From NCBI GenBank assembly GCA_026387355.1, contig JAPLLW010000013.1:1-55431 (forward strand): a stretch of DNA of 55,431 nt, written 5' to 3'. The notes below the pieces were generated by a model that was given only the letters and a program-made list of their open reading frames with translations, was not told the DNA's origin and did no database searches. The stretch is from Candidatus Omnitrophota bacterium (GTDB taxonomy: Bacteria; Omnitrophota; Gorgyraeia; Gygaellales; Profunditerraquicolaceae). Shown here piece after piece: positions 1 through 55,431 of this stretch. Numbering within the stretch: the stretch's first letter is position 1; each line of letters opens with the position of its first letter. The position numbers were made by a program, and so were the translations under genes.

Positions 1-396
<396 letters not shown>

Positions 397-527
397 TATA
401 TACCTTTTTAGGTATATAACCTGAGTTTCTAGCAACGCAAAAGTGCTAGAGGCAAAGGAAAATTTTTCTCAAAGGTTTATTTTAGTAGTTTAACTCAAAA
501 TTTGATATGTAGTTGTTGATGTTTTTT
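397..527 (+). other. 23S-5S internal transcribed spacer with two hairpins
   Basis: The 130 nt spacer has no tRNA. It starts with an 8 bp hairpin (TATATACC at 397-404 with GGTATATA at 411-418). A second hairpin follows (CTAGCA 429-434 with TGCTAG 444-449). Both are probably processing or folding elements of the rRNA precursor. The rest is AT-rich without recognisable features. Confidence 0.6.
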
Positions 528-642
528 TGGAGTGCTTTTACCGAGGGGGAAACACCCGTTCCCATTCCGAATACGGTAGTTAAGCTCCTCAGGGCCGATG
601 GTAGTGTATTCGTAAGGATATGTGAGAGTAGGTCGGCGCTCC
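528..642 (+). rRNA. 5S ribosomal RNA
   Basis: About 115 nt with the 5S signatures CCCATTCCGAATACGG (loop C region) and GGGCCGATGGTAGTGT, followed by GAGAGTAGG. The terminal helix closes properly: GGAGTGC at 529-535 pairs with GCGCTCC at 635-641, with one G-U. It is the last gene of the rRNA operon and a terminator follows within 10 nt. The exact ends are uncertain by one or two bases. Confidence 0.95.
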
Positions 643-650
643 TTAAAATT

Positions 651-687
651 GCCCCGTTAATCTTAATTGATTAATGGGGCTTTTTTA
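651..687 (+). terminator. Intrinsic terminator of the rRNA operon
   Basis: A 12 bp stem (651-662 with 669-680, one G-U) encloses the loop TTAATT and is followed by a run of six T. It lies directly after 5S, as expected for the end of an rRNA operon. Confidence 0.92.
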
Positions 688-696
688 TTTCTGCGC

Positions 697-770
697 GGGT
701 CCTGCTACGGCGCCACCCTACTTCTTTTCGGGCTTGCTCGCCCTGCGAAAAGTAGGGGACCTGTCGCCGT
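697..770 (+). repeat. GGGTCCTG-family palindromic element, copy a
   Basis: The element starts with GGGTCCTG (697-704), shared with four other intergenic sites in the window. It then folds into nested stems: ACGGCG 707-712 with CGCCGT 765-770, and CCCTACTT 716-723 with AAGTAGGG 750-757, around an inner GGGC/CCC hairpin. It is GC-richer than its surroundings and lies between the rRNA terminator and the first protein gene. No reading frame in it looks like a gene. Confidence 0.6.
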
Positions 771-844
771 GTCATTCGCTACTGTGGAAGTCCTTTTTCT
801 TAAATTATCTTGGTTTATTTGTTTTTAAGGAGTATAATATTTAT

Positions 845-1117
845 ATGGCTGAGGAAATTTATTTAATCAAGCAGAAAGAAGAGCAGGATAAATATGAAGC
901 GCTATGTAAAAGATGTGGCGCTTGTTGTGGTGCTTATGACGGAGATCCTTGTCTTCATTTAAGTTTCGATGAATCCGGTAAATCTTTTTGTAATACTTAT
1001 GCAACCAGAATAGGAATGCAGAAGACTAAATCTGGAAAGAATTTTGCCTGTGTGCCAATACGTGACCTTAGACCGAGCCTTCCTTATAGAGACTGCGCAT
1101 ATTACGAGATATTGTAA
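845..1117 (+). CDS. CxxCxxCC (YkgJ-type) cysteine-cluster protein
   Basis: A 90 aa protein whose core CKRCGACCGAYDGDPC matches the CxxCxxCC zinc/iron-chelating domain family (YkgJ, PF03692). Further cysteines (FCNTY, FACVP, RDCAYY) bring the total to those typical of the family. The biochemical role of such proteins is unknown and a metal site is assumed. I chose the ATG at 845 because AAGGAG stands just upstream. An open frame runs further 5' but only through the palindromic repeat. A second, unrelated-in-detail family member is encoded at 3495. Confidence 0.8.
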   Translation: MAEEIYLIKQKEEQDKYEALCKRCGACCGAYDGDPCLHLSFDESGKSFCNTYATRIGMQKTKSGKNFACVPIRDLRPSLPYRDCAYYEIL

Positions 1118-1145
1118 TTCCTGTAAAGAGCGTCCGGAATTCCTA

Positions 1146-1173
1146 TTGAAAAAACAACTTTTTAAGTTAAAAT
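1146..1173 (+). promoter_or_regulatory. Sigma70-type promoter of the antiporter gene
   Basis: TTGAAA (1146-1151), 16 nt spacer, TAAAAT (1168-1173). The ATG of the next gene is at 1180, only six bases after the -10 box, so the transcript would start at or next to the start codon. No Shine-Dalgarno sequence is present between them. This fits a leaderless mRNA. Confidence 0.6.
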
Positions 1174-1179
1174 ATTTCT

Positions 1180-2901
1180 ATGCATAATCTGAGTGAACAC
1201 AATCTTTTAATATTCCTAATTCAGGTTCTTCTTTTATTAGGGCTTGCCCGCCTGCTCGGAGAATTCTTTCGCTTCTGGAAACAGCCTTCAATTACTGCAG
1301 AGATCTTAGCCGGACTCTTCTTGGGTCCGACTATCCTGGGTAGATTTTTTCCCTCATTCTATCAGAGAATATTCCCCGAGAATATAATACAGCAAAACAT
1401 GTTAGAGACTGTTGCCTGGCTTGGGATGTTTTTCTTTTTACTTGAATCCGGGCTTAAGATGGATTTCTCTAGCGCCTGGAGGAATCGAGGCAAGGCCTTA
1501 GTTATAGCTATTACCGGTATAGTAGTGCCGATGGCGATTGCTTTTAGCTGTTGTTATCTACTGCCGGTTCATTATCTAGTTAACCCTGGACAGAGAATAG
1601 TTTTTTCGTTGTTTATGGCTACTGCTATGACAATTAGTTCTATGCCGACAACCATTCGCGCGTTGAATGATTTAAATGTAATTAAGACAGACTTGGGCTT
1701 TTTAATTATGTCAGCGCTTTCAGTAAATGAAATTATCGGCTGGATGTTTTTTGCTTTAATTCTTGGTATTTTTGTACAAAGTGGCGCGGTATTAGGGAGC
1801 ACTTTATTAGTTTTTGTTTTAGCGGTACTCTTCTTGGTTTTATGTTTAACTTTTGGTAGGAAGCTGGCTGATTTTGCGATATCTAAAATAAAAGAACGTA
1901 ATATGCCTGAGCCGGGTAGCTCGCTTACCTTTATTTGTCTTTTGGGTTTTTTCTGCGCAGCAGTTTTTCAGAAGATCGGGATAAACGGATTGATGGGCTT
2001 TTTTATCGCCGGTGTTATTGCTGGAGAAGCACGGGAACTTCCGGAGAGAACAAGGCAGGTAATTTCACAGATGGTCTATGCGATATTCATCCCGCTATTT
2101 TTTGCGCGCATTGGCCTAGGGATGGATTTCTTAAAACACTTTGATCCATTTTTAGTTTTATTTGTTACTGTAATCGGGATACTCGGTAAATTTATAGGCG
2201 CATGGCTTGGGGCAAGCTTTACAAACCTACCGCGCGTAAATCGCTTAGCCGTAGCCGTTGCCCATACGCCCGGAGGCTCGATGGAGATAGTTATAGGCCT
2301 TTTGGCGCTTAAGTATAATCTTATTAATCAACCGGTATTTATCGCTATTGTTTTAGGCGGCGTTTTATCTTCGATTATACTCGGGCCCTGGCTTAAATAT
2401 TCACTTTGTAGGCGTAAAACTATAAGCGTTTTGGAGTTTTTCTCGCGTCGCGAGATTATCGCTCAAGTTAAATCAACTGATAGGGATAATGCTATTCGCG
2501 AGCTTTGTTTGGTCGCACATGAAGAAGGCAATATGCCGTCTGTAGAAGTTTTAAGCGAAGCTGCTCTTAATCGTGAAAACTCCATGGGTACAGCTATAGA
2601 AAAGGGGATTGCCCTTCCTCATGCGCGCATACCGTCTTTGGTGCGTCCGTTAATTGTCTTCGGCAGGTCACATGTAGGTATTGACTGGGATTCTCCTGAT
2701 GGTAATCCTACGCATTTTATTTTTCTTATCCTTACTCCTTCCGAAGATGATGATATCCAGATACAGATTTTAAGAATTATTGCAAAGACAATGTTTGACG
2801 ATAGCGTTTCTAAGGCTATAATGCAGAGTACTGCTGCGCAGGAGCTCTGGCAGGTTTTACAGGATGCCTTTACACAGCGGCAGATAGTTAGAAAGGAATA
2901 A
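1180..2901 (+). CDS. CPA2-type cation:proton antiporter fused to PTS EIIA domain
   Basis: 573 aa. Residues 1 to about 400 form a polytopic membrane domain of the monovalent cation:proton antiporter-2 family (KefB/NapA-like). It has about a dozen hydrophobic segments and the family stretch LGMFFFLLESGLKMD early on. Residues from about 425 to 565 read as a PTS EIIA type-2 (PtsN-like) domain, including GIALPHARI with the expected phosphorylatable His481. The likely role is Na+ or K+/H+ exchange gated by the phosphorylation state of a PTS-like relay. No EI or HPr gene is present here. The start follows a promoter with no leader. yajQ begins six bases after the stop codon. Confidence 0.85.
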   Translation: MHNLSEHNLLIFLIQVLLLLGLARLLGEFFRFWKQPSITAEILAGLFLGPTILGRFFPSFYQRIFPENIIQQNMLETVAWLGMFFFLLESGLKMDFSSAWRNRGKALVIAITGIVVPMAIAFSCCYLLPVHYLVNPGQRIVFSLFMATAMTISSMPTTIRALNDLNVIKTDLGFLIMSALSVNEIIGWMFFALILGIFVQSGAVLGSTLLVFVLAVLFLVLCLTFGRKLADFAISKIKERNMPEPGSSLTFICLLGFFCAAVFQKIGINGLMGFFIAGVIAGEARELPERTRQVISQMVYAIFIPLFFARIGLGMDFLKHFDPFLVLFVTVIGILGKFIGAWLGASFTNLPRVNRLAVAVAHTPGGSMEIVIGLLALKYNLINQPVFIAIVLGGVLSSIILGPWLKYSLCRRKTISVLEFFSRREIIAQVKSTDRDNAIRELCLVAHEEGNMPSVEVLSEAALNRENSMGTAIEKGIALPHARIPSLVRPLIVFGRSHVGIDWDSPDGNPTHFIFLILTPSEDDDIQIQILRIIAKTMFDDSVSKAIMQSTAAQELWQVLQDAFTQRQIVRKE

Positions 2902-2906
2902 GCGAC

Positions 2907-3401
2907 ATGGCGAATTTCTCTTTTGATATTATTTCTGAAGTAGACCTTCAAGAGATGGATAATGCGATAAATCAGGCGAATAAGGAACTAGCCCAGCGGT
3001 ATGATTTTAAAGATAGCAAGGCCTCGTTAGCGTATGATCGTAAAGAGAAAAAGATAACCTTAATCGCCGATGATGAATTTAAATTGCGCGCGCTTACCGA
3101 TATCCTGGTTACGCGTATGGCCAAGAGAGGGATTTCTCTTAAGTCGCTTAAATTTAATGAACCTGAGAAGGCATTTGAGGGTTACCTGAGACAAGTTGCA
3201 GATATTTGCATGGGTATTGAGAAAGAGAAGGCAAAAGAATTAACTGGCATTATAAAACAATTGGGGCTAAAGGTACAGATTCAGATTGAAGGAGAAAAGA
3301 TTAAGGTTAGCTCCGCGAAAAAAGATGATTTACAGGTAGTTATTAGCCATCTAAAGGTTCTGGATTTTTCTATTCCCCTTAATTTTGGTAATTACCGTTA
3401 G
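2907..3401 (+). CDS. yajQ: YajQ family nucleotide-binding protein
   Basis: 164 aa, the normal length of YajQ. It begins ANFSFDIISEVDLQEMDNA and keeps the family stretches QRYDFKDS, ITLIADDEFKL and ISHLKVLDFSIPLNFGNYR at the C-terminus. Members bind nucleotides, and in some bacteria cyclic di-GMP. Their cellular role remains loosely defined. GAAAGGAA lies upstream of the ATG at 2907. It is probably co-transcribed with the antiporter gene. Confidence 0.95.
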   Translation: MANFSFDIISEVDLQEMDNAINQANKELAQRYDFKDSKASLAYDRKEKKITLIADDEFKLRALTDILVTRMAKRGISLKSLKFNEPEKAFEGYLRQVADICMGIEKEKAKELTGIIKQLGLKVQIQIEGEKIKVSSAKKDDLQVVISHLKVLDFSIPLNFGNYR

Positions 3402-3494
3402 GGTTATAGTTTAAAGGATGTTTGTGTTTTTGTTGATAAAGATTCGGGAGAGATGTTTGCTGTGTATAAGGAAGGATAAAGGTAGACAAGACAA
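3402..3494 (+). other. Intergenic segment with an open stretch in frame with yajQ
   Basis: After the yajQ TAG the same frame stays open for 25 codons and reads protein-like (LKDVCVFVDKDSGEMFAVY) before a TAA at 3477-3479. It has no start codon of its own with a ribosome binding site. It could be a decayed gene end or chance. YajQ is already full length without it. Confidence 0.25.
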
Positions 3495-3869
3495 ATGAAA
3501 AAGAAAGAAAAAGAAATCATCCATTGTCATAAGTGTAAAAATCAATCCGATTGTTGTAAGTTTGGGGCATGGATTGATTTAGAAGAGGCTAAAAAGATAA
3601 TCGCTGCCGGTATAAAAGGAGATTTCTTCCATTTTGAGGCGGATAAGGCTTTCCCTTCCGGATATAAAGTCGGCACAAGCATAGAGGATGAGCGGTGTGT
3701 TTTTCTGGATCCCGATGGGCTTTGTAGGGTGCATAAGTTTGATTATGGGCTTAAACCGGTGACATGTAAAGAATTTCCTTATGAAGACGGAGAGCTTTCC
3801 GATATTGCGCATATTTTGTGCGTACCCTATAAAGCCAGGATAAAAAATAGAAAGAAGAAAGGGAAATGA
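3495..3869 (+). CDS. CxxCxxCC (YkgJ-type) cysteine-cluster protein
   Basis: 124 aa. It carries the YkgJ pattern: CHKCKNQSDCC near the N-terminus, then RCVFLDPDGLCRVH and VTCKEFPY in the middle, and ILCVPY near the end. The spacing fits the PF03692 family, thought to bind Zn or Fe through these cysteines. No enzymatic role is established. The tail is strongly basic. The stop codon overlaps the start of the following cyclophilin gene (ATGA), which suggests translational coupling. Confidence 0.85.
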   Translation: MKKKEKEIIHCHKCKNQSDCCKFGAWIDLEEAKKIIAAGIKGDFFHFEADKAFPSGYKVGTSIEDERCVFLDPDGLCRVHKFDYGLKPVTCKEFPYEDGELSDIAHILCVPYKARIKNRKKKGK

Positions 3870-4408
3870 AGAAATTATTGATTTTGTTGGTAAGCATATT
3901 TATTATTAACCAAACTGCCGGAGGTTTAGCTGCTATGGATAGCAAGAATGTAGTATTTGAGACTACTCAAGGGAAAATAGAGATCAAGCTTATGCCTGAT
4001 GTAGCGCCTAAGGCATGCGAGAATTTCACTAAGTTAGTTGAGAAGGGATACTATAATGGTTTGATCTTTCACAGGGTGATCAAAGGGTTTATGATTCAAG
4101 GGGGAGATCCAACCGGTACGGGCCGCGGCGGGGAATCAATATGGGGGAAGTCATTCGAAGATGAGGTAAGTCCGGTTGTTAAGTTTGATAATCCGGGAGT
4201 TTTGGCGATGGCTAATTCAGGCCCGAATACAAACGGTAGTCAGTTTTTCATTACCTGCGCTAAGACCCCTTGGTTAAGTATGCGCCATACTATTTTCGGA
4301 GAGGTTGTATCAGGTTATGATGTAGTGCAAAAGATTGAGGATATAGAAACAGATGCATCTGATAAGCCTATAAAAGAACAAAAGATTATAAAGGCATATT
4401 TGAAATAG
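3866..4408 (+). CDS. Secreted peptidyl-prolyl cis-trans isomerase (cyclophilin)
   Basis: 180 aa. A signal peptide (KKLLILLVSIFIINQ, cleavage near residue 23) precedes a complete cyclophilin domain. Recognisable motifs are FHRVIKGFMIQGGDPTGTG with the catalytic Arg, NSGPNTNGSQFFIT, and TPWLSMRHTIFGEVVSG. The latter varies slightly from the usual TPWLDGKHTVFG. It should help protein folding in the periplasm or at the outer membrane. The ATG overlaps the upstream stop by four bases, and the next gene starts directly after its stop codon. Confidence 0.93.
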   Translation: MKKLLILLVSIFIINQTAGGLAAMDSKNVVFETTQGKIEIKLMPDVAPKACENFTKLVEKGYYNGLIFHRVIKGFMIQGGDPTGTGRGGESIWGKSFEDEVSPVVKFDNPGVLAMANSGPNTNGSQFFITCAKTPWLSMRHTIFGEVVSGYDVVQKIEDIETDASDKPIKEQKIIKAYLK

Positions 4409-4861
4409 ATGAAGTATACCAAAGGTGCTATCGGCAGGGTATTTATTCTAAAATTCGATAATAATGATATATTTATTGATAAATTAAACGAGTTTACCAG
4501 GAAAGAGCGCTTAAAGGTTGCAGCTCTTGTTTTTATCGGCGCACTTAGAAAAGGGACTCTGGTAACCGGTCCCAGAAAACCTGTAATTCCTCCAAAGCCG
4601 AATCAGGTTAGTTTTAAAGACGGTTGGGAGGTTATGGGGATAGGGACTATTTTTGTAAACTCAAGCGGTCCGCAGATTCATATACATGGTAGCATGGGTA
4701 AAAAGAATAAAGTACTTACCGGGTGTGTGCGTGGTAAGTCAAAGGTCTTTTTGGTAATCGAGGCGATTGTCTTTGAGCTAATAGGTACGAAAGCTACTAA
4801 GGGGCTTGATGTTAAGACAGGCTTGAATCTCTTAAATATACCCGGCGGATTTAAGATATAG
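4409..4861 (+). CDS. PPC/DUF296 domain protein
   Basis: 150 aa forming a single PPC (plants and prokaryotes conserved, DUF296) domain. It has the characteristic GPQIHIHGSMGKKNKVLTGC segment and a C-terminal IEAIVFELIG strand. In plants this fold occurs in AT-hook DNA-binding proteins. Stand-alone bacterial members form trimers, bind metal at the His pair (HIHG) and have no settled function. Its ATG follows the cyclophilin stop with no gap, so it is translated from the same message. Confidence 0.88.
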   Translation: MKYTKGAIGRVFILKFDNNDIFIDKLNEFTRKERLKVAALVFIGALRKGTLVTGPRKPVIPPKPNQVSFKDGWEVMGIGTIFVNSSGPQIHIHGSMGKKNKVLTGCVRGKSKVFLVIEAIVFELIGTKATKGLDVKTGLNLLNIPGGFKI

Positions 4862-4874
4862 TAAAGAGTTAAGA

Positions 4875-4903
4875 TTGATTTCCGGAGAAAGCAATGGTAT
4901 AAT
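4875..4903 (+). promoter_or_regulatory. Sigma70-type promoter before the 107 aa protein gene
   Basis: TTGATT (4875-4880), a 17 nt spacer ending in TGG, and a consensus TATAAT (4898-4903). The gene start is 24 bases further on and has an AAAAGGAGAA ribosome binding site. This is one of the best-matching promoters in the window. Confidence 0.75.
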
Positions 4904-4927
4904 CAATCACGTTCAAAAGGAGAAGTA

Positions 4928-5251
4928 ATGGAATTTAGCGTGATAAGAGATGGGTTAAAGACTATAGAGCTTGAAGCCCTGCGCACTGATTGCGATAATT
5001 ATTTTGAAGCGGTGATTGTTAAGAAGGAGATTGTTAGGCTTAACCAAAGGTTAAAGAAGTTTTTCGGTGAGCCTGCCTGGCCCTCTAAAAACAGGCTTAA
5101 CTATCAGGCTCAGGAGGCAATAAATGGATTTGGTGGGATTATGCCTGGTCAGATTCTCTATTTGAAGAGCGAGGGGAGCGAAAATATATTCGCCATGCTT
5201 TGGCCTTGGCAGGATGGCGAACGTACAACAATTAAGATTTTCCAGAAGTAA
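4928..5251 (+). CDS. Hypothetical protein, 107 aa
   Basis: I do not recognise the family. The protein is soluble and mixed alpha/beta, with no signal peptide and no membrane segment. It begins EFSVIRDGLKTIELEALRTDC. A central basic stretch (VRLNQRLKKFFGEP) is followed by a Trp-containing C-terminus (AMLWPWQDGERTT). It has a strong promoter and a good ribosome binding site (AAAAGGAG), and stands 15 bases before pgi, so the two are probably one transcript. Codon use resembles its neighbours. It looks like a real gene. Confidence 0.7.
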   Translation: MEFSVIRDGLKTIELEALRTDCDNYFEAVIVKKEIVRLNQRLKKFFGEPAWPSKNRLNYQAQEAINGFGGIMPGQILYLKSEGSENIFAMLWPWQDGERTTIKIFQK

Positions 5252-5266
5252 AATCAGGGAGCTTTA

Positions 5267-6739
5267 ATGACAGAGATTAAATTTGATTTTAATAATATGC
5301 TTAGTGAAAACCTGGGTACTAGCAATGGTGTCGAGGCCAATGAAATTACAGAGATTGCGCCTATTGTGCAAAATGCGCACGCGCATCTAGAAAAAGTCTT
5401 AAACGATACTAACAGTAGATTGAGATTAAGTTTAGAGTGGATAAGGCTTCCTTATCAGGATGAATCGGAAATAAAAAAGATACAAAAACTTGGCAATGAA
5501 ATTGCAGCTAAGTATGATGCGGTTATATCTTTGGGTATCGGAGGATCGTATCTTGGTTTAAAAGCTGCGCAGGATGCGCTCGTTTCTCCTTATTATAATG
5601 ATTTTGCCAAAGCAAGAAAAAATCGGCCGCGTATTTATTTTGAAGGAAATAACCTTGACCCGGATACGCTCTCAGTCCTTTTAAAGAATCTTAGTCCCAA
5701 GAAGACATTTGTGGTTGTAATTTCAAAGTCAGGCGAGACATCCGAGACCAAAGCAACACTTTTATCGGTTGAAAATTGGTTAAAAAAGGCGCTGGGGAAG
5801 AAGTACGGCCGCCAGATATTTGCTATTACTGATCCAGATGGGGGATCTTTACGTAAGAGAGTAGAATCTGAGCAAAAAGGAGATCCTTTAAGTTTTCGGA
5901 ATCTTCCCTTATTAAAAGGGGTAGGGGGTAGGTTCTCCGAATTTAATATGGGCCTTCTGCATCTGGCTATTATCGGGGTTAATATAAAAGAAGTTTTGGC
6001 TGGCGCAAAAGATATGGGGGATAGATGTGCCATTAGTGACTATGCCAAGAACCCTGCGTATATGTATGCTATTTTGCACCATATTCTTTATACTAAAAAA
6101 GGAAAATCTCTGGCGATTATGATGCCTTTTTCTGAGACTTTAAAGTCAACCGCGGATTGGTATGTGCAGCTATTGGCTGAAAGCCTTGGTAAGAAATACC
6201 CCCGGAAGGTTGAAGTTTTGAATAATGGTAGCGAGGAGTGGCTTAGAGATAAAACTAAATTAGTGAATGTCGGCAGGACTCCGCTTCCTTGCCGTGGCAC
6301 AAATGATCTGCATTCAATCCAGCAGAATAATGTTGAAGGCGAGAATAATAAGGTAGTTACTTTTATCAGGGTGGATAAGTTTAGAAATGAAGTTAAGGTA
6401 CCAGGTAAGGGAGATATTCTTTCGGGGAAGAGTTTTTCTCAGTTGCTAAGGCTTGCTCAAGAGGCAACTGAATGGGCACTGGTAAGAGATAGCCGACCTA
6501 ACTGCACGATTATAATGCCGGAGGTTTCTGCCTATTATTGGGGCGCCCTGTTATTCTTTTTTGAGATAGCCACTGCTTTTGAGGGAGAATTGCTTAACGT
6601 AAATGCATTTGACCAGCCCGGAGTAGAAGGCTACAAGAATTACATGTATTATAAATTAGGCAAACCCGGCGTTCCGCAGGATATTGCACAAGAGATAAAA
6701 GATAATCCTCTTCAAAAGAATCCAAAGCTTATTTTATAG
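5267..6739 (+). CDS. pgi: Glucose-6-phosphate isomerase
   Basis: 490 aa. It interconverts glucose 6-phosphate and fructose 6-phosphate in the cytoplasm. Family landmarks are all present: ISLGIGGSYLG (sugar-phosphate binding), VVISKSGETSET (phosphate loop), GGRFSEFNMGLLHL, and DLHSIQQNNVEG containing the Gln-rich active-site strand. The C-terminus has QPGVEGYKNYMY. Length is between the long (550 aa) and short (450 aa) bacterial types. AGGGA precedes the ATG. No intrinsic terminator follows. Two repeat elements separate it from dus. Confidence 0.96.
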   Translation: MTEIKFDFNNMLSENLGTSNGVEANEITEIAPIVQNAHAHLEKVLNDTNSRLRLSLEWIRLPYQDESEIKKIQKLGNEIAAKYDAVISLGIGGSYLGLKAAQDALVSPYYNDFAKARKNRPRIYFEGNNLDPDTLSVLLKNLSPKKTFVVVISKSGETSETKATLLSVENWLKKALGKKYGRQIFAITDPDGGSLRKRVESEQKGDPLSFRNLPLLKGVGGRFSEFNMGLLHLAIIGVNIKEVLAGAKDMGDRCAISDYAKNPAYMYAILHHILYTKKGKSLAIMMPFSETLKSTADWYVQLLAESLGKKYPRKVEVLNNGSEEWLRDKTKLVNVGRTPLPCRGTNDLHSIQQNNVEGENNKVVTFIRVDKFRNEVKVPGKGDILSGKSFSQLLRLAQEATEWALVRDSRPNCTIIMPEVSAYYWGALLFFFEIATAFEGELLNVNAFDQPGVEGYKNYMYYKLGKPGVPQDIAQEIKDNPLQKNPKLIL

Positions 6740-6752
6740 TCAACATATTGTC

Positions 6753-6813
6753 GGGTCCTGTCTTGGCTGTTTCTCGTCGCTAAGACGCTCCTCGAAATCA
6801 GCCAAGCCATCCG
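6753..6813 (+). repeat. GGGTCCTG-family palindromic element, copy b
   Basis: GGGTCCTG lies at 6753-6760. The stem CTTGGCTG (6762-6769) pairs with CAGCCAAG (6799-6806), extended by TTTCTCG/CGAAA. The inner arm is the same sequence as in copy c (8266-8273, opposite orientation), which links the two as relatives. It stands 13 bases after the pgi stop codon. Confidence 0.7.
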
Positions 6814-6836
6814 CCAATAAGATACAGTTAATTAGT

Positions 6837-6889
6837 AGGGGACACTCTGCGAAAGAATACTAAAAATATTATCTAGCAGGGTGTCCCCT
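6837..6889 (+). repeat. Inverted repeat abutting dus
   Basis: AGGGGACACTCTGC (6837-6850) pairs with GCAGGGTGTCCCCT (6876-6889) over 14 bp with one G-U, around a 25 nt AT-rich loop. The right end lies only ten bases from the dus start codon. The ends resemble those of the repeat after dapL (AGGGGTCA). I suspect a small mobile palindrome, of the sort moved by REP-associated tyrosine transposases. Confidence 0.6.
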
Positions 6890-6899
6890 GTTGTTAAAT

Positions 6900-7859
6900 A
6901 TGCTAAAACTCGGTAATTTAAAACTTAAATCAAATTTGATCCTAGCTCCTATGGCCGGAGTAAGCGATTTACCTTTTCGCATGCTTAACCGTAAATTCGG
7001 CGCAGAGCTTGCTTTTGTAGAGATGATTAATGCCCGTTCCGTAAGTCATAAGAGCCGTAGGACGCAAGGCATGCTTAGTTCAAGTGATTTGGATAAGCCC
7101 TTAGGTATTCAGCTCCTGGGTTGCGAAGAGAGATTTATTTTAAAGGCACTTGAGGTACTCAGTAAGCATGATTTTAATATCCTGGATTTTAATGCTGCAT
7201 GCCCTGCGAAGAAAGTTGTGCGAAGAGGTGAAGGGGCTGGTTTATTAAAAGAACCTAAAAAGTTAAATAAATTACTTAAGTTGGTAGTAAAGAATTCCAA
7301 ATTACCGGTAACTGTGAAAATACGTATTGGGTGGGATAAAGACTCAATTAATGCTAAGGATGTTGCGCTTTATGCGCAGGATGCCGGGATAGTTGGTTTA
7401 TTTGTTCATGGCAGGACTAAAGCTCAAGGATACAGCGGAGCTGTTGATTATAGCGCAATTAAGAGCGTAAAGAAGGTATTGAGTATTCCTTTAATTGCTA
7501 GCGGTGATATTTTCTCTCCTCAATTGGCTAAAAAGATGTTTGATGAAACAGGATGCGATGGTTTAGCTATTGCTCGCGGTTCCTTAGGGAACCCCTGGAT
7601 ATTTAAAGAGATAAAGGAGTATCTCAAGAATGGCAAAATACTGCTAAGACCAAGTATAGATGCGGTAGTTAAGATTATGCTTAAGCATCTTGATGCGTCA
7701 ATCGCTTTTTACGGTGAAAAGAATGGAGTAGTTATCTATCGAAAGTTCTTTGGCTGGTATACAAAGGGGTTTAGCAGGATCAGGCCATTAAGAGAGAAGT
7801 CATCTAGGGCTAAGAGTAAAGAAGAGATGGTGGAGATTATTGAGGGGTGTAGGCAGTAA
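6900..7859 (+). CDS. dus: tRNA-dihydrouridine synthase
   Basis: 319 aa from the ATG at 6900. It reduces uridines in the tRNA D-loop using FMN. An N-terminal TIM barrel shows APMAGVSDLPFR (FMN binding), FNAACPAKKV with the catalytic Cys101, VTVKIRIGWD, VHGRTKAQGYSG and IASGDI followed by GLAIARGSLGNPW. The C-terminal helical RNA-binding part includes YRKFFGWYTKG. No ribosome binding site is visible. A TTG three codons upstream is another possible start, and an inverted repeat occupies the 5' region. The dus subtype cannot be settled. Confidence 0.93.
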   Translation: MLKLGNLKLKSNLILAPMAGVSDLPFRMLNRKFGAELAFVEMINARSVSHKSRRTQGMLSSSDLDKPLGIQLLGCEERFILKALEVLSKHDFNILDFNAACPAKKVVRRGEGAGLLKEPKKLNKLLKLVVKNSKLPVTVKIRIGWDKDSINAKDVALYAQDAGIVGLFVHGRTKAQGYSGAVDYSAIKSVKKVLSIPLIASGDIFSPQLAKKMFDETGCDGLAIARGSLGNPWIFKEIKEYLKNGKILLRPSIDAVVKIMLKHLDASIAFYGEKNGVVIYRKFFGWYTKGFSRIRPLREKSSRAKSKEEMVEIIEGCRQ

Positions 7860-7878
7860 TTTTCTTGGTTATTCGGTC

Positions 7879-7908
7879 ATGGTTTAGGCAATTTATTGCC
7901 TAAACCAT
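7879..7908 (+). terminator. Perfect hairpin after dus
   Basis: A 13 bp perfect stem (ATGGTTTAGGCAA with TTGCCTAAACCAT) encloses a TTTA loop, 20 bases after the dus stop codon. No T-run follows, so it may stabilise the mRNA end or act as a weak terminator. Confidence 0.5.
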
Positions 7909-7940
7909 TCCTTCGCTGGTCATTCTAGGGGCTCAGTCAC

Positions 7941-7967
7941 AAAAAATCCCGGATAAGTTCCTCCGGG
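7941..7967 (-). terminator. Intrinsic terminator on the minus strand
   Basis: Read on the minus strand, CCCGGA and TCCGGG form a 6 bp GC-rich stem around an 8 nt loop, followed by ATTTTTT. No minus-strand protein gene lies upstream. It closes the candidate RNA at 7941-8045. Confidence 0.65.
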
Positions 7968-8045
7968 GTTTCTTGTAGGTGATAGGCCTCTTTAGCTTTC
8001 GCTATCCGACCGTGCCTCCTTGTTGCATGTTTCTCTTTCACCTGC
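7941..8045 (-). ncRNA. Candidate orphan structured RNA, about 105 nt
   Basis: On the minus strand a promoter (8052-8080) would start transcription near 8045. The RNA then opens with GCAGGTGA, which pairs with TCACCTAC (+ strand 7975-7982) to close a domain. Inside is a TAGC-GAAA-GCTA hairpin with a GNRA tetraloop, plus AGGAGGC/GAGGCCT. An intrinsic terminator ends it. There is no start codon with a ribosome binding site and no downstream minus-strand gene, so a riboswitch is unlikely. I compared it by eye with c-di-GMP, SAM, cobalamin, TPP, FMN, glycine, fluoride and SRP RNAs and saw no match. Confidence 0.5.
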
Positions 8046-8051
8046 AATTTA

Positions 8052-8080
8052 AGTATGCCATATATTTTGGCAATTTTCAA
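8052..8080 (-). promoter_or_regulatory. Promoter for the minus-strand RNA
   Basis: On the minus strand TTGAAA (+ coordinates 8075-8080), a spacer of exactly 17 nt, and CATACT (8052-8057). The predicted start falls at the first base pair of the RNA's closing helix, six or seven bases on. The -10 box is imperfect (4 of 6). Confidence 0.5.
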
Positions 8081-8117
8081 GTCCCCGAAAAATAAATTTA
8101 TCTAATCTAAATAAGGG

Positions 8118-8282
8118 CCAGCGAGCCCTGTCTTGCCTGTGATTTCGCGGGTACGCTTGTTTTGCCCCAGCGTGGCAAAACTGCGCTCGGGTCGGCTGCG
8201 TCGCTCCCCGCCAAGAACCATGGTGGGACCATGCTCGCTCCTTGCCGACACGCCCCGCTCAAACACAGCCAAGTCAGGACCC
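8118..8282. repeat. GC-rich compound palindrome containing GGGTCCTG copy c (reverse)
   Basis: This ~165 bp stretch is far GC-richer than its flanks. The reverse complement of GGGTCCTG is at 8275-8282. Outer arms CTTGCCTG (8132-8139) and CAGCCAAG (8266-8273) are nearly complementary. Inside are GTTTTGCC/GGCAAAAC, GTCGG/CCGAC and CATGGT/ACCATG hairpins. A 66-codon open frame crosses it but reads as low-complexity Arg/Ser/Pro without a ribosome binding site, so I do not call a gene. The remaining bases up to 8462 show nothing but a weak promoter. Confidence 0.55.
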
Positions 8283-8423
8283 GCTTGTGACGAAGCGATA
8301 ATTAGAATCCTTTACAGAACAATTGGAAAATAGTCCTGGGCAAATACCGTATCCAGTAAGCATAGAAAACGCTTTCGTTTCAGCATAAAACTCCATTGAA
8401 TCAGGATATTCTTAATGTTAGGC

Positions 8424-8452
8424 TTGTAGTGCTGACTATGTACACGTAATAA
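8424..8452 (+). promoter_or_regulatory. Possible promoter of the repeat-rich secreted protein gene
   Basis: TTGTAG (8424-8429), 17 nt, TAATAA (8447-8452), ten bases before the first ATG. Both boxes are imperfect matches. Confidence 0.35.
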
Positions 8453-8462
8453 GGTCTATATC

Positions 8463-10673
8463 ATGAGGCTAAAGATGCTGATGAAGTTAGTGTTTAATCT
8501 TAGGACCATGTTTATAATAGTGATATTTCTGATGCTATCCGCTAACTTATATGCGGATGAAAAAGATAGCATTAGTATGGATAAGAGCAATGATTATAAA
8601 CAGTCTTATGACTCAGGTAAAAACAGCTATACCTATAATAATACGGTTGCAACCCCTAGTTATGATCCGCCCAAGACTTATTCTAGTCCTATGGCTTTTA
8701 CCAATTCTCCCATACTAAATAATAACAACTATGTACCTTATGTCCCTACGGTTGGCGCCTCTAGTTACAATCCAGGTTTGACCAATATCACCCCGTCAGG
8801 TTTGATCAAAATTCCTGACTCAAACAGCTTCCCCGTTGGAGCAGGAGCTTATACCGCAGGCTTAGATAAGAATAGCTTTAGCTATACCCCTAATAACATC
8901 TATGGCTCTATCGACAGTAACTTTGTCAAACCCGTGGACATGGTTAAGGTTTCTGATTTAAATAGCGTTCCCGTTGGAGCAGGAGCTTATACCGCAGGCT
9001 TAGATAAGAATAGCTATAACTATACCCCTAAAATTGATAACCTTAGTTACGGCGGCGACATCATTACTCCCCCGCCAGGCTTGACTAAAGCCACTGATTT
9101 AAACAGCAGCTATAATAAAGTAGAAGTTTATATCGGTGGGTTTGATTCTGGTTCTATCGACAATACCTTTATCAATCCAGCGGGCATTACTAAAGTCCCT
9201 GATTTAAATAGCAGCTACACCGGAGCTGCTGAGGTTATTGTCCCTAGTTACGACTTGGGGCTTGATATCACACCGTCAGGTTTGACTAAAGCACCTGATT
9301 TAAACAGTAGCTACACCGGCGCTCCTAAGGTTAATGCCTCTAGTTACAACGAAGATTTGCCTGATATCGTCCCGCCAGGCTTGGCTAAAGCCACTGATTT
9401 AAACAGCGGTTTAAATAGCAACGATAACAAAGTAGGAGTTTATACCGGAAATACCAAGCAGCCACCCATTAGAGGCTTCTGGTATCCACAAACTAAAGCT
9501 GATCTTACAATGCCGGATAATTCTGTTCAAACAGGCCTTGATAGCCAATTACCGGATTTTAGAGAGAGATCACTTCTTGAGCAGGGTGTTCCGGATAAGT
9601 ACCCAATTCCTGACTCTTTTAATGTTGAACGTTTACTAGATATTATACTTGACCGTGAAGTTGTTAACCCTCTTAGAACCGTTAATATAGAATTCTATAA
9701 AGAAGAAAAGGCTCCATTAGATGCGGTTTCCTTGGCGGGAATTTTAATTAATATTGTAAAAGACCCGGAATTCGAGACAAAGTCAGAAATTATCCCGTAT
9801 CGTGCTGCTCAAGCATTGCTTCGCATGCGCGACGACCACCTTTATCCGGAAGTAAGGGTTTATTTAGACGCAGTCTGGCCTAATCAAGGAGAAGATAACC
9901 GGAAGATTGCTCTAGAAAGATATTCTGACCTACTTGATAACATAGCGAATGGATTGGGTGTCAGTCCAGAAGCATTAAATAAGACCAAAGACATCCCTCT
10001 CCACTATTTTGCTGCTACGTCTGACAATATAGCTAGTGATTCAATAAAGAATACTAGAATACCGGGAACATTTCTTAATGCCGCACTCCTTATTGGCGCA
10101 ATTAGAGGAAATGTCTCCAACGCCAACTTCTGGTCTCCAATAGAAAGTAGTGATGTAAAATCTAGCTCCAAAGGTGGTATGAATATTTTACAGAGCGGAA
10201 GAGAAGGAGAGCGTTTTAGCGATTACTTTGCCGCAGAAGCAGGCCATGCTCTTTTTTTTAGCGAGTTAGGTCGTCTGCCTTCTTCTGGAATGGCGGGTGA
10301 AACCGTGGATCAGGCAGCAAGATTGTTCGTTGCAGCATCTTTGGGGTATGAAGATGAAGTAATAAACGGTAATGATTCTATACATCAATGGGCAGAGGCT
10401 TTTTCGAATGCAGAAATACTAGCAGCTGGAAATGCAGAAGCTATAACCAAAATTGATGCGCATTATAAGGCCGCGTTTGCCATTAGTTATTTATTAAATG
10501 ATCCGGAACACCCGGACCGTTATTATACTCCTGATCAAATTGCAAGAGCAGTATTCCAGACTGCTCTATTTAGCTCCGGAGAAAATGATCCGCGTAAATT
10601 AGGCGAAGCTTTTCGTGTTACTGCACAAAGTATGTATCCCGACCAAATAAATCATATCGGATCTCCTAATTAA
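8463..10673 (+). CDS. Large secreted protein with Tyr/Asn/Pro-rich repeats
   Basis: 736 aa of unrecognised family. A signal peptide (FIIVIFLMLSANLYA) precedes a low-complexity Tyr/Ser/Asn/Pro region. Residues ~100-320 hold six copies of a unit around P(S/P/A)GLTKAPDLNSSY, spaced 32-47 residues. The C-terminal half (~370-736) is globular and helical. It contains AEAGHALFFSELG (591-603), which has the spacing of a zinc-peptidase HExxH motif with the first His replaced by Ala. A second ATG at 8475 follows GAGG and may be the true start. The protein is monocistronic, between two gene-free regions. A cell-surface or envelope role is plausible. No function can be named. Confidence 0.75.
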   Translation: MRLKMLMKLVFNLRTMFIIVIFLMLSANLYADEKDSISMDKSNDYKQSYDSGKNSYTYNNTVATPSYDPPKTYSSPMAFTNSPILNNNNYVPYVPTVGASSYNPGLTNITPSGLIKIPDSNSFPVGAGAYTAGLDKNSFSYTPNNIYGSIDSNFVKPVDMVKVSDLNSVPVGAGAYTAGLDKNSYNYTPKIDNLSYGGDIITPPPGLTKATDLNSSYNKVEVYIGGFDSGSIDNTFINPAGITKVPDLNSSYTGAAEVIVPSYDLGLDITPSGLTKAPDLNSSYTGAPKVNASSYNEDLPDIVPPGLAKATDLNSGLNSNDNKVGVYTGNTKQPPIRGFWYPQTKADLTMPDNSVQTGLDSQLPDFRERSLLEQGVPDKYPIPDSFNVERLLDIILDREVVNPLRTVNIEFYKEEKAPLDAVSLAGILINIVKDPEFETKSEIIPYRAAQALLRMRDDHLYPEVRVYLDAVWPNQGEDNRKIALERYSDLLDNIANGLGVSPEALNKTKDIPLHYFAATSDNIASDSIKNTRIPGTFLNAALLIGAIRGNVSNANFWSPIESSDVKSSSKGGMNILQSGREGERFSDYFAAEAGHALFFSELGRLPSSGMAGETVDQAARLFVAASLGYEDEVINGNDSIHQWAEAFSNAEILAAGNAEAITKIDAHYKAAFAISYLLNDPEHPDRYYTPDQIARAVFQTALFSSGENDPRKLGEAFRVTAQSMYPDQINHIGSPN
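8832..9015 (+). repeat. 46 bp exact direct repeat inside the secreted protein gene
   Basis: Bases 8832-8877 recur exactly at 8970-9015. The offset of 138 bp (46 codons) keeps the frame. They encode PVGAGAYTAGLDKNS twice. Exact identity at the DNA level points to a recent duplication and possible length variation. Confidence 0.9.
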
Positions 10674-10755
10674 ATCCTGCGTCCCATAGATATCTAGCTC
10701 TTCTTGTAATACTATGATTTCCTAACTAATATATAAATCTATTGTTTAGAATCCT

Positions 10756-10783
10756 TTGCAGAATATGCGGAAGATAGTATAAT
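10756..10783 (+). promoter_or_regulatory. Promoter of the recG operon
   Basis: TTGCAG (10756-10761), 16 nt, consensus TATAAT (10778-10783). The recG ATG is at 10792, so the message would begin at or within about two bases of the start codon. No Shine-Dalgarno sequence is present. Confidence 0.65.
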
Positions 10784-10791
10784 ATCTAGCG

Positions 10792-12864
10792 ATGAATAAA
10801 CCCCATGACTTATCAATTCAATACCTCAAAGGCATCGGTCCGAAAAGGGCAAAAGTCTTTACTAAGTCCGGGATCAATACTGTTGAAGACCTGCTTTATT
10901 ATTTCCCGCGGCGCTATGAAGATCGTACTAATTTTGTCTCCATTTCAAAGTTAAAGCTTGGTGAAATCCAGACCGTAAAGGTCAAGATCCTAGCGATGGG
11001 GCAGCACAACTCCTGGCGCAGGCGCAGTTTTAATATTACCGAAGTAGCGGTAGGAGATGATACAGGGAAATTGTCTTGCGTTTGGTTTAACCAGCCTTAC
11101 TTAAAACAATATTTTAAGCCGGGCTTAGGGCTAATATTATATGGCAAATTAGAGTTATATGGCTCAAAGCTACAGATGAGTAATCCTGAATTCGAAATTA
11201 TTGCTGACGATACTGACGAAGAATTAAGTGTTGGGCGCCTAGTCCCGGTTTACCGGCTTCCGGAAGGTATTTCTCAAAGGTCCTTACGTAGGCTAGTAAA
11301 AAATGCCTTGGATAATTATTTACCTAAGATAAGCGATTGTCTTACTTATGAGGTTAGGAATAGAAATAATCTTCTTAATCTAGCAAAGAGCCTGATAAAT
11401 ATTCATTTTCCCGACAATCTTGATTTACAAAATCAAGCCTATACGCGTCTTAGTTTTGAAGATTTCTTTTTATTTCAGCTGCCGCTAGTTTTGCGTAAAT
11501 TAAATAGAGAAGCTAAGCAGGGCATTGCTCATAAGATAGAAGGCAGCTTGGTAGATAAATATACTTCAAGCCTTTCTTTTGAACTTACTGCTGCGCAGAA
11601 GAAGGTAGTCCAAGAGATAAAATCTGATATGGCTTCAAGCCGTCCCATGCAAAGGCTTTTGCAGGGCGATGTTGGTTCAGGTAAGACAGTGGTTGCAAAT
11701 ATAGCCGCAATGATGGCGATACAAGGCGGGTACCAAGTTGCTTTTATGGTCCCTACAGAGATTTTGGCCGAGCAGCATTTTGCAAAGATTAACCTTACGG
11801 GTAATTTGATAAAGAAGGCGTTATTAACAGGCAGCGTAGATAAAAAAGAAAAAGATAAGATATTCAAAGATATTAAGGATGGTAAGTTGGATTTAGTGAT
11901 AGGCACACATGCTCTTTTAGGGGAGAGTGTTAAATTTAAGAATTTGGGTCTAATCGTAATTGATGAGCAGCATAAGTTTGGCGTTGGTCAGCGCGCACTT
12001 CTTCCGGCAAAGGGGGTAAGCCCGGATGTATTAATTATGACCGCAACCCCTATCCCAAGAACTCTGGCGATTACTCTTTACGGAGATCTCGATATCTCGA
12101 TAATTAATGAACTTCCTTCGGGTAGGCTACCTATAATGACTCTGCTTTTTAATCAGAAGAATAAGCAGGATGCTTATGAATTAGCTAAGCAGGAGTTAAT
12201 TAAAGGTAACCAGGCTTATATTGTTTATCCTGTAATTGAAGAATCTTACGCTTTAGATATAAGCGGCGCAAAGAAGATGTACGCAGAATTAAAATCAAAT
12301 GAATTTAAAGATTTTAGGCTAGGGCTTATTCATGGTAAGCTCAAAGAAGAAGAGCAGAATAAGGTGATGTCTGCTTTTAAGAATAAAACATTGGATCTTT
12401 TGGTCTCTACCACTATTTTAGAAGTCGGGATAGACATCCCTTCTGCTACCTGCATGATTATTGAGCATGCTGAACGTTTTGGATTAAGCCAGTTGCACCA
12501 ATTGCGCGGCAGGGTGGGGAGAAGCTCGATCAAATCCAGTTGTATCTTGATATCTGATTCAGATAGCGATGAGGCTAAAGCTAGGATGAACGCGATGTTA
12601 AATTATCACGATGGTTTTAAGATTGCCGAGGAGGATCTTAAAATCAGAGGGCCGGGAGAGTTTTTTGGAAGAGAGCAGCATGGTTTAAGCGAGCTTAAGA
12701 TTGGTAATCCCTTAACTCAAATGCATTTGTTAAAAAAGGCCAGGGAAGAAGCAATACGCTTATTAGATATTGATCCACATCTTGAAGCTAGGCAGAATCT
12801 GTTGCTGAAAGAGAAATTATTGCAGCGATTCCCTGAATATGAAAAACTAATCCTGGTGGGGTGA
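10792..12864 (+). CDS. recG: ATP-dependent DNA helicase RecG
   Basis: 690 aa, normal length. RecG remodels stalled replication forks and branched recombination intermediates. The N-terminal wedge domain (HhH-like LKGIGPKRAKVF, then the OB fold) is followed by helicase domain 1 with Walker A GDVGSGKT (about 290-297) and a DEQH box (391-394). Then come TATPIPRTLA and helicase domain 2 with HAERFGLSQLHQLRGRVGRSS. It heads a long operon, with rsmD starting four bases after its stop. The start codon is preceded by a promoter but by no leader. Confidence 0.97.
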   Translation: MNKPHDLSIQYLKGIGPKRAKVFTKSGINTVEDLLYYFPRRYEDRTNFVSISKLKLGEIQTVKVKILAMGQHNSWRRRSFNITEVAVGDDTGKLSCVWFNQPYLKQYFKPGLGLILYGKLELYGSKLQMSNPEFEIIADDTDEELSVGRLVPVYRLPEGISQRSLRRLVKNALDNYLPKISDCLTYEVRNRNNLLNLAKSLINIHFPDNLDLQNQAYTRLSFEDFFLFQLPLVLRKLNREAKQGIAHKIEGSLVDKYTSSLSFELTAAQKKVVQEIKSDMASSRPMQRLLQGDVGSGKTVVANIAAMMAIQGGYQVAFMVPTEILAEQHFAKINLTGNLIKKALLTGSVDKKEKDKIFKDIKDGKLDLVIGTHALLGESVKFKNLGLIVIDEQHKFGVGQRALLPAKGVSPDVLIMTATPIPRTLAITLYGDLDISIINELPSGRLPIMTLLFNQKNKQDAYELAKQELIKGNQAYIVYPVIEESYALDISGAKKMYAELKSNEFKDFRLGLIHGKLKEEEQNKVMSAFKNKTLDLLVSTTILEVGIDIPSATCMIIEHAERFGLSQLHQLRGRVGRSSIKSSCILISDSDSDEAKARMNAMLNYHDGFKIAEEDLKIRGPGEFFGREQHGLSELKIGNPLTQMHLLKKAREEAIRLLDIDPHLEARQNLLLKEKLLQRFPEYEKLILVG

Positions 12865-12868
12865 GATT

Positions 12869-13414
12869 ATGCGTATAACTACGGGTCGATATAAAGGTAG
12901 GGATATTTTGGCTCCTATTGGTATCCGTCCGACCAAGAATATTGTAAGAAAGGCTATTTTTGATATCCTTGGGGATGTAAGCGGTATTTCTTTTCTGGAG
13001 CTATTTGCAGGTTCAGGCGCAGTGGGGTTTGAGGCGATATCCCGCGGCGCGATAGGCTTGATTCTGGTAGAGTCTAACCATAGTTGCCAGCTTGCAATAA
13101 AGAAGAGCATAGAGTTGCTTAAGGCGTCTTCCTGCGTGCTTTATCCGCTAGAAGTTGAAAGGGCAATCGCGCAACTTTACAAAAGCCAGGAAAAATTTGA
13201 TATTATATTCTTAGACCCTCCTTATTATCAGGATTTGGCAAAAAAAACCTTGCAAACCCTGGAGGCTTGTGATATATTATCGCCCGATGGTTTAATAATT
13301 CTTCAACATTTCAAAAAAGAAAACCTCCCAGATGACCTGGGAGTTTTAAGTTTATTCAGGCAATCGAAATACGGGGATACCCTGCTCTCTTTCTACCGGA
13401 AAAGGGTAATTTAA
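12869..13414 (+). CDS. rsmD: 16S rRNA (guanine966-N2)-methyltransferase RsmD
   Basis: 181 aa. It methylates G966 of 16S rRNA using SAM. The family start MRITTGRYKGR and RPTKNIVRKAIFDIL is followed by the SAM-binding LELFAGSGAVGFEAISRG and the catalytic DPPYY (from residue 116). The neighbour coaD follows after 3 bases. rsmD-coaD is a pairing seen in very many bacteria. Confidence 0.95.
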   Translation: MRITTGRYKGRDILAPIGIRPTKNIVRKAIFDILGDVSGISFLELFAGSGAVGFEAISRGAIGLILVESNHSCQLAIKKSIELLKASSCVLYPLEVERAIAQLYKSQEKFDIIFLDPPYYQDLAKKTLQTLEACDILSPDGLIILQHFKKENLPDDLGVLSLFRQSKYGDTLLSFYRKRVI

Positions 13415-13417
13415 TAT

Positions 13418-13906
13418 ATGTGTCAAGTAGCGATATATCCCGGGACATTTGACCCGGTAACTTACGGACATATTGATCTAATAAAAAGAGCTCAGGAGAT
13501 ATTCTCCGATGTAATCGTCGCGGTAGCTCATAATCCACATAAAAATCCGCTCTTTAGCGTTGAACAGAGATTGGCGATGCTAAAAAAAGCAACCGTTGAT
13601 TTAAAGGGAGTGGAAGTTATAGAATTTGACGGTCTGGTAATTGATTTTGCGCGTAAACATAAAGTTAAGGTTCTAATTAGAGGCTTAAGGATGCTCTCTG
13701 ATTTTGAATACGAATTCCAGATGGCTTTAACTAACAGAAAACTTGCCGCGGATATAGAAACTATATTTCTTATGCCCCATGAATCATACAGCTATATTTC
13801 TTCTAAGTTATTAAAAGAAGCAGCTTCTTTAGGCGCGGATCTCTCTAGCTTTGTGCCGGATTTTGTTAAAAAGGCGCTAAAAGAAAAATTTAGTAAACAA
13901 ACTTGA
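13418..13906 (+). CDS. coaD: Phosphopantetheine adenylyltransferase
   Basis: 162 aa. It transfers AMP to 4'-phosphopantetheine, the fourth step of coenzyme A synthesis. The nucleotidyltransferase signature YPGTFDPVTYGHIDLI (T15 to H18 equals the HxGH-type motif) is followed by LIRGLRMLSDFEYE and the C-terminal YSYISSKLLKE, equivalent to ISSTxVKE. The CoA product also supplies the acyl carrier protein cofactor encoded downstream. Its TGA overlaps the TTG start of the next gene. Confidence 0.96.
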   Translation: MCQVAIYPGTFDPVTYGHIDLIKRAQEIFSDVIVAVAHNPHKNPLFSVEQRLAMLKKATVDLKGVEVIEFDGLVIDFARKHKVKVLIRGLRMLSDFEYEFQMALTNRKLAADIETIFLMPHESYSYISSKLLKEAASLGADLSSFVPDFVKKALKEKFSKQT

Positions 13907-14316
13907 AGATAGATACCAGACAAATACCAGATAAAGGTTTTACCCTTACTGAAGAATTTAGCCCTAAGGAGCTGGATTTAGATACTGAGATTATAAAGTT
14001 AAGTGCTCCGGTAAAGGCAAAAGCGGTTGTTTCTAAGAGTTATGATGCAATCGGAGTAGCTTTAACTTTAAATACGTCGCTACTTTTAAGTTGTAGCCGT
14101 TGTTTGGAAGAGATGGCTTCGAGTTTTAACAGGCACGTTGAACTTAACTATGCCGCGGATAAACTGGATCCGACAATTGATTTGGATCCGGATATCAGGG
14201 AAGAGATAATTTTAAGTTATCCGGTTAAGCCTTTGTGTAAAGATGGATGCAAGGGTTTATGTCCTGAATGCGGTGGTAATTTAAACGAAGGAGGATGTAG
14301 CTGTGGCACTACCTAA
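13903..14316 (+). CDS. yceD: YceD/DUF177 family protein
   Basis: 137 aa with a TTG start that overlaps the coaD stop (TTGA). The conserved part has CSRCLEEM and, near the end, CKDGCKGLCPECGGNLNEGGCSC, the cysteine-rich tail of the DUF177 family. Members are linked to 23S rRNA or large-subunit accumulation and are nearly always encoded just before rpmF, as here. The last 14 bases overlap rpmF. Confidence 0.9.
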   Translation: MKIDTRQIPDKGFTLTEEFSPKELDLDTEIIKLSAPVKAKAVVSKSYDAIGVALTLNTSLLLSCSRCLEEMASSFNRHVELNYAADKLDPTIDLDPDIREEIILSYPVKPLCKDGCKGLCPECGGNLNEGGCSCGTT

Positions 14317-14503
14317 AAGAAGACATTCAAAAGCGCGCGGCAGAAAACGTCGTACGCATTGGAAGGCATCATCAGGGAGCCTCGCACCTTGTCCGCAATG
14401 CAAGCAACCCAAATTAACGCATCGGGTCTGTCCTGTCTGCGGTTTCTATAAAGGCAAGCAGGTTGTCGAGATAAAAATCAAAGAAAAGAAGAAAAAGAAA
14501 TAA
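14303..14503 (+). CDS. rpmF: 50S ribosomal protein L32
   Basis: 66 aa, beginning with GTG after a strong GAAGGAGG site that lies inside yceD. It starts ALPKRRHSKARGRKRRTHWK and has the zinc ribbon CPQCKQPKLTHRVCPVCG. The Lys-rich tail (KIKEKKKKK) is longer than usual. Position between yceD and plsX is the widely conserved arrangement. Confidence 0.97.
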   Translation: MALPKRRHSKARGRKRRTHWKASSGSLAPCPQCKQPKLTHRVCPVCGFYKGKQVVEIKIKEKKKKK

Positions 14504-14512
14504 GATTTAATT

Positions 14513-14574
14513 CTCAAGTGTTGCCGGTAGGCAGGGAGATTCCTCGAAAGTAGAGTCTCCCACGACAACTCGAG
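14513..14574 (+). repeat. Two-level hairpin between rpmF and plsX
   Basis: CTCAAGTGTTG (14513-14523) pairs imperfectly with CAACTCGAG (14566-14574), and GGGAGA (14534-14539) pairs with TCTCCC (14556-14561). No T-run follows, so it is not a standard terminator. It interrupts an otherwise gapless operon and carries CCTCGAAAGTAG, reminiscent of the palindrome copies a and b. It may be a decayed repeat or an mRNA processing site. Confidence 0.4.
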
Positions 14575-14607
14575 CGTTGGTAGATAGATAACAAAAAAGG
14601 ATCTTAT

Positions 14608-15597
14608 ATGAAAATAGTCGTTGATGCAATGGGCGGCGATTATGCCCCGGATGTAGTTATTGATGGCAGCTTACTTGCGGTAAAGGAGTATGGTGTAGAT
14701 GTTATTTTGGTTGGAGACAAGCCCAAAATAGAGCAGCTGCTTAAAAAAGCCAAGTATACCGGGAATAATATTAGCGTAGAGCATGCGTCTGAAGTAATTG
14801 AGATGTGTGAGTCCGCAGCGACAAGCGTGCGCCGCAAAAGAAAATCCTCCATTGTTTTAGGGTTAAATATGGTTAAGGAAGGTAAAGCCGATGCATTTTT
14901 TAGCGCGGGAAATACCGGTGCAGTTGTTTGTGCCGCTACTTTAGAATTAAGGCTTTTACCTGGTATTGAGCGTCCAGGAATAGGCTTGATTATGCCCACA
15001 TTAAAGGGTATATCGCTGATTATTGATGTGGGTGCTAATATTGATCCTAAGCCCTCTCAATTATTGCAATATGGGATTATGGCCGATGCTTATTGCAAGA
15101 ATATCTTAAATAAACCTAATCCAAGTGTAGGCTTATTGAATATTGGAGAAGAGGAAAAAAAGGGGACGGAGTTTATCCGTGAAGCATACGAATTATTGGG
15201 TAAGAGCAAGCTAAATTTTATCGGTAATATAGAAGGTAAGGATCTTTTTAGCGGTAAGTGCGATATTATTGTCTGCGATGGTTTTGTGGGTAATATTGCT
15301 TTAAAGGTTTCAGAGAGCGCAGCTAGCGCAATGCAGACATTTTTGAAAAGGCATCTTTTAAGTAATATTTGGGGAAAGATAGGTTTAATTTTTATGATGC
15401 CTAGCCTTAAGCGTTTTAAGAAAGAGATTGATTACGCTGAGTATGGCGGAGCACTTTTGTTGGGAATTAATGGCGTGGTAATTATTGGGCATGGCCGTTC
15501 TAATAAGAAAGCAATTAAGAATGCTATCAGGGTGGCTAAAGAAGAAGTAGAGCGTAAATTTAACGAGCAGATAACTGAGGCAGTTAATAAGCAATGA
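14608..15597 (+). CDS. plsX: Phosphate acyltransferase PlsX
   Basis: 329 aa. It makes acyl-phosphate from acyl-ACP for phosphatidic acid synthesis. It begins MKIVVDAMGGDYAPD and keeps SAGNTGAVVCAATL, GLLNIGEEEKKGTE and DIIVCDGFVGNIALK. It acts as a peripheral membrane enzyme together with PlsY, which is not encoded here. AAGGA precedes the ATG. The stop overlaps the fabH start (ATGA). Confidence 0.96.
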   Translation: MKIVVDAMGGDYAPDVVIDGSLLAVKEYGVDVILVGDKPKIEQLLKKAKYTGNNISVEHASEVIEMCESAATSVRRKRKSSIVLGLNMVKEGKADAFFSAGNTGAVVCAATLELRLLPGIERPGIGLIMPTLKGISLIIDVGANIDPKPSQLLQYGIMADAYCKNILNKPNPSVGLLNIGEEEKKGTEFIREAYELLGKSKLNFIGNIEGKDLFSGKCDIIVCDGFVGNIALKVSESAASAMQTFLKRHLLSNIWGKIGLIFMMPSLKRFKKEIDYAEYGGALLLGINGVVIIGHGRSNKKAIKNAIRVAKEEVERKFNEQITEAVNKQ

Positions 15598-16571
15598 AAA
15601 AAGTCGGTATCATCGGCGTAGGCGAGTATCTGCCGCATAAAGTTTTAACCAATGCGGACTTAGAGAAGCTGGTGGATACTTCAAATGAATGGATTATTAC
15701 GCGTACCGGGATAAAAGAGCGCAGAATTGCCTCTAAAGACGAGGCAACTTCGGATTTAGCGATTAAGGCAGCAAAAGAGGCCTTAGCTTGCGCTAAAATT
15801 AAGCCGGAAGACATAGATTTAATAATTGTAGCTACAATTACACCTGACATGCCTTTTCCCTCGGTTGCCTCTATTGTTCAAAATGCGTTAGGAGTTAAGC
15901 ATGCTGCTTGTTTTGATATATCAGCTGCCTGCGCAGGTTTTGTTTATGCGTTATCTATCGCCCATCAGTTTATCGCTCGGGGAGCATATAGGCATGCTCT
16001 TATCGTGGGGGCTGAGAAACTCTCCGCGATCACAGATTGGAAAGACAGGAATACCTGTGTTTTATTCGGAGATGGTGCAGGCGCCTGTGTTTTAGGCGAA
16101 GTAAAATCAGGCGGGATAATCTCTACCCATCTTGGTTGCGATGGTTCAAATCTGGAGTTATTAAATCTTCCTGCGGGAGGATCTAGAAGACCTGCTTCAA
16201 AAGAGACAGTAGGAGAAGGTTTGCATTATATTAAAATGCAGGGCAATGAGCTTTTTAAGATTGCGGTTAGAACCATGACTCATGCAGCGGAGACGGTTTT
16301 AAAGCAGGCTGGATTAACCTATAGAGATGTTGATCTAATTATACCGCATCAGGCAAACTCGCGCATTATTTTTGCGGTTGCTAAGAGATTAGGCTTAACC
16401 GAGGATAAGATTTATCTTAACATAGAGAAATACGGAAATATGTCTAGTGCCTCTACTGTTACAGCCTTAGTTGAAGCAGTAAAAGAAGGAAGGGTTAAAA
16501 AAGGGGATACTGTTTTGTTGGATTGTTTTGGCGCAGGCCTTGTTTGGGGCGCCAGTATCATTAAATGGTAA
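15594..16571 (+). CDS. fabH: 3-oxoacyl-ACP synthase III
   Basis: 325 aa. It condenses acetyl-CoA (or another primer) with malonyl-ACP to start fatty-acid synthesis. The catalytic triad is complete: Cys113 in ISAACAGF, His252 in IIPHQANSRI and Asn282 in YGNMSSAS. The ATG overlaps the plsX stop, and fabD starts inside its last codons. Confidence 0.97.
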   Translation: MKKVGIIGVGEYLPHKVLTNADLEKLVDTSNEWIITRTGIKERRIASKDEATSDLAIKAAKEALACAKIKPEDIDLIIVATITPDMPFPSVASIVQNALGVKHAACFDISAACAGFVYALSIAHQFIARGAYRHALIVGAEKLSAITDWKDRNTCVLFGDGAGACVLGEVKSGGIISTHLGCDGSNLELLNLPAGGSRRPASKETVGEGLHYIKMQGNELFKIAVRTMTHAAETVLKQAGLTYRDVDLIIPHQANSRIIFAVAKRLGLTEDKIYLNIEKYGNMSSASTVTALVEAVKEGRVKKGDTVLLDCFGAGLVWGASIIKW

Positions 16572-17476
16572 AAACCGCATTTTTATTCTCCGGTCAAGGT
16601 AGTCAATATGTGGGTATGGGTAAAGAACTGTATGATAATTTCCCGGAATCACGTGCAATATTTGATAGAGCCGAGGCAGTATTAGGATTTGATATTAAGA
16701 AGCGTTGTTTTGATGGTCCTGAAGATGCGCTTAAAATAACTAACATTTCGCAGCCTGCAATTGTTACAGTAAGTATTGCTGCACTTGAGGCTTTTAAGAC
16801 AAAGTCAGATATTAAGCCGTTTTACATGGCAGGCTTAAGCCTTGGAGAATATAGCGCTTTAATTGCCTCGGGAAGCCTTTCTTTTGAAGAAGGGCTTCGC
16901 CTGATAAAGAAAAGAGGCGAGTTGATGGATGAGGCAGCTAGAAAGTATCCCGGTAAAATGGCTGCTGTTTTGGATTTACCGGCGCAGAAAATTAAAGAGA
17001 TATGCGCTTTAAGCGATGCCCAGATAGCTAATTTGAATTGCCCGGGACAAGTGGTAATATCAGGCGAGAGTGCGGCTGTGGATAAGGCAATGGATTTATG
17101 CGTGCAAGCCGGAGCAAAAAGAGTAATTCCGCTTGAGGTAAGCGGCGCATTTCATTCTTCTTTGATGCGCGAGGCATCCGTAGGCTTAAAGGAAGTTTTT
17201 GATAATACAGTGATGGAGGAACCGGCTATAGAGGTAGTTAGTAATTATACAGCTCTTCCTGAAATAAAAGTCCCCCAGATTATGGATAATCTCACCCTAC
17301 AAATGCGCTCTTGCGTAAGATGGGAAGATTCTATGCGCTTTATTTTAGCGCAGGGGGTTACTAAATTCTACGAATTTGGTCCTGGGAAAGTACTAAAAGG
17401 GCTCATGCGTAAGATTGATTCTTCAGCCCAAGTGATTAATATAGAGAAGCAAGCAGATATTCTAGCGTTACAGTAA
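16565..17476 (+). CDS. fabD: Malonyl-CoA:ACP transacylase
   Basis: 303 aa. It loads malonate onto acyl carrier protein. FLFSGQGSQYVGMGKEL is near the N-terminus, nucleophile Ser92 is in GLSLGEYSA, and His197 is in SGAFHSSLM. Seven bases overlap fabH, indicating coupled translation. Confidence 0.97.
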   Translation: MVKTAFLFSGQGSQYVGMGKELYDNFPESRAIFDRAEAVLGFDIKKRCFDGPEDALKITNISQPAIVTVSIAALEAFKTKSDIKPFYMAGLSLGEYSALIASGSLSFEEGLRLIKKRGELMDEAARKYPGKMAAVLDLPAQKIKEICALSDAQIANLNCPGQVVISGESAAVDKAMDLCVQAGAKRVIPLEVSGAFHSSLMREASVGLKEVFDNTVMEEPAIEVVSNYTALPEIKVPQIMDNLTLQMRSCVRWEDSMRFILAQGVTKFYEFGPGKVLKGLMRKIDSSAQVINIEKQADILALQ

Positions 17477-17486
17477 GGGAGGCTAT

Positions 17487-18230
17487 ATGAAGTTAAGAGA
17501 TAAAGTAGCTTTAATCACCGGAGGTGCCCGCGGGATTGGTCAGGCAATTGCCATGACCTTTGCAAAAGAAGGCGCGGATATAGTTGTAGCTGATGTTAAC
17601 CTTGAAATAGCCCAGAAAACTGCTCAGGATATTGAAGTCTTAGGTAGAAAGGCTTTAGCCTTAGAGATGGATGTTACAGACTACGTTAAGGTTGAAGATG
17701 GAGTGAACAAAATTCTTGACAAATTTGGAAAGGTTGATATATTAGTTAACAACGCTGGGATTACTAAAGATAATTTGATCATTAGGATGTCTCAGGCAGA
17801 GTGGGATGCGGTTATAAATGTTAATCTAAAAGGTACATTCAACTGCATCAAGGCTGTAAGCCGCCCGATGGTAAAACAAAGGAGCGGTAAGATTATAAGT
17901 ATTGCTTCTATCATTGGTTTAATGGGTAATTTTGGGCAGGCAAATTACGCTGCCTCTAAAGCTGGAATTATCGCTCTTACAAAAACAGTAGCTAAAGAAT
18001 TGGCCAGTCGCAATATCAATGCCAATGCAGTTGCTCCGGGATTTATTCAGACTGAGATGACTGCCAAGTTATCTGAGGATGTCAAAAAGAAGATGCTTGA
18101 GGCAATACCGCTATCTAAGTTAGGTACACCCGGTGATGTAGCAAATGTTTGTTTATTCTTGGCATCTGAAGAATCAAGTTACATTACGGGACAGACAATT
18201 ACCGTTGACGGCGGTATGGTTATGGCGTAA
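17487..18230 (+). CDS. fabG: 3-oxoacyl-ACP reductase
   Basis: 247 aa short-chain dehydrogenase that reduces 3-oxoacyl-ACP with NADPH. TGGARGIGQAIA binds the cofactor, followed by NNAGITKD, Ser141 in SIASIIG and Tyr154/Lys158 in YAASK. The C-terminal GQTITVDGGMVM is typical of FabG. AAGGGAGG stands before the ATG. Position between fabD and acpP supports FabG over other SDR roles. Confidence 0.96.
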   Translation: MKLRDKVALITGGARGIGQAIAMTFAKEGADIVVADVNLEIAQKTAQDIEVLGRKALALEMDVTDYVKVEDGVNKILDKFGKVDILVNNAGITKDNLIIRMSQAEWDAVINVNLKGTFNCIKAVSRPMVKQRSGKIISIASIIGLMGNFGQANYAASKAGIIALTKTVAKELASRNINANAVAPGFIQTEMTAKLSEDVKKKMLEAIPLSKLGTPGDVANVCLFLASEESSYITGQTITVDGGMVMA

Positions 18231-18255
18231 GAATTAAAACAAGGAGGAAAAAAGA

Positions 18256-18495
18256 ATGGCAGTACAAGAGAAGGTTCGATCAATCATTGCAGAACAATTA
18301 GGGGTAAAGCCGGAAGAAGTTACTCCTGAAGCATCTTTTGTAGACGATTTAGGTGCAGATTCATTGGATACCGTAGAGTTAGTCATGGCATTAGAAGAGG
18401 AATTTGGCGTTGAAATACCCGATGAGGACGCTGAGAAGATAGCTACTGTTGGGGATGCCATTAAGTACATAGAAGAGAAGAGCGCTAAGAAATAA
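18256..18495 (+). CDS. acpP: Acyl carrier protein
   Basis: 79 aa, acidic, four-helix type. Ser36 in [10 protein letters not shown] accepts the phosphopantetheine arm. AAGGAGG gives a consensus ribosome binding site, fitting high expression. A strong terminator follows, so acpP ends the plsX-fab transcript. Confidence 0.98.
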
Positions 18496-18517
18496 CAATC
18501 TAAATAGATAGTTTATG

Positions 18518-18558
18518 AACTTACCCCGCTATTTATTCCTTAGCGGGGTAAGTTTTAA
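18518..18558 (+). terminator. Intrinsic terminator after acpP
   Basis: A perfect 14 bp stem (AACTTACCCCGCTA with TAGCGGGGTAAGTT) with a 9 nt loop, ending in TTTTAA. It separates acpP from fabF. Confidence 0.88.
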
Positions 18559-18587
18559 GTGAGGGCATAACTTATGCGCCCATAACC

Positions 18588-18672
18588 CTTGACATTTTAA
18601 TCACTGAAAATTAGAAAATGCCAAGGATTAATTCGTACAATGACTTACTCACGTTTGGAGTTCGTAAGTCAT
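18588..18672 (+). promoter_or_regulatory. fabF upstream region: promoter and two hairpins
   Basis: A likely promoter is TTGACA (18589-18594), 17 nt, TAGAAA (18612-18617). It is embedded in a hairpin (CCTTGACATTTT with AAAATGCCAAGG, 12 bp with one mismatch). A second hairpin follows (ATGACTTAC 18640-18648 with GTAAGTCAT 18664-18672, perfect). The ATG inside the second arm is not a credible start. The hairpins may be operators or attenuator structures. Confidence 0.45.
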
Positions 18673-18687
18673 GTGTTCATTAAAATT

Positions 18688-19935
18688 ATGAAAGAAAATA
18701 GAGTAGTAGTTACAGGTTTAGGCGTAATCTCTCCCGTGGGTAATGATGTTCCTACCTTTTGGAAGTCTCTTCAGGAAGGTGTCAGCGGAGTAGGGCCATT
18801 AACTAGCTTCGAGCCGACTAATTTTGATTCACGCATAGCGGCAGAGGTAAAAGGTTTTGATCCGGTTTTCTACGGTATGAACTTTAAAGAGGCAAGGCGT
18901 ACAGCTAAGTTTGTGCAGTATGCCGTTGCTAGCGCTAAGCAGGCAATAGAGTCTTCAGGCCTAGACCTTACAAAAGAAAATAGGGAGCGTATCGGAGTCT
19001 TAATTGGCTCTGGTATTGGAAGTTTGCATACCATTGAAGAAGAGCATAAGGTTTATTTGAATAAAGGGCCTTCGCGCATGTCGCCTTTTCTTATCCCTAT
19101 GCTTATAGTTAATGAAGCGGCAGGGTTAGTAGGTATTACCTTTGGTTTAAAGGGTCCTAATTCCTGTGTGGCTACTGCTTGCGCTTCAGGTTCTCATGCT
19201 ATAGGAGATGCCTTTAGAATTATAGAGCGTGGCGATGCAGATGTGATGGTTACCGGTGGAACAGAGAGCTGTATTGTCCCCACATCCGTAGGTGGATTCT
19301 GTGCGCTAAAAGCGCTCTCTAAAAGAAATGATTCCCCACAGAAGGCTTCGCGTCCTTATGATCGCGACCGAGACGGATTTGTTATGGCTGAAGGTTGCGG
19401 ATTGGTTGTATTAGAGAATTTAGAGCATGCTAAAAATAGAAATGCTCAGATACTTGCTGAAATTGTAGGTTTCGGTATGACTTGCGACGCATATCACATA
19501 ACCGCTCCGGATCCTGATGGAGATGGGGCAGGCCGAGCGATGAAATTGGCTTTAGCGGATGCAAGACTTAATCCAGAGGATATAGCTTATATTAATGCGC
19601 ATGGAACATCTACGAAACTAAACGATAAAATCGAAACCTTCTCGATGAAGAGGGCTTTTGGTGCGCATGCCAAGAAATTAATGGTTTCATCTACCAAATC
19701 TATGACCGGGCATCTGTTGGGTGCAGCCGGTGGAGTAGAATTTGTTGTTTGTTGCATGACCTTAAAAGACAATATTATCCATCCCACGATAAATTATGAA
19801 CATCCTGATCCTGAATGTGATTTGGATTATGTCCCCAATGTGGCTCGTAAGGTCAATGTAGAGGTATGCATGTCCAATTCTTTAGGGTTCGGCGGACACA
19901 ACGCCTCGCTTATCGTCAAGAAGTTTAAAGTTTAA
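18688..19935 (+). CDS. fabF: 3-oxoacyl-ACP synthase II
   Basis: 415 aa. It elongates acyl-ACP with malonyl-ACP. I place the start at 18688 (MKENRVVVTGLG), where FabF proteins normally begin. An upstream in-frame ATG would add 16 residues encoded by a hairpin. The triad is Cys165 in TACASGSHA, His305 in HGTSTKLND and His342 in MTGHLLGAAGG, matching the spacing in other FabF proteins. No clear ribosome binding site is seen. It has its own promoter although it belongs to the fab cluster. Confidence 0.96.
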   Translation: MKENRVVVTGLGVISPVGNDVPTFWKSLQEGVSGVGPLTSFEPTNFDSRIAAEVKGFDPVFYGMNFKEARRTAKFVQYAVASAKQAIESSGLDLTKENRERIGVLIGSGIGSLHTIEEEHKVYLNKGPSRMSPFLIPMLIVNEAAGLVGITFGLKGPNSCVATACASGSHAIGDAFRIIERGDADVMVTGGTESCIVPTSVGGFCALKALSKRNDSPQKASRPYDRDRDGFVMAEGCGLVVLENLEHAKNRNAQILAEIVGFGMTCDAYHITAPDPDGDGAGRAMKLALADARLNPEDIAYINAHGTSTKLNDKIETFSMKRAFGAHAKKLMVSSTKSMTGHLLGAAGGVEFVVCCMTLKDNIIHPTINYEHPDPECDLDYVPNVARKVNVEVCMSNSLGFGGHNASLIVKKFKV

Positions 19936-19953
19936 ATCCAAAAAGAAAGATAA

Positions 19954-21210
19954 ATGGGCTACACAATAGCAGAAAAAATATTGCTGGCGCATACCGATAA
20001 AAAAGCAATTAAACCAGGAGAATTTATTGAAGCTAGGGTTGATATTGCCCTGGGAAATGATATAACCGCACCACTTGCTATAGAGGAGTTTAAACGATCG
20101 GGGACTAAATTTGTTTTTGATAAAAACAAGATCGTGCTTGTCCCGGATCATTTCGCTCCGGCAAAAGACCTAAGAAGCGCAAATCAGTGTAGGATGCTTG
20201 CTGATTTTGCTAAAGAGCAGAAAATAAAGAATTATTTTGAGATCGGCTGCATGGGTATTGAGCATGCGCTTTTGCCTGAGTTAGGATTAGTTTTGCCGGG
20301 AGATTTAGTAATTGGCGCGGATTCACATACCTGCACTTATGGTGCGCTTGGGGTTTATTCTACAGGTATAGGTTCTACGGATCTAGCCCGCGCATATATT
20401 GATGGAAAATGCTGGTTTAAGGTTCCAAGTTCTATTAAATTCATTTATAAAGGTAAACTTAATAAATGGGTTGGCGGGAAAGACTTGATTTTGTATACTA
20501 TCGGACAGATTGGTGTTGACGGCGCACTTTATAAGGCAATGGAGTTTTCAGGCCCTGTAATTAGCAAATTAAATATGGACGATAGGTTTGCCATGAGTAA
20601 TATGGCTATTGAGGCTGGAGGTAGAGCTGGGATAATTGAGCCTGATGAGATTACCAAGAAATATGTTTCCAAGTTTAAGCGTAAGATGAAATTTTATAAG
20701 TCAGATAGCGATGCTAAATATGATAAAATCTATGATTGGGATGTAACTAAGTTAGAGCCTCAGGTAGCCTGTCCGCATCTGCCCAGTAATGTTAAACCGG
20801 TAAGCGTATTAAAAAACATTAAGATTGATCAGGTGGTTATCGGTTCTTGCACCAACGGCAGGATCTCTGATTTAAGAATCAGCGCCAAAATTTTAAAATG
20901 CAGGAAAATCGCTCCGGGTTTAAAATTAATTATTTTTCCGGCTACGCAGAAGATATATCTTGAAGCAGTTAAGGAGGGTTTAGCCGAAATATTTGTGAAA
21001 GCCGGGGGGATATTTTCTACACCTACATGCGGTCCGTGTTTAGGCGGGCATATGGGTATTTTAACTGACGGAGAAGTTGCCCTGGCTACTACAAATCGCA
21101 ATTTTATAGGAAGAATGGGTAGCCCTAAGAGTTTTGTATATTTAAGTAATCCTGCTGTGGCGGCTGCTTCAGCGATTACAGGCAGGATTACGCATCCTGA
21201 AAAAATATGA
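19954..21210 (+). CDS. leuC: 3-isopropylmalate dehydratase large subunit
   Basis: 418 aa aconitase-superfamily subunit of the two-chain type. The three [4Fe-4S] ligands are Cys299 (GSCTNGR), Cys359 and Cys362 (PTCGPCLGG). GADSHTCTYGALG binds substrate. With LeuD it isomerises 2- to 3-isopropylmalate. The same family includes homoaconitase and citraconate hydratase. The following leuD and leuB make the leucine (or citramalate/isoleucine) role most likely. No leuA is in the window. Confidence 0.9.
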   Translation: MGYTIAEKILLAHTDKKAIKPGEFIEARVDIALGNDITAPLAIEEFKRSGTKFVFDKNKIVLVPDHFAPAKDLRSANQCRMLADFAKEQKIKNYFEIGCMGIEHALLPELGLVLPGDLVIGADSHTCTYGALGVYSTGIGSTDLARAYIDGKCWFKVPSSIKFIYKGKLNKWVGGKDLILYTIGQIGVDGALYKAMEFSGPVISKLNMDDRFAMSNMAIEAGGRAGIIEPDEITKKYVSKFKRKMKFYKSDSDAKYDKIYDWDVTKLEPQVACPHLPSNVKPVSVLKNIKIDQVVIGSCTNGRISDLRISAKILKCRKIAPGLKLIIFPATQKIYLEAVKEGLAEIFVKAGGIFSTPTCGPCLGGHMGILTDGEVALATTNRNFIGRMGSPKSFVYLSNPAVAAASAITGRITHPEKI

Positions 21211-21704
21211 TTTTAAAAGGCAAAGTCCATAAATTCGGCGACGATATAAATACGGACGATATTATTTCTGCTAAATATCTAGTTTCTACTGATGTTAAGG
21301 AATTAGGTTCACATTGCATGGAGGCGATTGCGCCCGATTTCGCAAAGAATGTTCATGCGGGCGATATTATCGTGGCCGGAAATAATTTTGGTTGCGGCTC
21401 AAGCCGTGAACATGCGCCGGTAGCGATTAAAGGAATCGGAATCTCGGCTGTTATTGCTAAAAGCTTCGCCGCTATTTTCTTTAGAAATGCCATAAATATC
21501 GGACTTCCGTTTTTGGAGTCGGATGATGCGGATAAAATAAGCGCTGGAGATGAAATAGAGATTAATCTTGCAGAAGGCGCAATCAAGAATATTACAAAAA
21601 ACCAAACTTATAAAACCCAAGGCTTCCCGGAATTTTTGCAGGAATTGGTCCGGCACGGAGGCTTAATGAATTACGTAAAAAGTAAAGGAAATAAAAATGT
21701 ATAA
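21207..21704 (+). CDS. leuD: 3-isopropylmalate dehydratase small subunit
   Basis: 165 aa swivel domain of the same enzyme. It shows DDINTDDIISAKYL, then NNFGCGSSREHAP, the substrate-contact loop, and AKSFAAIFFRNAINIGLP. The ATG overlaps the leuC stop and eight bases at its end overlap leuB, so the three genes are translationally coupled. Confidence 0.93.
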   Translation: MILKGKVHKFGDDINTDDIISAKYLVSTDVKELGSHCMEAIAPDFAKNVHAGDIIVAGNNFGCGSSREHAPVAIKGIGISAVIAKSFAAIFFRNAINIGLPFLESDDADKISAGDEIEINLAEGAIKNITKNQTYKTQGFPEFLQELVRHGGLMNYVKSKGNKNV

Positions 21705-22746
21705 AATTGCAGTTATCTCGGGAGACGGTACCGGCCCTGAAGTCGTAAGCGAGGGATTAAAAGTACTGGATGCCGCAGGAAAGAAATTTAATTTTAAATT
21801 TGAAACTATGTCTTTTGATTTCAGCGGCCAGAGGTATTTAAAGACAGGAAAGCTGGTTGACGAGAAGGATATTGAGGAGCTGAAAAAATATTCGGCGATT
21901 TATCTTGGAGCGGTGGGAGATCCTGAAGTAAAGCCCGGCATTATCGAGACTGGTGTTTTGTTGAAGCTGCGTTTTGCCTTGGACCAATATATAAACTTGC
22001 GTCCGGTTAAGCTTTATAACTCTGATTATTGTCCCTTAAAGGACAAAAAGCCGGAAGATATTGATTTTGTGGTTGTGCGCGAGAATTCCGAAGGCCTATA
22101 TAAGGGGATGGGAGAATTTAAAGATAAAGGTAGCCAGAATGAGGTGGCCACTCAGATTTCTTATAACACTAGAAAAGGTGTTGAACGTTGTATTCGTTAT
22201 GCGTTTGATTATTGTAGAAAGCGCAATAAGAAGAAAAAGCTGACTCTTTGCGGGAAGACCAATGTTTTAACTTTTGCTTGGGATCTTTGGGAGAGGACAT
22301 TTTATGAAGTAGCTAAGGAATACCCAGATATTACCACTGATTATGCTCATGTTGATGCAACCACAATGTGGTTCGTGAAGAATCCGGAGTGGTTTGATGT
22401 CATCGTTACCGATAATATGTTCGGCGATATAATTACTGATTTAGGCGCGATGATTCAGGGTGGTATGGGGATAGCTGCCGGTGGCAATATAAATCCCAAA
22501 GGCGTATCTATGTTTGAGCCTATTGGAGGAAGTGCGCCAAAGTATACGGGTAAGAATGTTATTAATCCATTGGCTGCTATTTGTGCCGTGGGGATGATGC
22601 TTGAGAATTTAGGCGAGGATAAAGCCGGGAAAGCAGTTGAGAATGCAGTGATTAAAGTTGCGCAAACAAAATTAAAATCTCTGGCTGCCGGGAAAATGGG
22701 TTATTCAACTACGCAAGTCGGAGATTTAGTAGTAGCGAATCTTTGA
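21697..22746 (+). CDS. leuB: 3-isopropylmalate dehydrogenase
   Basis: 349 aa beta-decarboxylating dehydrogenase. It begins [16 protein letters not shown] and has [17 protein letters not shown] at the substrate site, [12 protein letters not shown], and [20 protein letters not shown] with the Mg-binding aspartates. [15 protein letters not shown] is the cofactor region. The DQYINLRP variant resembles the LeuB group close to tartrate dehydrogenase. Overlap with leuCD supports the isopropylmalate role, though homoisocitrate or methylmalate activity cannot be excluded. Confidence 0.88.
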
Positions 22747-22787
22747 TCAACCCAAGCCACTATTGACAACAAATTGGGAGAACAGAT

Positions 22788-23810
22788 ATGAAGAAAAGTA
22801 AATACAATGTTGCAGTAATCGGTGCAGGTGTTGTGGGTGTTGAGATGTTGCGTGTATTAAAGCAGCGTAATTTTCCTATCGCAGAACTTCGCGTGTTCGC
22901 TCGGTCTGCGCGCGAAATAGATGTTGATGGAGATAAGTATGCAGTTAAGTCAATTAGCCCGGAGGGTTTTACCGGGATAGACATAGCTTTATTTGCCGGG
23001 ACAGAAGGGGAAAAGGGCGCGGCAGTTACATTTGCAACTGAAGCTGTAAAAAGAGGGGCAGTGGTAATTGATAATGGCGCAGATTTTCGTATGGATCCGA
23101 AAGTCCCATTGGTCGTGCCGGAAGTAAATGCCGGTGATGTAAAGAAACATAAAGGGATAATTGCTAATCCGAATTGCTCGACTATTCAAATGGTAGTAGC
23201 GCTAAATCCTATCCATAAAAAGGTCGGGATAAAAAGGGTTATTGTTACTACGCTGCAGGCTTCAAGCGGAGCAGGTAAGGGCGCAGTAGAGCAGTTAAAA
23301 GATGAGATTTCCTTGATTGCACAAGGTGGATTTAACAACGTATGCGTAAGCGTGCCCAATAAATCCATGCCTCAACAGCTCGCCTATAATGTCTTTCCGC
23401 ACATAGGAAGTTTTGTTGAAGATGATTATACTAATGAAGAATGGAAGCTGGTTAAAGAGACTCACAAGATTATGCATGCGCCCAAAATAAACATCTCTGC
23501 AACTACTGTTAGAGTCCCGGTTAGAACAGGTCACTCTGAATCAGTTTATATTGAGACTAAGAAGCCTATTAGCGTAGATAAGGTAAGAGCTATTCTTGCT
23601 AAGTCACCGGGAGTAATTCTTATGGATGATCCTAAAAATAACCTTTACCCCATGCCTAAAGATGTTGAGGGTAGGGATGAGACTTTTATCGGCCGCATTC
23701 GAAAAGATAGTTTTATCAAGAATGGTTTATGGATGTGGGTTGTGGCGGATAATCTACGTAAAGGGGCTGCTACTAACGCCGTACAAATCGCTGAAGAATT
23801 AATAAAATGA
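22788..23810 (+). CDS. asd: Aspartate-semialdehyde dehydrogenase
   Basis: 340 aa. It reduces aspartyl phosphate to the semialdehyde, the branch point for lysine, threonine and methionine. AVIGAGVVGVEMLRVL binds NADP, Cys130 in NPNCSTIQM is catalytic, and QASSGAGKGAVEQL and RVPVRTGHSESV are conserved. Its product feeds dapA, encoded 12 kb downstream. The stop codon overlaps the truA start. Confidence 0.95.
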   Translation: MKKSKYNVAVIGAGVVGVEMLRVLKQRNFPIAELRVFARSAREIDVDGDKYAVKSISPEGFTGIDIALFAGTEGEKGAAVTFATEAVKRGAVVIDNGADFRMDPKVPLVVPEVNAGDVKKHKGIIANPNCSTIQMVVALNPIHKKVGIKRVIVTTLQASSGAGKGAVEQLKDEISLIAQGGFNNVCVSVPNKSMPQQLAYNVFPHIGSFVEDDYTNEEWKLVKETHKIMHAPKINISATTVRVPVRTGHSESVYIETKKPISVDKVRAILAKSPGVILMDDPKNNLYPMPKDVEGRDETFIGRIRKDSFIKNGLWMWVVADNLRKGAATNAVQIAEELIK

Positions 23811-24595
23811 TTCTGCGGAATGTGAAATCCCGTTCTAGCCTAAAGCAAGCGACGGGACGTAATATCAAACTCGAAATAGAGTACGACGGTTCAAATTATG
23901 CAGGTTGGCAGGTTCAGCCTAAAAGCCGCGGTAAAACAATACAAAAGATAATTGAGAAAACTCTTCAAGGGATACTTCAGGAGAGAGTTAAGCTTATTGC
24001 TTCAGGTAGGACTGATGCCGGCGTACACGCCTTGGGTCAAGTAGCTAACTTTTATACGTATTCAAAGTTACCGCTTGTAAGATTAAAGATAGCCTTAAAT
24101 GGCCTCCTTCCGGCAGATGTTAAAATCGTAGATTTGAAAAATCTCCCGTATACTTTTCATAGCCGTTTTAGCGCAAAAGCTAAAGTGTATCGATATACAA
24201 TTCTAAACCGCGATTATTCATCCCCTTTATTAAGAAACAGGGTTTATTTTTATCCTCATCCTTTGAATGCGAGGCTTATGCAAAAAGAAGCTAAAGTGTT
24301 ATTGGGAAAGCATGATTTTAGCGCTTTTGTTGCTTCTCAAGGGAAAGAGAAGAATCCGGTTAGGACAATTAGAAATATCAGCGTTATTCGTGAAAAAGAT
24401 TTTATCCTTATCAATATAGAGGCAGACGGTTTTCTATATAATATGGTTAGGAACATTGTGGGGACATTGATTAACGTCGGTTGCGCAAAGTGTCCAGAAG
24501 GTAAATTAAAACAAATTCTGCTTTCTAAGGATAGGTCGAAGGCCGGGTTCACCGCTCCTTCGGTTGGTCTTTGCTTAATGAAGGTGAAATACTAA
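23807..24595 (+). CDS. truA: tRNA pseudouridine synthase A
   Basis: 262 aa. It converts U38-40 of tRNA anticodon arms to pseudouridine. Catalytic Asp70 is in ASGRTDAGVHALGQ, and LEIEYDGSNYAGWQ and VRNIVGTLI are family motifs. About 20 extra residues precede the domain. The start was kept because it overlaps the asd stop (ATGA). An internal start is possible but lacks an ATG. Confidence 0.94.
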   Translation: MILRNVKSRSSLKQATGRNIKLEIEYDGSNYAGWQVQPKSRGKTIQKIIEKTLQGILQERVKLIASGRTDAGVHALGQVANFYTYSKLPLVRLKIALNGLLPADVKIVDLKNLPYTFHSRFSAKAKVYRYTILNRDYSSPLLRNRVYFYPHPLNARLMQKEAKVLLGKHDFSAFVASQGKEKNPVRTIRNISVIREKDFILINIEADGFLYNMVRNIVGTLINVGCAKCPEGKLKQILLSKDRSKAGFTAPSVGLCLMKVKY

Positions 24596-24650
24596 ACAAG
24601 TTCAGCAGGAGTCTACACGGGATGGTTTTAGCTTAAATTTTAGAGTTATT

Positions 24651-24717
24651 TTGACAGTGATTTTGATCGCGTTATTATATAAAAAGTATTTGACTTAAAA
24701 GGAGAATGTGGTATACT
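24651..24717 (+). promoter_or_regulatory. Tandem promoters for rplM-rpsI
   Basis: Promoter 1: TTGACA (24651-24656), 16 nt, TATTAT (24673-24678). Promoter 2: TTGACT (24690-24695), 16 nt, TATACT (24712-24717). Both face rplM. Two strong promoters fit a ribosomal protein operon. The rest of the 196 bp gap after truA shows nothing else. Confidence 0.7.
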
Positions 24718-24791
24718 TTCAATCTCGCCGATTTACTTTTCCTGAATAGGCGTTTTGTTAGTAACTTGATTAATTAGAAAGAGTTTTATAT

Positions 24792-25223
24792 ATGACTAAA
24801 ACATACGTAGCAAAAAAAGAAGACATTAAAAGAGTCTGGTATCTGGTAGATGCTAAGGATAAAATATTGGGTCGACTTGCAACTAAGGTAGCGGTTATTC
24901 TTAGAGGTAAGCACAAGGTAATATTTACCCCGCATATAGATACTGGAGACGGTGTGGTAATAATTAATGCAGCTAAGATCAGGGTAACCGGAAGAAAAGC
25001 TGCGCAAAAGGTTTATCGACGTTATTCAGGCTACCCGGGTGGGTTGAAGGAGATTCCTTTTGAGACTATGCTAGAGAAGCATCCGACAACAGTAGTTAAA
25101 TTAGCGGTTAGACGTATGCTTCCTGGTGGAGCGCTGGGTCATGTAATGTTAAAGAAATTAAAGATTTACGCCGACGAAAAGCACCTACAACAGGCGCAGA
25201 AGTTACAAGCTTTGGAGGTTTAA
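24792..25223 (+). CDS. rplM: 50S ribosomal protein L13
   Basis: 143 aa. Conserved [32 protein letters not shown] and [11 protein letters not shown] are present, and [18 protein letters not shown] marks the C-terminal part. It is followed by rpsI, as in almost all bacteria. The leader between the promoters and the gene is about 70 nt. Confidence 0.98.
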
Positions 25224-25230
25224 TAAAATA

Positions 25231-25626
25231 ATGAGTTCAACAGAAAAACATACGGCAGTAGGTAGACGCAAGGATTCGGTAGCAAGGGTACAGCTTATTC
25301 CAGGTTCGGGCAATTTTCTTGTTAATAAGCGGCCTTGCGAAAAGTATTTCTTGCGGGAGACCGATAGGATTATTATAAGGCAGCCGTTAGAATTAACCAA
25401 TAATACCACTAAATTTGATGTTTATGCGAATATTAAAGGGGGCGGGATTAGCGGTCAGGCCGGCGCCTTAAGACTGGGTATCTCACGCGCGTTAATGGCC
25501 ATGGATCCTGCGTTAAAGGATTTATTGCGAAAACAGGGATATTTAACACGTGACCCTCGCGCAAAGGAACGCAAGAAATACGGTCAGAAGGGCGCGCGTA
25601 AACGCTTCCAGTGGACTAAGAGGTAA
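25231..25626 (+). CDS. rpsI: 30S ribosomal protein S9
   Basis: 131 aa. It begins with [37 protein letters not shown] follows, and the basic tail [12 protein letters not shown] reaches the ribosomal P site. It starts seven bases after rplM and is closed by a terminator. Confidence 0.98.
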
Positions 25627-25661
25627 AACATAGATTAAATTTAAAGTAATTGATTAGATCA

Positions 25662-25695
25662 AAAAATCCCGCTCGAAGCCTTAAGCGGGATTTTT
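25662..25695. terminator. Bidirectional-looking terminator after rpsI
   Basis: A 12 bp stem (AAAAATCCCGCT with AGCGGGATTTTT) has a 10 nt loop. The T-run ends the rplM-rpsI transcript. The A-run would serve the other strand. Confidence 0.9.
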
Positions 25696-25703
25696 GTTTT
25701 ATA

Positions 25704-25719
25704 GCGGGTAAGAACCCGT
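25704..25719. repeat. Minimal GGGT/ACCC palindrome
   Basis: GCGGGT-AAGA-ACCCGT forms a six-pair hairpin (one G-U) with a 4 nt loop. The GGGT and ACCC ends equal those of palindrome copies d and e but without the long insert. It may be an empty or shrunken site, or chance. Confidence 0.3.
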
Positions 25720-25752
25720 CGATCAACAAATATAAATCCGACGAGAAAAAAC

Positions 25753-25781
25753 TTGACTATATACTCTTTTTATTCTAATAT
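25753..25781 (+). promoter_or_regulatory. Promoter of the arg operon
   Basis: TTGACT (25753-25758), 17 nt, TAATAT (25776-25781), followed by GAGGAG before argC. AT-rich sequence around the -10 could hold an arginine-repressor site, but I cannot assign one. Confidence 0.6.
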
Positions 25782-25808
25782 TAAACCTATTATAGAGGAG
25801 AAATATTA

Positions 25809-26825
25809 ATGATAAAAGTCGGCATAATCGGGGTAAGCGGTTATACGGGTAAAGAGTTGATAAGGTTTTTACTTAAGCACCCTCAGGTAAAAATCTGCGG
25901 GCTTTATTCAAGCAGCTCATCCGGGAAGTCTGTCTCAGAATTATTTCCTGAATTTGCGTCGAGACTTGAGCTTATTTGTGCGAAACCCGATATTAAAGAT
26001 ATCTCAAGTAAATGCGAAGTAGTTTTTCTTGCGCTACCCCATACTACATCTATGCAGTTTGTGCCGAAGCTGCTAAAGGCAGGTGTCAGGGTAGTTGATT
26101 TGAGCGCTGATTACAGGATTAAGGATACAAAGATTTACGAAAAATTCTATCAGCATAAGCATAAGGATAAAATTAATTTAGGAAATTCAGTATATGGGTT
26201 GCCGGAGTTATTAAAAGAAAAGATCAAAAACGCAAAACTTATTGCAAATCCAGGTTGTTATCCGACTGCAGCAATCCTGGCTTTAGCTCCGTTAGTTGCA
26301 TCTAATTTAGTCGATTTAACTTCAATTATTATTGACGCTAAATCCGGAGTAAGCGGAGCTGGTAAGAAGTTAGCTGAGGGATTTCTTTTCGCAGAGGCTA
26401 ATGAAGATTTCAGGGCTTACAAAGTAGGTGAGCATCAGCATATGCCGGAGATTAATCAGGTGTTGACAAAGTTGTCCGGTAAGAAAACAAATGTTATTTT
26501 TGTGCCGCATCTTCTTCCGTTAAATAGAGGGATTTTAGAGACGATATATGTTAAAAAATCTAAGGGTTTCAAGAAAACCAGGATTATAGATTTATATAAG
26601 AAATTCTATAAAAAAGAACCTTTTGTAAGAATTAAAACAGAGGGTGAATTTCCCAGGCTAAAAGATGTAGTGGGGACAAACTTCTGCGACATTGGAATTA
26701 AAGAGTTAAAAGAGAGTGTGATTGTTATTTCGGCGATCGATAATCTAGTTAAGGGTGCTTCTGGGCAGGCAGTGCAGAATATGAATATAATGTATGGCCT
26801 CCCGGAGATTTTAGGATTGCTATGA
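25809..26825 (+). CDS. argC: N-acetyl-gamma-glutamyl-phosphate reductase
   Basis: 338 aa. It performs the third step of arginine synthesis, NADPH reduction of acetylglutamyl phosphate. GIIGVSGYTGKELIRFL binds NADP, Cys150 in ANPGCYPTA is catalytic, and GEHQHMPEI carries the catalytic His. First gene of argCJBDF. Its stop overlaps the argJ start. Confidence 0.97.
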   Translation: MIKVGIIGVSGYTGKELIRFLLKHPQVKICGLYSSSSSGKSVSELFPEFASRLELICAKPDIKDISSKCEVVFLALPHTTSMQFVPKLLKAGVRVVDLSADYRIKDTKIYEKFYQHKHKDKINLGNSVYGLPELLKEKIKNAKLIANPGCYPTAAILALAPLVASNLVDLTSIIIDAKSGVSGAGKKLAEGFLFAEANEDFRAYKVGEHQHMPEINQVLTKLSGKKTNVIFVPHLLPLNRGILETIYVKKSKGFKKTRIIDLYKKFYKKEPFVRIKTEGEFPRLKDVVGTNFCDIGIKELKESVIVISAIDNLVKGASGQAVQNMNIMYGLPEILGLL

Positions 26826-27958
26826 GAAAATATAAAAAGGCTATTTTACCGACAGGTTTTAAGGCAAGCGGAATTTCCTGCGGCATTAAGAAATCCGGAA
26901 AATTAGATCTTGCTTTGTTTTTCTCTGCTACACCTGCGAAATGCTCAAGCATGTTTACTGCAAACAAGATGCCGGCTGCTCCCGTGATCCTGGATAAATA
27001 TTATCTGAAGAATAATTCTAGATTCAATGCAATTATCGCAAATAGCGGCAATGCTAACTGTTTTACCGGTAAGCCTGGTTTAAAAGACGCTAAGCTTACT
27101 TCACAGGCCTTAGCAAAAGCATTAGATTTAAACAGTGAATCTGTTTTGGTTGCCTCAACCGGGATTATCGGAAAAAGATTACCATTTTCAAAGATTAAAT
27201 GCGGGATCCCTAAGCTGGTTAGCGGATTGTCTGCGCATGGAATAAATCAGGCAAAAAAGGCGATCATGACTACAGATACTTTTGCCAAAGAATTTTCTGT
27301 TAAATTTAAGATAGGCGCTAAGGATATCTCTATCTGCGGGATAGCCAAGGGTGCTGGGATGATTTCTCCGAATATGGCAACTCTGCTTGTTTTTATTTTT
27401 ACGGATGCGTCTATTACGCAGGCATCACTGAATAAGGCGTTAAAGATTGCCGTGGAGAATTCTTTTAACTGCATAACCGTTGATGGTTGTATGAGTACCA
27501 ATGACTCCGTTATGCTACTAGCAAATGGTTCATCAGGGAATATTTTAATTAACTCGGGTAGGAATTTTGATTTATTCAGTAAGACCCTAAATTTAGTCAC
27601 TCTTGAATTAGCTAAAATGATTGTTCGCGATGCCGAAGGAGCAAGTAAGTTTATCCAGATTAAGGTTAGTAGTGCGAAGAATTTCATTGAGGCAAAGAAT
27701 GTTGCACTAGCGATAGCTAACTCCAACCTTTTTAAGACCGCTATGTACGGTGAGAATCCGAATTTCGGTAGGATTTTTGCTGCTGTAGGTTCAAGTGGTG
27801 CGCAAGTTCTGGAAAAAGATATAAAGATCAAAGTCAGCTCTTTAAAGAAAAAGGATATTTTTGTAGAGGTAGTTTTAAATCAGGGTAATGCAGAGGCCTT
27901 GATCTATACCTCAGACTTAACCCCTGAATATGTAAAGATCAATGCTGAATATAATTAA
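26822..27958 (+). CDS. argJ: Ornithine acetyltransferase ArgJ
   Basis: 378 aa. It moves the acetyl group from acetylornithine to glutamate, and in bifunctional forms also makes acetylglutamate from acetyl-CoA. The self-cleavage site lies in KGAGMISPNMATLL with Thr187 as the new N-terminal nucleophile. ANSGNANCFTG and DAEGASKFIQ are conserved. Its presence explains why no argA or argE accompanies the cluster. Confidence 0.96.
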   Translation: MRKYKKAILPTGFKASGISCGIKKSGKLDLALFFSATPAKCSSMFTANKMPAAPVILDKYYLKNNSRFNAIIANSGNANCFTGKPGLKDAKLTSQALAKALDLNSESVLVASTGIIGKRLPFSKIKCGIPKLVSGLSAHGINQAKKAIMTTDTFAKEFSVKFKIGAKDISICGIAKGAGMISPNMATLLVFIFTDASITQASLNKALKIAVENSFNCITVDGCMSTNDSVMLLANGSSGNILINSGRNFDLFSKTLNLVTLELAKMIVRDAEGASKFIQIKVSSAKNFIEAKNVALAIANSNLFKTAMYGENPNFGRIFAAVGSSGAQVLEKDIKIKVSSLKKKDIFVEVVLNQGNAEALIYTSDLTPEYVKINAEYN

Positions 27959-27969
27959 GAGAGGAATTA

Positions 27970-28827
27970 ATGGAAGAGGCAATTAGAAAAGCAGATGTTT
28001 TAATTGAAGCGCTCCCTTATATAAAGAAATTCCACAAGAAGATGGTGGTCATAAAATACGGCGGAAGTATTTTAGGTGATGAGAAGATCCGCAAAGGGGT
28101 ATTAGAGGATATTGTTTTCTTGAGTTTTATGGGCTTGAGGCCGGTTCTTGTGCACGGAGGTGGTCCGAATATATCTGATCGCATGCGTCAATCCGGCAAG
28201 AAGACGGAATTTGTGGATGGTATGCGTGTTACCGATGAGGAGACGCTGGAATTAGTTGAAGAAGGCCTGCAATCTTTAAATGATATTATTGTGCAGGAGA
28301 TCTCAGAATTAGGGGCAAAGGCCATTGGTCTTAACGGTAAGGATAATCATCTGGTTCAGGTAGAAAAGAAGAAATCCAAGATCGACTTAGGGTTAGTTGG
28401 TCATGTTGTAGGTATTAATACGGAGATAATCATTGATGAGTTAAAAAAAGAGAAAGTAGTAGTTATCCTCCCAATGGGATGCGGGAAGGATAAGAAAACT
28501 TATAATGTTAATGCTGATGAAGCAGCAGCCAGTATCGCGGGCTTGCTTCTAGCGGAGAAGTTTGTTTTATTAACTAACGTAAAAGGTATATTGCGTAACC
28601 CTGAAGATCCCCATTCATTTATTTCAACTTTAACTACGGGTGAAGCTAAAGGCTTGGTTGAATCTGGCGTTATTCAACAGGGGATGATTCCTAAGGTTAA
28701 TGCTTGTATAGATGCTCTTGGAAAAGGGGTTAAGAAGACACATATTATAGATGCGCGCACTCCTCACGGATTGCTTATTGAAATTTTTACCGACCATGGA
28801 ATCGGAACGGAGATTATTGGTGACTAA
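27970..28827 (+). CDS. argB: Acetylglutamate kinase
   Basis: 285 aa amino-acid kinase. VVIKYGGSILGD binds phosphate, VLVHGGGPNISDRM binds acetylglutamate, and YNVNADEAAASIAGLL lies at the nucleotide site. The N-terminal helix before the fold (EAIRKADVLIEALPYI) is typical of arginine-inhibited hexameric forms. Feedback inhibition is therefore likely but inferred. The end overlaps argD by eight bases. Confidence 0.96.
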   Translation: MEEAIRKADVLIEALPYIKKFHKKMVVIKYGGSILGDEKIRKGVLEDIVFLSFMGLRPVLVHGGGPNISDRMRQSGKKTEFVDGMRVTDEETLELVEEGLQSLNDIIVQEISELGAKAIGLNGKDNHLVQVEKKKSKIDLGLVGHVVGINTEIIIDELKKEKVVVILPMGCGKDKKTYNVNADEAAASIAGLLLAEKFVLLTNVKGILRNPEDPHSFISTLTTGEAKGLVESGVIQQGMIPKVNACIDALGKGVKKTHIIDARTPHGLLIEIFTDHGIGTEIIGD

Positions 28828-29995
28828 AGAAGAAGTTTTTGATAGTTATAAAGAAAATATCCTGCCTACTTATACCAAGCTACCGCTGGTTTTTGTTAAG
28901 GGTAAAGGCTCCCGGCTCTGGGATATTCATAGTAAAGTCTACCTTGATCTTTTTCCCGGATGGGGGGTAGGAAATCTTGGACATTGCCACCCTAAGGTTA
29001 TGCAGGCAGTGCGGGATCAGGTCTCAAAGTTAATCTTTATTCCTAATAATTATTATCATATCCCTCAGGCAAAATTGGCTAAAGAGTTAGTTCGCACTAC
29101 TTATCCTTCAAAGGTATTCTTTTGCAATTCCGGAGCAGAAGCAAACGAAGCGGCGATTAAATTTGCCAGGAAATTCGGCCAGGGTAGATATGAGATTATT
29201 TCATTTGAGAATTCTTTCCATGGCAGGACACTGGCAACGCTTGCAGCTACGGGACAGACTAAATACCAACAGGGGTTTGCTCCTCTCCCGGAAGGTTTTA
29301 AGACTGTAAAATTTAATGATACTGAAGCGGTGAGTAAGGCAATTACCGATAAAACTATTGCTATAATGCTCGAGCTAGTTCAGGGTGAGGGAGGGATTAA
29401 TATAGCGAGCAAAGAATTTGTCTTAGGCCTAAAAAAGATCTGTGAAGAGAAAAAATTATTACTTATTGTTGATGAAGTGCAGACAGGATTGGGCAGGACC
29501 GGAAAATTATTCTGCTATCAGCATTACGGGATAACTCCTGATATTATGACTCTGGCTAAGTCACTAGGAGGGGGTCTTCCCATAGGTGCAATGATTGTAA
29601 AAAAAGAGATCTCTGATACTTTGGGCCCGGGTATGCACGCATCAACTTTTGGCGGAGGCCCGGTTATTTCAAGGGCGGCACTGGCGGTCTTAAAGGTGAT
29701 ACACAAGGAGAAGATGCTTAATAACGCTCAAAAAATGGGCGAGTATCTTATCGGCAGGCTAAAAGAACTTAAAGTTAAATATCCGGTTATAAAAGAAGTT
29801 AGGGGGCTAGGTTTAATGATCGGAGTAGAACTGAGTCTTCCGGGTAAAAAAATAATTGAGCAGTGCATAGAGAATGGACTGCTGATTAACTGTACCCATG
29901 ATACGGTATTAAGGATTATGCCAGCTTTAAATATTACTAAGAAAGAGATTGATAAGGCGATTCCCATTTTGGATCAAACTTTGAGAGGTTTATAA
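28820..29995 (+). CDS. argD: Acetylornithine aminotransferase
   Basis: 391 aa class-III PLP aminotransferase. FFCNSGAEANEAAIKFAR and DEVQTGLGRTGKLF are followed by PLP-binding Lys247 in LAKSLGGGLPIGA and STFGGGP. I chose the GTG at 28820, which follows CGGAGAT and gives the usual N-terminus. An ATG 69 bases upstream lies inside argB and would add unrelated residues. In DapL-type organisms ArgD need not serve in lysine synthesis. Confidence 0.94.
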   Translation: MTKEEVFDSYKENILPTYTKLPLVFVKGKGSRLWDIHSKVYLDLFPGWGVGNLGHCHPKVMQAVRDQVSKLIFIPNNYYHIPQAKLAKELVRTTYPSKVFFCNSGAEANEAAIKFARKFGQGRYEIISFENSFHGRTLATLAATGQTKYQQGFAPLPEGFKTVKFNDTEAVSKAITDKTIAIMLELVQGEGGINIASKEFVLGLKKICEEKKLLLIVDEVQTGLGRTGKLFCYQHYGITPDIMTLAKSLGGGLPIGAMIVKKEISDTLGPGMHASTFGGGPVISRAALAVLKVIHKEKMLNNAQKMGEYLIGRLKELKVKYPVIKEVRGLGLMIGVELSLPGKKIIEQCIENGLLINCTHDTVLRIMPALNITKKEIDKAIPILDQTLRGL

Positions 29996-29996
29996 A

Positions 29997-30914
29997 ATGG
30001 CAAAAGATCTGATTTCAATTAAAGATTTAACACCCTCTGAGATTAAAGAGATATTTTCGCTTACTGATCAACTGAAGAGAAACAAGGGTAAGTTTAGCAA
30101 GGAACTAGCCGGTAAGACGCTTGCTTTAATTTTTCAGAAACCTTCGAACAGGACGCGGGTCTCTTTTGAGGTTGGGATGTTTCAGTTGGGCGGGAATTCA
30201 TTGTATTTAGCTCCAAATGAGATAAATCTAGGGGTAAGAGAATCTATTGCCGATGTGGCTAAGACTTTATCCAGATATATTGATGGCATAGTATTGAGGA
30301 CATTTGAACATAAGAATTGTATTGAGATGGCCAGGGCCGCAAGCGTTCCGGTGATCAACGGCTTAACTGATTTTTCGCATCCTTGCCAAGCTTTAGCTGA
30401 CTTATATACAATAAAAGAAAAGTTGGGTAATTTTAAAGATTTGACTCTGGCTTATGTGGGTGATGGAAACAATGTATGTAATTCACTCCTTTTTGCCTGC
30501 GCAAAACTGGGTGTAAATGTTAACTTAGGTTGTCCTAAGGGGTATGAACCGGATAGCGAAGTCTTAAAAGATTCCAGGTCTATGGCAAAAATGAATGATG
30601 CAAATATAAATTTATATAATAACGCTTTTGACGCAGCTAAAGGCGCAGATGTAATTTACACGGATGTTTGGGTGAGTATGGGTCAGGAGAAAGAGGCTGA
30701 TGTTAGAAAGCAGGCCTTTCAAGGTTTTCAGATTAATAGCGAGTTAGTAAAACTGGCAAATAAAGGTGCAATAATTATGCATTGTCTTCCTGCGCATAGG
30801 AATGAAGAGATAACTAATGAAGTTATGGATGGAAAGAATTCAGCAATATTCGATCAGGCAGAAAACAGGATGCACGTTCAGAAGGCGATTTTGATAGAAT
30901 TGTTAGGTAGTTAG
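29997..30914 (+). CDS. argF: Ornithine carbamoyltransferase
   Basis: 305 aa. It makes citrulline from ornithine and carbamoyl phosphate. FQKPSNRTRVSFEVG is the carbamoyl-phosphate site (SxRTR), HPCQALADLYT the second motif, and HCLPAHRNEEI the ornithine-site Cys motif. It starts one base after argD. Its TAG stop lies inside the left arm of a GGGTCCTG palindrome (copy d). Confidence 0.96.
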   Translation: MAKDLISIKDLTPSEIKEIFSLTDQLKRNKGKFSKELAGKTLALIFQKPSNRTRVSFEVGMFQLGGNSLYLAPNEINLGVRESIADVAKTLSRYIDGIVLRTFEHKNCIEMARAASVPVINGLTDFSHPCQALADLYTIKEKLGNFKDLTLAYVGDGNNVCNSLLFACAKLGVNVNLGCPKGYEPDSEVLKDSRSMAKMNDANINLYNNAFDAAKGADVIYTDVWVSMGQEKEADVRKQAFQGFQINSELVKLANKGAIIMHCLPAHRNEEITNEVMDGKNSAIFDQAENRMHVQKAILIELLGS

Positions 30915-30956
30915 CGGGTCCTGCCTCGCCACAGATTATGGCGAGTCACCCGCTAA
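30911..30956 (+). repeat. GGGTCCTG-family palindromic element, copy d
   Basis: Outer stem: TTAGCGGGT (30911-30919) with ACCCGCTAA (30948-30956), nine perfect pairs including the argF stop codon. Inner stem: CTCGCCA with TGGCGAG, seven perfect pairs. The conserved CCTG lies in the internal loop. No T-run follows, so argG can still be read from the argC promoter. This is the smallest complete copy. Confidence 0.8.
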
Positions 30957-30985
30957 TAAAACAATTCTATCCACGAGGAGAAGAA

Positions 30986-32167
30986 ATGAAAAAAGTGGTT
31001 TTAGCATATTCAGGCGGTTTAGATACTTCTTGTATAGTTAGGTGGCTAAAGGATCAAGATTATGAAGTTATATGTTTTATGGCGGATCTTGGTCAAGGTT
31101 TAGGCCATGGCGAAAACTTGGAGGCCATAGAAGCGCGGGCATTGGCAGCAGGAGCGTCAAAGGTCTATATTAAAGACCTGCAGGATGAATTCGTAGAGGA
31201 TTTTGTTTTGCCTGCCTTAAAAGCTAATGCTATATATGAAGGAAAATATTTATTGGCTACTGCTTTAGGAAGGCCTTTGATTGCCAAATATCTTGTTCAG
31301 ATAGCGCATAAAGAAAAGGCAAGTTCCATTGCCCATGGTTGCACCGGTAAAGGTAATGATCAAGTAAGGATTGAAGTGGGCGCGGGTATTCTTGATCCTC
31401 ACCTAGAGATTATTGCTCCGGTAAGAACCTGGGAGTTTAAATCAAGAGATGAAGAGATTGAATATGCCAAAATGCACAATATCCCAATAGATGTAACTAA
31501 GAAAAAACCTTATAGCATAGATAGGAATATTTGGGGGATTAGTATTGAAGCCGGGGTACTGGAGAATTTAGAGCAGGAGCCTCCGGAGGATGCGTATATG
31601 ATTACCAAGAGCCCTACTTCTCAGGCAAGTTATGCTAAATATGTTGAAATCTACTTTGAAAAAGGTGTTCCCAAAAAAATTGACGGAAAGGTTTATAAAT
31701 TGAAAAATCTCATTAGTCATTTAAATGAGATCGGCGGTCTTTATGGCGTAGGTAGATCTGATATGGTAGAAAATAGATTAGTCGGGATTAAATCCAGGGA
31801 AATTTATGAAGCGCCGGCTGCGACGATTCTACATATTGCGCATAAAGAATTAGAGGCCCTGGTTCTGGATAGGGAGCTTGCGCATTTTAAGGAGCTTATC
31901 GCCATTAAATATTCAGAACTAGTTTATAACGGTCTTTGGTTCTCTCCTCTGAAAGAAGCATTGGATGCCTTTGTGCAGGAAACTCAAAAGCATGTTAGCG
32001 GAACGATTAGACTAAAGCTATTTAAAGGTAATTGTGTTGTGGTAGGAAGAAAATCAGCGCACTCACTTTATAAAAAAGAATTGAGTACTTACGGCAAGGA
32101 AGATAAATTCGACCAGAGTTTAGCTGAAGGCTTCATTAAAATCTGGGGAATGCCCTATAAAAGATAG
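30986..32167 (+). CDS. argG: Argininosuccinate synthase
   Basis: 393 aa. It joins citrulline and aspartate using ATP. VLAYSGGLDTSCIVRWL is the PP-loop, followed by AHGCTGKGNDQVRIEVG and VKTREIYEAPAA-like sequence (GIKSREIYEAPAATI). The ATG at 30986 follows GAGGAG and matches the family start. The open frame reaches further upstream but only through the palindromic repeat. Confidence 0.97.
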   Translation: MKKVVLAYSGGLDTSCIVRWLKDQDYEVICFMADLGQGLGHGENLEAIEARALAAGASKVYIKDLQDEFVEDFVLPALKANAIYEGKYLLATALGRPLIAKYLVQIAHKEKASSIAHGCTGKGNDQVRIEVGAGILDPHLEIIAPVRTWEFKSRDEEIEYAKMHNIPIDVTKKKPYSIDRNIWGISIEAGVLENLEQEPPEDAYMITKSPTSQASYAKYVEIYFEKGVPKKIDGKVYKLKNLISHLNEIGGLYGVGRSDMVENRLVGIKSREIYEAPAATILHIAHKELEALVLDRELAHFKELIAIKYSELVYNGLWFSPLKEALDAFVQETQKHVSGTIRLKLFKGNCVVVGRKSAHSLYKKELSTYGKEDKFDQSLAEGFIKIWGMPYKR

Positions 32168-32185
32168 GTAGAGTATAGGAGAAAA

Positions 32186-33562
32186 ATGACAAAAAAACTA
32201 TGGGGGACAAGATTTTCGAAGAATACAAATAGCCTGGCTGATAAATTTACCTCAAGTATTTCTTTTGATAAGAGATTAGCCGAATACGATGTCTTGGGGA
32301 GTATCGCCCATGCAAAGATGCTCGGTAAACAAAAGATAATACCGAAGGCTGATGCAAATTCAATTGTTGCGGGCTTGAACGCTATTCTTAAAGATTTAAA
32401 AAACGGAAGATTTAATTTTGACGCAGGGTCTGAAGATATCCATTCTAATATTCAGGACGCTCTTTTTAAGAAAATCGGTAAAGCTGCTTTTAAATTACAT
32501 ACTGCCAGGTCTAGAAATGATCAGATAGCTTTGGATGTAAAAATGTATGTTAAAGAGGAGATTGATAACTTACTTGAGTTAACTGCGGATTTGCAGAAAT
32601 CAATATTAATCTTTGCTAAGAAGAACGCAAAGACAATTATTCCCGGCTATACGCATTTACAAGTAGCCCAATGTGTTTTATTGGCGCACCACCTTTTGGC
32701 TTATGTCGAAGCGCTAGAGAGGGATAAGACTAGATTGCTTGATGCAAAGAAGAGAGCTGATCTAATGCCTTTAGGTAGTTGTGCTATGTCGGGAACAGCC
32801 CTTGGTATAGACAGAGCTTATGTTGCAAAAGAGCTGGGTTTTAAAAGCGCTACACAAAACAGTATTGATTCTGTATGCGATAGAGATTTTATTATTGAAA
32901 CCTTAGCTGCGCTCTCGATTATTTCCGTGCATCTCTCTAGAATAGCCGAGGATTTAATTCTTTGGTCAACAAAAGAGTTCAGTTTTATCGATATAGATTT
33001 TTCTTTTTGCACAGGCTCAAGCATTATGCCCCATAAGAAGAACCCGGATATACTGGAGTTAATCAGAGGTTCGGTGGGTAGGATCCAGGGAGACCTCTCT
33101 AATGTGTTGATATTAATGAAGGGGCTACCCTCATCGTATAATAGAGATTTGCAATTAGATAAGCCACCGCTTTTTGACGCTGTTGATACGGTTAAGGGGA
33201 TGCTGGAGATTTTTATCGCACTTTTCGGTAATATCGTAATTGAGAAAGAAGCGATCGCCGCAAAGATTCTTGATGAGTCGCTTTTTTCAGTTGATATCGT
33301 AGAGTACTTAATTAAAAAAGGTATTTCCTATAGAGAGGCGCATGATATAGTAGGAAGGATGGTTAGGGATTGTCTAGACAAAGGTAAGAAGATCTCAAGT
33401 CTTAATGATAAGGAATTAAAGAAATATTCTGTAAAGCTTGGGCCGGATGTAAAGAGGATATTAAATGCTTGGGCATCGGTTAGCCTTAAAAAATCATTTG
33501 GCGGGACAAGTCCGAAATTAGTAGAAAAACAAATGTATGCTTGGATTAGGAGATTAAAATAA
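32186..33562 (+). CDS. argH: Argininosuccinate lyase
   Basis: 458 aa of the fumarase/aspartase superfamily. It releases arginine and fumarate. LWGTRFSKNTNSLADKF at the N-terminus and HTARSRNDQIALD are conserved. The signature SSIMPHKKNPDILELIRG carries the mobile catalytic Ser loop. AGGAGA precedes the ATG. lysA starts four bases after the stop, joining arginine and lysine genes. Confidence 0.97.
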   Translation: MTKKLWGTRFSKNTNSLADKFTSSISFDKRLAEYDVLGSIAHAKMLGKQKIIPKADANSIVAGLNAILKDLKNGRFNFDAGSEDIHSNIQDALFKKIGKAAFKLHTARSRNDQIALDVKMYVKEEIDNLLELTADLQKSILIFAKKNAKTIIPGYTHLQVAQCVLLAHHLLAYVEALERDKTRLLDAKKRADLMPLGSCAMSGTALGIDRAYVAKELGFKSATQNSIDSVCDRDFIIETLAALSIISVHLSRIAEDLILWSTKEFSFIDIDFSFCTGSSIMPHKKNPDILELIRGSVGRIQGDLSNVLILMKGLPSSYNRDLQLDKPPLFDAVDTVKGMLEIFIALFGNIVIEKEAIAAKILDESLFSVDIVEYLIKKGISYREAHDIVGRMVRDCLDKGKKISSLNDKELKKYSVKLGPDVKRILNAWASVSLKKSFGGTSPKLVEKQMYAWIRRLK

Positions 33563-33565
33563 AAA

Positions 33566-34807
33566 ATGCACGATTTTAAATTTAAAAAGAATGCCCTTTT
33601 TTGTGAAGATGTAAGAATAGAAAAGCTGGTCGAGCGTTTTGGTACGCCGCTTTATGTCTACAGCTACCACACTCTTATCGACCATTTTTTAAAGTTAAAA
33701 AAAGCATTTGAGCCGATTAAGCCGTTGATTTGTTATTCCGTAAAAGCGAATTCCAATTTAGCGATACTTAAATCTTTAGTTAATAAAGGTTCAGGGCTTG
33801 ATATTGTCTCTGGAGGAGAATTATTCCGCGCACTTAAGGCAGGTTGCCCGTCTGGCAGGATAGTTTATGCTTCAGTCGGTAAGACCGCAAAAGAGATCGA
33901 GGAGGCGATAAGATTAGGAATCCTTTTTTTCAACGTTGAATCTTTGCCCGAATTAAATAGCATTCAACATATTGCCAAGAGGCTAAAGAAACGCGTAAAT
34001 GTAGCTTTGCGTATTAATCCGGACGTAGAGCCGAAAACACATAAGTATATTACTACCGGTAAATTGACTAATAAATTCGGGATAGATCTTTTTAGTGCTA
34101 AGAAGATTATTTTATATGCCCGCGGCTTTTCGCATGTGAATGTCTCTGGGCTGCATATTCATATCGGGTCACAGATAACTACTTCCGAGGCATTTGTAGC
34201 AGCGATCAAGAAAATCACAGTTTTTATTGCGCAGCTAAAGAAAGAAAGCGTAAAACTAGATTATTTAAATATCGGAGGGGGCCTAGGGATTGTTTATGAC
34301 AAAGAGACTCCGCAGACTGCGCAAAGATTTGCGGATATAGTCTTGCCGTTATTAAAAAGTACCGGGCTTAAGATAATTATGGAGCCGGGCAGATTCATAG
34401 TCGGTAATGCCGGGATCCTGGTTACTAAAGTCCTTTATGTTAAGAATACACCTAAGAAGAAATTTATTATAGTTGATGCGGGTATGAATGATTTAATACG
34501 CCCGTCATTGTATGGCGCGTATCATAATATTCTGGCTTTAGATAAGCGGGTCGGGTTAGAAAAAGCCGATGTAGTCGGACCTATCTGTGAAAGCGGAGAT
34601 TTTTTTGCTAAAGATAGAATGTTACCTCAGGTAGGAGAGGGTGAATATTTAGCTATAATGAGCGCAGGCGCCTACGGGTTTAGCATGTCTAGTAATTATA
34701 ACTCTAGGCGTAGGGCAGAAGAGGTTTTAGTCTCAAAGGGTCGTGTCTCTGTAATACGCAGACGTGAGAGTTATCAGGATTTAGTCCGCAATGAAGTGAT
34801 ACCTTAA
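33566..34807 (+). CDS. lysA: Diaminopimelate decarboxylase
   Basis: 413 aa PLP enzyme, final step of lysine synthesis. PLP-binding Lys60 in CYSVKANSN, GLHIHIGSQI, NIGGGLGIVY, EPGRFIVGNAG and GPICESGDFFAKDR (catalytic Cys) are all present. It stands immediately after argH and is followed by a small secreted protein gene and dapF. Confidence 0.96.
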   Translation: MHDFKFKKNALFCEDVRIEKLVERFGTPLYVYSYHTLIDHFLKLKKAFEPIKPLICYSVKANSNLAILKSLVNKGSGLDIVSGGELFRALKAGCPSGRIVYASVGKTAKEIEEAIRLGILFFNVESLPELNSIQHIAKRLKKRVNVALRINPDVEPKTHKYITTGKLTNKFGIDLFSAKKIILYARGFSHVNVSGLHIHIGSQITTSEAFVAAIKKITVFIAQLKKESVKLDYLNIGGGLGIVYDKETPQTAQRFADIVLPLLKSTGLKIIMEPGRFIVGNAGILVTKVLYVKNTPKKKFIIVDAGMNDLIRPSLYGAYHNILALDKRVGLEKADVVGPICESGDFFAKDRMLPQVGEGEYLAIMSAGAYGFSMSSNYNSRRRAEEVLVSKGRVSVIRRRESYQDLVRNEVIP

Positions 34808-34824
34808 TACCGGAGGAAGAAAAG

Positions 34825-35280
34825 ATGCAAAGGAAGATTTTGGTTTATACATTTTTAGTAGTTGCTTTTCTCGGCTTAGTTCTACCTAAAGTTTTTGCAG
34901 AGGCTACGCTTATCCAGTATGGAGAGATAGCTAGTATTTATAACGATGAAGTAAAGATAAGGTGTAAGGATCCGCTATCAAGCGATATATATTACTTTAA
35001 GTTTAAAATCGGTTGGGATTCTGCATTTGAAGGGGTTTCGGGAAAAAGCGGGTTAAAGGTGGGAGATTTTATAAATGTTAATTATAAATTAGATTTATCA
35101 CAGAGGCCGATTGCAACTAAGATATCGCTTCCTAAGGATTTATCTCCTAAGGAAGTATCTCGTTCTGGGCTTCAGACCTACGAGGGAGATAACCAAGAAA
35201 TAAAGGATTTAAAAGAAGAGATAAAGAGTCTTAAGGAAGAGATCAGCCAAATTAAAGCACAATTATCGGATAAGAATTAA
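34825..35280 (+). CDS. Secreted protein with C-terminal coiled coil, unknown function
   Basis: 151 aa. A signal peptide (VYTFLVVAFLGLVLPKVFA) precedes a small beta-rich part with GEIASIYNDEVKIRC and GLKVGDFINVNYKL. This resembles the small barrel folds of periplasmic OB-like domains. A charged coiled coil follows (EIKDLKEEIKSLKEEISQIKAQL). It sits inside the lysine operon, coupled to dapF by a TAATG overlap, yet has no obvious link to the pathway. I do not recognise the family. Confidence 0.75.
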   Translation: MQRKILVYTFLVVAFLGLVLPKVFAEATLIQYGEIASIYNDEVKIRCKDPLSSDIYYFKFKIGWDSAFEGVSGKSGLKVGDFINVNYKLDLSQRPIATKISLPKDLSPKEVSRSGLQTYEGDNQEIKDLKEEIKSLKEEISQIKAQLSDKN

Positions 35281-36080
35281 TGATAAAGTTAGTTTTTAGT
35301 AAGATGGTCGCAAGTGGCAATGATTTTGTAGTTATGTATCCGTCTAAACAAATAGCGCAATTGGCCAAATTTGCAAAAATAATTTGTGACAGAAAATATG
35401 GCGTAGGCGCAGATGGCTTACTTATTTTGAGTAATGCCGGTCCTGGCTCCATAAAGATGCGCATATTTAATGCTGACGGGTCAGAGGCGGAGATGTGCGG
35501 TAATGGCGCGCGATGCGCTGCTTTATTTGCGGGTAAAAAGAATATTAATATTAAGACTTTAGCAGGAATTATTGCGGCTAGGCTTGAGCAGAATAATGTC
35601 AAGATCAGGCTTACCGAACCTAAAGGTATAAAATTAGGTATTAATCTTAGTGTCAATGGTAGGGCTTTACGCGCAGATTTTATTAATACCGGAGTTCCTC
35701 ATGCGGTGATATTGGTTGAGGGAATTGAAAAGTTAGATGTTTTCGGCATTGGGAGGCTCGTACGCTATCACAAGGAATTCTCTCCGGCTGGCACAAACGT
35801 AGATTTTATTGAGGTATTGAATAAGAATTCAATCAGAGTGCGTACTTACGAGCGAGGCGTTGAAGATGAGACGCTTGCCTGCGGTACGGGTAGCGTAGCT
35901 TCGGCATTAATTTTTGCTTTAAAAACAGATCTATGTAATATGGTTAAAGTACATACTCAAAGCGGCGAGATACTAAAAGTTTATTTTAAGAGAAAAATTA
36001 ATCAATTCTCGGATGTTTGGTTAGAGGGAAGTGCAAAATTAGTTTACAAAGGAGAATACCGATGTTTAAAGGCTCGATAG
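35280..36080 (+). CDS. dapF: Diaminopimelate epimerase
   Basis: 266 aa. It converts LL- to meso-diaminopimelate. Both catalytic cysteines are present: Cys73 in EMCGNGARC and Cys201 in LACGTGSVA. KMVASGNDFVV opens the protein. It uses the LL-DAP made by DapL. The gene overlaps the preceding stop by one base and dapA by 19. Confidence 0.96.
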   Translation: MIKLVFSKMVASGNDFVVMYPSKQIAQLAKFAKIICDRKYGVGADGLLILSNAGPGSIKMRIFNADGSEAEMCGNGARCAALFAGKKNINIKTLAGIIAARLEQNNVKIRLTEPKGIKLGINLSVNGRALRADFINTGVPHAVILVEGIEKLDVFGIGRLVRYHKEFSPAGTNVDFIEVLNKNSIRVRTYERGVEDETLACGTGSVASALIFALKTDLCNMVKVHTQSGEILKVYFKRKINQFSDVWLEGSAKLVYKGEYRCLKAR

Positions 36081-36940
36081 TAGCCATAGTCACACCTTTT
36101 TCAAAAGGTAAAGTCGACGAGAAGAAATTAGAAGAACTTGTTGAGTTTCAGATTAAAAACGGATCTTCCGGAATTGTGCCATGCGGCACGACAGGAGAGT
36201 CGGCGACACTTACATTCCAAGAGCATGAGCGGGTAATCGAGATTATCATTCATAAGGCTAATAAAAGAGTGCCGGTTATTGCTGGTACTGGATCTAACTC
36301 AACCGATGAAGCAATAATGTTGACTAAACAAGCTGCTCAGGCAGGCGCGGATGCTTCTTTGCAGGTGTCACCTTATTATAACCGTCCTACGCAAAAAGGT
36401 CTGTATGAGCATTTTAAAGCAATAGCCAATTCCGTAGATATACCAATAATACTCTATAATATTGCTGGTCGTACAGGAGTGAATATTGAGCCTGAGACAA
36501 TTGCCAGGCTTGCAACTGATTGCAAAAATATTGTGGCAGTAAAAGAGGCCTCGGGAAATCTAGAGCAGATGTCGCGCATAAAAATGCTTTGTCCTCCTAG
36601 TTTTCAACTTATTTCAGGAGATGATGGGCTTACTCTGCCAGTTTTAAGCATAGGAGGCATAGGGATTATTTCGGTTGTGGCTAATATTGTCCCTAAAGAT
36701 GTAGCGGATTTAGTCAGCGCGTATGAATTGGGAAATATTAAAAAAGCTCAAGAGTTACATTATAAATTGTTGCCGCTTATAAAAGCTGCATTTATTGAGA
36801 CTAATCCTATTCCGGTAAAGACTGCTATGGGTTTATTGGGTATGTGCGAACCGGATCTGCGACTACCGATGTCTTCGATGATGCCCGAGAATTTAGAAAA
36901 ACTTAAAAAAGCCTTAAAAGATTATGGACTATTAAAGTAA
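36062..36940 (+). CDS. dapA: 4-hydroxy-tetrahydrodipicolinate synthase
   Basis: 292 aa from the ATG at 36062, which follows AAAGGAG. It condenses pyruvate with aspartate semialdehyde. VPCGTTGESATL, SPYYNRPTQKGLYEHF with the catalytic Tyr, and Lys161 in VAVKEASGN for the Schiff base are conserved. Starts further upstream would only extend into dapF. Confidence 0.97.
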   Translation: MFKGSIVAIVTPFSKGKVDEKKLEELVEFQIKNGSSGIVPCGTTGESATLTFQEHERVIEIIIHKANKRVPVIAGTGSNSTDEAIMLTKQAAQAGADASLQVSPYYNRPTQKGLYEHFKAIANSVDIPIILYNIAGRTGVNIEPETIARLATDCKNIVAVKEASGNLEQMSRIKMLCPPSFQLISGDDGLTLPVLSIGGIGIISVVANIVPKDVADLVSAYELGNIKKAQELHYKLLPLIKAAFIETNPIPVKTAMGLLGMCEPDLRLPMSSMMPENLEKLKKALKDYGLLK

Positions 36941-36952
36941 GGAGAATTTATA

Positions 36953-37663
36953 ATGGTTAAATTAGGAGTTGCTGGAGTTTGCGGAAAAATGGGCAGGCGC
37001 ATATTTGAGCTAGCCTCGTTTGATAAAGATTTTGAGTTAGCCTTAGCTTTAGAGAAAAAAGGGACTCCGGCAATAGGAAGGGATATTGGTAAATTAAAGA
37101 TATCTTCTAATCAGGATGGATTGTTTCTTGTAGATGTCTTAGCGGATTTTACTATACCTGAAGCTACTGAGGAGAATCTTGATTTTGTTGCTAAATATAG
37201 GAAGCCGCTAGTTCTAGGGACAACTGGTTTAAGCCCGGCTCAGATAAATAAAGTTGAAGAGATTTCTAAAGTTGTGCCGATAGTATTTTCTCCGAATATG
37301 GCAATCGGAGTAAATGTTTTATTCTCTATGCTACCTGAGATAGCCAAAAGATTGGGTCCGGATTATAGTATAGAGATTGTTGAGGCGCATCATAAAACTA
37401 AGAAAGACTCTCCGTCGGGTACCGCTAAAAAGTTAGCTGAAGTTTTAACTGAGGCAACCAAAAGAGAGATTCCAACTCACGCAATACGTTTAGGGGATAT
37501 TGTTGGTGACCACACGGTTATATTTTGCGGTAATTCTGAGCGTATAGAGATTAAACACCAAGCGCATTCGCGTGATTTGTTTGCGCTAGGCGCTTTAAAA
37601 GCGGCAAAATGGGTTTTTGGCAAATCCGCCGGTCTTTATTCTATGCAAGATGTGCTAAGGTAA
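36953..37663 (+). CDS. dapB: 4-hydroxy-tetrahydrodipicolinate reductase
   Basis: 236 aa. GVAGVCGKMGRRIFELA binds NAD(P)H and EAHHKTKKDSPSGTA carries the catalytic His-His-Lys motif. It is shorter than the E. coli enzyme (273 aa), in line with other short DapB forms. Its TAA stop lies inside the left arm of palindrome copy e. Confidence 0.96.
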   Translation: MVKLGVAGVCGKMGRRIFELASFDKDFELALALEKKGTPAIGRDIGKLKISSNQDGLFLVDVLADFTIPEATEENLDFVAKYRKPLVLGTTGLSPAQINKVEEISKVVPIVFSPNMAIGVNVLFSMLPEIAKRLGPDYSIEIVEAHHKTKKDSPSGTAKKLAEVLTEATKREIPTHAIRLGDIVGDHTVIFCGNSERIEIKHQAHSRDLFALGALKAAKWVFGKSAGLYSMQDVLR

Positions 37664-37736
37664 TTACGGGTCCTGTCACGGGGCGCTTCTTGCGCTAAAA
37701 CGCGCTGCGAAGCATCCCCGCGCCACCCGTAATTAC
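37660..37736 (+). repeat. GGGTCCTG-family palindromic element, copy e
   Basis: Outer stem: GTAATTACGGGT (37660-37671) with ACCCGTAATTAC (37725-37736), twelve perfect pairs including the dapB stop codon. The conserved GGGTCCTG is at 37668-37675. An inner, longer GC-rich hairpin follows (CGGGGCGCTTCTTGCG against CGCTGCGAAGCATCCCCG). No T-run follows. Same architecture as copy d but unrelated arm sequence. Confidence 0.8.
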
Positions 37737-37762
37737 TTATAGTCATATGGGGATAATAAACT

Positions 37763-38920
37763 ATGTTTAAATTATCAAAAAAGCTTCAGGCATTGCCGCC
37801 TTATCTGTTTTTAGAAATAGATAAGGCTAAAAGAAAGGCCCGTGCGGAAGGCCGGGATATTATTGATTTAGGTATAGGCGATCCGGATCAACCTACTCCT
37901 AAATATATAATTGAAGCTCTTTATCAGGCTTCTCAGGATCCAACCAATCATCGTTATGCATTGGACCAGGGGATGCCTGCTTTGCGGCGCTCGATCGAAG
38001 GTTGGTATAAGCGCCGTTTTAATGTGAACCTTAACCCTGATTCAGAGATCCTGCCTTTAATAGGCTCTAAAGAAGGTATTGCGCATTTTCCGCTTGCTTT
38101 TCTAAACCAGGGCGATTTTTTTTTCTTTTTCGATCCCTGTTATCCTCCTTATAAAGGCGGGAAAATATTAGCCGGTGGTAAGCCGTATCTTATGCCGCTA
38201 CTTGAGAAAAACGATTTTCTTCCTGACCTTAAGAAGATTCCTTTAAGTGCGCGTAGAAAAGCAAAAATAATTTTCGTTAATTATCCGAATAATCCTACAT
38301 CCGCAACTGCTGAAAAGTCATTTTATAAGGAGCTAATAGATTTTGCCCATAAAAATAAATTAATTATTATCTCTGATCTTGCATATTCTGAGATGTGTTA
38401 TGATGGCTATAAGCCTACAAGCATGCTTGAACTTGATGGTGCAAGGGACGTGGTTATAGAATTTCACTCATTGTCAAAAACTTACAATATGACTGGCTGG
38501 CGCATTGGCTGGGCATGTGGAAACGAAAAGTTAGTTGCAGCGCTGGCAAAAGTTAAGTCTAATATTGACTCCGGGATATTCTCTGCGATTCAATTAGCAG
38601 GAATTGCGGCATTAGAGGGTCCGCAGGATTATGTCTCCAATATGTGCAGCCTGTACCAGGAGAGACGCGATGTTTTACTAAGCGGTTTAAATTCTTTAGG
38701 CTGGAAGGCAAATAGGTTAAAAGCGACATTCTATGTCTGGATAAAAGTTCCACAGGCTAAAGATTCTATTAAATTTGCTGCGCACATACTAGACAAAGCA
38801 AATATCGTAGTTACTCCTGGGATTGGTTTTGGTAAATACGGGGAAGGTTATATCCGTATGGCGCTTACCGTTGATAAAAAGCGTATAATAGAGGCAATTG
38901 ATAGGTTAAGAAATATCTAA
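37763..38920 (+). CDS. dapL: LL-diaminopimelate aminotransferase
   Basis: 385 aa class I PLP aminotransferase. It makes LL-DAP directly from tetrahydrodipicolinate and so bypasses DapD, ArgD/DapC and DapE. DLGIGDPDQPTP and FVNYPNNPTSATA are followed by PLP-binding Lys239 in SLSKTYNMTGWRIG. Linkage to dapF, dapA and dapB supports DapL over other aminotransferases. This pathway is known from plants, chlamydiae, spirochaetes and many anaerobes. Confidence 0.92.
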   Translation: MFKLSKKLQALPPYLFLEIDKAKRKARAEGRDIIDLGIGDPDQPTPKYIIEALYQASQDPTNHRYALDQGMPALRRSIEGWYKRRFNVNLNPDSEILPLIGSKEGIAHFPLAFLNQGDFFFFFDPCYPPYKGGKILAGGKPYLMPLLEKNDFLPDLKKIPLSARRKAKIIFVNYPNNPTSATAEKSFYKELIDFAHKNKLIIISDLAYSEMCYDGYKPTSMLELDGARDVVIEFHSLSKTYNMTGWRIGWACGNEKLVAALAKVKSNIDSGIFSAIQLAGIAALEGPQDYVSNMCSLYQERRDVLLSGLNSLGWKANRLKATFYVWIKVPQAKDSIKFAAHILDKANIVVTPGIGFGKYGEGYIRMALTVDKKRIIEAIDRLRNI

Positions 38921-38983
38921 AAAAGGGGTCAGAATTATTTTTTCTGACCGTAAAGGAGAAAAAATAATTCTGACCCCTTTTTT
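38919..38983 (+). repeat. 27 bp perfect inverted repeat between dapL and folK
   Basis: Bases 38919-38945 are the exact reverse complement of 38957-38983, with an 11 nt loop. Each arm begins with six A, then GGGGTCAGAA, and has its own internal GGTCAGA/TCTGACC palindrome. The arm uses the last two bases of the dapL stop codon. The T-run at the end would also let it act as a terminator. It resembles palindromes that I associate with REP/IS200-like transposases, from memory only. Confidence 0.85.
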
Positions 38984-38997
38984 CGAAGAGAGTCCCT

Positions 38998-39396
38998 ATG
39001 GTGGTCTATTTGGGTGTGGGGTCAAATCTGGGGAATAGGAGAGGGAATATTAAGCAAGCAGTTAAGAAGATAGGGCTTTTGAAGAACACCAAAGTACTCA
39101 AAAGCTCTAAACTTATTTCGAGTAATCCTTTGGGTGGACCGGCTAATCAGCCAGAATTCTTAAACGCCGCCGTAAAAATTAACACAACGCTTCCAGCTAA
39201 AACTTTACTTAAAGAACTTAAAATAATTGAAAAAGCACTTGGACGCACAAAAACTGTGCGTAACGGACCAAGAATTATAGATTTAGATATCTTGCTTTAT
39301 GCGGATAAAATAATTAAGAATAAGTCTCTTACCATTCCGCATCCTGCTATGTTCATGCGTGACTTTGTTTTGAGGCCGTTATCCGAGGTAATATGA
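38998..39396 (+). CDS. folK: 2-amino-4-hydroxy-6-hydroxymethyldihydropteridine pyrophosphokinase
   Basis: 132 aa. It pyrophosphorylates the pterin before folate assembly. YLGVGSNLGNRRGNI opens the fold. NGPRIIDLDILLYAD holds the Mg-binding aspartates, and IPHPAMFMRDFVLRPL ends it. It is shorter than the ~160 aa enterobacterial form. A weak GAAGAGAG precedes the start. Its stop overlaps panC. Confidence 0.94.
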   Translation: MVVYLGVGSNLGNRRGNIKQAVKKIGLLKNTKVLKSSKLISSNPLGGPANQPEFLNAAVKINTTLPAKTLLKELKIIEKALGRTKTVRNGPRIIDLDILLYADKIIKNKSLTIPHPAMFMRDFVLRPLSEVI

Positions 39397-40238
39397 AATT
39401 ATTAAATACAGTTGATTCAATCAGGAGAGAATTAAAAAAACATAAAGTTAGAGGTAAGAGTATTGGTTTTGTCCCTACCATGGGTGCTTTGCATGAAGGG
39501 CATTTAAGATTAATCCGCCAGGCAGCTAAAGAGAATAATATCGTAGTGGTTAGTATATTTGTCAATCCAATTCAGTTTGGCCCTAAAGAGGATTTAAAGA
39601 AGTATCCTAGGACTTTGAAGAAAGATTTGGCGATTTGTCGTAAGTTCGGAGTGGATTTTGTTTTTACCCCCAGCGTTAAGGAAATTTACCCTAATGGTTT
39701 TTCAACCTATGTTTTTGTTGAAGGCCTAAGCAATATTCTATGTGGGGCTAGCAGGCCCGGGCATTTTCAGGGAGTAGCTACTGTAGTTACCAAGCTCCTG
39801 AATATTATTCAACCCGTTACATTATATCTTGGGCAAAAGGATGCGCAGCAGGCAGTAATTATTAAGCGCATGATAGTTGATTTAAATATCCCGGTTAGAA
39901 TAAAAATAATCCCAACAGTGCGTCGAATTGACGGACTTGCATTAAGCTCAAGAAATAAATATTTAAATAACCATGAAAGTATTGATGCCTCTGTGCTTTC
40001 GCGCGCCTTAAATCTGGCCAGGGTTTTGATTAAGAACGGCGCAAGGGATTCTTTAAGGATCATTAGTAGGATGAAGCAGTTGATCTTGCAAAAGAAAGCC
40101 AAGATTGATTATATTTCAATTGTCGACGCAAATAATTTAAGTCCGTTAAAGGTTGTCTCCGGAGATTGCTTGATTGTCCTGGCGGTGCGCTTTGGTAAAG
40201 TTAGATTAATAGATAATGTAATTATTCGAATCACTTGA
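39393..40238 (+). CDS. panC: Pantothenate synthetase
   Basis: 281 aa. It joins pantoate and beta-alanine. VPTMGALHEGHLRLI carries the HxGH motif, followed by FVNPIQFGPKEDL, GHFQGVATVVTKLL, LGQKDAQQ and the KMSKS-like LSSRNKYL. It overlaps folK by four bases. panB and panD are not in the window. Confidence 0.96.
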   Translation: MKLLNTVDSIRRELKKHKVRGKSIGFVPTMGALHEGHLRLIRQAAKENNIVVVSIFVNPIQFGPKEDLKKYPRTLKKDLAICRKFGVDFVFTPSVKEIYPNGFSTYVFVEGLSNILCGASRPGHFQGVATVVTKLLNIIQPVTLYLGQKDAQQAVIIKRMIVDLNIPVRIKIIPTVRRIDGLALSSRNKYLNNHESIDASVLSRALNLARVLIKNGARDSLRIISRMKQLILQKKAKIDYISIVDANNLSPLKVVSGDCLIVLAVRFGKVRLIDNVIIRIT

Positions 40239-40240
40239 TT

Positions 40241-41062
40241 ATGCATAAACTAAAGATTGGTATTGTAGGTTGTGGCGCAATAGGTAGCTCACTGGCAAAG
40301 GTAATTGTCAGGGATTTATTTAAAAAGACTAAGTTAGTTTCTCTATACGATGTTGATACACTTAAGGCCTGCGTTCTATCTAAGAAATTGGTAAAGAGTA
40401 CAAAATTATGTGCACCTAGCCTTAAGGCATTAATAAGCAAATCAGGTTTAGTAATTGAAGCAGCATCCGCAAAATCCTCTTGGGATATCGCTCAAAAGAC
40501 CTTACTTTTCCGTAAGAACGTTATGGTTATGAGTGTCGGAGGCTTAGTGGGTAATTTTGATAATTTACGTAAGCTGGCGGTGAAGAATAATTGCAGGGTT
40601 TATATACCCAGCGGTGCCATATCGGGAATTGATGCTTTAAAGGCAGCAAAGATTGGCTTGATCAAGAGGGTAGTTCTTACAACCACTAAGCATCCCCTGT
40701 CTTTTAAGGGTGTTAAATATGTCGAAGAAAAAAGGGTGAAGTTGGATGGACTAAAGAAAGACCTGCTTTTGTTTTCAGGAAAAGCTAAGGATGCAGTAAG
40801 GCTTTTCCCGCAGAATATAAATGTTGCCGCAGTCTTAAGTCTTGCCGGTATAGGCGTAAATAAAACTCAAGTAAGAATTATTGCCTCACCTAAAGTAACC
40901 AAGAATATACATGAGATTAGAATTGAATCTGTAGCCGGAGATATCTTTTCGCGCACCGAGAATATCTTGCATCCGGCTAATCCTAAAACAAGCTATTTGG
41001 CAGTTTTGTCAGCAGTAGCAACGCTGAAAAATATTTTGGAGCCGATTAAGATCGGCACATAA
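40241..41062 (+). CDS. L-aspartate dehydrogenase (NadX family)
   Basis: 273 aa. LKIGIVGCGAIGSSLAKVI is the NAD(P)-binding start, and IPSGAISGIDALKAA, NINVAAVLSLAGIG and ENILHPANPKTSYLA are those of the aspartate dehydrogenase domain (DUF108). In NAD synthesis it can replace aspartate oxidase NadB by supplying iminoaspartate. It could also simply deaminate aspartate. nadA and nadC are not here. A TTG two codons upstream, overlapping the panC stop, is an alternative start. Confidence 0.88.
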   Translation: MHKLKIGIVGCGAIGSSLAKVIVRDLFKKTKLVSLYDVDTLKACVLSKKLVKSTKLCAPSLKALISKSGLVIEAASAKSSWDIAQKTLLFRKNVMVMSVGGLVGNFDNLRKLAVKNNCRVYIPSGAISGIDALKAAKIGLIKRVVLTTTKHPLSFKGVKYVEEKRVKLDGLKKDLLLFSGKAKDAVRLFPQNINVAAVLSLAGIGVNKTQVRIIASPKVTKNIHEIRIESVAGDIFSRTENILHPANPKTSYLAVLSAVATLKNILEPIKIGT

Positions 41063-41092
41063 ATCAAAAAAAGAAGGGGGGTGAAACAAAAA

Positions 41093-41332
41093 ATGGCAGA
41101 AAAAGTAATGAAGGTGGGGGTAAAGAGAGCGAAGGGTTTTCTCTATTACATCGACAAGCAAGGCGATGTCTCTTGCGCAAAGATGGCGAGAGGTGCTAAA
41201 AAGGGAGGCGGCCCTAAGAAAGTAGCGAAGTGTGGTATCAAGAGAAAGGTAGGTTACCTTTACTTCTTGGATAAAAAAGGTGATGTTTCTTGCGCAAAGA
41301 TGAAGAGAGGCGGCAAGAAGAAAAAGAAATAA
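41093..41332 (+). CDS. Small Lys-rich protein with a tandem duplicated motif
   Basis: 79 aa, highly basic, no signal peptide. Two copies of a ~27-residue unit, GVKRAKGFLYYIDKQGDVSC and GIKRKVGYLYFLDKKGDVSC, each ending in AKM(A/K)RG, are joined by a Gly/Lys linker. The tail is poly-Lys. The ATG at 41093 lies eight bases after AAGGGGGGTGA, an extended Shine-Dalgarno match, so strong translation is likely. I know similar short 'DKxGDVS' proteins only as hypothetical. The charge suggests binding to nucleic acid. Confidence 0.75.
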   Translation: MAEKVMKVGVKRAKGFLYYIDKQGDVSCAKMARGAKKGGGPKKVAKCGIKRKVGYLYFLDKKGDVSCAKMKRGGKKKKK

Positions 41333-41340
41333 AAAAATAA

Positions 41341-41387
41341 GGAGCCTCTGCAAAGTTTTTTGCAAATGCAATTTTGCAGGGGCTTCC
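41341..41387 (+). terminator. Hairpin ending the dap-pan-nadX transcript
   Basis: GGAGCCTCTGCAAA (41341-41354) pairs with TTTGCAGGGGCTTCC (41373-41387) with one bulge and one G-U. The T-run is poor (CTTATAATT), so efficiency is uncertain. Confidence 0.55.
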
Positions 41388-41388
41388 T

Positions 41389-41394
41389 TATAAT
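41389..41394 (+). promoter_or_regulatory. Possible -10 box of a leaderless glycosyltransferase gene
   Basis: A consensus TATAAT stands eight bases before the ATG at 41403. A matching -35 is weak (ATGCAA, 17 bases upstream). No ribosome binding site is present. Confidence 0.4.
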
Positions 41395-41402
41395 TAATTA
41401 TT

Positions 41403-42128
41403 ATGCTTGAAGGAAAAAAAATTATTGTAGTTATGCCGGCATTCAACGCCGAGAAGACCCTGGAGGCGACATGCCGGGATATCCCAAAAGGCGTGGTCGA
41501 TGAGGTTCTTTTGGTTGATGATGCAAGCAGGGATAATACTGTTGATCTCGCCAGGAAACTCGGGCTTAATGTAATCGTCCATCCCGAGAATAAAGGATAC
41601 GGCGCAAACCAGAAGACCTGTTATAGGGAGGCACTTAAAAGAGAAGCTGATATTGTGATTATGCTGCATCCGGATTACCAGTATCCGCCTAAGTTAATAA
41701 CCGCAATGGCAGGGCTTATCTCTTCAGGTATATTTGATATAGTTTTAGGTTCTCGAATTCTAGGCGGTCAGGCCTTAAAGGGTGGTATGCCTTTATATAA
41801 ATATGTTTCAAACCGCATTCTTACGCTTATTCAGAATGTTATCCTCGGAGTAAAACTTTCTGAGTATCATACCGGCTATCGTGCCTATTCCAGGAAATTT
41901 CTTGAAGAGGTGTCTTTTGAGAATAATTCCGACGATTTTATCTTTGATAACCAAATTCTTCTGCAGGCGATCTCTTCAGGTTACTATATAGGAGAGATAA
42001 CCGCGCCTTCCGTTTATACAAAAGATTCCTCCTCAATATCTTTCAGGAGGAGCGTTGTCTATGGCCTGGGAGTTTTAAAAGAGTCTTTCAAGTTTTCCTT
42101 ACGCAAGAAAACTGCACATAAAAAATGA
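41403..42128 (+). CDS. Family 2 glycosyltransferase
   Basis: 241 aa. The GT-A fold begins IVVMPAFNAEKTLEATCRDIP, with DEVLLVDDASRDNT for nucleotide-sugar binding and MLHPDYQYPPKLI as the DxD-like region. HTGYRAYSRKFLEEV is typical of dolichol-phosphate mannose synthase-like enzymes. No membrane anchor is obvious. Substrate unknown. An envelope polysaccharide or lipid-linked sugar is likely. Confidence 0.9.
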   Translation: MLEGKKIIVVMPAFNAEKTLEATCRDIPKGVVDEVLLVDDASRDNTVDLARKLGLNVIVHPENKGYGANQKTCYREALKREADIVIMLHPDYQYPPKLITAMAGLISSGIFDIVLGSRILGGQALKGGMPLYKYVSNRILTLIQNVILGVKLSEYHTGYRAYSRKFLEEVSFENNSDDFIFDNQILLQAISSGYYIGEITAPSVYTKDSSSISFRRSVVYGLGVLKESFKFSLRKKTAHKK

Positions 42129-42161
42129 AACTTCGCACATCCCTACTTCCTTTCTCTTAAT

Positions 42162-44951
42162 ATGAATAATCAAGATAAAATAATAATTAAAGGTGCAAGA
42201 GAACACAATCTAAAGAATATTGATCTTGAGCTTCCGCGCAATAAGCTCATTGTGATTACCGGGTTATCCGGTTCAGGCAAATCCAGTCTTGCTTTTGATA
42301 CAATCTATGCCGAAGGTCAGCGTAGATTCGTAGAGAGCCTCTCAAGTTATGCGCGTCAATTCTTAGAGCAGCTACAGAAGCCCGAAATTGATTATATATC
42401 AGGGCTCTCTCCGACTATTGCCATTGAACAGCGCACAGCAGGGGGAAGCCCGCGTTCTACAGTAGCAACTCAGACCGAAATTTACGATTACCTGAGGATT
42501 ATTTTTGCACGTATCGCAAAGGTGCATTGTTATCATTGTGGTAATCTGATTGAAAGACAGAGCTCGCAAGAAATCGTTGAAAAGATATTATCGATGCAAA
42601 AGGGGATAGAGCTACAGATTTTAGCTCCGATTATAAGAGGGAGAAAAGGTGAGCATAAAGAGGTTTTTGCAGGTATCCAGAAGTCCGGATTTGTACGCGT
42701 GCGTGTTGATGGTAAGATTTATGAGTTGCCCATAAAATTAAAATTAGCTAAATTCAAAACACATAATATTGAAGTGGTGGTAGATAGGCTAACTTTAAAA
42801 GATGGGATCAAGAGCCGGCTTACTGATTCAGTAGAGACAGCGCTTAAAGTGGGTAAGGGGGTTGTAATTATCAGTGCTAAGAATGACTTGGTTTTCAGTG
42901 AGCAATATGCCTGCGCAAGGTGCGGGGTAAATTACGCGGAGGTTGAGCCGCGCAGCTTCTCCTTTAACTCTCCTTATGGCGCCTGCCCGGAGTGTAATGG
43001 ACTGGGGAATAAACTTAAATTTGATCCGGATTTAGTAATCCCGGATAAAAGTAAATCAATAAATCAGGGTTGTCTTGCCCCCTGGAAGAGGGGCGGCAGG
43101 GGTTATATACTTTATTACCGTTGGCTTATCCGCGAATTAGCTCAAGTGCTAGATTTTGATTTAGATACGCCATTTAATAAATTATCTAAAGAAATCCAGC
43201 GCGCAATATTGTACGGGACTAAAGAGTTTGTAGGCAATAAGCCCTTTGAAGGAGTGATTCCGCATTTAGAGAGATTATTTCGCGATACTGACAGCGATTA
43301 TCTAAAAGAAGAAATCTCTAAGTTTATGTCTAGTCTTTCTTGTCCTGCGTGTAAAGGGGCTAGATTAAGGCCACAGAGCCTGGCTGTAAAAATTAACTCT
43401 AGGAATATCTCTGAAGTGGCTAAGATGTCCATAAAAGAAGCGTACCATTTCTTTACCGAATTGAAATTAAATGATAAAGAAAAGATAATCGGCCATCAGG
43501 CGTTAAAGGAGATAATCCAAAAACTTAAGTTCTGTATTGATGTTGGGCTGGATTATCTGACTCTTGATAGAAAGAGTGTGACCTTATCCGGTGGAGAAGC
43601 GCAGCGTATCCGTTTAGCAACTCAAGTCGGTTCTGGTCTTGTCGGGGTATTGTATGTATTAGATGAGCCAAGTATTGGTTTACATCAGAGAGACAACGAT
43701 AAGCTTTTGGCCACACTTAAATCTTTGAGGGATTTAGGCAATACTTTAATCGTGGTTGAGCATGACGAGGCTACGATTCAAGCTGCAGATTACATAGTGG
43801 ACTTAGGCCCCGGGGCAGGTCGGCACGGAGGAGAAGTAGTTTTTTCAGGAGATAAAACTGAATTAATGAAAAATACAAATTCTTTAACCGCCAAATATCT
43901 GAGGCGTGAATTGAAAATTGAACTTCCTAAAGAAAGAAGGCCCTGGAAAGACAAATTAATACTTGAGATAAAAGGCGCCTCTGAACACAATCTCAAGAAT
44001 ATTGATGTACAGTTTCCTTTAGGGACCTTCATAGGGGTAACCGGTGTCTCCGGCTCAGGTAAATCTACGCTTATTGACGAAATATTGTACCGTTCTTTGG
44101 CGCAGAGACTTTATCAGTCAAAGGAAAAACCCGGTAAATGCAAAAAGATTTCCGGGATGGGATTTATTGATAAAGTCATTGTTGTCGACCAAGCCCCTAT
44201 AGGACGGACCCCGCGCTCAAATCCAGCCACATATACAGGCATATTCAATCATATCCGCGATCTGTATAGCCTTTTGCCTGAGGCGCGTTCAAAAGGTTAC
44301 AAGCCCGGAAGATTCTCTTTTAATGTAAAAGGTGGCCGCTGCGAGGCTTGTTCGGGAGATGGAATGAAGAAGATCGAGATGCATTTCTTGCCGGACGTTT
44401 ATGTTAAATGCGATATATGCAAAGGGTTGAGATTTAATCAGGCTACTTTAGATGTAAAATATAAAGGTAAATCTATTTCGCAGGTTCTAGAGATGACCGT
44501 CGAAGATGCTATGGATTTATTCAGCAATATCCCGAAGATAAGCAGTGTTCTTTCTTATCTTTACGACGTTGGTCTTGGCTATATACAATTGGGTCAATCC
44601 GCGACTACTCTTTCCGGCGGAGAGGCGCAGCGGATTAAGCTTTCTAGTGAATTAAGCAAGCGCTCAACCGGTAGCACCCTGTATATTCTTGATGAACCGA
44701 CTACCGGGTTGCATTTTGCCGATGTAGCTAAATTGATTAATGTTTTGCAAAGGCTGGTAGATAAGGGGAATACCGTGATTGTGATTGAGCATAATTTAGA
44801 GGTGATTAAAAGCACGGATTATATTATTGATTTGGGCCCTGAAGGCGGTGATAGGGGAGGCGAGCTTATTGATAGCGCTAGCCCCGAAGAACTCCTGAAG
44901 AACCCCAAGTCTTATACAGCAGAGTTTCTTAGGAAAGCTCTACGTAGTTAA
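42162..44951 (+). CDS. uvrA: Excinuclease ABC subunit A
   Basis: 929 aa. It scans DNA for bulky lesions and loads UvrB. Two ABC modules are seen: [24 protein letters not shown] at the start and [15 protein letters not shown] near residue 628. The signatures are [15 protein letters not shown] and [16 protein letters not shown]. Zinc modules CARCG...CPECNG and CEACSGDG...CDICKG are intact. No clear ribosome binding site precedes the ATG. The TPR gene follows after 3 bases. Confidence 0.98.
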
Positions 44952-44954
44952 AAG

Positions 44955-47423
44955 ATGAAATTAAGAATAATTTTACCGGCTATTATATTGTTGCTACTAA
45001 TCCCGCTCTCAGGTGTATTAGCCGTTACGAATAACGCTAAGGAAGAAGAAACGCTTTTTATGGCCAAAAAGGCATTTGAGGACGGGTTTTATGAAGTTAG
45101 CCTCGGACTCCTCGAGCGTTTTTTGAAAAACTATTCCAATTCCGATAAAACTGCACAGGCAAATTTGTTGATCGCGGAGTGTTATTTTCACCAAAATAAA
45201 TTTTTAGATGCGTTAGCTAAGTTTGAATCGCTTTTAGATAAACCGGAGTCTAAGGCCTTAAAAGATGAAATTTATTATGGGATAGCTGAGGTCTATTTTA
45301 AGGGCGGAGATTTTAATAAGGCCGCCACTTATTATAAAAATATAATAAACGAATTTCCCAATTCTTCCTATCTGCCGGCTGCCCACTATTCTTTAGGATG
45401 GTCTTTATTTCAGAATCAGAAATTTAAAGACGCGGTAGATAGTTTCCAGGTTTTAGAGAGTAAATATCCGAAAGAAGCACAGACTCTTGATGCGACGTTT
45501 AAAATAGTTGAATGTTTGTATAACCTTAAAGAATACGCAACGCTTCGAGATAAAATAAATTCTTCTATAAAATTATTCGCTAAAGATCCGCTCCAGTTAG
45601 CCTATCTTAATTTCTTTTTAGGCGAAGCTTATTATTATTTAGGTAACTTTAATGAGGCTGTATACGCATATTCTAAGGCGCAAGTTGATAACCACGATGG
45701 TAAGATGCTTGCTTTATGTAAACTGGACTTAGCTTGGGCCTATATTAAATTAAAGCGTTATAAAGAAGCCGAGGATATCTTGTTTAAAATAAAACAGAGT
45801 GATCTGGAGATTAGAAGCCAGGAGGCCTTTTTGTTGGGAGAGGCTATTTTGATGATGGATACTAACCGGGTGAATCAAGCAAGCAGTATCTATGATAAAT
45901 TAACCCAGACAGCTAGTGACCCGTTAATATTGGCGCAGGCTTATATAGGTAAGGCGGATGCCTTTTACAACTTAGCAGATTACAAGGGTGCAATTATCGC
46001 CTACCAGCAGGCTTTACAGAAAGTTTCTCCCGACGATTTGCCCGCAGATGCTATTGAAAACTTGCATTATAATTTCAGCTGGGCTCTTTTTAAAGAGGCT
46101 AGGTTTAATGAGGCAATAAAGGAATTCGAGGTTGTAGTGGCACAGGCAAAAGACGATTCTGCCCTAAGGGTTAGTACGCTATGTCAGATAGGGGATAGCT
46201 ATTTAGAATTAGGACAATACAATAAGGCCCAAAAAATCTATAATTCGGTTTTAAAAGAGTATCCGAATACAGCTTGTAGCGAATATGCCCAGTATCAACT
46301 TGGGACAGTTTTGTTGAAAGATTCGAATTACAAATCCGCAGTTAGTAATTTGATCAGTTTTACAAAAAATTACCCTTCATCTAAATACATTGATCAGGCT
46401 GCCTATAGAGTTGCTTTGGCCTATTTCCAGAAAGGGGATTATTCGGCAACTAAGGAATTTTTGAATGAATTTGGCGATCAGTTTAAGGATAATTCTTTTA
46501 AAATAAAATCACTTTTCCTGCTCGGCAATTCCTTATATAATTTAGGAGATTATACGCAAGCTTTGCAGGTGTTCAGGGGTATTGTTAACCTTGGTAGTCA
46601 GGATCCTGAATTAGCCGGGAAGGCAGAATATGAAATCGCCGATTGTTATTACCAGATTGGAGACGAAAAAGAGGCGCTCAATCGTTTTAAAACCTTGCGC
46701 TCAAAGTATCCGGATTCAAACTTTGCCCCTGAAGTTATATGGTGGTTAGGGAATTATTATTACCAGCATAACGAATCTAATCTGGCGCGCAGACATTACT
46801 TGTCTATAATAAAAGATTTTCCTAAAAACGATTTGGTGGCTAATGCTTATTATGCTTTGGGTTTAACTTTTGCAGAAGAAAATCGCTTGCAGGAAGCACT
46901 GGATAATTTTACCAAAGCCCAAATTTCAAATAAGGCGGATCTTTCGGTGAAGATAGCCATTGCTATGGGGGGTGTATATGTTGGATTAGAAAAATCGGAA
47001 CTCGCTATATCTTTATATAGGGATACTCTTCAAAGGTATCCTAATTCATCTAAACAGATTTATCCGGAAATTGCCGAGTTATATTTCAAGACGGGCGACT
47101 ATATTAATGCCTTAAATTATTATCAGAAAAGTTTAGAATTATCCGAGGTTAATGAGCTGCCCGCTCTGCATTTAAAGATAGCTGAGATTTATGAAGCCCA
47201 ATCTAAGCTTGATGCAGCAATTGAGGAGTATCTAAGAGTAGCTGAGTCTCCTGATCAGGATGCAGGTCTTATCGTAAAGGCGCTCTTACGCATAGGCCAG
47301 ATTTACGAAGATAAGGAAAATTTCAAAGAAGCCTTAAAATATTATAGAAGAATTTCTTCAATGGATGTGCAAGAATCTAAGTTCGCTCAGGAGAGGGTTA
47401 ATCAGATTAAAGGGCGGCCTTAG
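44955..47423 (+). CDS. Secreted TPR-repeat protein
   Basis: 822 aa. A signal peptide (IILPAIILLLLIPLSGVLA) is followed over the full length by TPR units. Examples are ADVYFKGGDFNKAATYYKNI-like and QLGTVLLKDSNYKSAVSNL, roughly twenty in all, with recurring FPNSSYLPAAHYSLG-type YbgF/BamD-like spacers. Probably a periplasmic or outer-membrane scaffold for protein complexes. Location before pilus genes is suggestive, but a promoter separates them. No enzyme domain is visible. Confidence 0.88.
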   Translation: MKLRIILPAIILLLLIPLSGVLAVTNNAKEEETLFMAKKAFEDGFYEVSLGLLERFLKNYSNSDKTAQANLLIAECYFHQNKFLDALAKFESLLDKPESKALKDEIYYGIAEVYFKGGDFNKAATYYKNIINEFPNSSYLPAAHYSLGWSLFQNQKFKDAVDSFQVLESKYPKEAQTLDATFKIVECLYNLKEYATLRDKINSSIKLFAKDPLQLAYLNFFLGEAYYYLGNFNEAVYAYSKAQVDNHDGKMLALCKLDLAWAYIKLKRYKEAEDILFKIKQSDLEIRSQEAFLLGEAILMMDTNRVNQASSIYDKLTQTASDPLILAQAYIGKADAFYNLADYKGAIIAYQQALQKVSPDDLPADAIENLHYNFSWALFKEARFNEAIKEFEVVVAQAKDDSALRVSTLCQIGDSYLELGQYNKAQKIYNSVLKEYPNTACSEYAQYQLGTVLLKDSNYKSAVSNLISFTKNYPSSKYIDQAAYRVALAYFQKGDYSATKEFLNEFGDQFKDNSFKIKSLFLLGNSLYNLGDYTQALQVFRGIVNLGSQDPELAGKAEYEIADCYYQIGDEKEALNRFKTLRSKYPDSNFAPEVIWWLGNYYYQHNESNLARRHYLSIIKDFPKNDLVANAYYALGLTFAEENRLQEALDNFTKAQISNKADLSVKIAIAMGGVYVGLEKSELAISLYRDTLQRYPNSSKQIYPEIAELYFKTGDYINALNYYQKSLELSEVNELPALHLKIAEIYEAQSKLDAAIEEYLRVAESPDQDAGLIVKALLRIGQIYEDKENFKEALKYYRRISSMDVQESKFAQERVNQIKGRP

Positions 47424-47440
47424 GAGAGGATTAAAAAGAG

Positions 47441-47468
47441 TTGACATAAGTATTATTTCTTATAAAAT
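47441..47468 (+). promoter_or_regulatory. Promoter of the minor pilin cluster
   Basis: A consensus TTGACA (47441-47446), 16 nt, TAAAAT (47463-47468), and an AGGAGGAG site before the ATG at 47487. Confidence 0.65.
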
Positions 47469-47486
47469 AAATTCTAGGAGGAGAAT

Positions 47487-47693
47487 ATGATTACAGAAAT
47501 TGGCATAGTAGCGGGTGAGATTTGGCATTACCTAGACCAGCATGGAGAGGTAACCTTGACTGCGCTAGTCAAAGGAATAGATAAGTCACGGGACAATGTT
47601 CTTATGAGCTTGGGTTGGCTTGCCCGAGAAGGACATGTCATTTTATTAATTGTAAATAACGACTTTAGGATATCCTTAAGAAAAGATGCCTAG
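47487..47693 (+). CDS. Winged-helix protein (DUF2582 family)
   Basis: 68 aa, a single winged-helix domain with EIGIVAGEIWHYLDQHG and LGWLAREGHVILL. It fits the small DUF2582 family, whose role is unknown. DNA binding is plausible. It shares eight bases with the following prepilin-like gene and a strong promoter lies upstream, so it may regulate or simply head the pilin transcript. Confidence 0.8.
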   Translation: MITEIGIVAGEIWHYLDQHGEVTLTALVKGIDKSRDNVLMSLGWLAREGHVILLIVNNDFRISLRKDA

Positions 47694-48120
47694 CCGTAGT
47701 AACAAAAGAGGAGTGATTATCTTATTTGTCGTAGTAACCATTGTACTAGTCGTGGTTCTGACTGCGGTTATGCTTAATATTATCAAGAGCCAATCGAGAA
47801 TTGTCCACCATCAGGTTAATCGTATACGCGCATATTATGCTGATAAAGCAGGCATGGTGCTTGCTTTTGAGAATCTTAGAAAGGGAATTTGGATTCAAGA
47901 TAATACAGCTATTAACTATTATTGCATAAATGGCGCTGTGGATGACGGCTCTGTTACCGGTGTCCCACCGATTACCTGTTTACAGACTTACATTGATGCT
48001 GATATTCTTTGTGATGCTATCACCCCTTGTAAAGTACAAATAGGTATTCTTCCTAAATCTACACCGGGTATAAACGGAACCGCTAAGTTAAGAATTAAGA
48101 CTGATTATAAGATGCAATAA
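47686..48120 (+). CDS. PilX/GspK-like prepilin-like protein
   Basis: 144 aa. A short basic leader (PSRSNKRG) precedes a hydrophobic helix (VIILFVVVTIVLVVVLTAV), then the pattern VNRIRAYYADKAGMVLAFENL. This matches PilX/GspK-type minor pilins, which lack Glu5, as here. The rest contains a few cysteines (YYCING, ITCLQ, LCDAITPC). It probably caps or primes the pilus or pseudopilus. Confidence 0.78.
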   Translation: MPSRSNKRGVIILFVVVTIVLVVVLTAVMLNIIKSQSRIVHHQVNRIRAYYADKAGMVLAFENLRKGIWIQDNTAINYYCINGAVDDGSVTGVPPITCLQTYIDADILCDAITPCKVQIGILPKSTPGINGTAKLRIKTDYKMQ

Positions 48121-48224
48121 TTACAATCAATCTTATTTACAGGTTTATAATTATAAATTTTGAAGATATAACAAGAGCCAATTAAGCTAAATAAGTAGGC
48201 TTAAATTAAATAGTGGAGGAAAAT

Positions 48225-48659
48225 ATGCCTAGCAGATTCAATAAAAGATATTTTGCAAGAGGGTTTACTTTAGTTGAGATGATTGTTGTGGCAGTAATCA
48301 TTGGTATCCTGGTTACTTTTGCCGCGCCGCAGTTTATAAAGACTAAAGAACGTACGCTGGATAAAGACGCCCAGGCAAATTTGTCGCTTATTCAGAGCGG
48401 AGAAAGAATCTATAGGATGGAGCAGGGTGTTTATTATCCGGCTCTTGGAACATCTACAAGCGTAGTTGCTGATATTAATACTAATTTAAAGGTTAGTTTG
48501 CCTGTAAGTAGCACTAGCTGGAGTTACACTCTAACTAATACGGCTGGCAGCGAAACGGCCAAGGGAACCAGAGTGGGCGCAGGTGGAAGGATTTGGACGA
48601 TTAATTTGGCGCCAGGTTCTTCTGATGTTGCTGTTTGCACCGGCACAGGATGTCCTTAA
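48225..48659 (+). CDS. Type IV prepilin (PilA/GspG-like)
   Basis: 144 aa. The leader PSRFNKRYFARG is followed by the cleavage site G|FTLVEMIVVAVIIG with Glu5. The globular part is PilA/GspG-like, ending in CTGTGCP. The start at 48225 lies four bases after GGAGGA. It is the best candidate for the main pilin of this set. The first codons repeat those of the gene at 47686 (ATGCCTAGC). The 100 bp before it is AT-rich with no clear promoter. Confidence 0.9.
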   Translation: MPSRFNKRYFARGFTLVEMIVVAVIIGILVTFAAPQFIKTKERTLDKDAQANLSLIQSGERIYRMEQGVYYPALGTSTSVVADINTNLKVSLPVSSTSWSYTLTNTAGSETAKGTRVGAGGRIWTINLAPGSSDVAVCTGTGCP

Positions 48660-48667
48660 ATTTAAAT

Positions 48668-49021
48668 ATGCGTAATAAGGGACTTTCATTAATAGAGATC
48701 ATGGTTTCTTTAATACTGCTCTCCAGTGTTATGGCGGGGATAGCGGGAATATTTTTTGCTGGTAAGCGCCATGTAATGCATGCGAGAGATCGCATGGCTG
48801 GCGGTGAACTGGGAAAGTCTTTCCTTGATCCTATGCAGATGCAGGTGCGTCAGGATACCTGGGATAGTGTGGGTAATTCTTTAACCCCGAATATAACACC
48901 TGCTACTTCACCCGTAGTAAAAGTTGATACAGTTGATTATACGGCGCAGTATGATGTTAAGGCGGTTACCAGCAAAGACTTAAGGAAGGTTAAAGTTAAG
49001 ATTAACTGGACAGAATTCTAA
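48668..49021 (+). CDS. Minor prepilin (PilV/GspI-like)
   Basis: 117 aa from ATG 48668. The leader is only MRNKG, then LSLIEIMVSLILLSSVMAGIA with Glu5. The C-terminal part is beta-rich and ends VKVKINWTEF, as in PilV/GspI proteins. An in-frame ATG at 48650 would add six residues. Neither start has a good ribosome binding site. Confidence 0.85.
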   Translation: MRNKGLSLIEIMVSLILLSSVMAGIAGIFFAGKRHVMHARDRMAGGELGKSFLDPMQMQVRQDTWDSVGNSLTPNITPATSPVVKVDTVDYTAQYDVKAVTSKDLRKVKVKINWTEF

Positions 49022-49025
49022 GTTT

Positions 49026-49622
49026 ATGCCTAAAGAATATAGGGGTTTTACTCTTATAGAATTGCTCATCGCAACAGTTCTTGCTTGCATGATTATCCTG
49101 GGTATTTTTAGCATTGATTTATTTGGTAGGGCTCATGTAATGGGCTCAAAAAAACGAACTAATGTACAGAACCAGATTTCTAATGCTATTGAATTTATGA
49201 GTAAGTATGTGCTTCAGAGTACGGGGGATTTAAGCCAGCCGGCAATCACGATAACAGCAGCAGGTTTTAATACACGCGTTGATTTTAATACGACTCAGAC
49301 TCCTGGCAATCTAGCAGATGACTCCACCGTGAGCTTTTCTTTAGTCGGGAATCAACTTACCGCCAGTTGTGTTAATAATGGAGGAGGAACAGGTTGTCCT
49401 TTTGTAAGCGAGATTTTAACAGATAAAGTCATTGCCGGCTTTTCAAATACAGTGATGCCGGATGCGCCTACTTCTGGTTTCTACGTTAGTATAACTAACA
49501 GCGGCGCAACAGTAGATATCGGTTTAGCAGGTAAATATAAGCCAGCCGAAGTCTCTAGTATAGATAACCCTCTAGTTTCGTTTAAAACAAAGCTAAATAG
49601 CGTTTCCTCTCCTACAAGATAA
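49026..49622 (+). CDS. Minor prepilin (PilW/GspJ-like)
   Basis: 198 aa. The leader MPKEYRG is followed by FTLIELLIATVLACMIILGIF. SNAIEFMSKYVLQSTGDL fits the PilW/GspJ minor pilins. It starts four bases after the previous gene and ends the prepilin run. Confidence 0.87.
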   Translation: MPKEYRGFTLIELLIATVLACMIILGIFSIDLFGRAHVMGSKKRTNVQNQISNAIEFMSKYVLQSTGDLSQPAITITAAGFNTRVDFNTTQTPGNLADDSTVSFSLVGNQLTASCVNNGGGTGCPFVSEILTDKVIAGFSNTVMPDAPTSGFYVSITNSGATVDIGLAGKYKPAEVSSIDNPLVSFKTKLNSVSSPTR

Positions 49623-49769
49623 TTACCACCCAAAATCTCTTAATCTAATCAAGGTAACAGTGTTATAATCTGAGTAAGTCTATAATACTTTGCTGCTTTC
49701 CGCGACCCATTTCTCGACGGTATTCTCATGAGCTTAAGTAAGTATCGGTAAGTATATAAAAAAAAACAC

Positions 49770-49798
49770 TTGACAACATAGTCGTTTTATGTTTTAAT
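49770..49798 (+). promoter_or_regulatory. Promoter of the HTH-pilMN operon
   Basis: A consensus TTGACA (49770-49775), 17 nt, TTTAAT (49793-49798). The 210 bp gap also holds two TATAAT sequences (49664-49669 and 49681-49686) without good -35 boxes. I see no riboswitch or terminator in it. Confidence 0.55.
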
Positions 49799-49832
49799 TA
49801 AATCCGTTGTTAATTATAGTAATAAACAGTGA

Positions 49833-50033
49833 ATGAATATGGCTAGACTAATAGATATTGATGAATTAGCGGAATACCTAAAACTGAAGAAACAGACTAT
49901 CTATAATTGGCTTAACCAGGGGAAGATCTCCGGGATTAAGGTGGGTGGTGTTTGGAGATTTGACCGAAGAGAGATAGACAGCTGGTTAATGAGTAAAAGA
50001 AGTATAAGCAAAGAAGTAAAATCAGGAGAATAG
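49833..50033 (+). CDS. Excisionase-like helix-turn-helix protein
   Basis: 66 aa with one HTH_17/MerR-like domain: LIDIDELAEYLKLKKQTIYNWLNQGKISGIKVGGVWRFDRREIDSWL. Such domains occur in excisionases and in small regulators. No phage or integrase gene is near, and it stands two bases before pilMN. A regulator of the pilus operon is therefore more likely than a recombination factor. Confidence 0.85.
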   Translation: MNMARLIDIDELAEYLKLKKQTIYNWLNQGKISGIKVGGVWRFDRREIDSWLMSKRSISKEVKSGE

Positions 50034-50035
50034 AA

Positions 50036-51619
50036 ATGAGTTCATTAGGTGTATATTTCGGGACAAAGTCAATTAATATAGTTGAAACCAAGGGGAAGAA
50101 GATAGTAAATAATATCGTAATCCCACAAATATCAACCATTGGCGATGACTTAGAGACAAAATCTTTTTATGAAGATAAATCAGTAGAGATAATTGCTTCA
50201 TTTAAAGAGGCGCTTAGAAGAAACGGGATTAATGTAAAAGAAGTTAATCTGGTTCTTTCTGGAAGGGATCTACTTATCCGCACATTTGAGATACCGGAAC
50301 TTCCCCGCGAAGAATTGCAGGGAGCTATAAATTTCGAAGTTAAGAAATATATCCCGTTTAAGATTGAAGAGCTGAATACTGATTTCCAGTTAGAATCGAG
50401 TAAGGGAGAGAAGACTAAGTTTGTTCTATTTGCCGGCATAAAGAAAGAAACTCTGGATAGATACCTAAGGCTTTTTAATCAATTAAGCATTAAGATCAAA
50501 GGTATAGAATATTCGGCTATTAGCTTGCTCAGGATTGTTAAGTTAGCTGGTTTACCGCAAAGCGGCGTGGTGGCTACTTTATTTGCTGACTCGAAAGTAG
50601 AAGATGAGAATAATTTTTTGGTTTGCGAAAATGGTTTTCCGTTATTTACCAGAGATATCACTCTTCTAGGTGTTCCGGAAGGCCTTCCCGCTCTGCCTGC
50701 GGAAGAAAGCTCAGCTCTGTTTTTGGAAAAGCTTAAAAGTGAGATCCGCGTATCTTTAGATTATTATAATCGTAAGTTTCCAACCAAGGAAATTAAAAAG
50801 ATTCATGTAATTTCAAGCCAGGCTCATTTCTTAGATCTGCAGGCTTTTCTTGCCGAAAGCGGCTTGACTGCCAAATTTGTTGATACAGCTAAGTTGTTGG
50901 TAGGTCCCGAAGAATTTACCGCTGGCACCATAAAGGGTTACAGTGCATCTTTATTTAAAACAATCAAAACTAAAGTCAATATTGATTTAATAAAGCTAAA
51001 GGCAAAGGCCGGCGCAAAAAGGGCCCAGTCATCTTTAGAGGGTCTTAAAAACTTAAAATTTGATTTTACTTCTATTAATCTTAATTATAGAATTGTTTTT
51101 TTAGCTATTATTATATGTGCTGGTGCTTATGCCTATGGTTTTTTAAACAATGCTCCTTTAAATCAGGAACTCGGTAAGATTGTAGCCTCACGAGTCCAAG
51201 TAGCCAGCGTAAAATCAGATGCAAGCCTTGAAGAAATTACTAAAATTGATTCTGAATACAAAAGAAAATTAGATATTCTGGATAGTTTAATTAAAAAGCA
51301 GCTTTATCTTACCGAGCCTTTAAATGTTATTCCCCGGGCTGTACCGGAGGGCGTATGGCTAACCAAGTTCTTTTTTACTCAGAGCGAAAATGAGCCAGGA
51401 AAGTTTGTTTTGAACGGCATGGCTTCTTTATCGGATAGCAATAGGGAATTTGATGCAGTGAACAAATTTCTTACTGACTTAAAGAACGATCCGGATTTCT
51501 TTAAATATTTTTCAGATTTAAGTATATCTTCAATGGATAGAATTGATACTCCAGATGGTTTCGAAACGCGCTTTACTATTATTTGCAGAGGCTATACTGG
51601 CAAGAAAGAGAATAATTAG
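50036..51619 (+). CDS. PilM-PilN fusion protein
   Basis: 527 aa. Residues 1 to ~330 are the actin-like PilM domain (LGVYFGTKSINIVE, LVLSGRDLLIRTFEIPELP, GAINFEVKKYIPF). A transmembrane helix follows near 350-371 (VFLAIIICAGAYAYGFL). The periplasmic end is PilN-like: RAVPEGVWLTKFFF, then LNGMASLSDSNREF and FLTDLKNDPDFFK. In most bacteria these are two genes. Here one chain links the cytoplasmic ring to the periplasm, as GspL does in type II secretion. pilO follows after 15 bases. Confidence 0.85.
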   Translation: MSSLGVYFGTKSINIVETKGKKIVNNIVIPQISTIGDDLETKSFYEDKSVEIIASFKEALRRNGINVKEVNLVLSGRDLLIRTFEIPELPREELQGAINFEVKKYIPFKIEELNTDFQLESSKGEKTKFVLFAGIKKETLDRYLRLFNQLSIKIKGIEYSAISLLRIVKLAGLPQSGVVATLFADSKVEDENNFLVCENGFPLFTRDITLLGVPEGLPALPAEESSALFLEKLKSEIRVSLDYYNRKFPTKEIKKIHVISSQAHFLDLQAFLAESGLTAKFVDTAKLLVGPEEFTAGTIKGYSASLFKTIKTKVNIDLIKLKAKAGAKRAQSSLEGLKNLKFDFTSINLNYRIVFLAIIICAGAYAYGFLNNAPLNQELGKIVASRVQVASVKSDASLEEITKIDSEYKRKLDILDSLIKKQLYLTEPLNVIPRAVPEGVWLTKFFFTQSENEPGKFVLNGMASLSDSNREFDAVNKFLTDLKNDPDFFKYFSDLSISSMDRIDTPDGFETRFTIICRGYTGKKENN

Positions 51620-51634
51620 GCAGGAGAATATAAG

Positions 51635-52141
51635 ATGGATGGTCAGTCTTTAATCGATAAACATAAAAATAAAATATTAAATATAATCATACTTATCATA
51701 GCCGTGATTATTGCATTCAAGATTTATAATTCACAATTAGCCAAGGCAGAACAATTGAAGAAGGATATCCAGACCGAATCGAATAAAAACGAGGTATTAA
51801 ATGATTTAGTAGGATTAGAAGGGCGTTTGGAAAACTATAAAAATCAATTCACGCGAAAAGAGTCAAGGGAATTTATGAATAAAATTAATACCCTGGCTAA
51901 GCAAAACGGTTTGACCATTGTTTCGATAAAACCAAGAACTGAAGAGCTGAAAAATGATTACTCTAGGATTGCTTTTGACTTAACTGTTAATGTCCGTAAT
52001 TATCACGATCTAGGAAGATTTATTAATAATATTGAGAACAATGCTGATATTTACAGGCTTGATTCGGCCGAGGTTGTTGCAGGAGATGATAATAAATTAT
52101 CGGCTAATCTAATTATAAGTAGCATTGTTTATACAGAGTGA
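51635..52141 (+). CDS. pilO: Type IV pilus alignment protein PilO
   Basis: 168 aa. One N-terminal membrane helix (ILNIIILIIAVIIAFKIY), a coiled coil (AEQLKKDIQTESNKNEVLNDL) and a ferredoxin-like periplasmic domain containing VRNYHDLGRFINNIEN, the typical PilO signature. It should pair with the PilN part of the preceding protein. The GspM protein of type II secretion is similar in layout. Its TGA overlaps the GTG start of the next gene. Confidence 0.85.
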   Translation: MDGQSLIDKHKNKILNIIILIIAVIIAFKIYNSQLAKAEQLKKDIQTESNKNEVLNDLVGLEGRLENYKNQFTRKESREFMNKINTLAKQNGLTIVSIKPRTEELKNDYSRIAFDLTVNVRNYHDLGRFINNIENNADIYRLDSAEVVAGDDNKLSANLIISSIVYTE

Positions 52142-52635
52142 AAACCATGAAGCTAATGACTAAAAAGATGATTTGTGTAATATTTTCGTTAAGTTTTGTT
52201 TGTTTTGGTGTCAAAGATCTCTTTGCGGTTTCCTTGGATTCACGTCAGAAAAAGGAAGGATCTGTGATCAAGGAGATGGAAAAGGAAAATAATGCATTAA
52301 TGGATCCTAAGATAGCTAGTAACAGGTATAGTATTCAATATAGATCCGGGGATATGCGCGATCCTTTTGTAAGCCAAATATCAAAAAAAGATGAAAAATC
52401 CGTTGAGCAGATAGATGCGCCGCCTTTACCTCAATTTACTGTGCAGGGTTTGATTTGGGGGGGCGTATTACCGCAGGCAATAATCAATAATAAAGTTTAT
52501 AAAGTTGGAGACACAATAGAAGAGGCGCGCATTACAGATATATCAAGAGAGGGAATAAAAGTTTATTTTCATAGACATGAATATACGGTTCCTGCGCCTG
52601 TTTTATTGGGTGCTAAAGGGTCTAATAATACCTAA
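52138..52635 (+). CDS. PilP/GspC-like periplasmic protein
   Basis: 165 aa from GTG 52138. ATG 52147 is an alternative. A signal or anchor (MICVIFSLSFVCFGVKDLFA) precedes a disordered linker, RSGDMRDPFVSQ, and a small beta domain (FTVQGLIWGGVLPQAIINNKVYKVGD). This is the PilP/GspC HR domain that docks on the secretin. It is translationally coupled to pilO and followed by the secretin gene. Confidence 0.82.
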   Translation: MKTMKLMTKKMICVIFSLSFVCFGVKDLFAVSLDSRQKKEGSVIKEMEKENNALMDPKIASNRYSIQYRSGDMRDPFVSQISKKDEKSVEQIDAPPLPQFTVQGLIWGGVLPQAIINNKVYKVGDTIEEARITDISREGIKVYFHRHEYTVPAPVLLGAKGSNNT

Positions 52636-52647
52636 GGAGGTAATTAA

Positions 52648-54237
52648 ATGAAATTAGTAAGTTTATGCAAAATCTTCGTTTTGGCTATGTTTATTTCCCT
52701 ATGTTTTTTTGTTACAAAAATTCATGCTGCTGATGAATTGCCTCCTTTGATATCCATGGATCTTCAGGATGCGTCCATCAAGGATGTCTTAAAAATTCTT
52801 TCCGTACAGTCAGGGATGAATTTTATTGCGTCAGAAGCAGTCAAAGACAGGAAATTAACTCTTTACTTAGAGAAGGTTGAGTTAAGGGAGGCGCTGGATA
52901 AAATATTCAAGGCGAATAACCTTTCCTATGAAATGAATAAAGATGGCAATATCATTATTGTTAAGGATTGGGGCAAGCCGCAACTTGAGACCGAAACAAG
53001 GGTTTTTTATTTAAAGCACGCTACAGTCTCGTCTTCTTCATTAAAAGAAGAAGAGGCTAATACTATAAGGCCCGGACAAGATGATTCTAGTAGTGGCTCT
53101 AGTAGCGGTTCTTCATCAAGCGCTTCTTCAAGCAGTTCTTCAAGTTCTAATGGTGGCCAAACCACAACCGGTAAATGGGGGGTTGAAGATGACGCAGGTA
53201 TTACTAAAGTTATAACGAAAATTCTCTCTGATCAAGGTTCTGTTATCGAAGATTTCCGCACTAACAGCCTTATTGTTACGGATATCCCTAGTAAAATGGT
53301 GGTTATCGCGCGGGTAATCGCCTCTCTGGATATTTCAGTAACCCAGATTATGCTGGAAGTAGAGATGCTTGATGTTAGTAAGAATGTTATAGATAATATG
53401 GGTATTAAATACGGGCAAACCCCATTATCTGTAGCTATAAGCGGTGCACAGGCAAGCTTAGGTTTTCCGTACCAAAGCTGGGCAAAGGTAATTTCCAATG
53501 GTACTATGGGATCAATTGATATTAATGACGGGTTAAACGGTACTGTGCCTTACAAAGCGCAATTAGATTGGTTAAGTACCCAGACAGATACTAAATATTT
53601 AGCCAGGCCCAGGATCTTGACTTTGAATAACGAAACCGCAGAGATAAAAATTGTCACAAATGAAGCAATAGGCGTTAAGGTTACTACTTCGGCTACAGGT
53701 GGTGCTACCGGTACAACAGTCTCAGAAGCAGAGCGCTTTGAGACCGGGGTATCGTTAAGAGTGACTCCTCAGGTTGATAGTGATAGCGGTGAGATTACTA
53801 TGTTTATTTATCCTGAGGTTTCAGAGGCTTCTACAACGCCGACTACTATTGATACTGGCACAGGCAAGCCATCCACTTTCTATAACCCTGAAATTCGCAG
53901 CGCTAAAACAACTGTGCGTATCAAGGATGGTGAAACAGTTGTTATCGGCGGGTTAATCCGTAATCAGAGTGCAGAGGTTATAACAAAGCTTCCCGTACTG
54001 GGAGATATACCTTTAATCGGAGGCCTTTTTAGGCATAAGAGCCAAAATCCTGATAAACAACGCGAACTCTTGGTTTTCATCACTCCGCGTATTGTTAAAA
54101 ACGGTGGCTCGCAAATCAGTAAAGCTGTTGCTGACCAGAAGGTTATTCTGCCGCTTAGAGAACAGGCAGTGGTTACGAATATGGGGCGTCAGCAGAGCAT
54201 AGGGAACTATTTAAGTAATTTTGAGAGACAGCGTTAG
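52648..54237 (+). CDS. Secretin (PilQ/GspD family)
   Basis: 529 aa with a strong AAGGAGG site. A signal peptide (VLAMFISLCFFVTKIHA) is followed by an STN/N0 domain (ISMDLQDASIKDVLKILS). A Ser/Gly linker of ~30 residues follows, then an N1-like domain (NSLIVTDIPSKM). The C-terminal secretin domain has VVIGGLIRNQSAE, KLPVLGDIPLIGGLFR and LLVFITPRIV. It forms the outer-membrane pore. It has fewer N domains than classical PilQ or GspD. The PilMN-O-P neighbours favour a type IV pilus over type II secretion. Confidence 0.9.
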   Translation: MKLVSLCKIFVLAMFISLCFFVTKIHAADELPPLISMDLQDASIKDVLKILSVQSGMNFIASEAVKDRKLTLYLEKVELREALDKIFKANNLSYEMNKDGNIIIVKDWGKPQLETETRVFYLKHATVSSSSLKEEEANTIRPGQDDSSSGSSSGSSSSASSSSSSSSNGGQTTTGKWGVEDDAGITKVITKILSDQGSVIEDFRTNSLIVTDIPSKMVVIARVIASLDISVTQIMLEVEMLDVSKNVIDNMGIKYGQTPLSVAISGAQASLGFPYQSWAKVISNGTMGSIDINDGLNGTVPYKAQLDWLSTQTDTKYLARPRILTLNNETAEIKIVTNEAIGVKVTTSATGGATGTTVSEAERFETGVSLRVTPQVDSDSGEITMFIYPEVSEASTTPTTIDTGTGKPSTFYNPEIRSAKTTVRIKDGETVVIGGLIRNQSAEVITKLPVLGDIPLIGGLFRHKSQNPDKQRELLVFITPRIVKNGGSQISKAVADQKVILPLREQAVVTNMGRQQSIGNYLSNFERQR

Positions 54238-54251
54238 TTCCTTGCAAATCT

Positions 54252-55431
54252 ATGTATAAAACAAAACATCTGAGACTAGGCGAGCTTTTGGTCAAAGAGG
54301 GCCTGATAAATGAAGCACAGTTAGAAAAGGCTGTTAATGTCCAGAAGCAAGAAGGCGGTCGTTTAGGCGAAGTTCTGGTTAAATTGGGTTTTGTTCAAGA
54401 AGACCAGATGGTTACTGTTTTAGGTAAACAGCTTAATGTCCCTTATTTTTCTTTGGGTACGGGGATGCTTAAGCCGGCATTAGATCAGGGCCTTGAAAGA
54501 TTAATTCAGCATGATTTTGCGTCAAAAAATTCCGTTCTCCCTTTGTCCCGCACGTTACGCTCCCTTACTATAGCAATGTCTGATCCATTGGATTTGATAC
54601 TTATCGATAATCTCGTAAAATTAACTAACTGCGAGATTAATCCGGTAATCGCCACTAAATCTGATATATCTAAGGCAATAGAAGATTTCTATGGTAAATC
54701 CGCTATGTTAAATCAGGCAGTGCAGGAAAGCTACGATGTCTCTTCTATGGGAAATGCTGCATCTTCTACTGAAGATGGCGATATAGAGCAGGAGTTAAGC
54801 CTTGATAAGTTGGTTGCCCGGGCAGAAGAAGCGCCGGTAGTAAAGTTAGTTGATCTGATTATTCGTCAGGCAATCGATGAGAGAGCCTCGGATATTCACA
54901 TAGAGCCTTTTAAAGACAGGATCTCTTTAAGGTACCGCATTGACGGTAGATTATATGAAATACCGCCGCCGGCAAAACATCTGCATTTACCGATTGTCTC
55001 GCGCGTAAAAATACTTGCCAGATTAGATATTGCTGAAAAACGCCTTCCTCAGGATGGAGCTATTGTAGTGCGTATAGCTGAACGGCCCATAGATATACGC
55101 GTCTCTATAATTCCTACCATATACGGAGAAAAGGCAGTTTTGAGATTATTAGACCGTAGCCAGGTAGTTTTAGATTTAAGCCAGATGGGCTTTGATTCAG
55201 GCCAGCTTGAATTAATGCGTAAGGCGATTAATTCTCCGTATGGTTTGGTTTTGATGACGGGGCCGACGGGTAGTGGTAAGACCACGACATTATACGGGAT
55301 ATTAAACGAAATAAAAAGCAGCGCCAAGAATATAATTACTATTGAGGATCCTGTAGAATATAAGCTGGATGGCATTAATCAGGTTCAGGTAAAACCTGAG
55401 ATTGGACTTACTTTTTCTAATGCCCTGCGTA
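54252..55431 (+). CDS. Assembly ATPase PilB/GspE, N-terminal part (cut by window end)
   Basis: The frame opens at 54252 and is still open at the last base (393 codons). MshEN-type N-terminal domains (LRLGELLVKEGLINEAQLEKA, GRLGEVLVKLGFVQEDQM) may bind c-di-GMP. The ATPase core follows with ASDIHIEPF, RLPQDGAI (Asp box) and Walker A GPTGSGKTTTLYG near residue 337. ITIEDPVEYKLDGINQVQV comes after it. It powers pilus extension. The Walker B and His box regions lie partly beyond the window. No ribosome binding site is evident. Confidence 0.93.
   Translation, partial: MYKTKHLRLGELLVKEGLINEAQLEKAVNVQKQEGGRLGEVLVKLGFVQEDQMVTVLGKQLNVPYFSLGTGMLKPALDQGLERLIQHDFASKNSVLPLSRTLRSLTIAMSDPLDLILIDNLVKLTNCEINPVIATKSDISKAIEDFYGKSAMLNQAVQESYDVSSMGNAASSTEDGDIEQELSLDKLVARAEEAPVVKLVDLIIRQAIDERASDIHIEPFKDRISLRYRIDGRLYEIPPPAKHLHLPIVSRVKILARLDIAEKRLPQDGAIVVRIAERPIDIRVSIIPTIYGEKAVLRLLDRSQVVLDLSQMGFDSGQLELMRKAINSPYGLVLMTGPTGSGKTTTLYGILNEIKSSAKNIITIEDPVEYKLDGINQVQVKPEIGLTFSNALR

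Follow-up and report, generated by a model that had tools for sequence, protein, structure and literature searches.

A likely new family of free-standing small RNAs, with a predicted pseudoknot and a Shine-Dalgarno-like block, in the Omnitrophota

In several riboswitches that sequester the Shine-Dalgarno (SD) sequence, such as SAM-II and preQ1-II, a small pseudoknot lies beside an SD-like purine block. We analyzed a 55,431-nucleotide stretch of DNA from Candidatus Omnitrophota (the window), which appears to encode an RNA with a similar arrangement. Unlike those riboswitches, it is free-standing, with its own terminator and no downstream gene, and it has no sequence match in Rfam. Spot 42 and SR1 are small RNAs under catabolite control, and a sugar-type transcription regulator may also act on our RNA, in a subset of its members only; but there is no similarity to Spot 42 or SR1 in sequence or structure in Rfam, and the phylum essentially lacks Hfq. 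The CsrB and RsmY sponges are, like our RNA, stand-alone and intergenic with single-stranded GGA, but they carry many GGA hairpins, while this RNA has one GGAGG block and its genome lacks CsrA. 6S RNA (RF00013) is also small, housekeeping-like, and usually present in one or two copies, but our RNA does not form its rod-like hairpin. Finally, bacterial SRP RNA (RF00169, RF01854) is a short RNA with a GNRA-capped hairpin, but our RNA lacks the CAGG...AGCA symmetric loop, and about two thirds of the phylum genomes that we searched do not have it.

On the minus strand of the window, from 8080 to 7941, a promoter, an RNA of about 104 nt, and an intrinsic terminator follow each other in that order. 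The features of the locus and its surroundings are:

8075..8080, minus strand: -35 element TTGAAA (homologues keep TTGA upstream)
8052..8062, minus strand: extended -10 region TATGGCATACT (the conserved form in relatives is TATGGCATACTT)
7941..8045, minus strand: small RNA, a predicted transcript of about 104 nt (5' end about 7 nt past the -10 element, 3' end in the T run)
8015..8021, minus strand: AAGGAGG, SD-like block (GGAGG nearly invariant, its pairing unsupported)
8002..8006, minus strand: GATAG, 5' strand of pseudoknot stem S1 (its partner is 7985-7981)
7996..8001, minus strand: C-GAAA-G mini-hairpin (GNRA loop in most homologues; C-G pair in 90/90)
7987..7989, minus strand: AGG, 5' strand of stem S2 (the flanking base N1 is 7990)
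7981..7985, minus strand: CTATC (YUAUC), 3' strand of S1, within the hairpin loop of S2
7977..7979, minus strand: CCT, 3' strand of S2 (the flanking base N4 is 7976)
7941..7967, minus strand: intrinsic terminator CCCGGAGGAACTTATCCGGG-ATTTTTT (G+C-rich stem and T run)
6891..7859, plus strand: putative tRNA-dihydrouridine synthase-like (dus) gene, named by sequence resemblance; convergent with the RNA and separate from it
8365..8376, plus strand: palindrome GAAAACGCTTTC, which resembles a LacI/CcpA-type operator and lies about 290 bp upstream of the RNA's promoter

The original prediction, which was made by reading the sequence, described a free-standing small RNA with its own promoter and a GC-rich terminator ending in ATTTTTT. 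Both signals are present (the spacer between TTGAAA and CATACT, at 8057-8052, is 17 nt, and TG precedes the -10 element), and both recur in homologous loci. Of 81 homologous loci, 62 have the promoter pattern on the RNA strand and 7 have it on the other strand; shuffled sequences give 0.8. The extended -10 pattern is found in 54 of the 81 loci on the RNA strand and in none on the other. Directly 3' of the RNA, 73 of 81 loci have a terminator, versus 3 when shuffled. Promoters and terminators are thus far more frequent than expected by chance. The terminator's stem is often bordered by runs of A and T, so it can also end a convergent gene. G-U occurs at pair 31-52 in 19 of 90 sequences, as read on the RNA strand; G-U pairs and loops that are mostly GNRA fit the minus strand as the transcript. 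In line with the predicted absence of a protein gene on this strand, no minus-strand open reading frame of at least 60 amino acids overlaps the RNA.

A 110-nt stretch at the locus folds at -30.8 kcal/mol, while 200 dinucleotide shuffles average -21.2 ± 3.2 kcal/mol (z = -3.0; no shuffle was as good). The predicted fold includes both a 5'-proximal helix (AGGUGA/UCACCU) and the GNRA-capped hairpin of the original prediction, here with a GAAA loop. The 5'-proximal helix had been described as closing the structure from the start of transcription. It does form in this sequence, but across the family, the longest match between the 5' leader and the 3' segment averages 4.0, which is no better than for shuffled leaders (3.7). 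Only some members have the closing helix, which competes with the pseudoknot that is conserved.

Searching 58 genomes with blastn, we found homologues in most members of the home family and in some of the order. A first covariance model (R1, from 28 sequences) matched 84 of 237 genomes from the phylum, and a second model (R2, from 90 sequences) matched 119 of 374. The weakest of the R2 matches has E = 1.7e-5 (the limit was 1e-3), and there is usually one copy per genome and sometimes two. The window's RNA matches R1 at 7940-8027 with E = 9e-17, and it matches R2 with E = 2e-13. The RNA is carried by 56 of the 70 genomes from the home family, and members are found in 17 families, two of which are outside the class. 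Family members are about 85-110 nt long. From 5' to 3', the consensus is TTGA...TATGGCATACTT; a leader; (A)AGGAGG; a spacer of 3-9 nt or longer; GATAG-C-GNRA-G-C...AGG-N-YTATC-N-CCT; a brief segment rich in A; and the terminator. There was no match to the RNA in collections of viruses, phages, and plasmids, so a mobile origin is unsupported. We did not accept the one pattern match among genome contigs (L031) as a homologue: only 21 bases are in common and the rest of the RNA is absent. Genus g13 has a second, diverged copy (AGGATTATCCCCTCC type) at L069, L071, L075, L082, and L112; L086 carries a variant of it. This copy adjoins a gene for peptidyl-prolyl isomerase, and a UvrD-like helicase gene is usually on its other side.

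The covariance search with homologues that was suggested along with the original prediction yields covarying helices, which supports a small RNA. The alignment supports a compact pseudoknot: NAGG/CCUN would form a hairpin whose loop contains YUAUC, GAUAG would pair with this YUAUC, and the GNRA mini-hairpin would lie in between. (The two helices cross, so the fold is either a pseudoknot or another pairing with the loop.) Among the 90 sequences there are 34 double-change cells, as compared to 12.6 ± 2.5 in shuffles and 0-15 in slid controls. None of 500 shuffles was as high for cells paired, double changes, or score, and the slid controls were lower, although related sequences can exceed shuffles in such counts. 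In the GATAG/YTATC stem, three sequences have A-U or U-A in place of G-C, two have G-C in place of A-U, and 19 have G-U in place of G-C. The bases that flank the other stem (N1 before AGG and N4 after CCT) covary strongly: T-A in 22 sequences, A-T in 14, G-C in 14, and C-G in 1. They are paired in 52 of 87 sequences (versus 27.8 in shuffles), and outside the home family, in 35 of 45 (versus 18.1). In 37 of the 90 sequences, including the window's own (G and A), they are unpaired. Two other helices did not hold up. A simple TAGC/GCTA hairpin has its second pair broken in 6 of 28 sequences, without compensation. The outer helix P0 (GGAGG/CCU), which was part of the first covariance model, is not supported by covariation (33/87 versus 30.2).

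We compared the RNA to the known classes. Searches against Rfam 15 at the gathering score, for the window and 13 divergent homologous loci, found nothing over the RNA, and relaxing the threshold to E ≤ 10 (across 801 bases) yielded one unrelated match of 12 bits. This agrees with the original prediction's view that the RNA belongs to none of the common riboswitch or housekeeping classes. It is not 6S RNA: RF00013 does not match the locus, and the genome's 6S RNA is elsewhere (C22:8303-8464). Nor is it SRP RNA, as there is no match to RF00169 or RF01854, and alignment A1 lacks the symmetric loop motif that binds Ffh. SRP RNA itself was not recognized in related genomes (RF00169 had no match above the cut-off in 39 genomes of family f1, and RF01854 had none in 30 relatives), while 6S RNA was found in 27 of those 30 relatives. 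Either the SRP RNA of these bacteria is very divergent or this is a limit of the search. We also considered a small peptide, because the RNA in the window has both an SD-like block and an in-frame run. In relatives, the indels in the loop and the spacer are not multiples of three, so the core is not coding, and no start codon is conserved. Literature searches on the Omnitrophota found nothing relevant.

In the home family, the RNA often has a dus-like gene on one side and recG on the other. Other families have a phosphoglucose-isomerase-like gene that directly converges on the RNA, and a gene of this type also lies near the RNA in the window, at 5267-6739. A cis-acting element of the genes on the opposite strand, such as a leader or a shared terminator region, with the strand of the RNA misassigned, would fit with the bidirectional terminator and with both neighbors being on the opposite strand in 89 of the 102 loci with both flanks known (these loci are redundant, and this is not a tested bias). 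We consider this very unlikely: the promoters are on the RNA strand, the G-U pairs and GNRA loops can be explained on that strand only, and the flanking genes vary between lineages. Most loci have no same-strand gene after the RNA, and in nearly all of them the first gene downstream is read from the other strand; this speaks against a cis-regulator. Overall, the RNA has its own promoter and intrinsic terminator, its structure shows compensatory changes, its flanking genes differ, and it lacks an Rfam match, and so the central claim of the original prediction, a free-standing small RNA rather than a cis-regulator, has stood up. This is almost certainly a new family of small RNAs that is absent from Rfam yet kept across 17 families of one phylum, and the covariance model that we built can be used to find further members.

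In the GGAGG block, each base is conserved in 86-90 of the 90 sequences. Because its pairing with CCU is unsupported, something other than that helix must keep GGAGG. (The GGAGG of several lineages could alternatively pair with CCUCC in the same RNA.) The block is a stronger SD match than the SD sequences of most genes in the window. It matches the 16S rRNA tail GGATCACCTCCTTT, which we found in six relatives (for the three that we checked, the identity as SSU rRNA was confirmed); the 16S tail of the window's own genome was not found in the assembly.

These observations suggest how the RNA might act. The pseudoknot would hold the UAUCNCCU segment closed and leave GGAGG single-stranded. The exposed GGAGG, with no start codon behind it, would pair with the anti-SD tail of 16S rRNA, and the RNA would thereby influence translation in trans by mimicking a ribosome-binding site, or else it would offer GGAGG to a protein partner. 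The genome's LacI/CcpA-type regulator appears to set the RNA's synthesis in some lineages. We tentatively favor an SD mimic that regulates translation, since CCU/UAUC is held in the predicted pseudoknot, GGAGG matches the 16S tail, and the SD sequences of most window genes are weaker; still, the odds are somewhat against it, and two other readings are close rivals. With one RNA per genome, pairing with 16S rRNA would require that the RNA be abundant for ribosomes to be affected. The most specific version, in which a stand-alone SD mimic without a start codon is kept open by its pseudoknot, possibly under the control of a ligand, and occupies anti-SD tails to control translation globally, is improbable as a whole.

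One of the rivals is an antisense RNA that acts in trans: the pseudoknot would open, and YUAUCNCCU would pair with the SD regions of target mRNAs (AGGUGAUAGG-like) to block translation without a chaperone. This might be the case, but we doubt it. AGGNYUAUCNCCU, one of the RNA's best-conserved segments, is similar to the 16S anti-SD tail GGAUCACCUCC, and the 5' leader of some members is complementary to the segment, which suggests that it can pair elsewhere. However, covariation places the segment in two helices, so structure explains its conservation, and the window's genome has neither Hfq nor CsrA. An antisense RNA that depends on Hfq can be rejected, as Hfq (PF17209) was not above the cut-off in any of 237 genomes, including the window's (G000). 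We give about the same weight to a free-standing RNA that binds a ligand or a protein, that is, a riboswitch-like aptamer in which the ligand governs access to GGAGG or the availability of a bound protein. SD-sequestering pseudoknot riboswitches have this same layout, a dense invariant core in which a pseudoknot and a GNRA loop adjoin an SD-like block; GGAGG competes with the internal AGG for one and the same CCU; and LacI-type control, in a subset, would also be compatible. On the other hand, there is no gene downstream on the same strand to be regulated, and no riboswitch in Rfam matches. The CsrA sponge that was floated in the original prediction did not survive. Many members do have a conserved ACAAGGA-like block, but the conserved GGA is a single SD-shaped GGAGG block per RNA rather than the repeated motif of a sponge, and CsrA (PF02599) has no match in the window's genome and is absent from nearly all genomes that carry the RNA. 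Just 21 of 237 genomes have CsrA above the cut-off, and of those only G126 also has a strong match to the RNA, so a sponge is scarcely credible, and for the window's genome it is refuted unless a CsrA analogue there escaped recognition. This near-exclusion of CsrA and the RNA across the phylum may reflect phylogeny or replacement.

More broadly, the phylum lacks a recognizable Hfq and mostly lacks CsrA, which points to small-RNA control without the well-known helpers. The conserved features suggest a previously uncharacterized regulator of translation in bacteria without the usual helper proteins, and its pseudoknot and nearly invariant GGAGG lead to specific predictions that can be tested.

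LacI-type control of the RNA seems to be a lead for a subset of lineages, not a property of the family. Across loci, the palindrome GAAAACGCTTTC or AAGCGTTTACT occurs near the RNA's promoter 25 times, versus 2.2 expected, and most genomes encode a single LacI-family protein (in the window's genome, it is on C14 and has 342 amino acids). We consider it only a lead because the window's palindrome is 290 bp away, because the operator 10-mer is not enriched in the window's genome (10 occurrences versus 9 for the reversed control), and because, among the RNA-bearing genomes listed for family f12, none has a LacI-family protein or the motif near the promoter. The palindrome at 8365-8376 may instead serve the gene at 8463. 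Between the RNA's promoter and that gene, at 8113-8290, is a G+C-rich stretch that is absent from homologous loci. The same genome has a similar G+C-rich sequence (GCCCCAGCGTGGC) at L161, so this is possibly a dispersed element. Three intergenic GAAAACGCTTTC palindromes (at L160, at L164, and at 8365-8376 in the window) lie about 20 bp upstream of TTGAA, and this spacing hints at an activator site for the single LacI-family protein.
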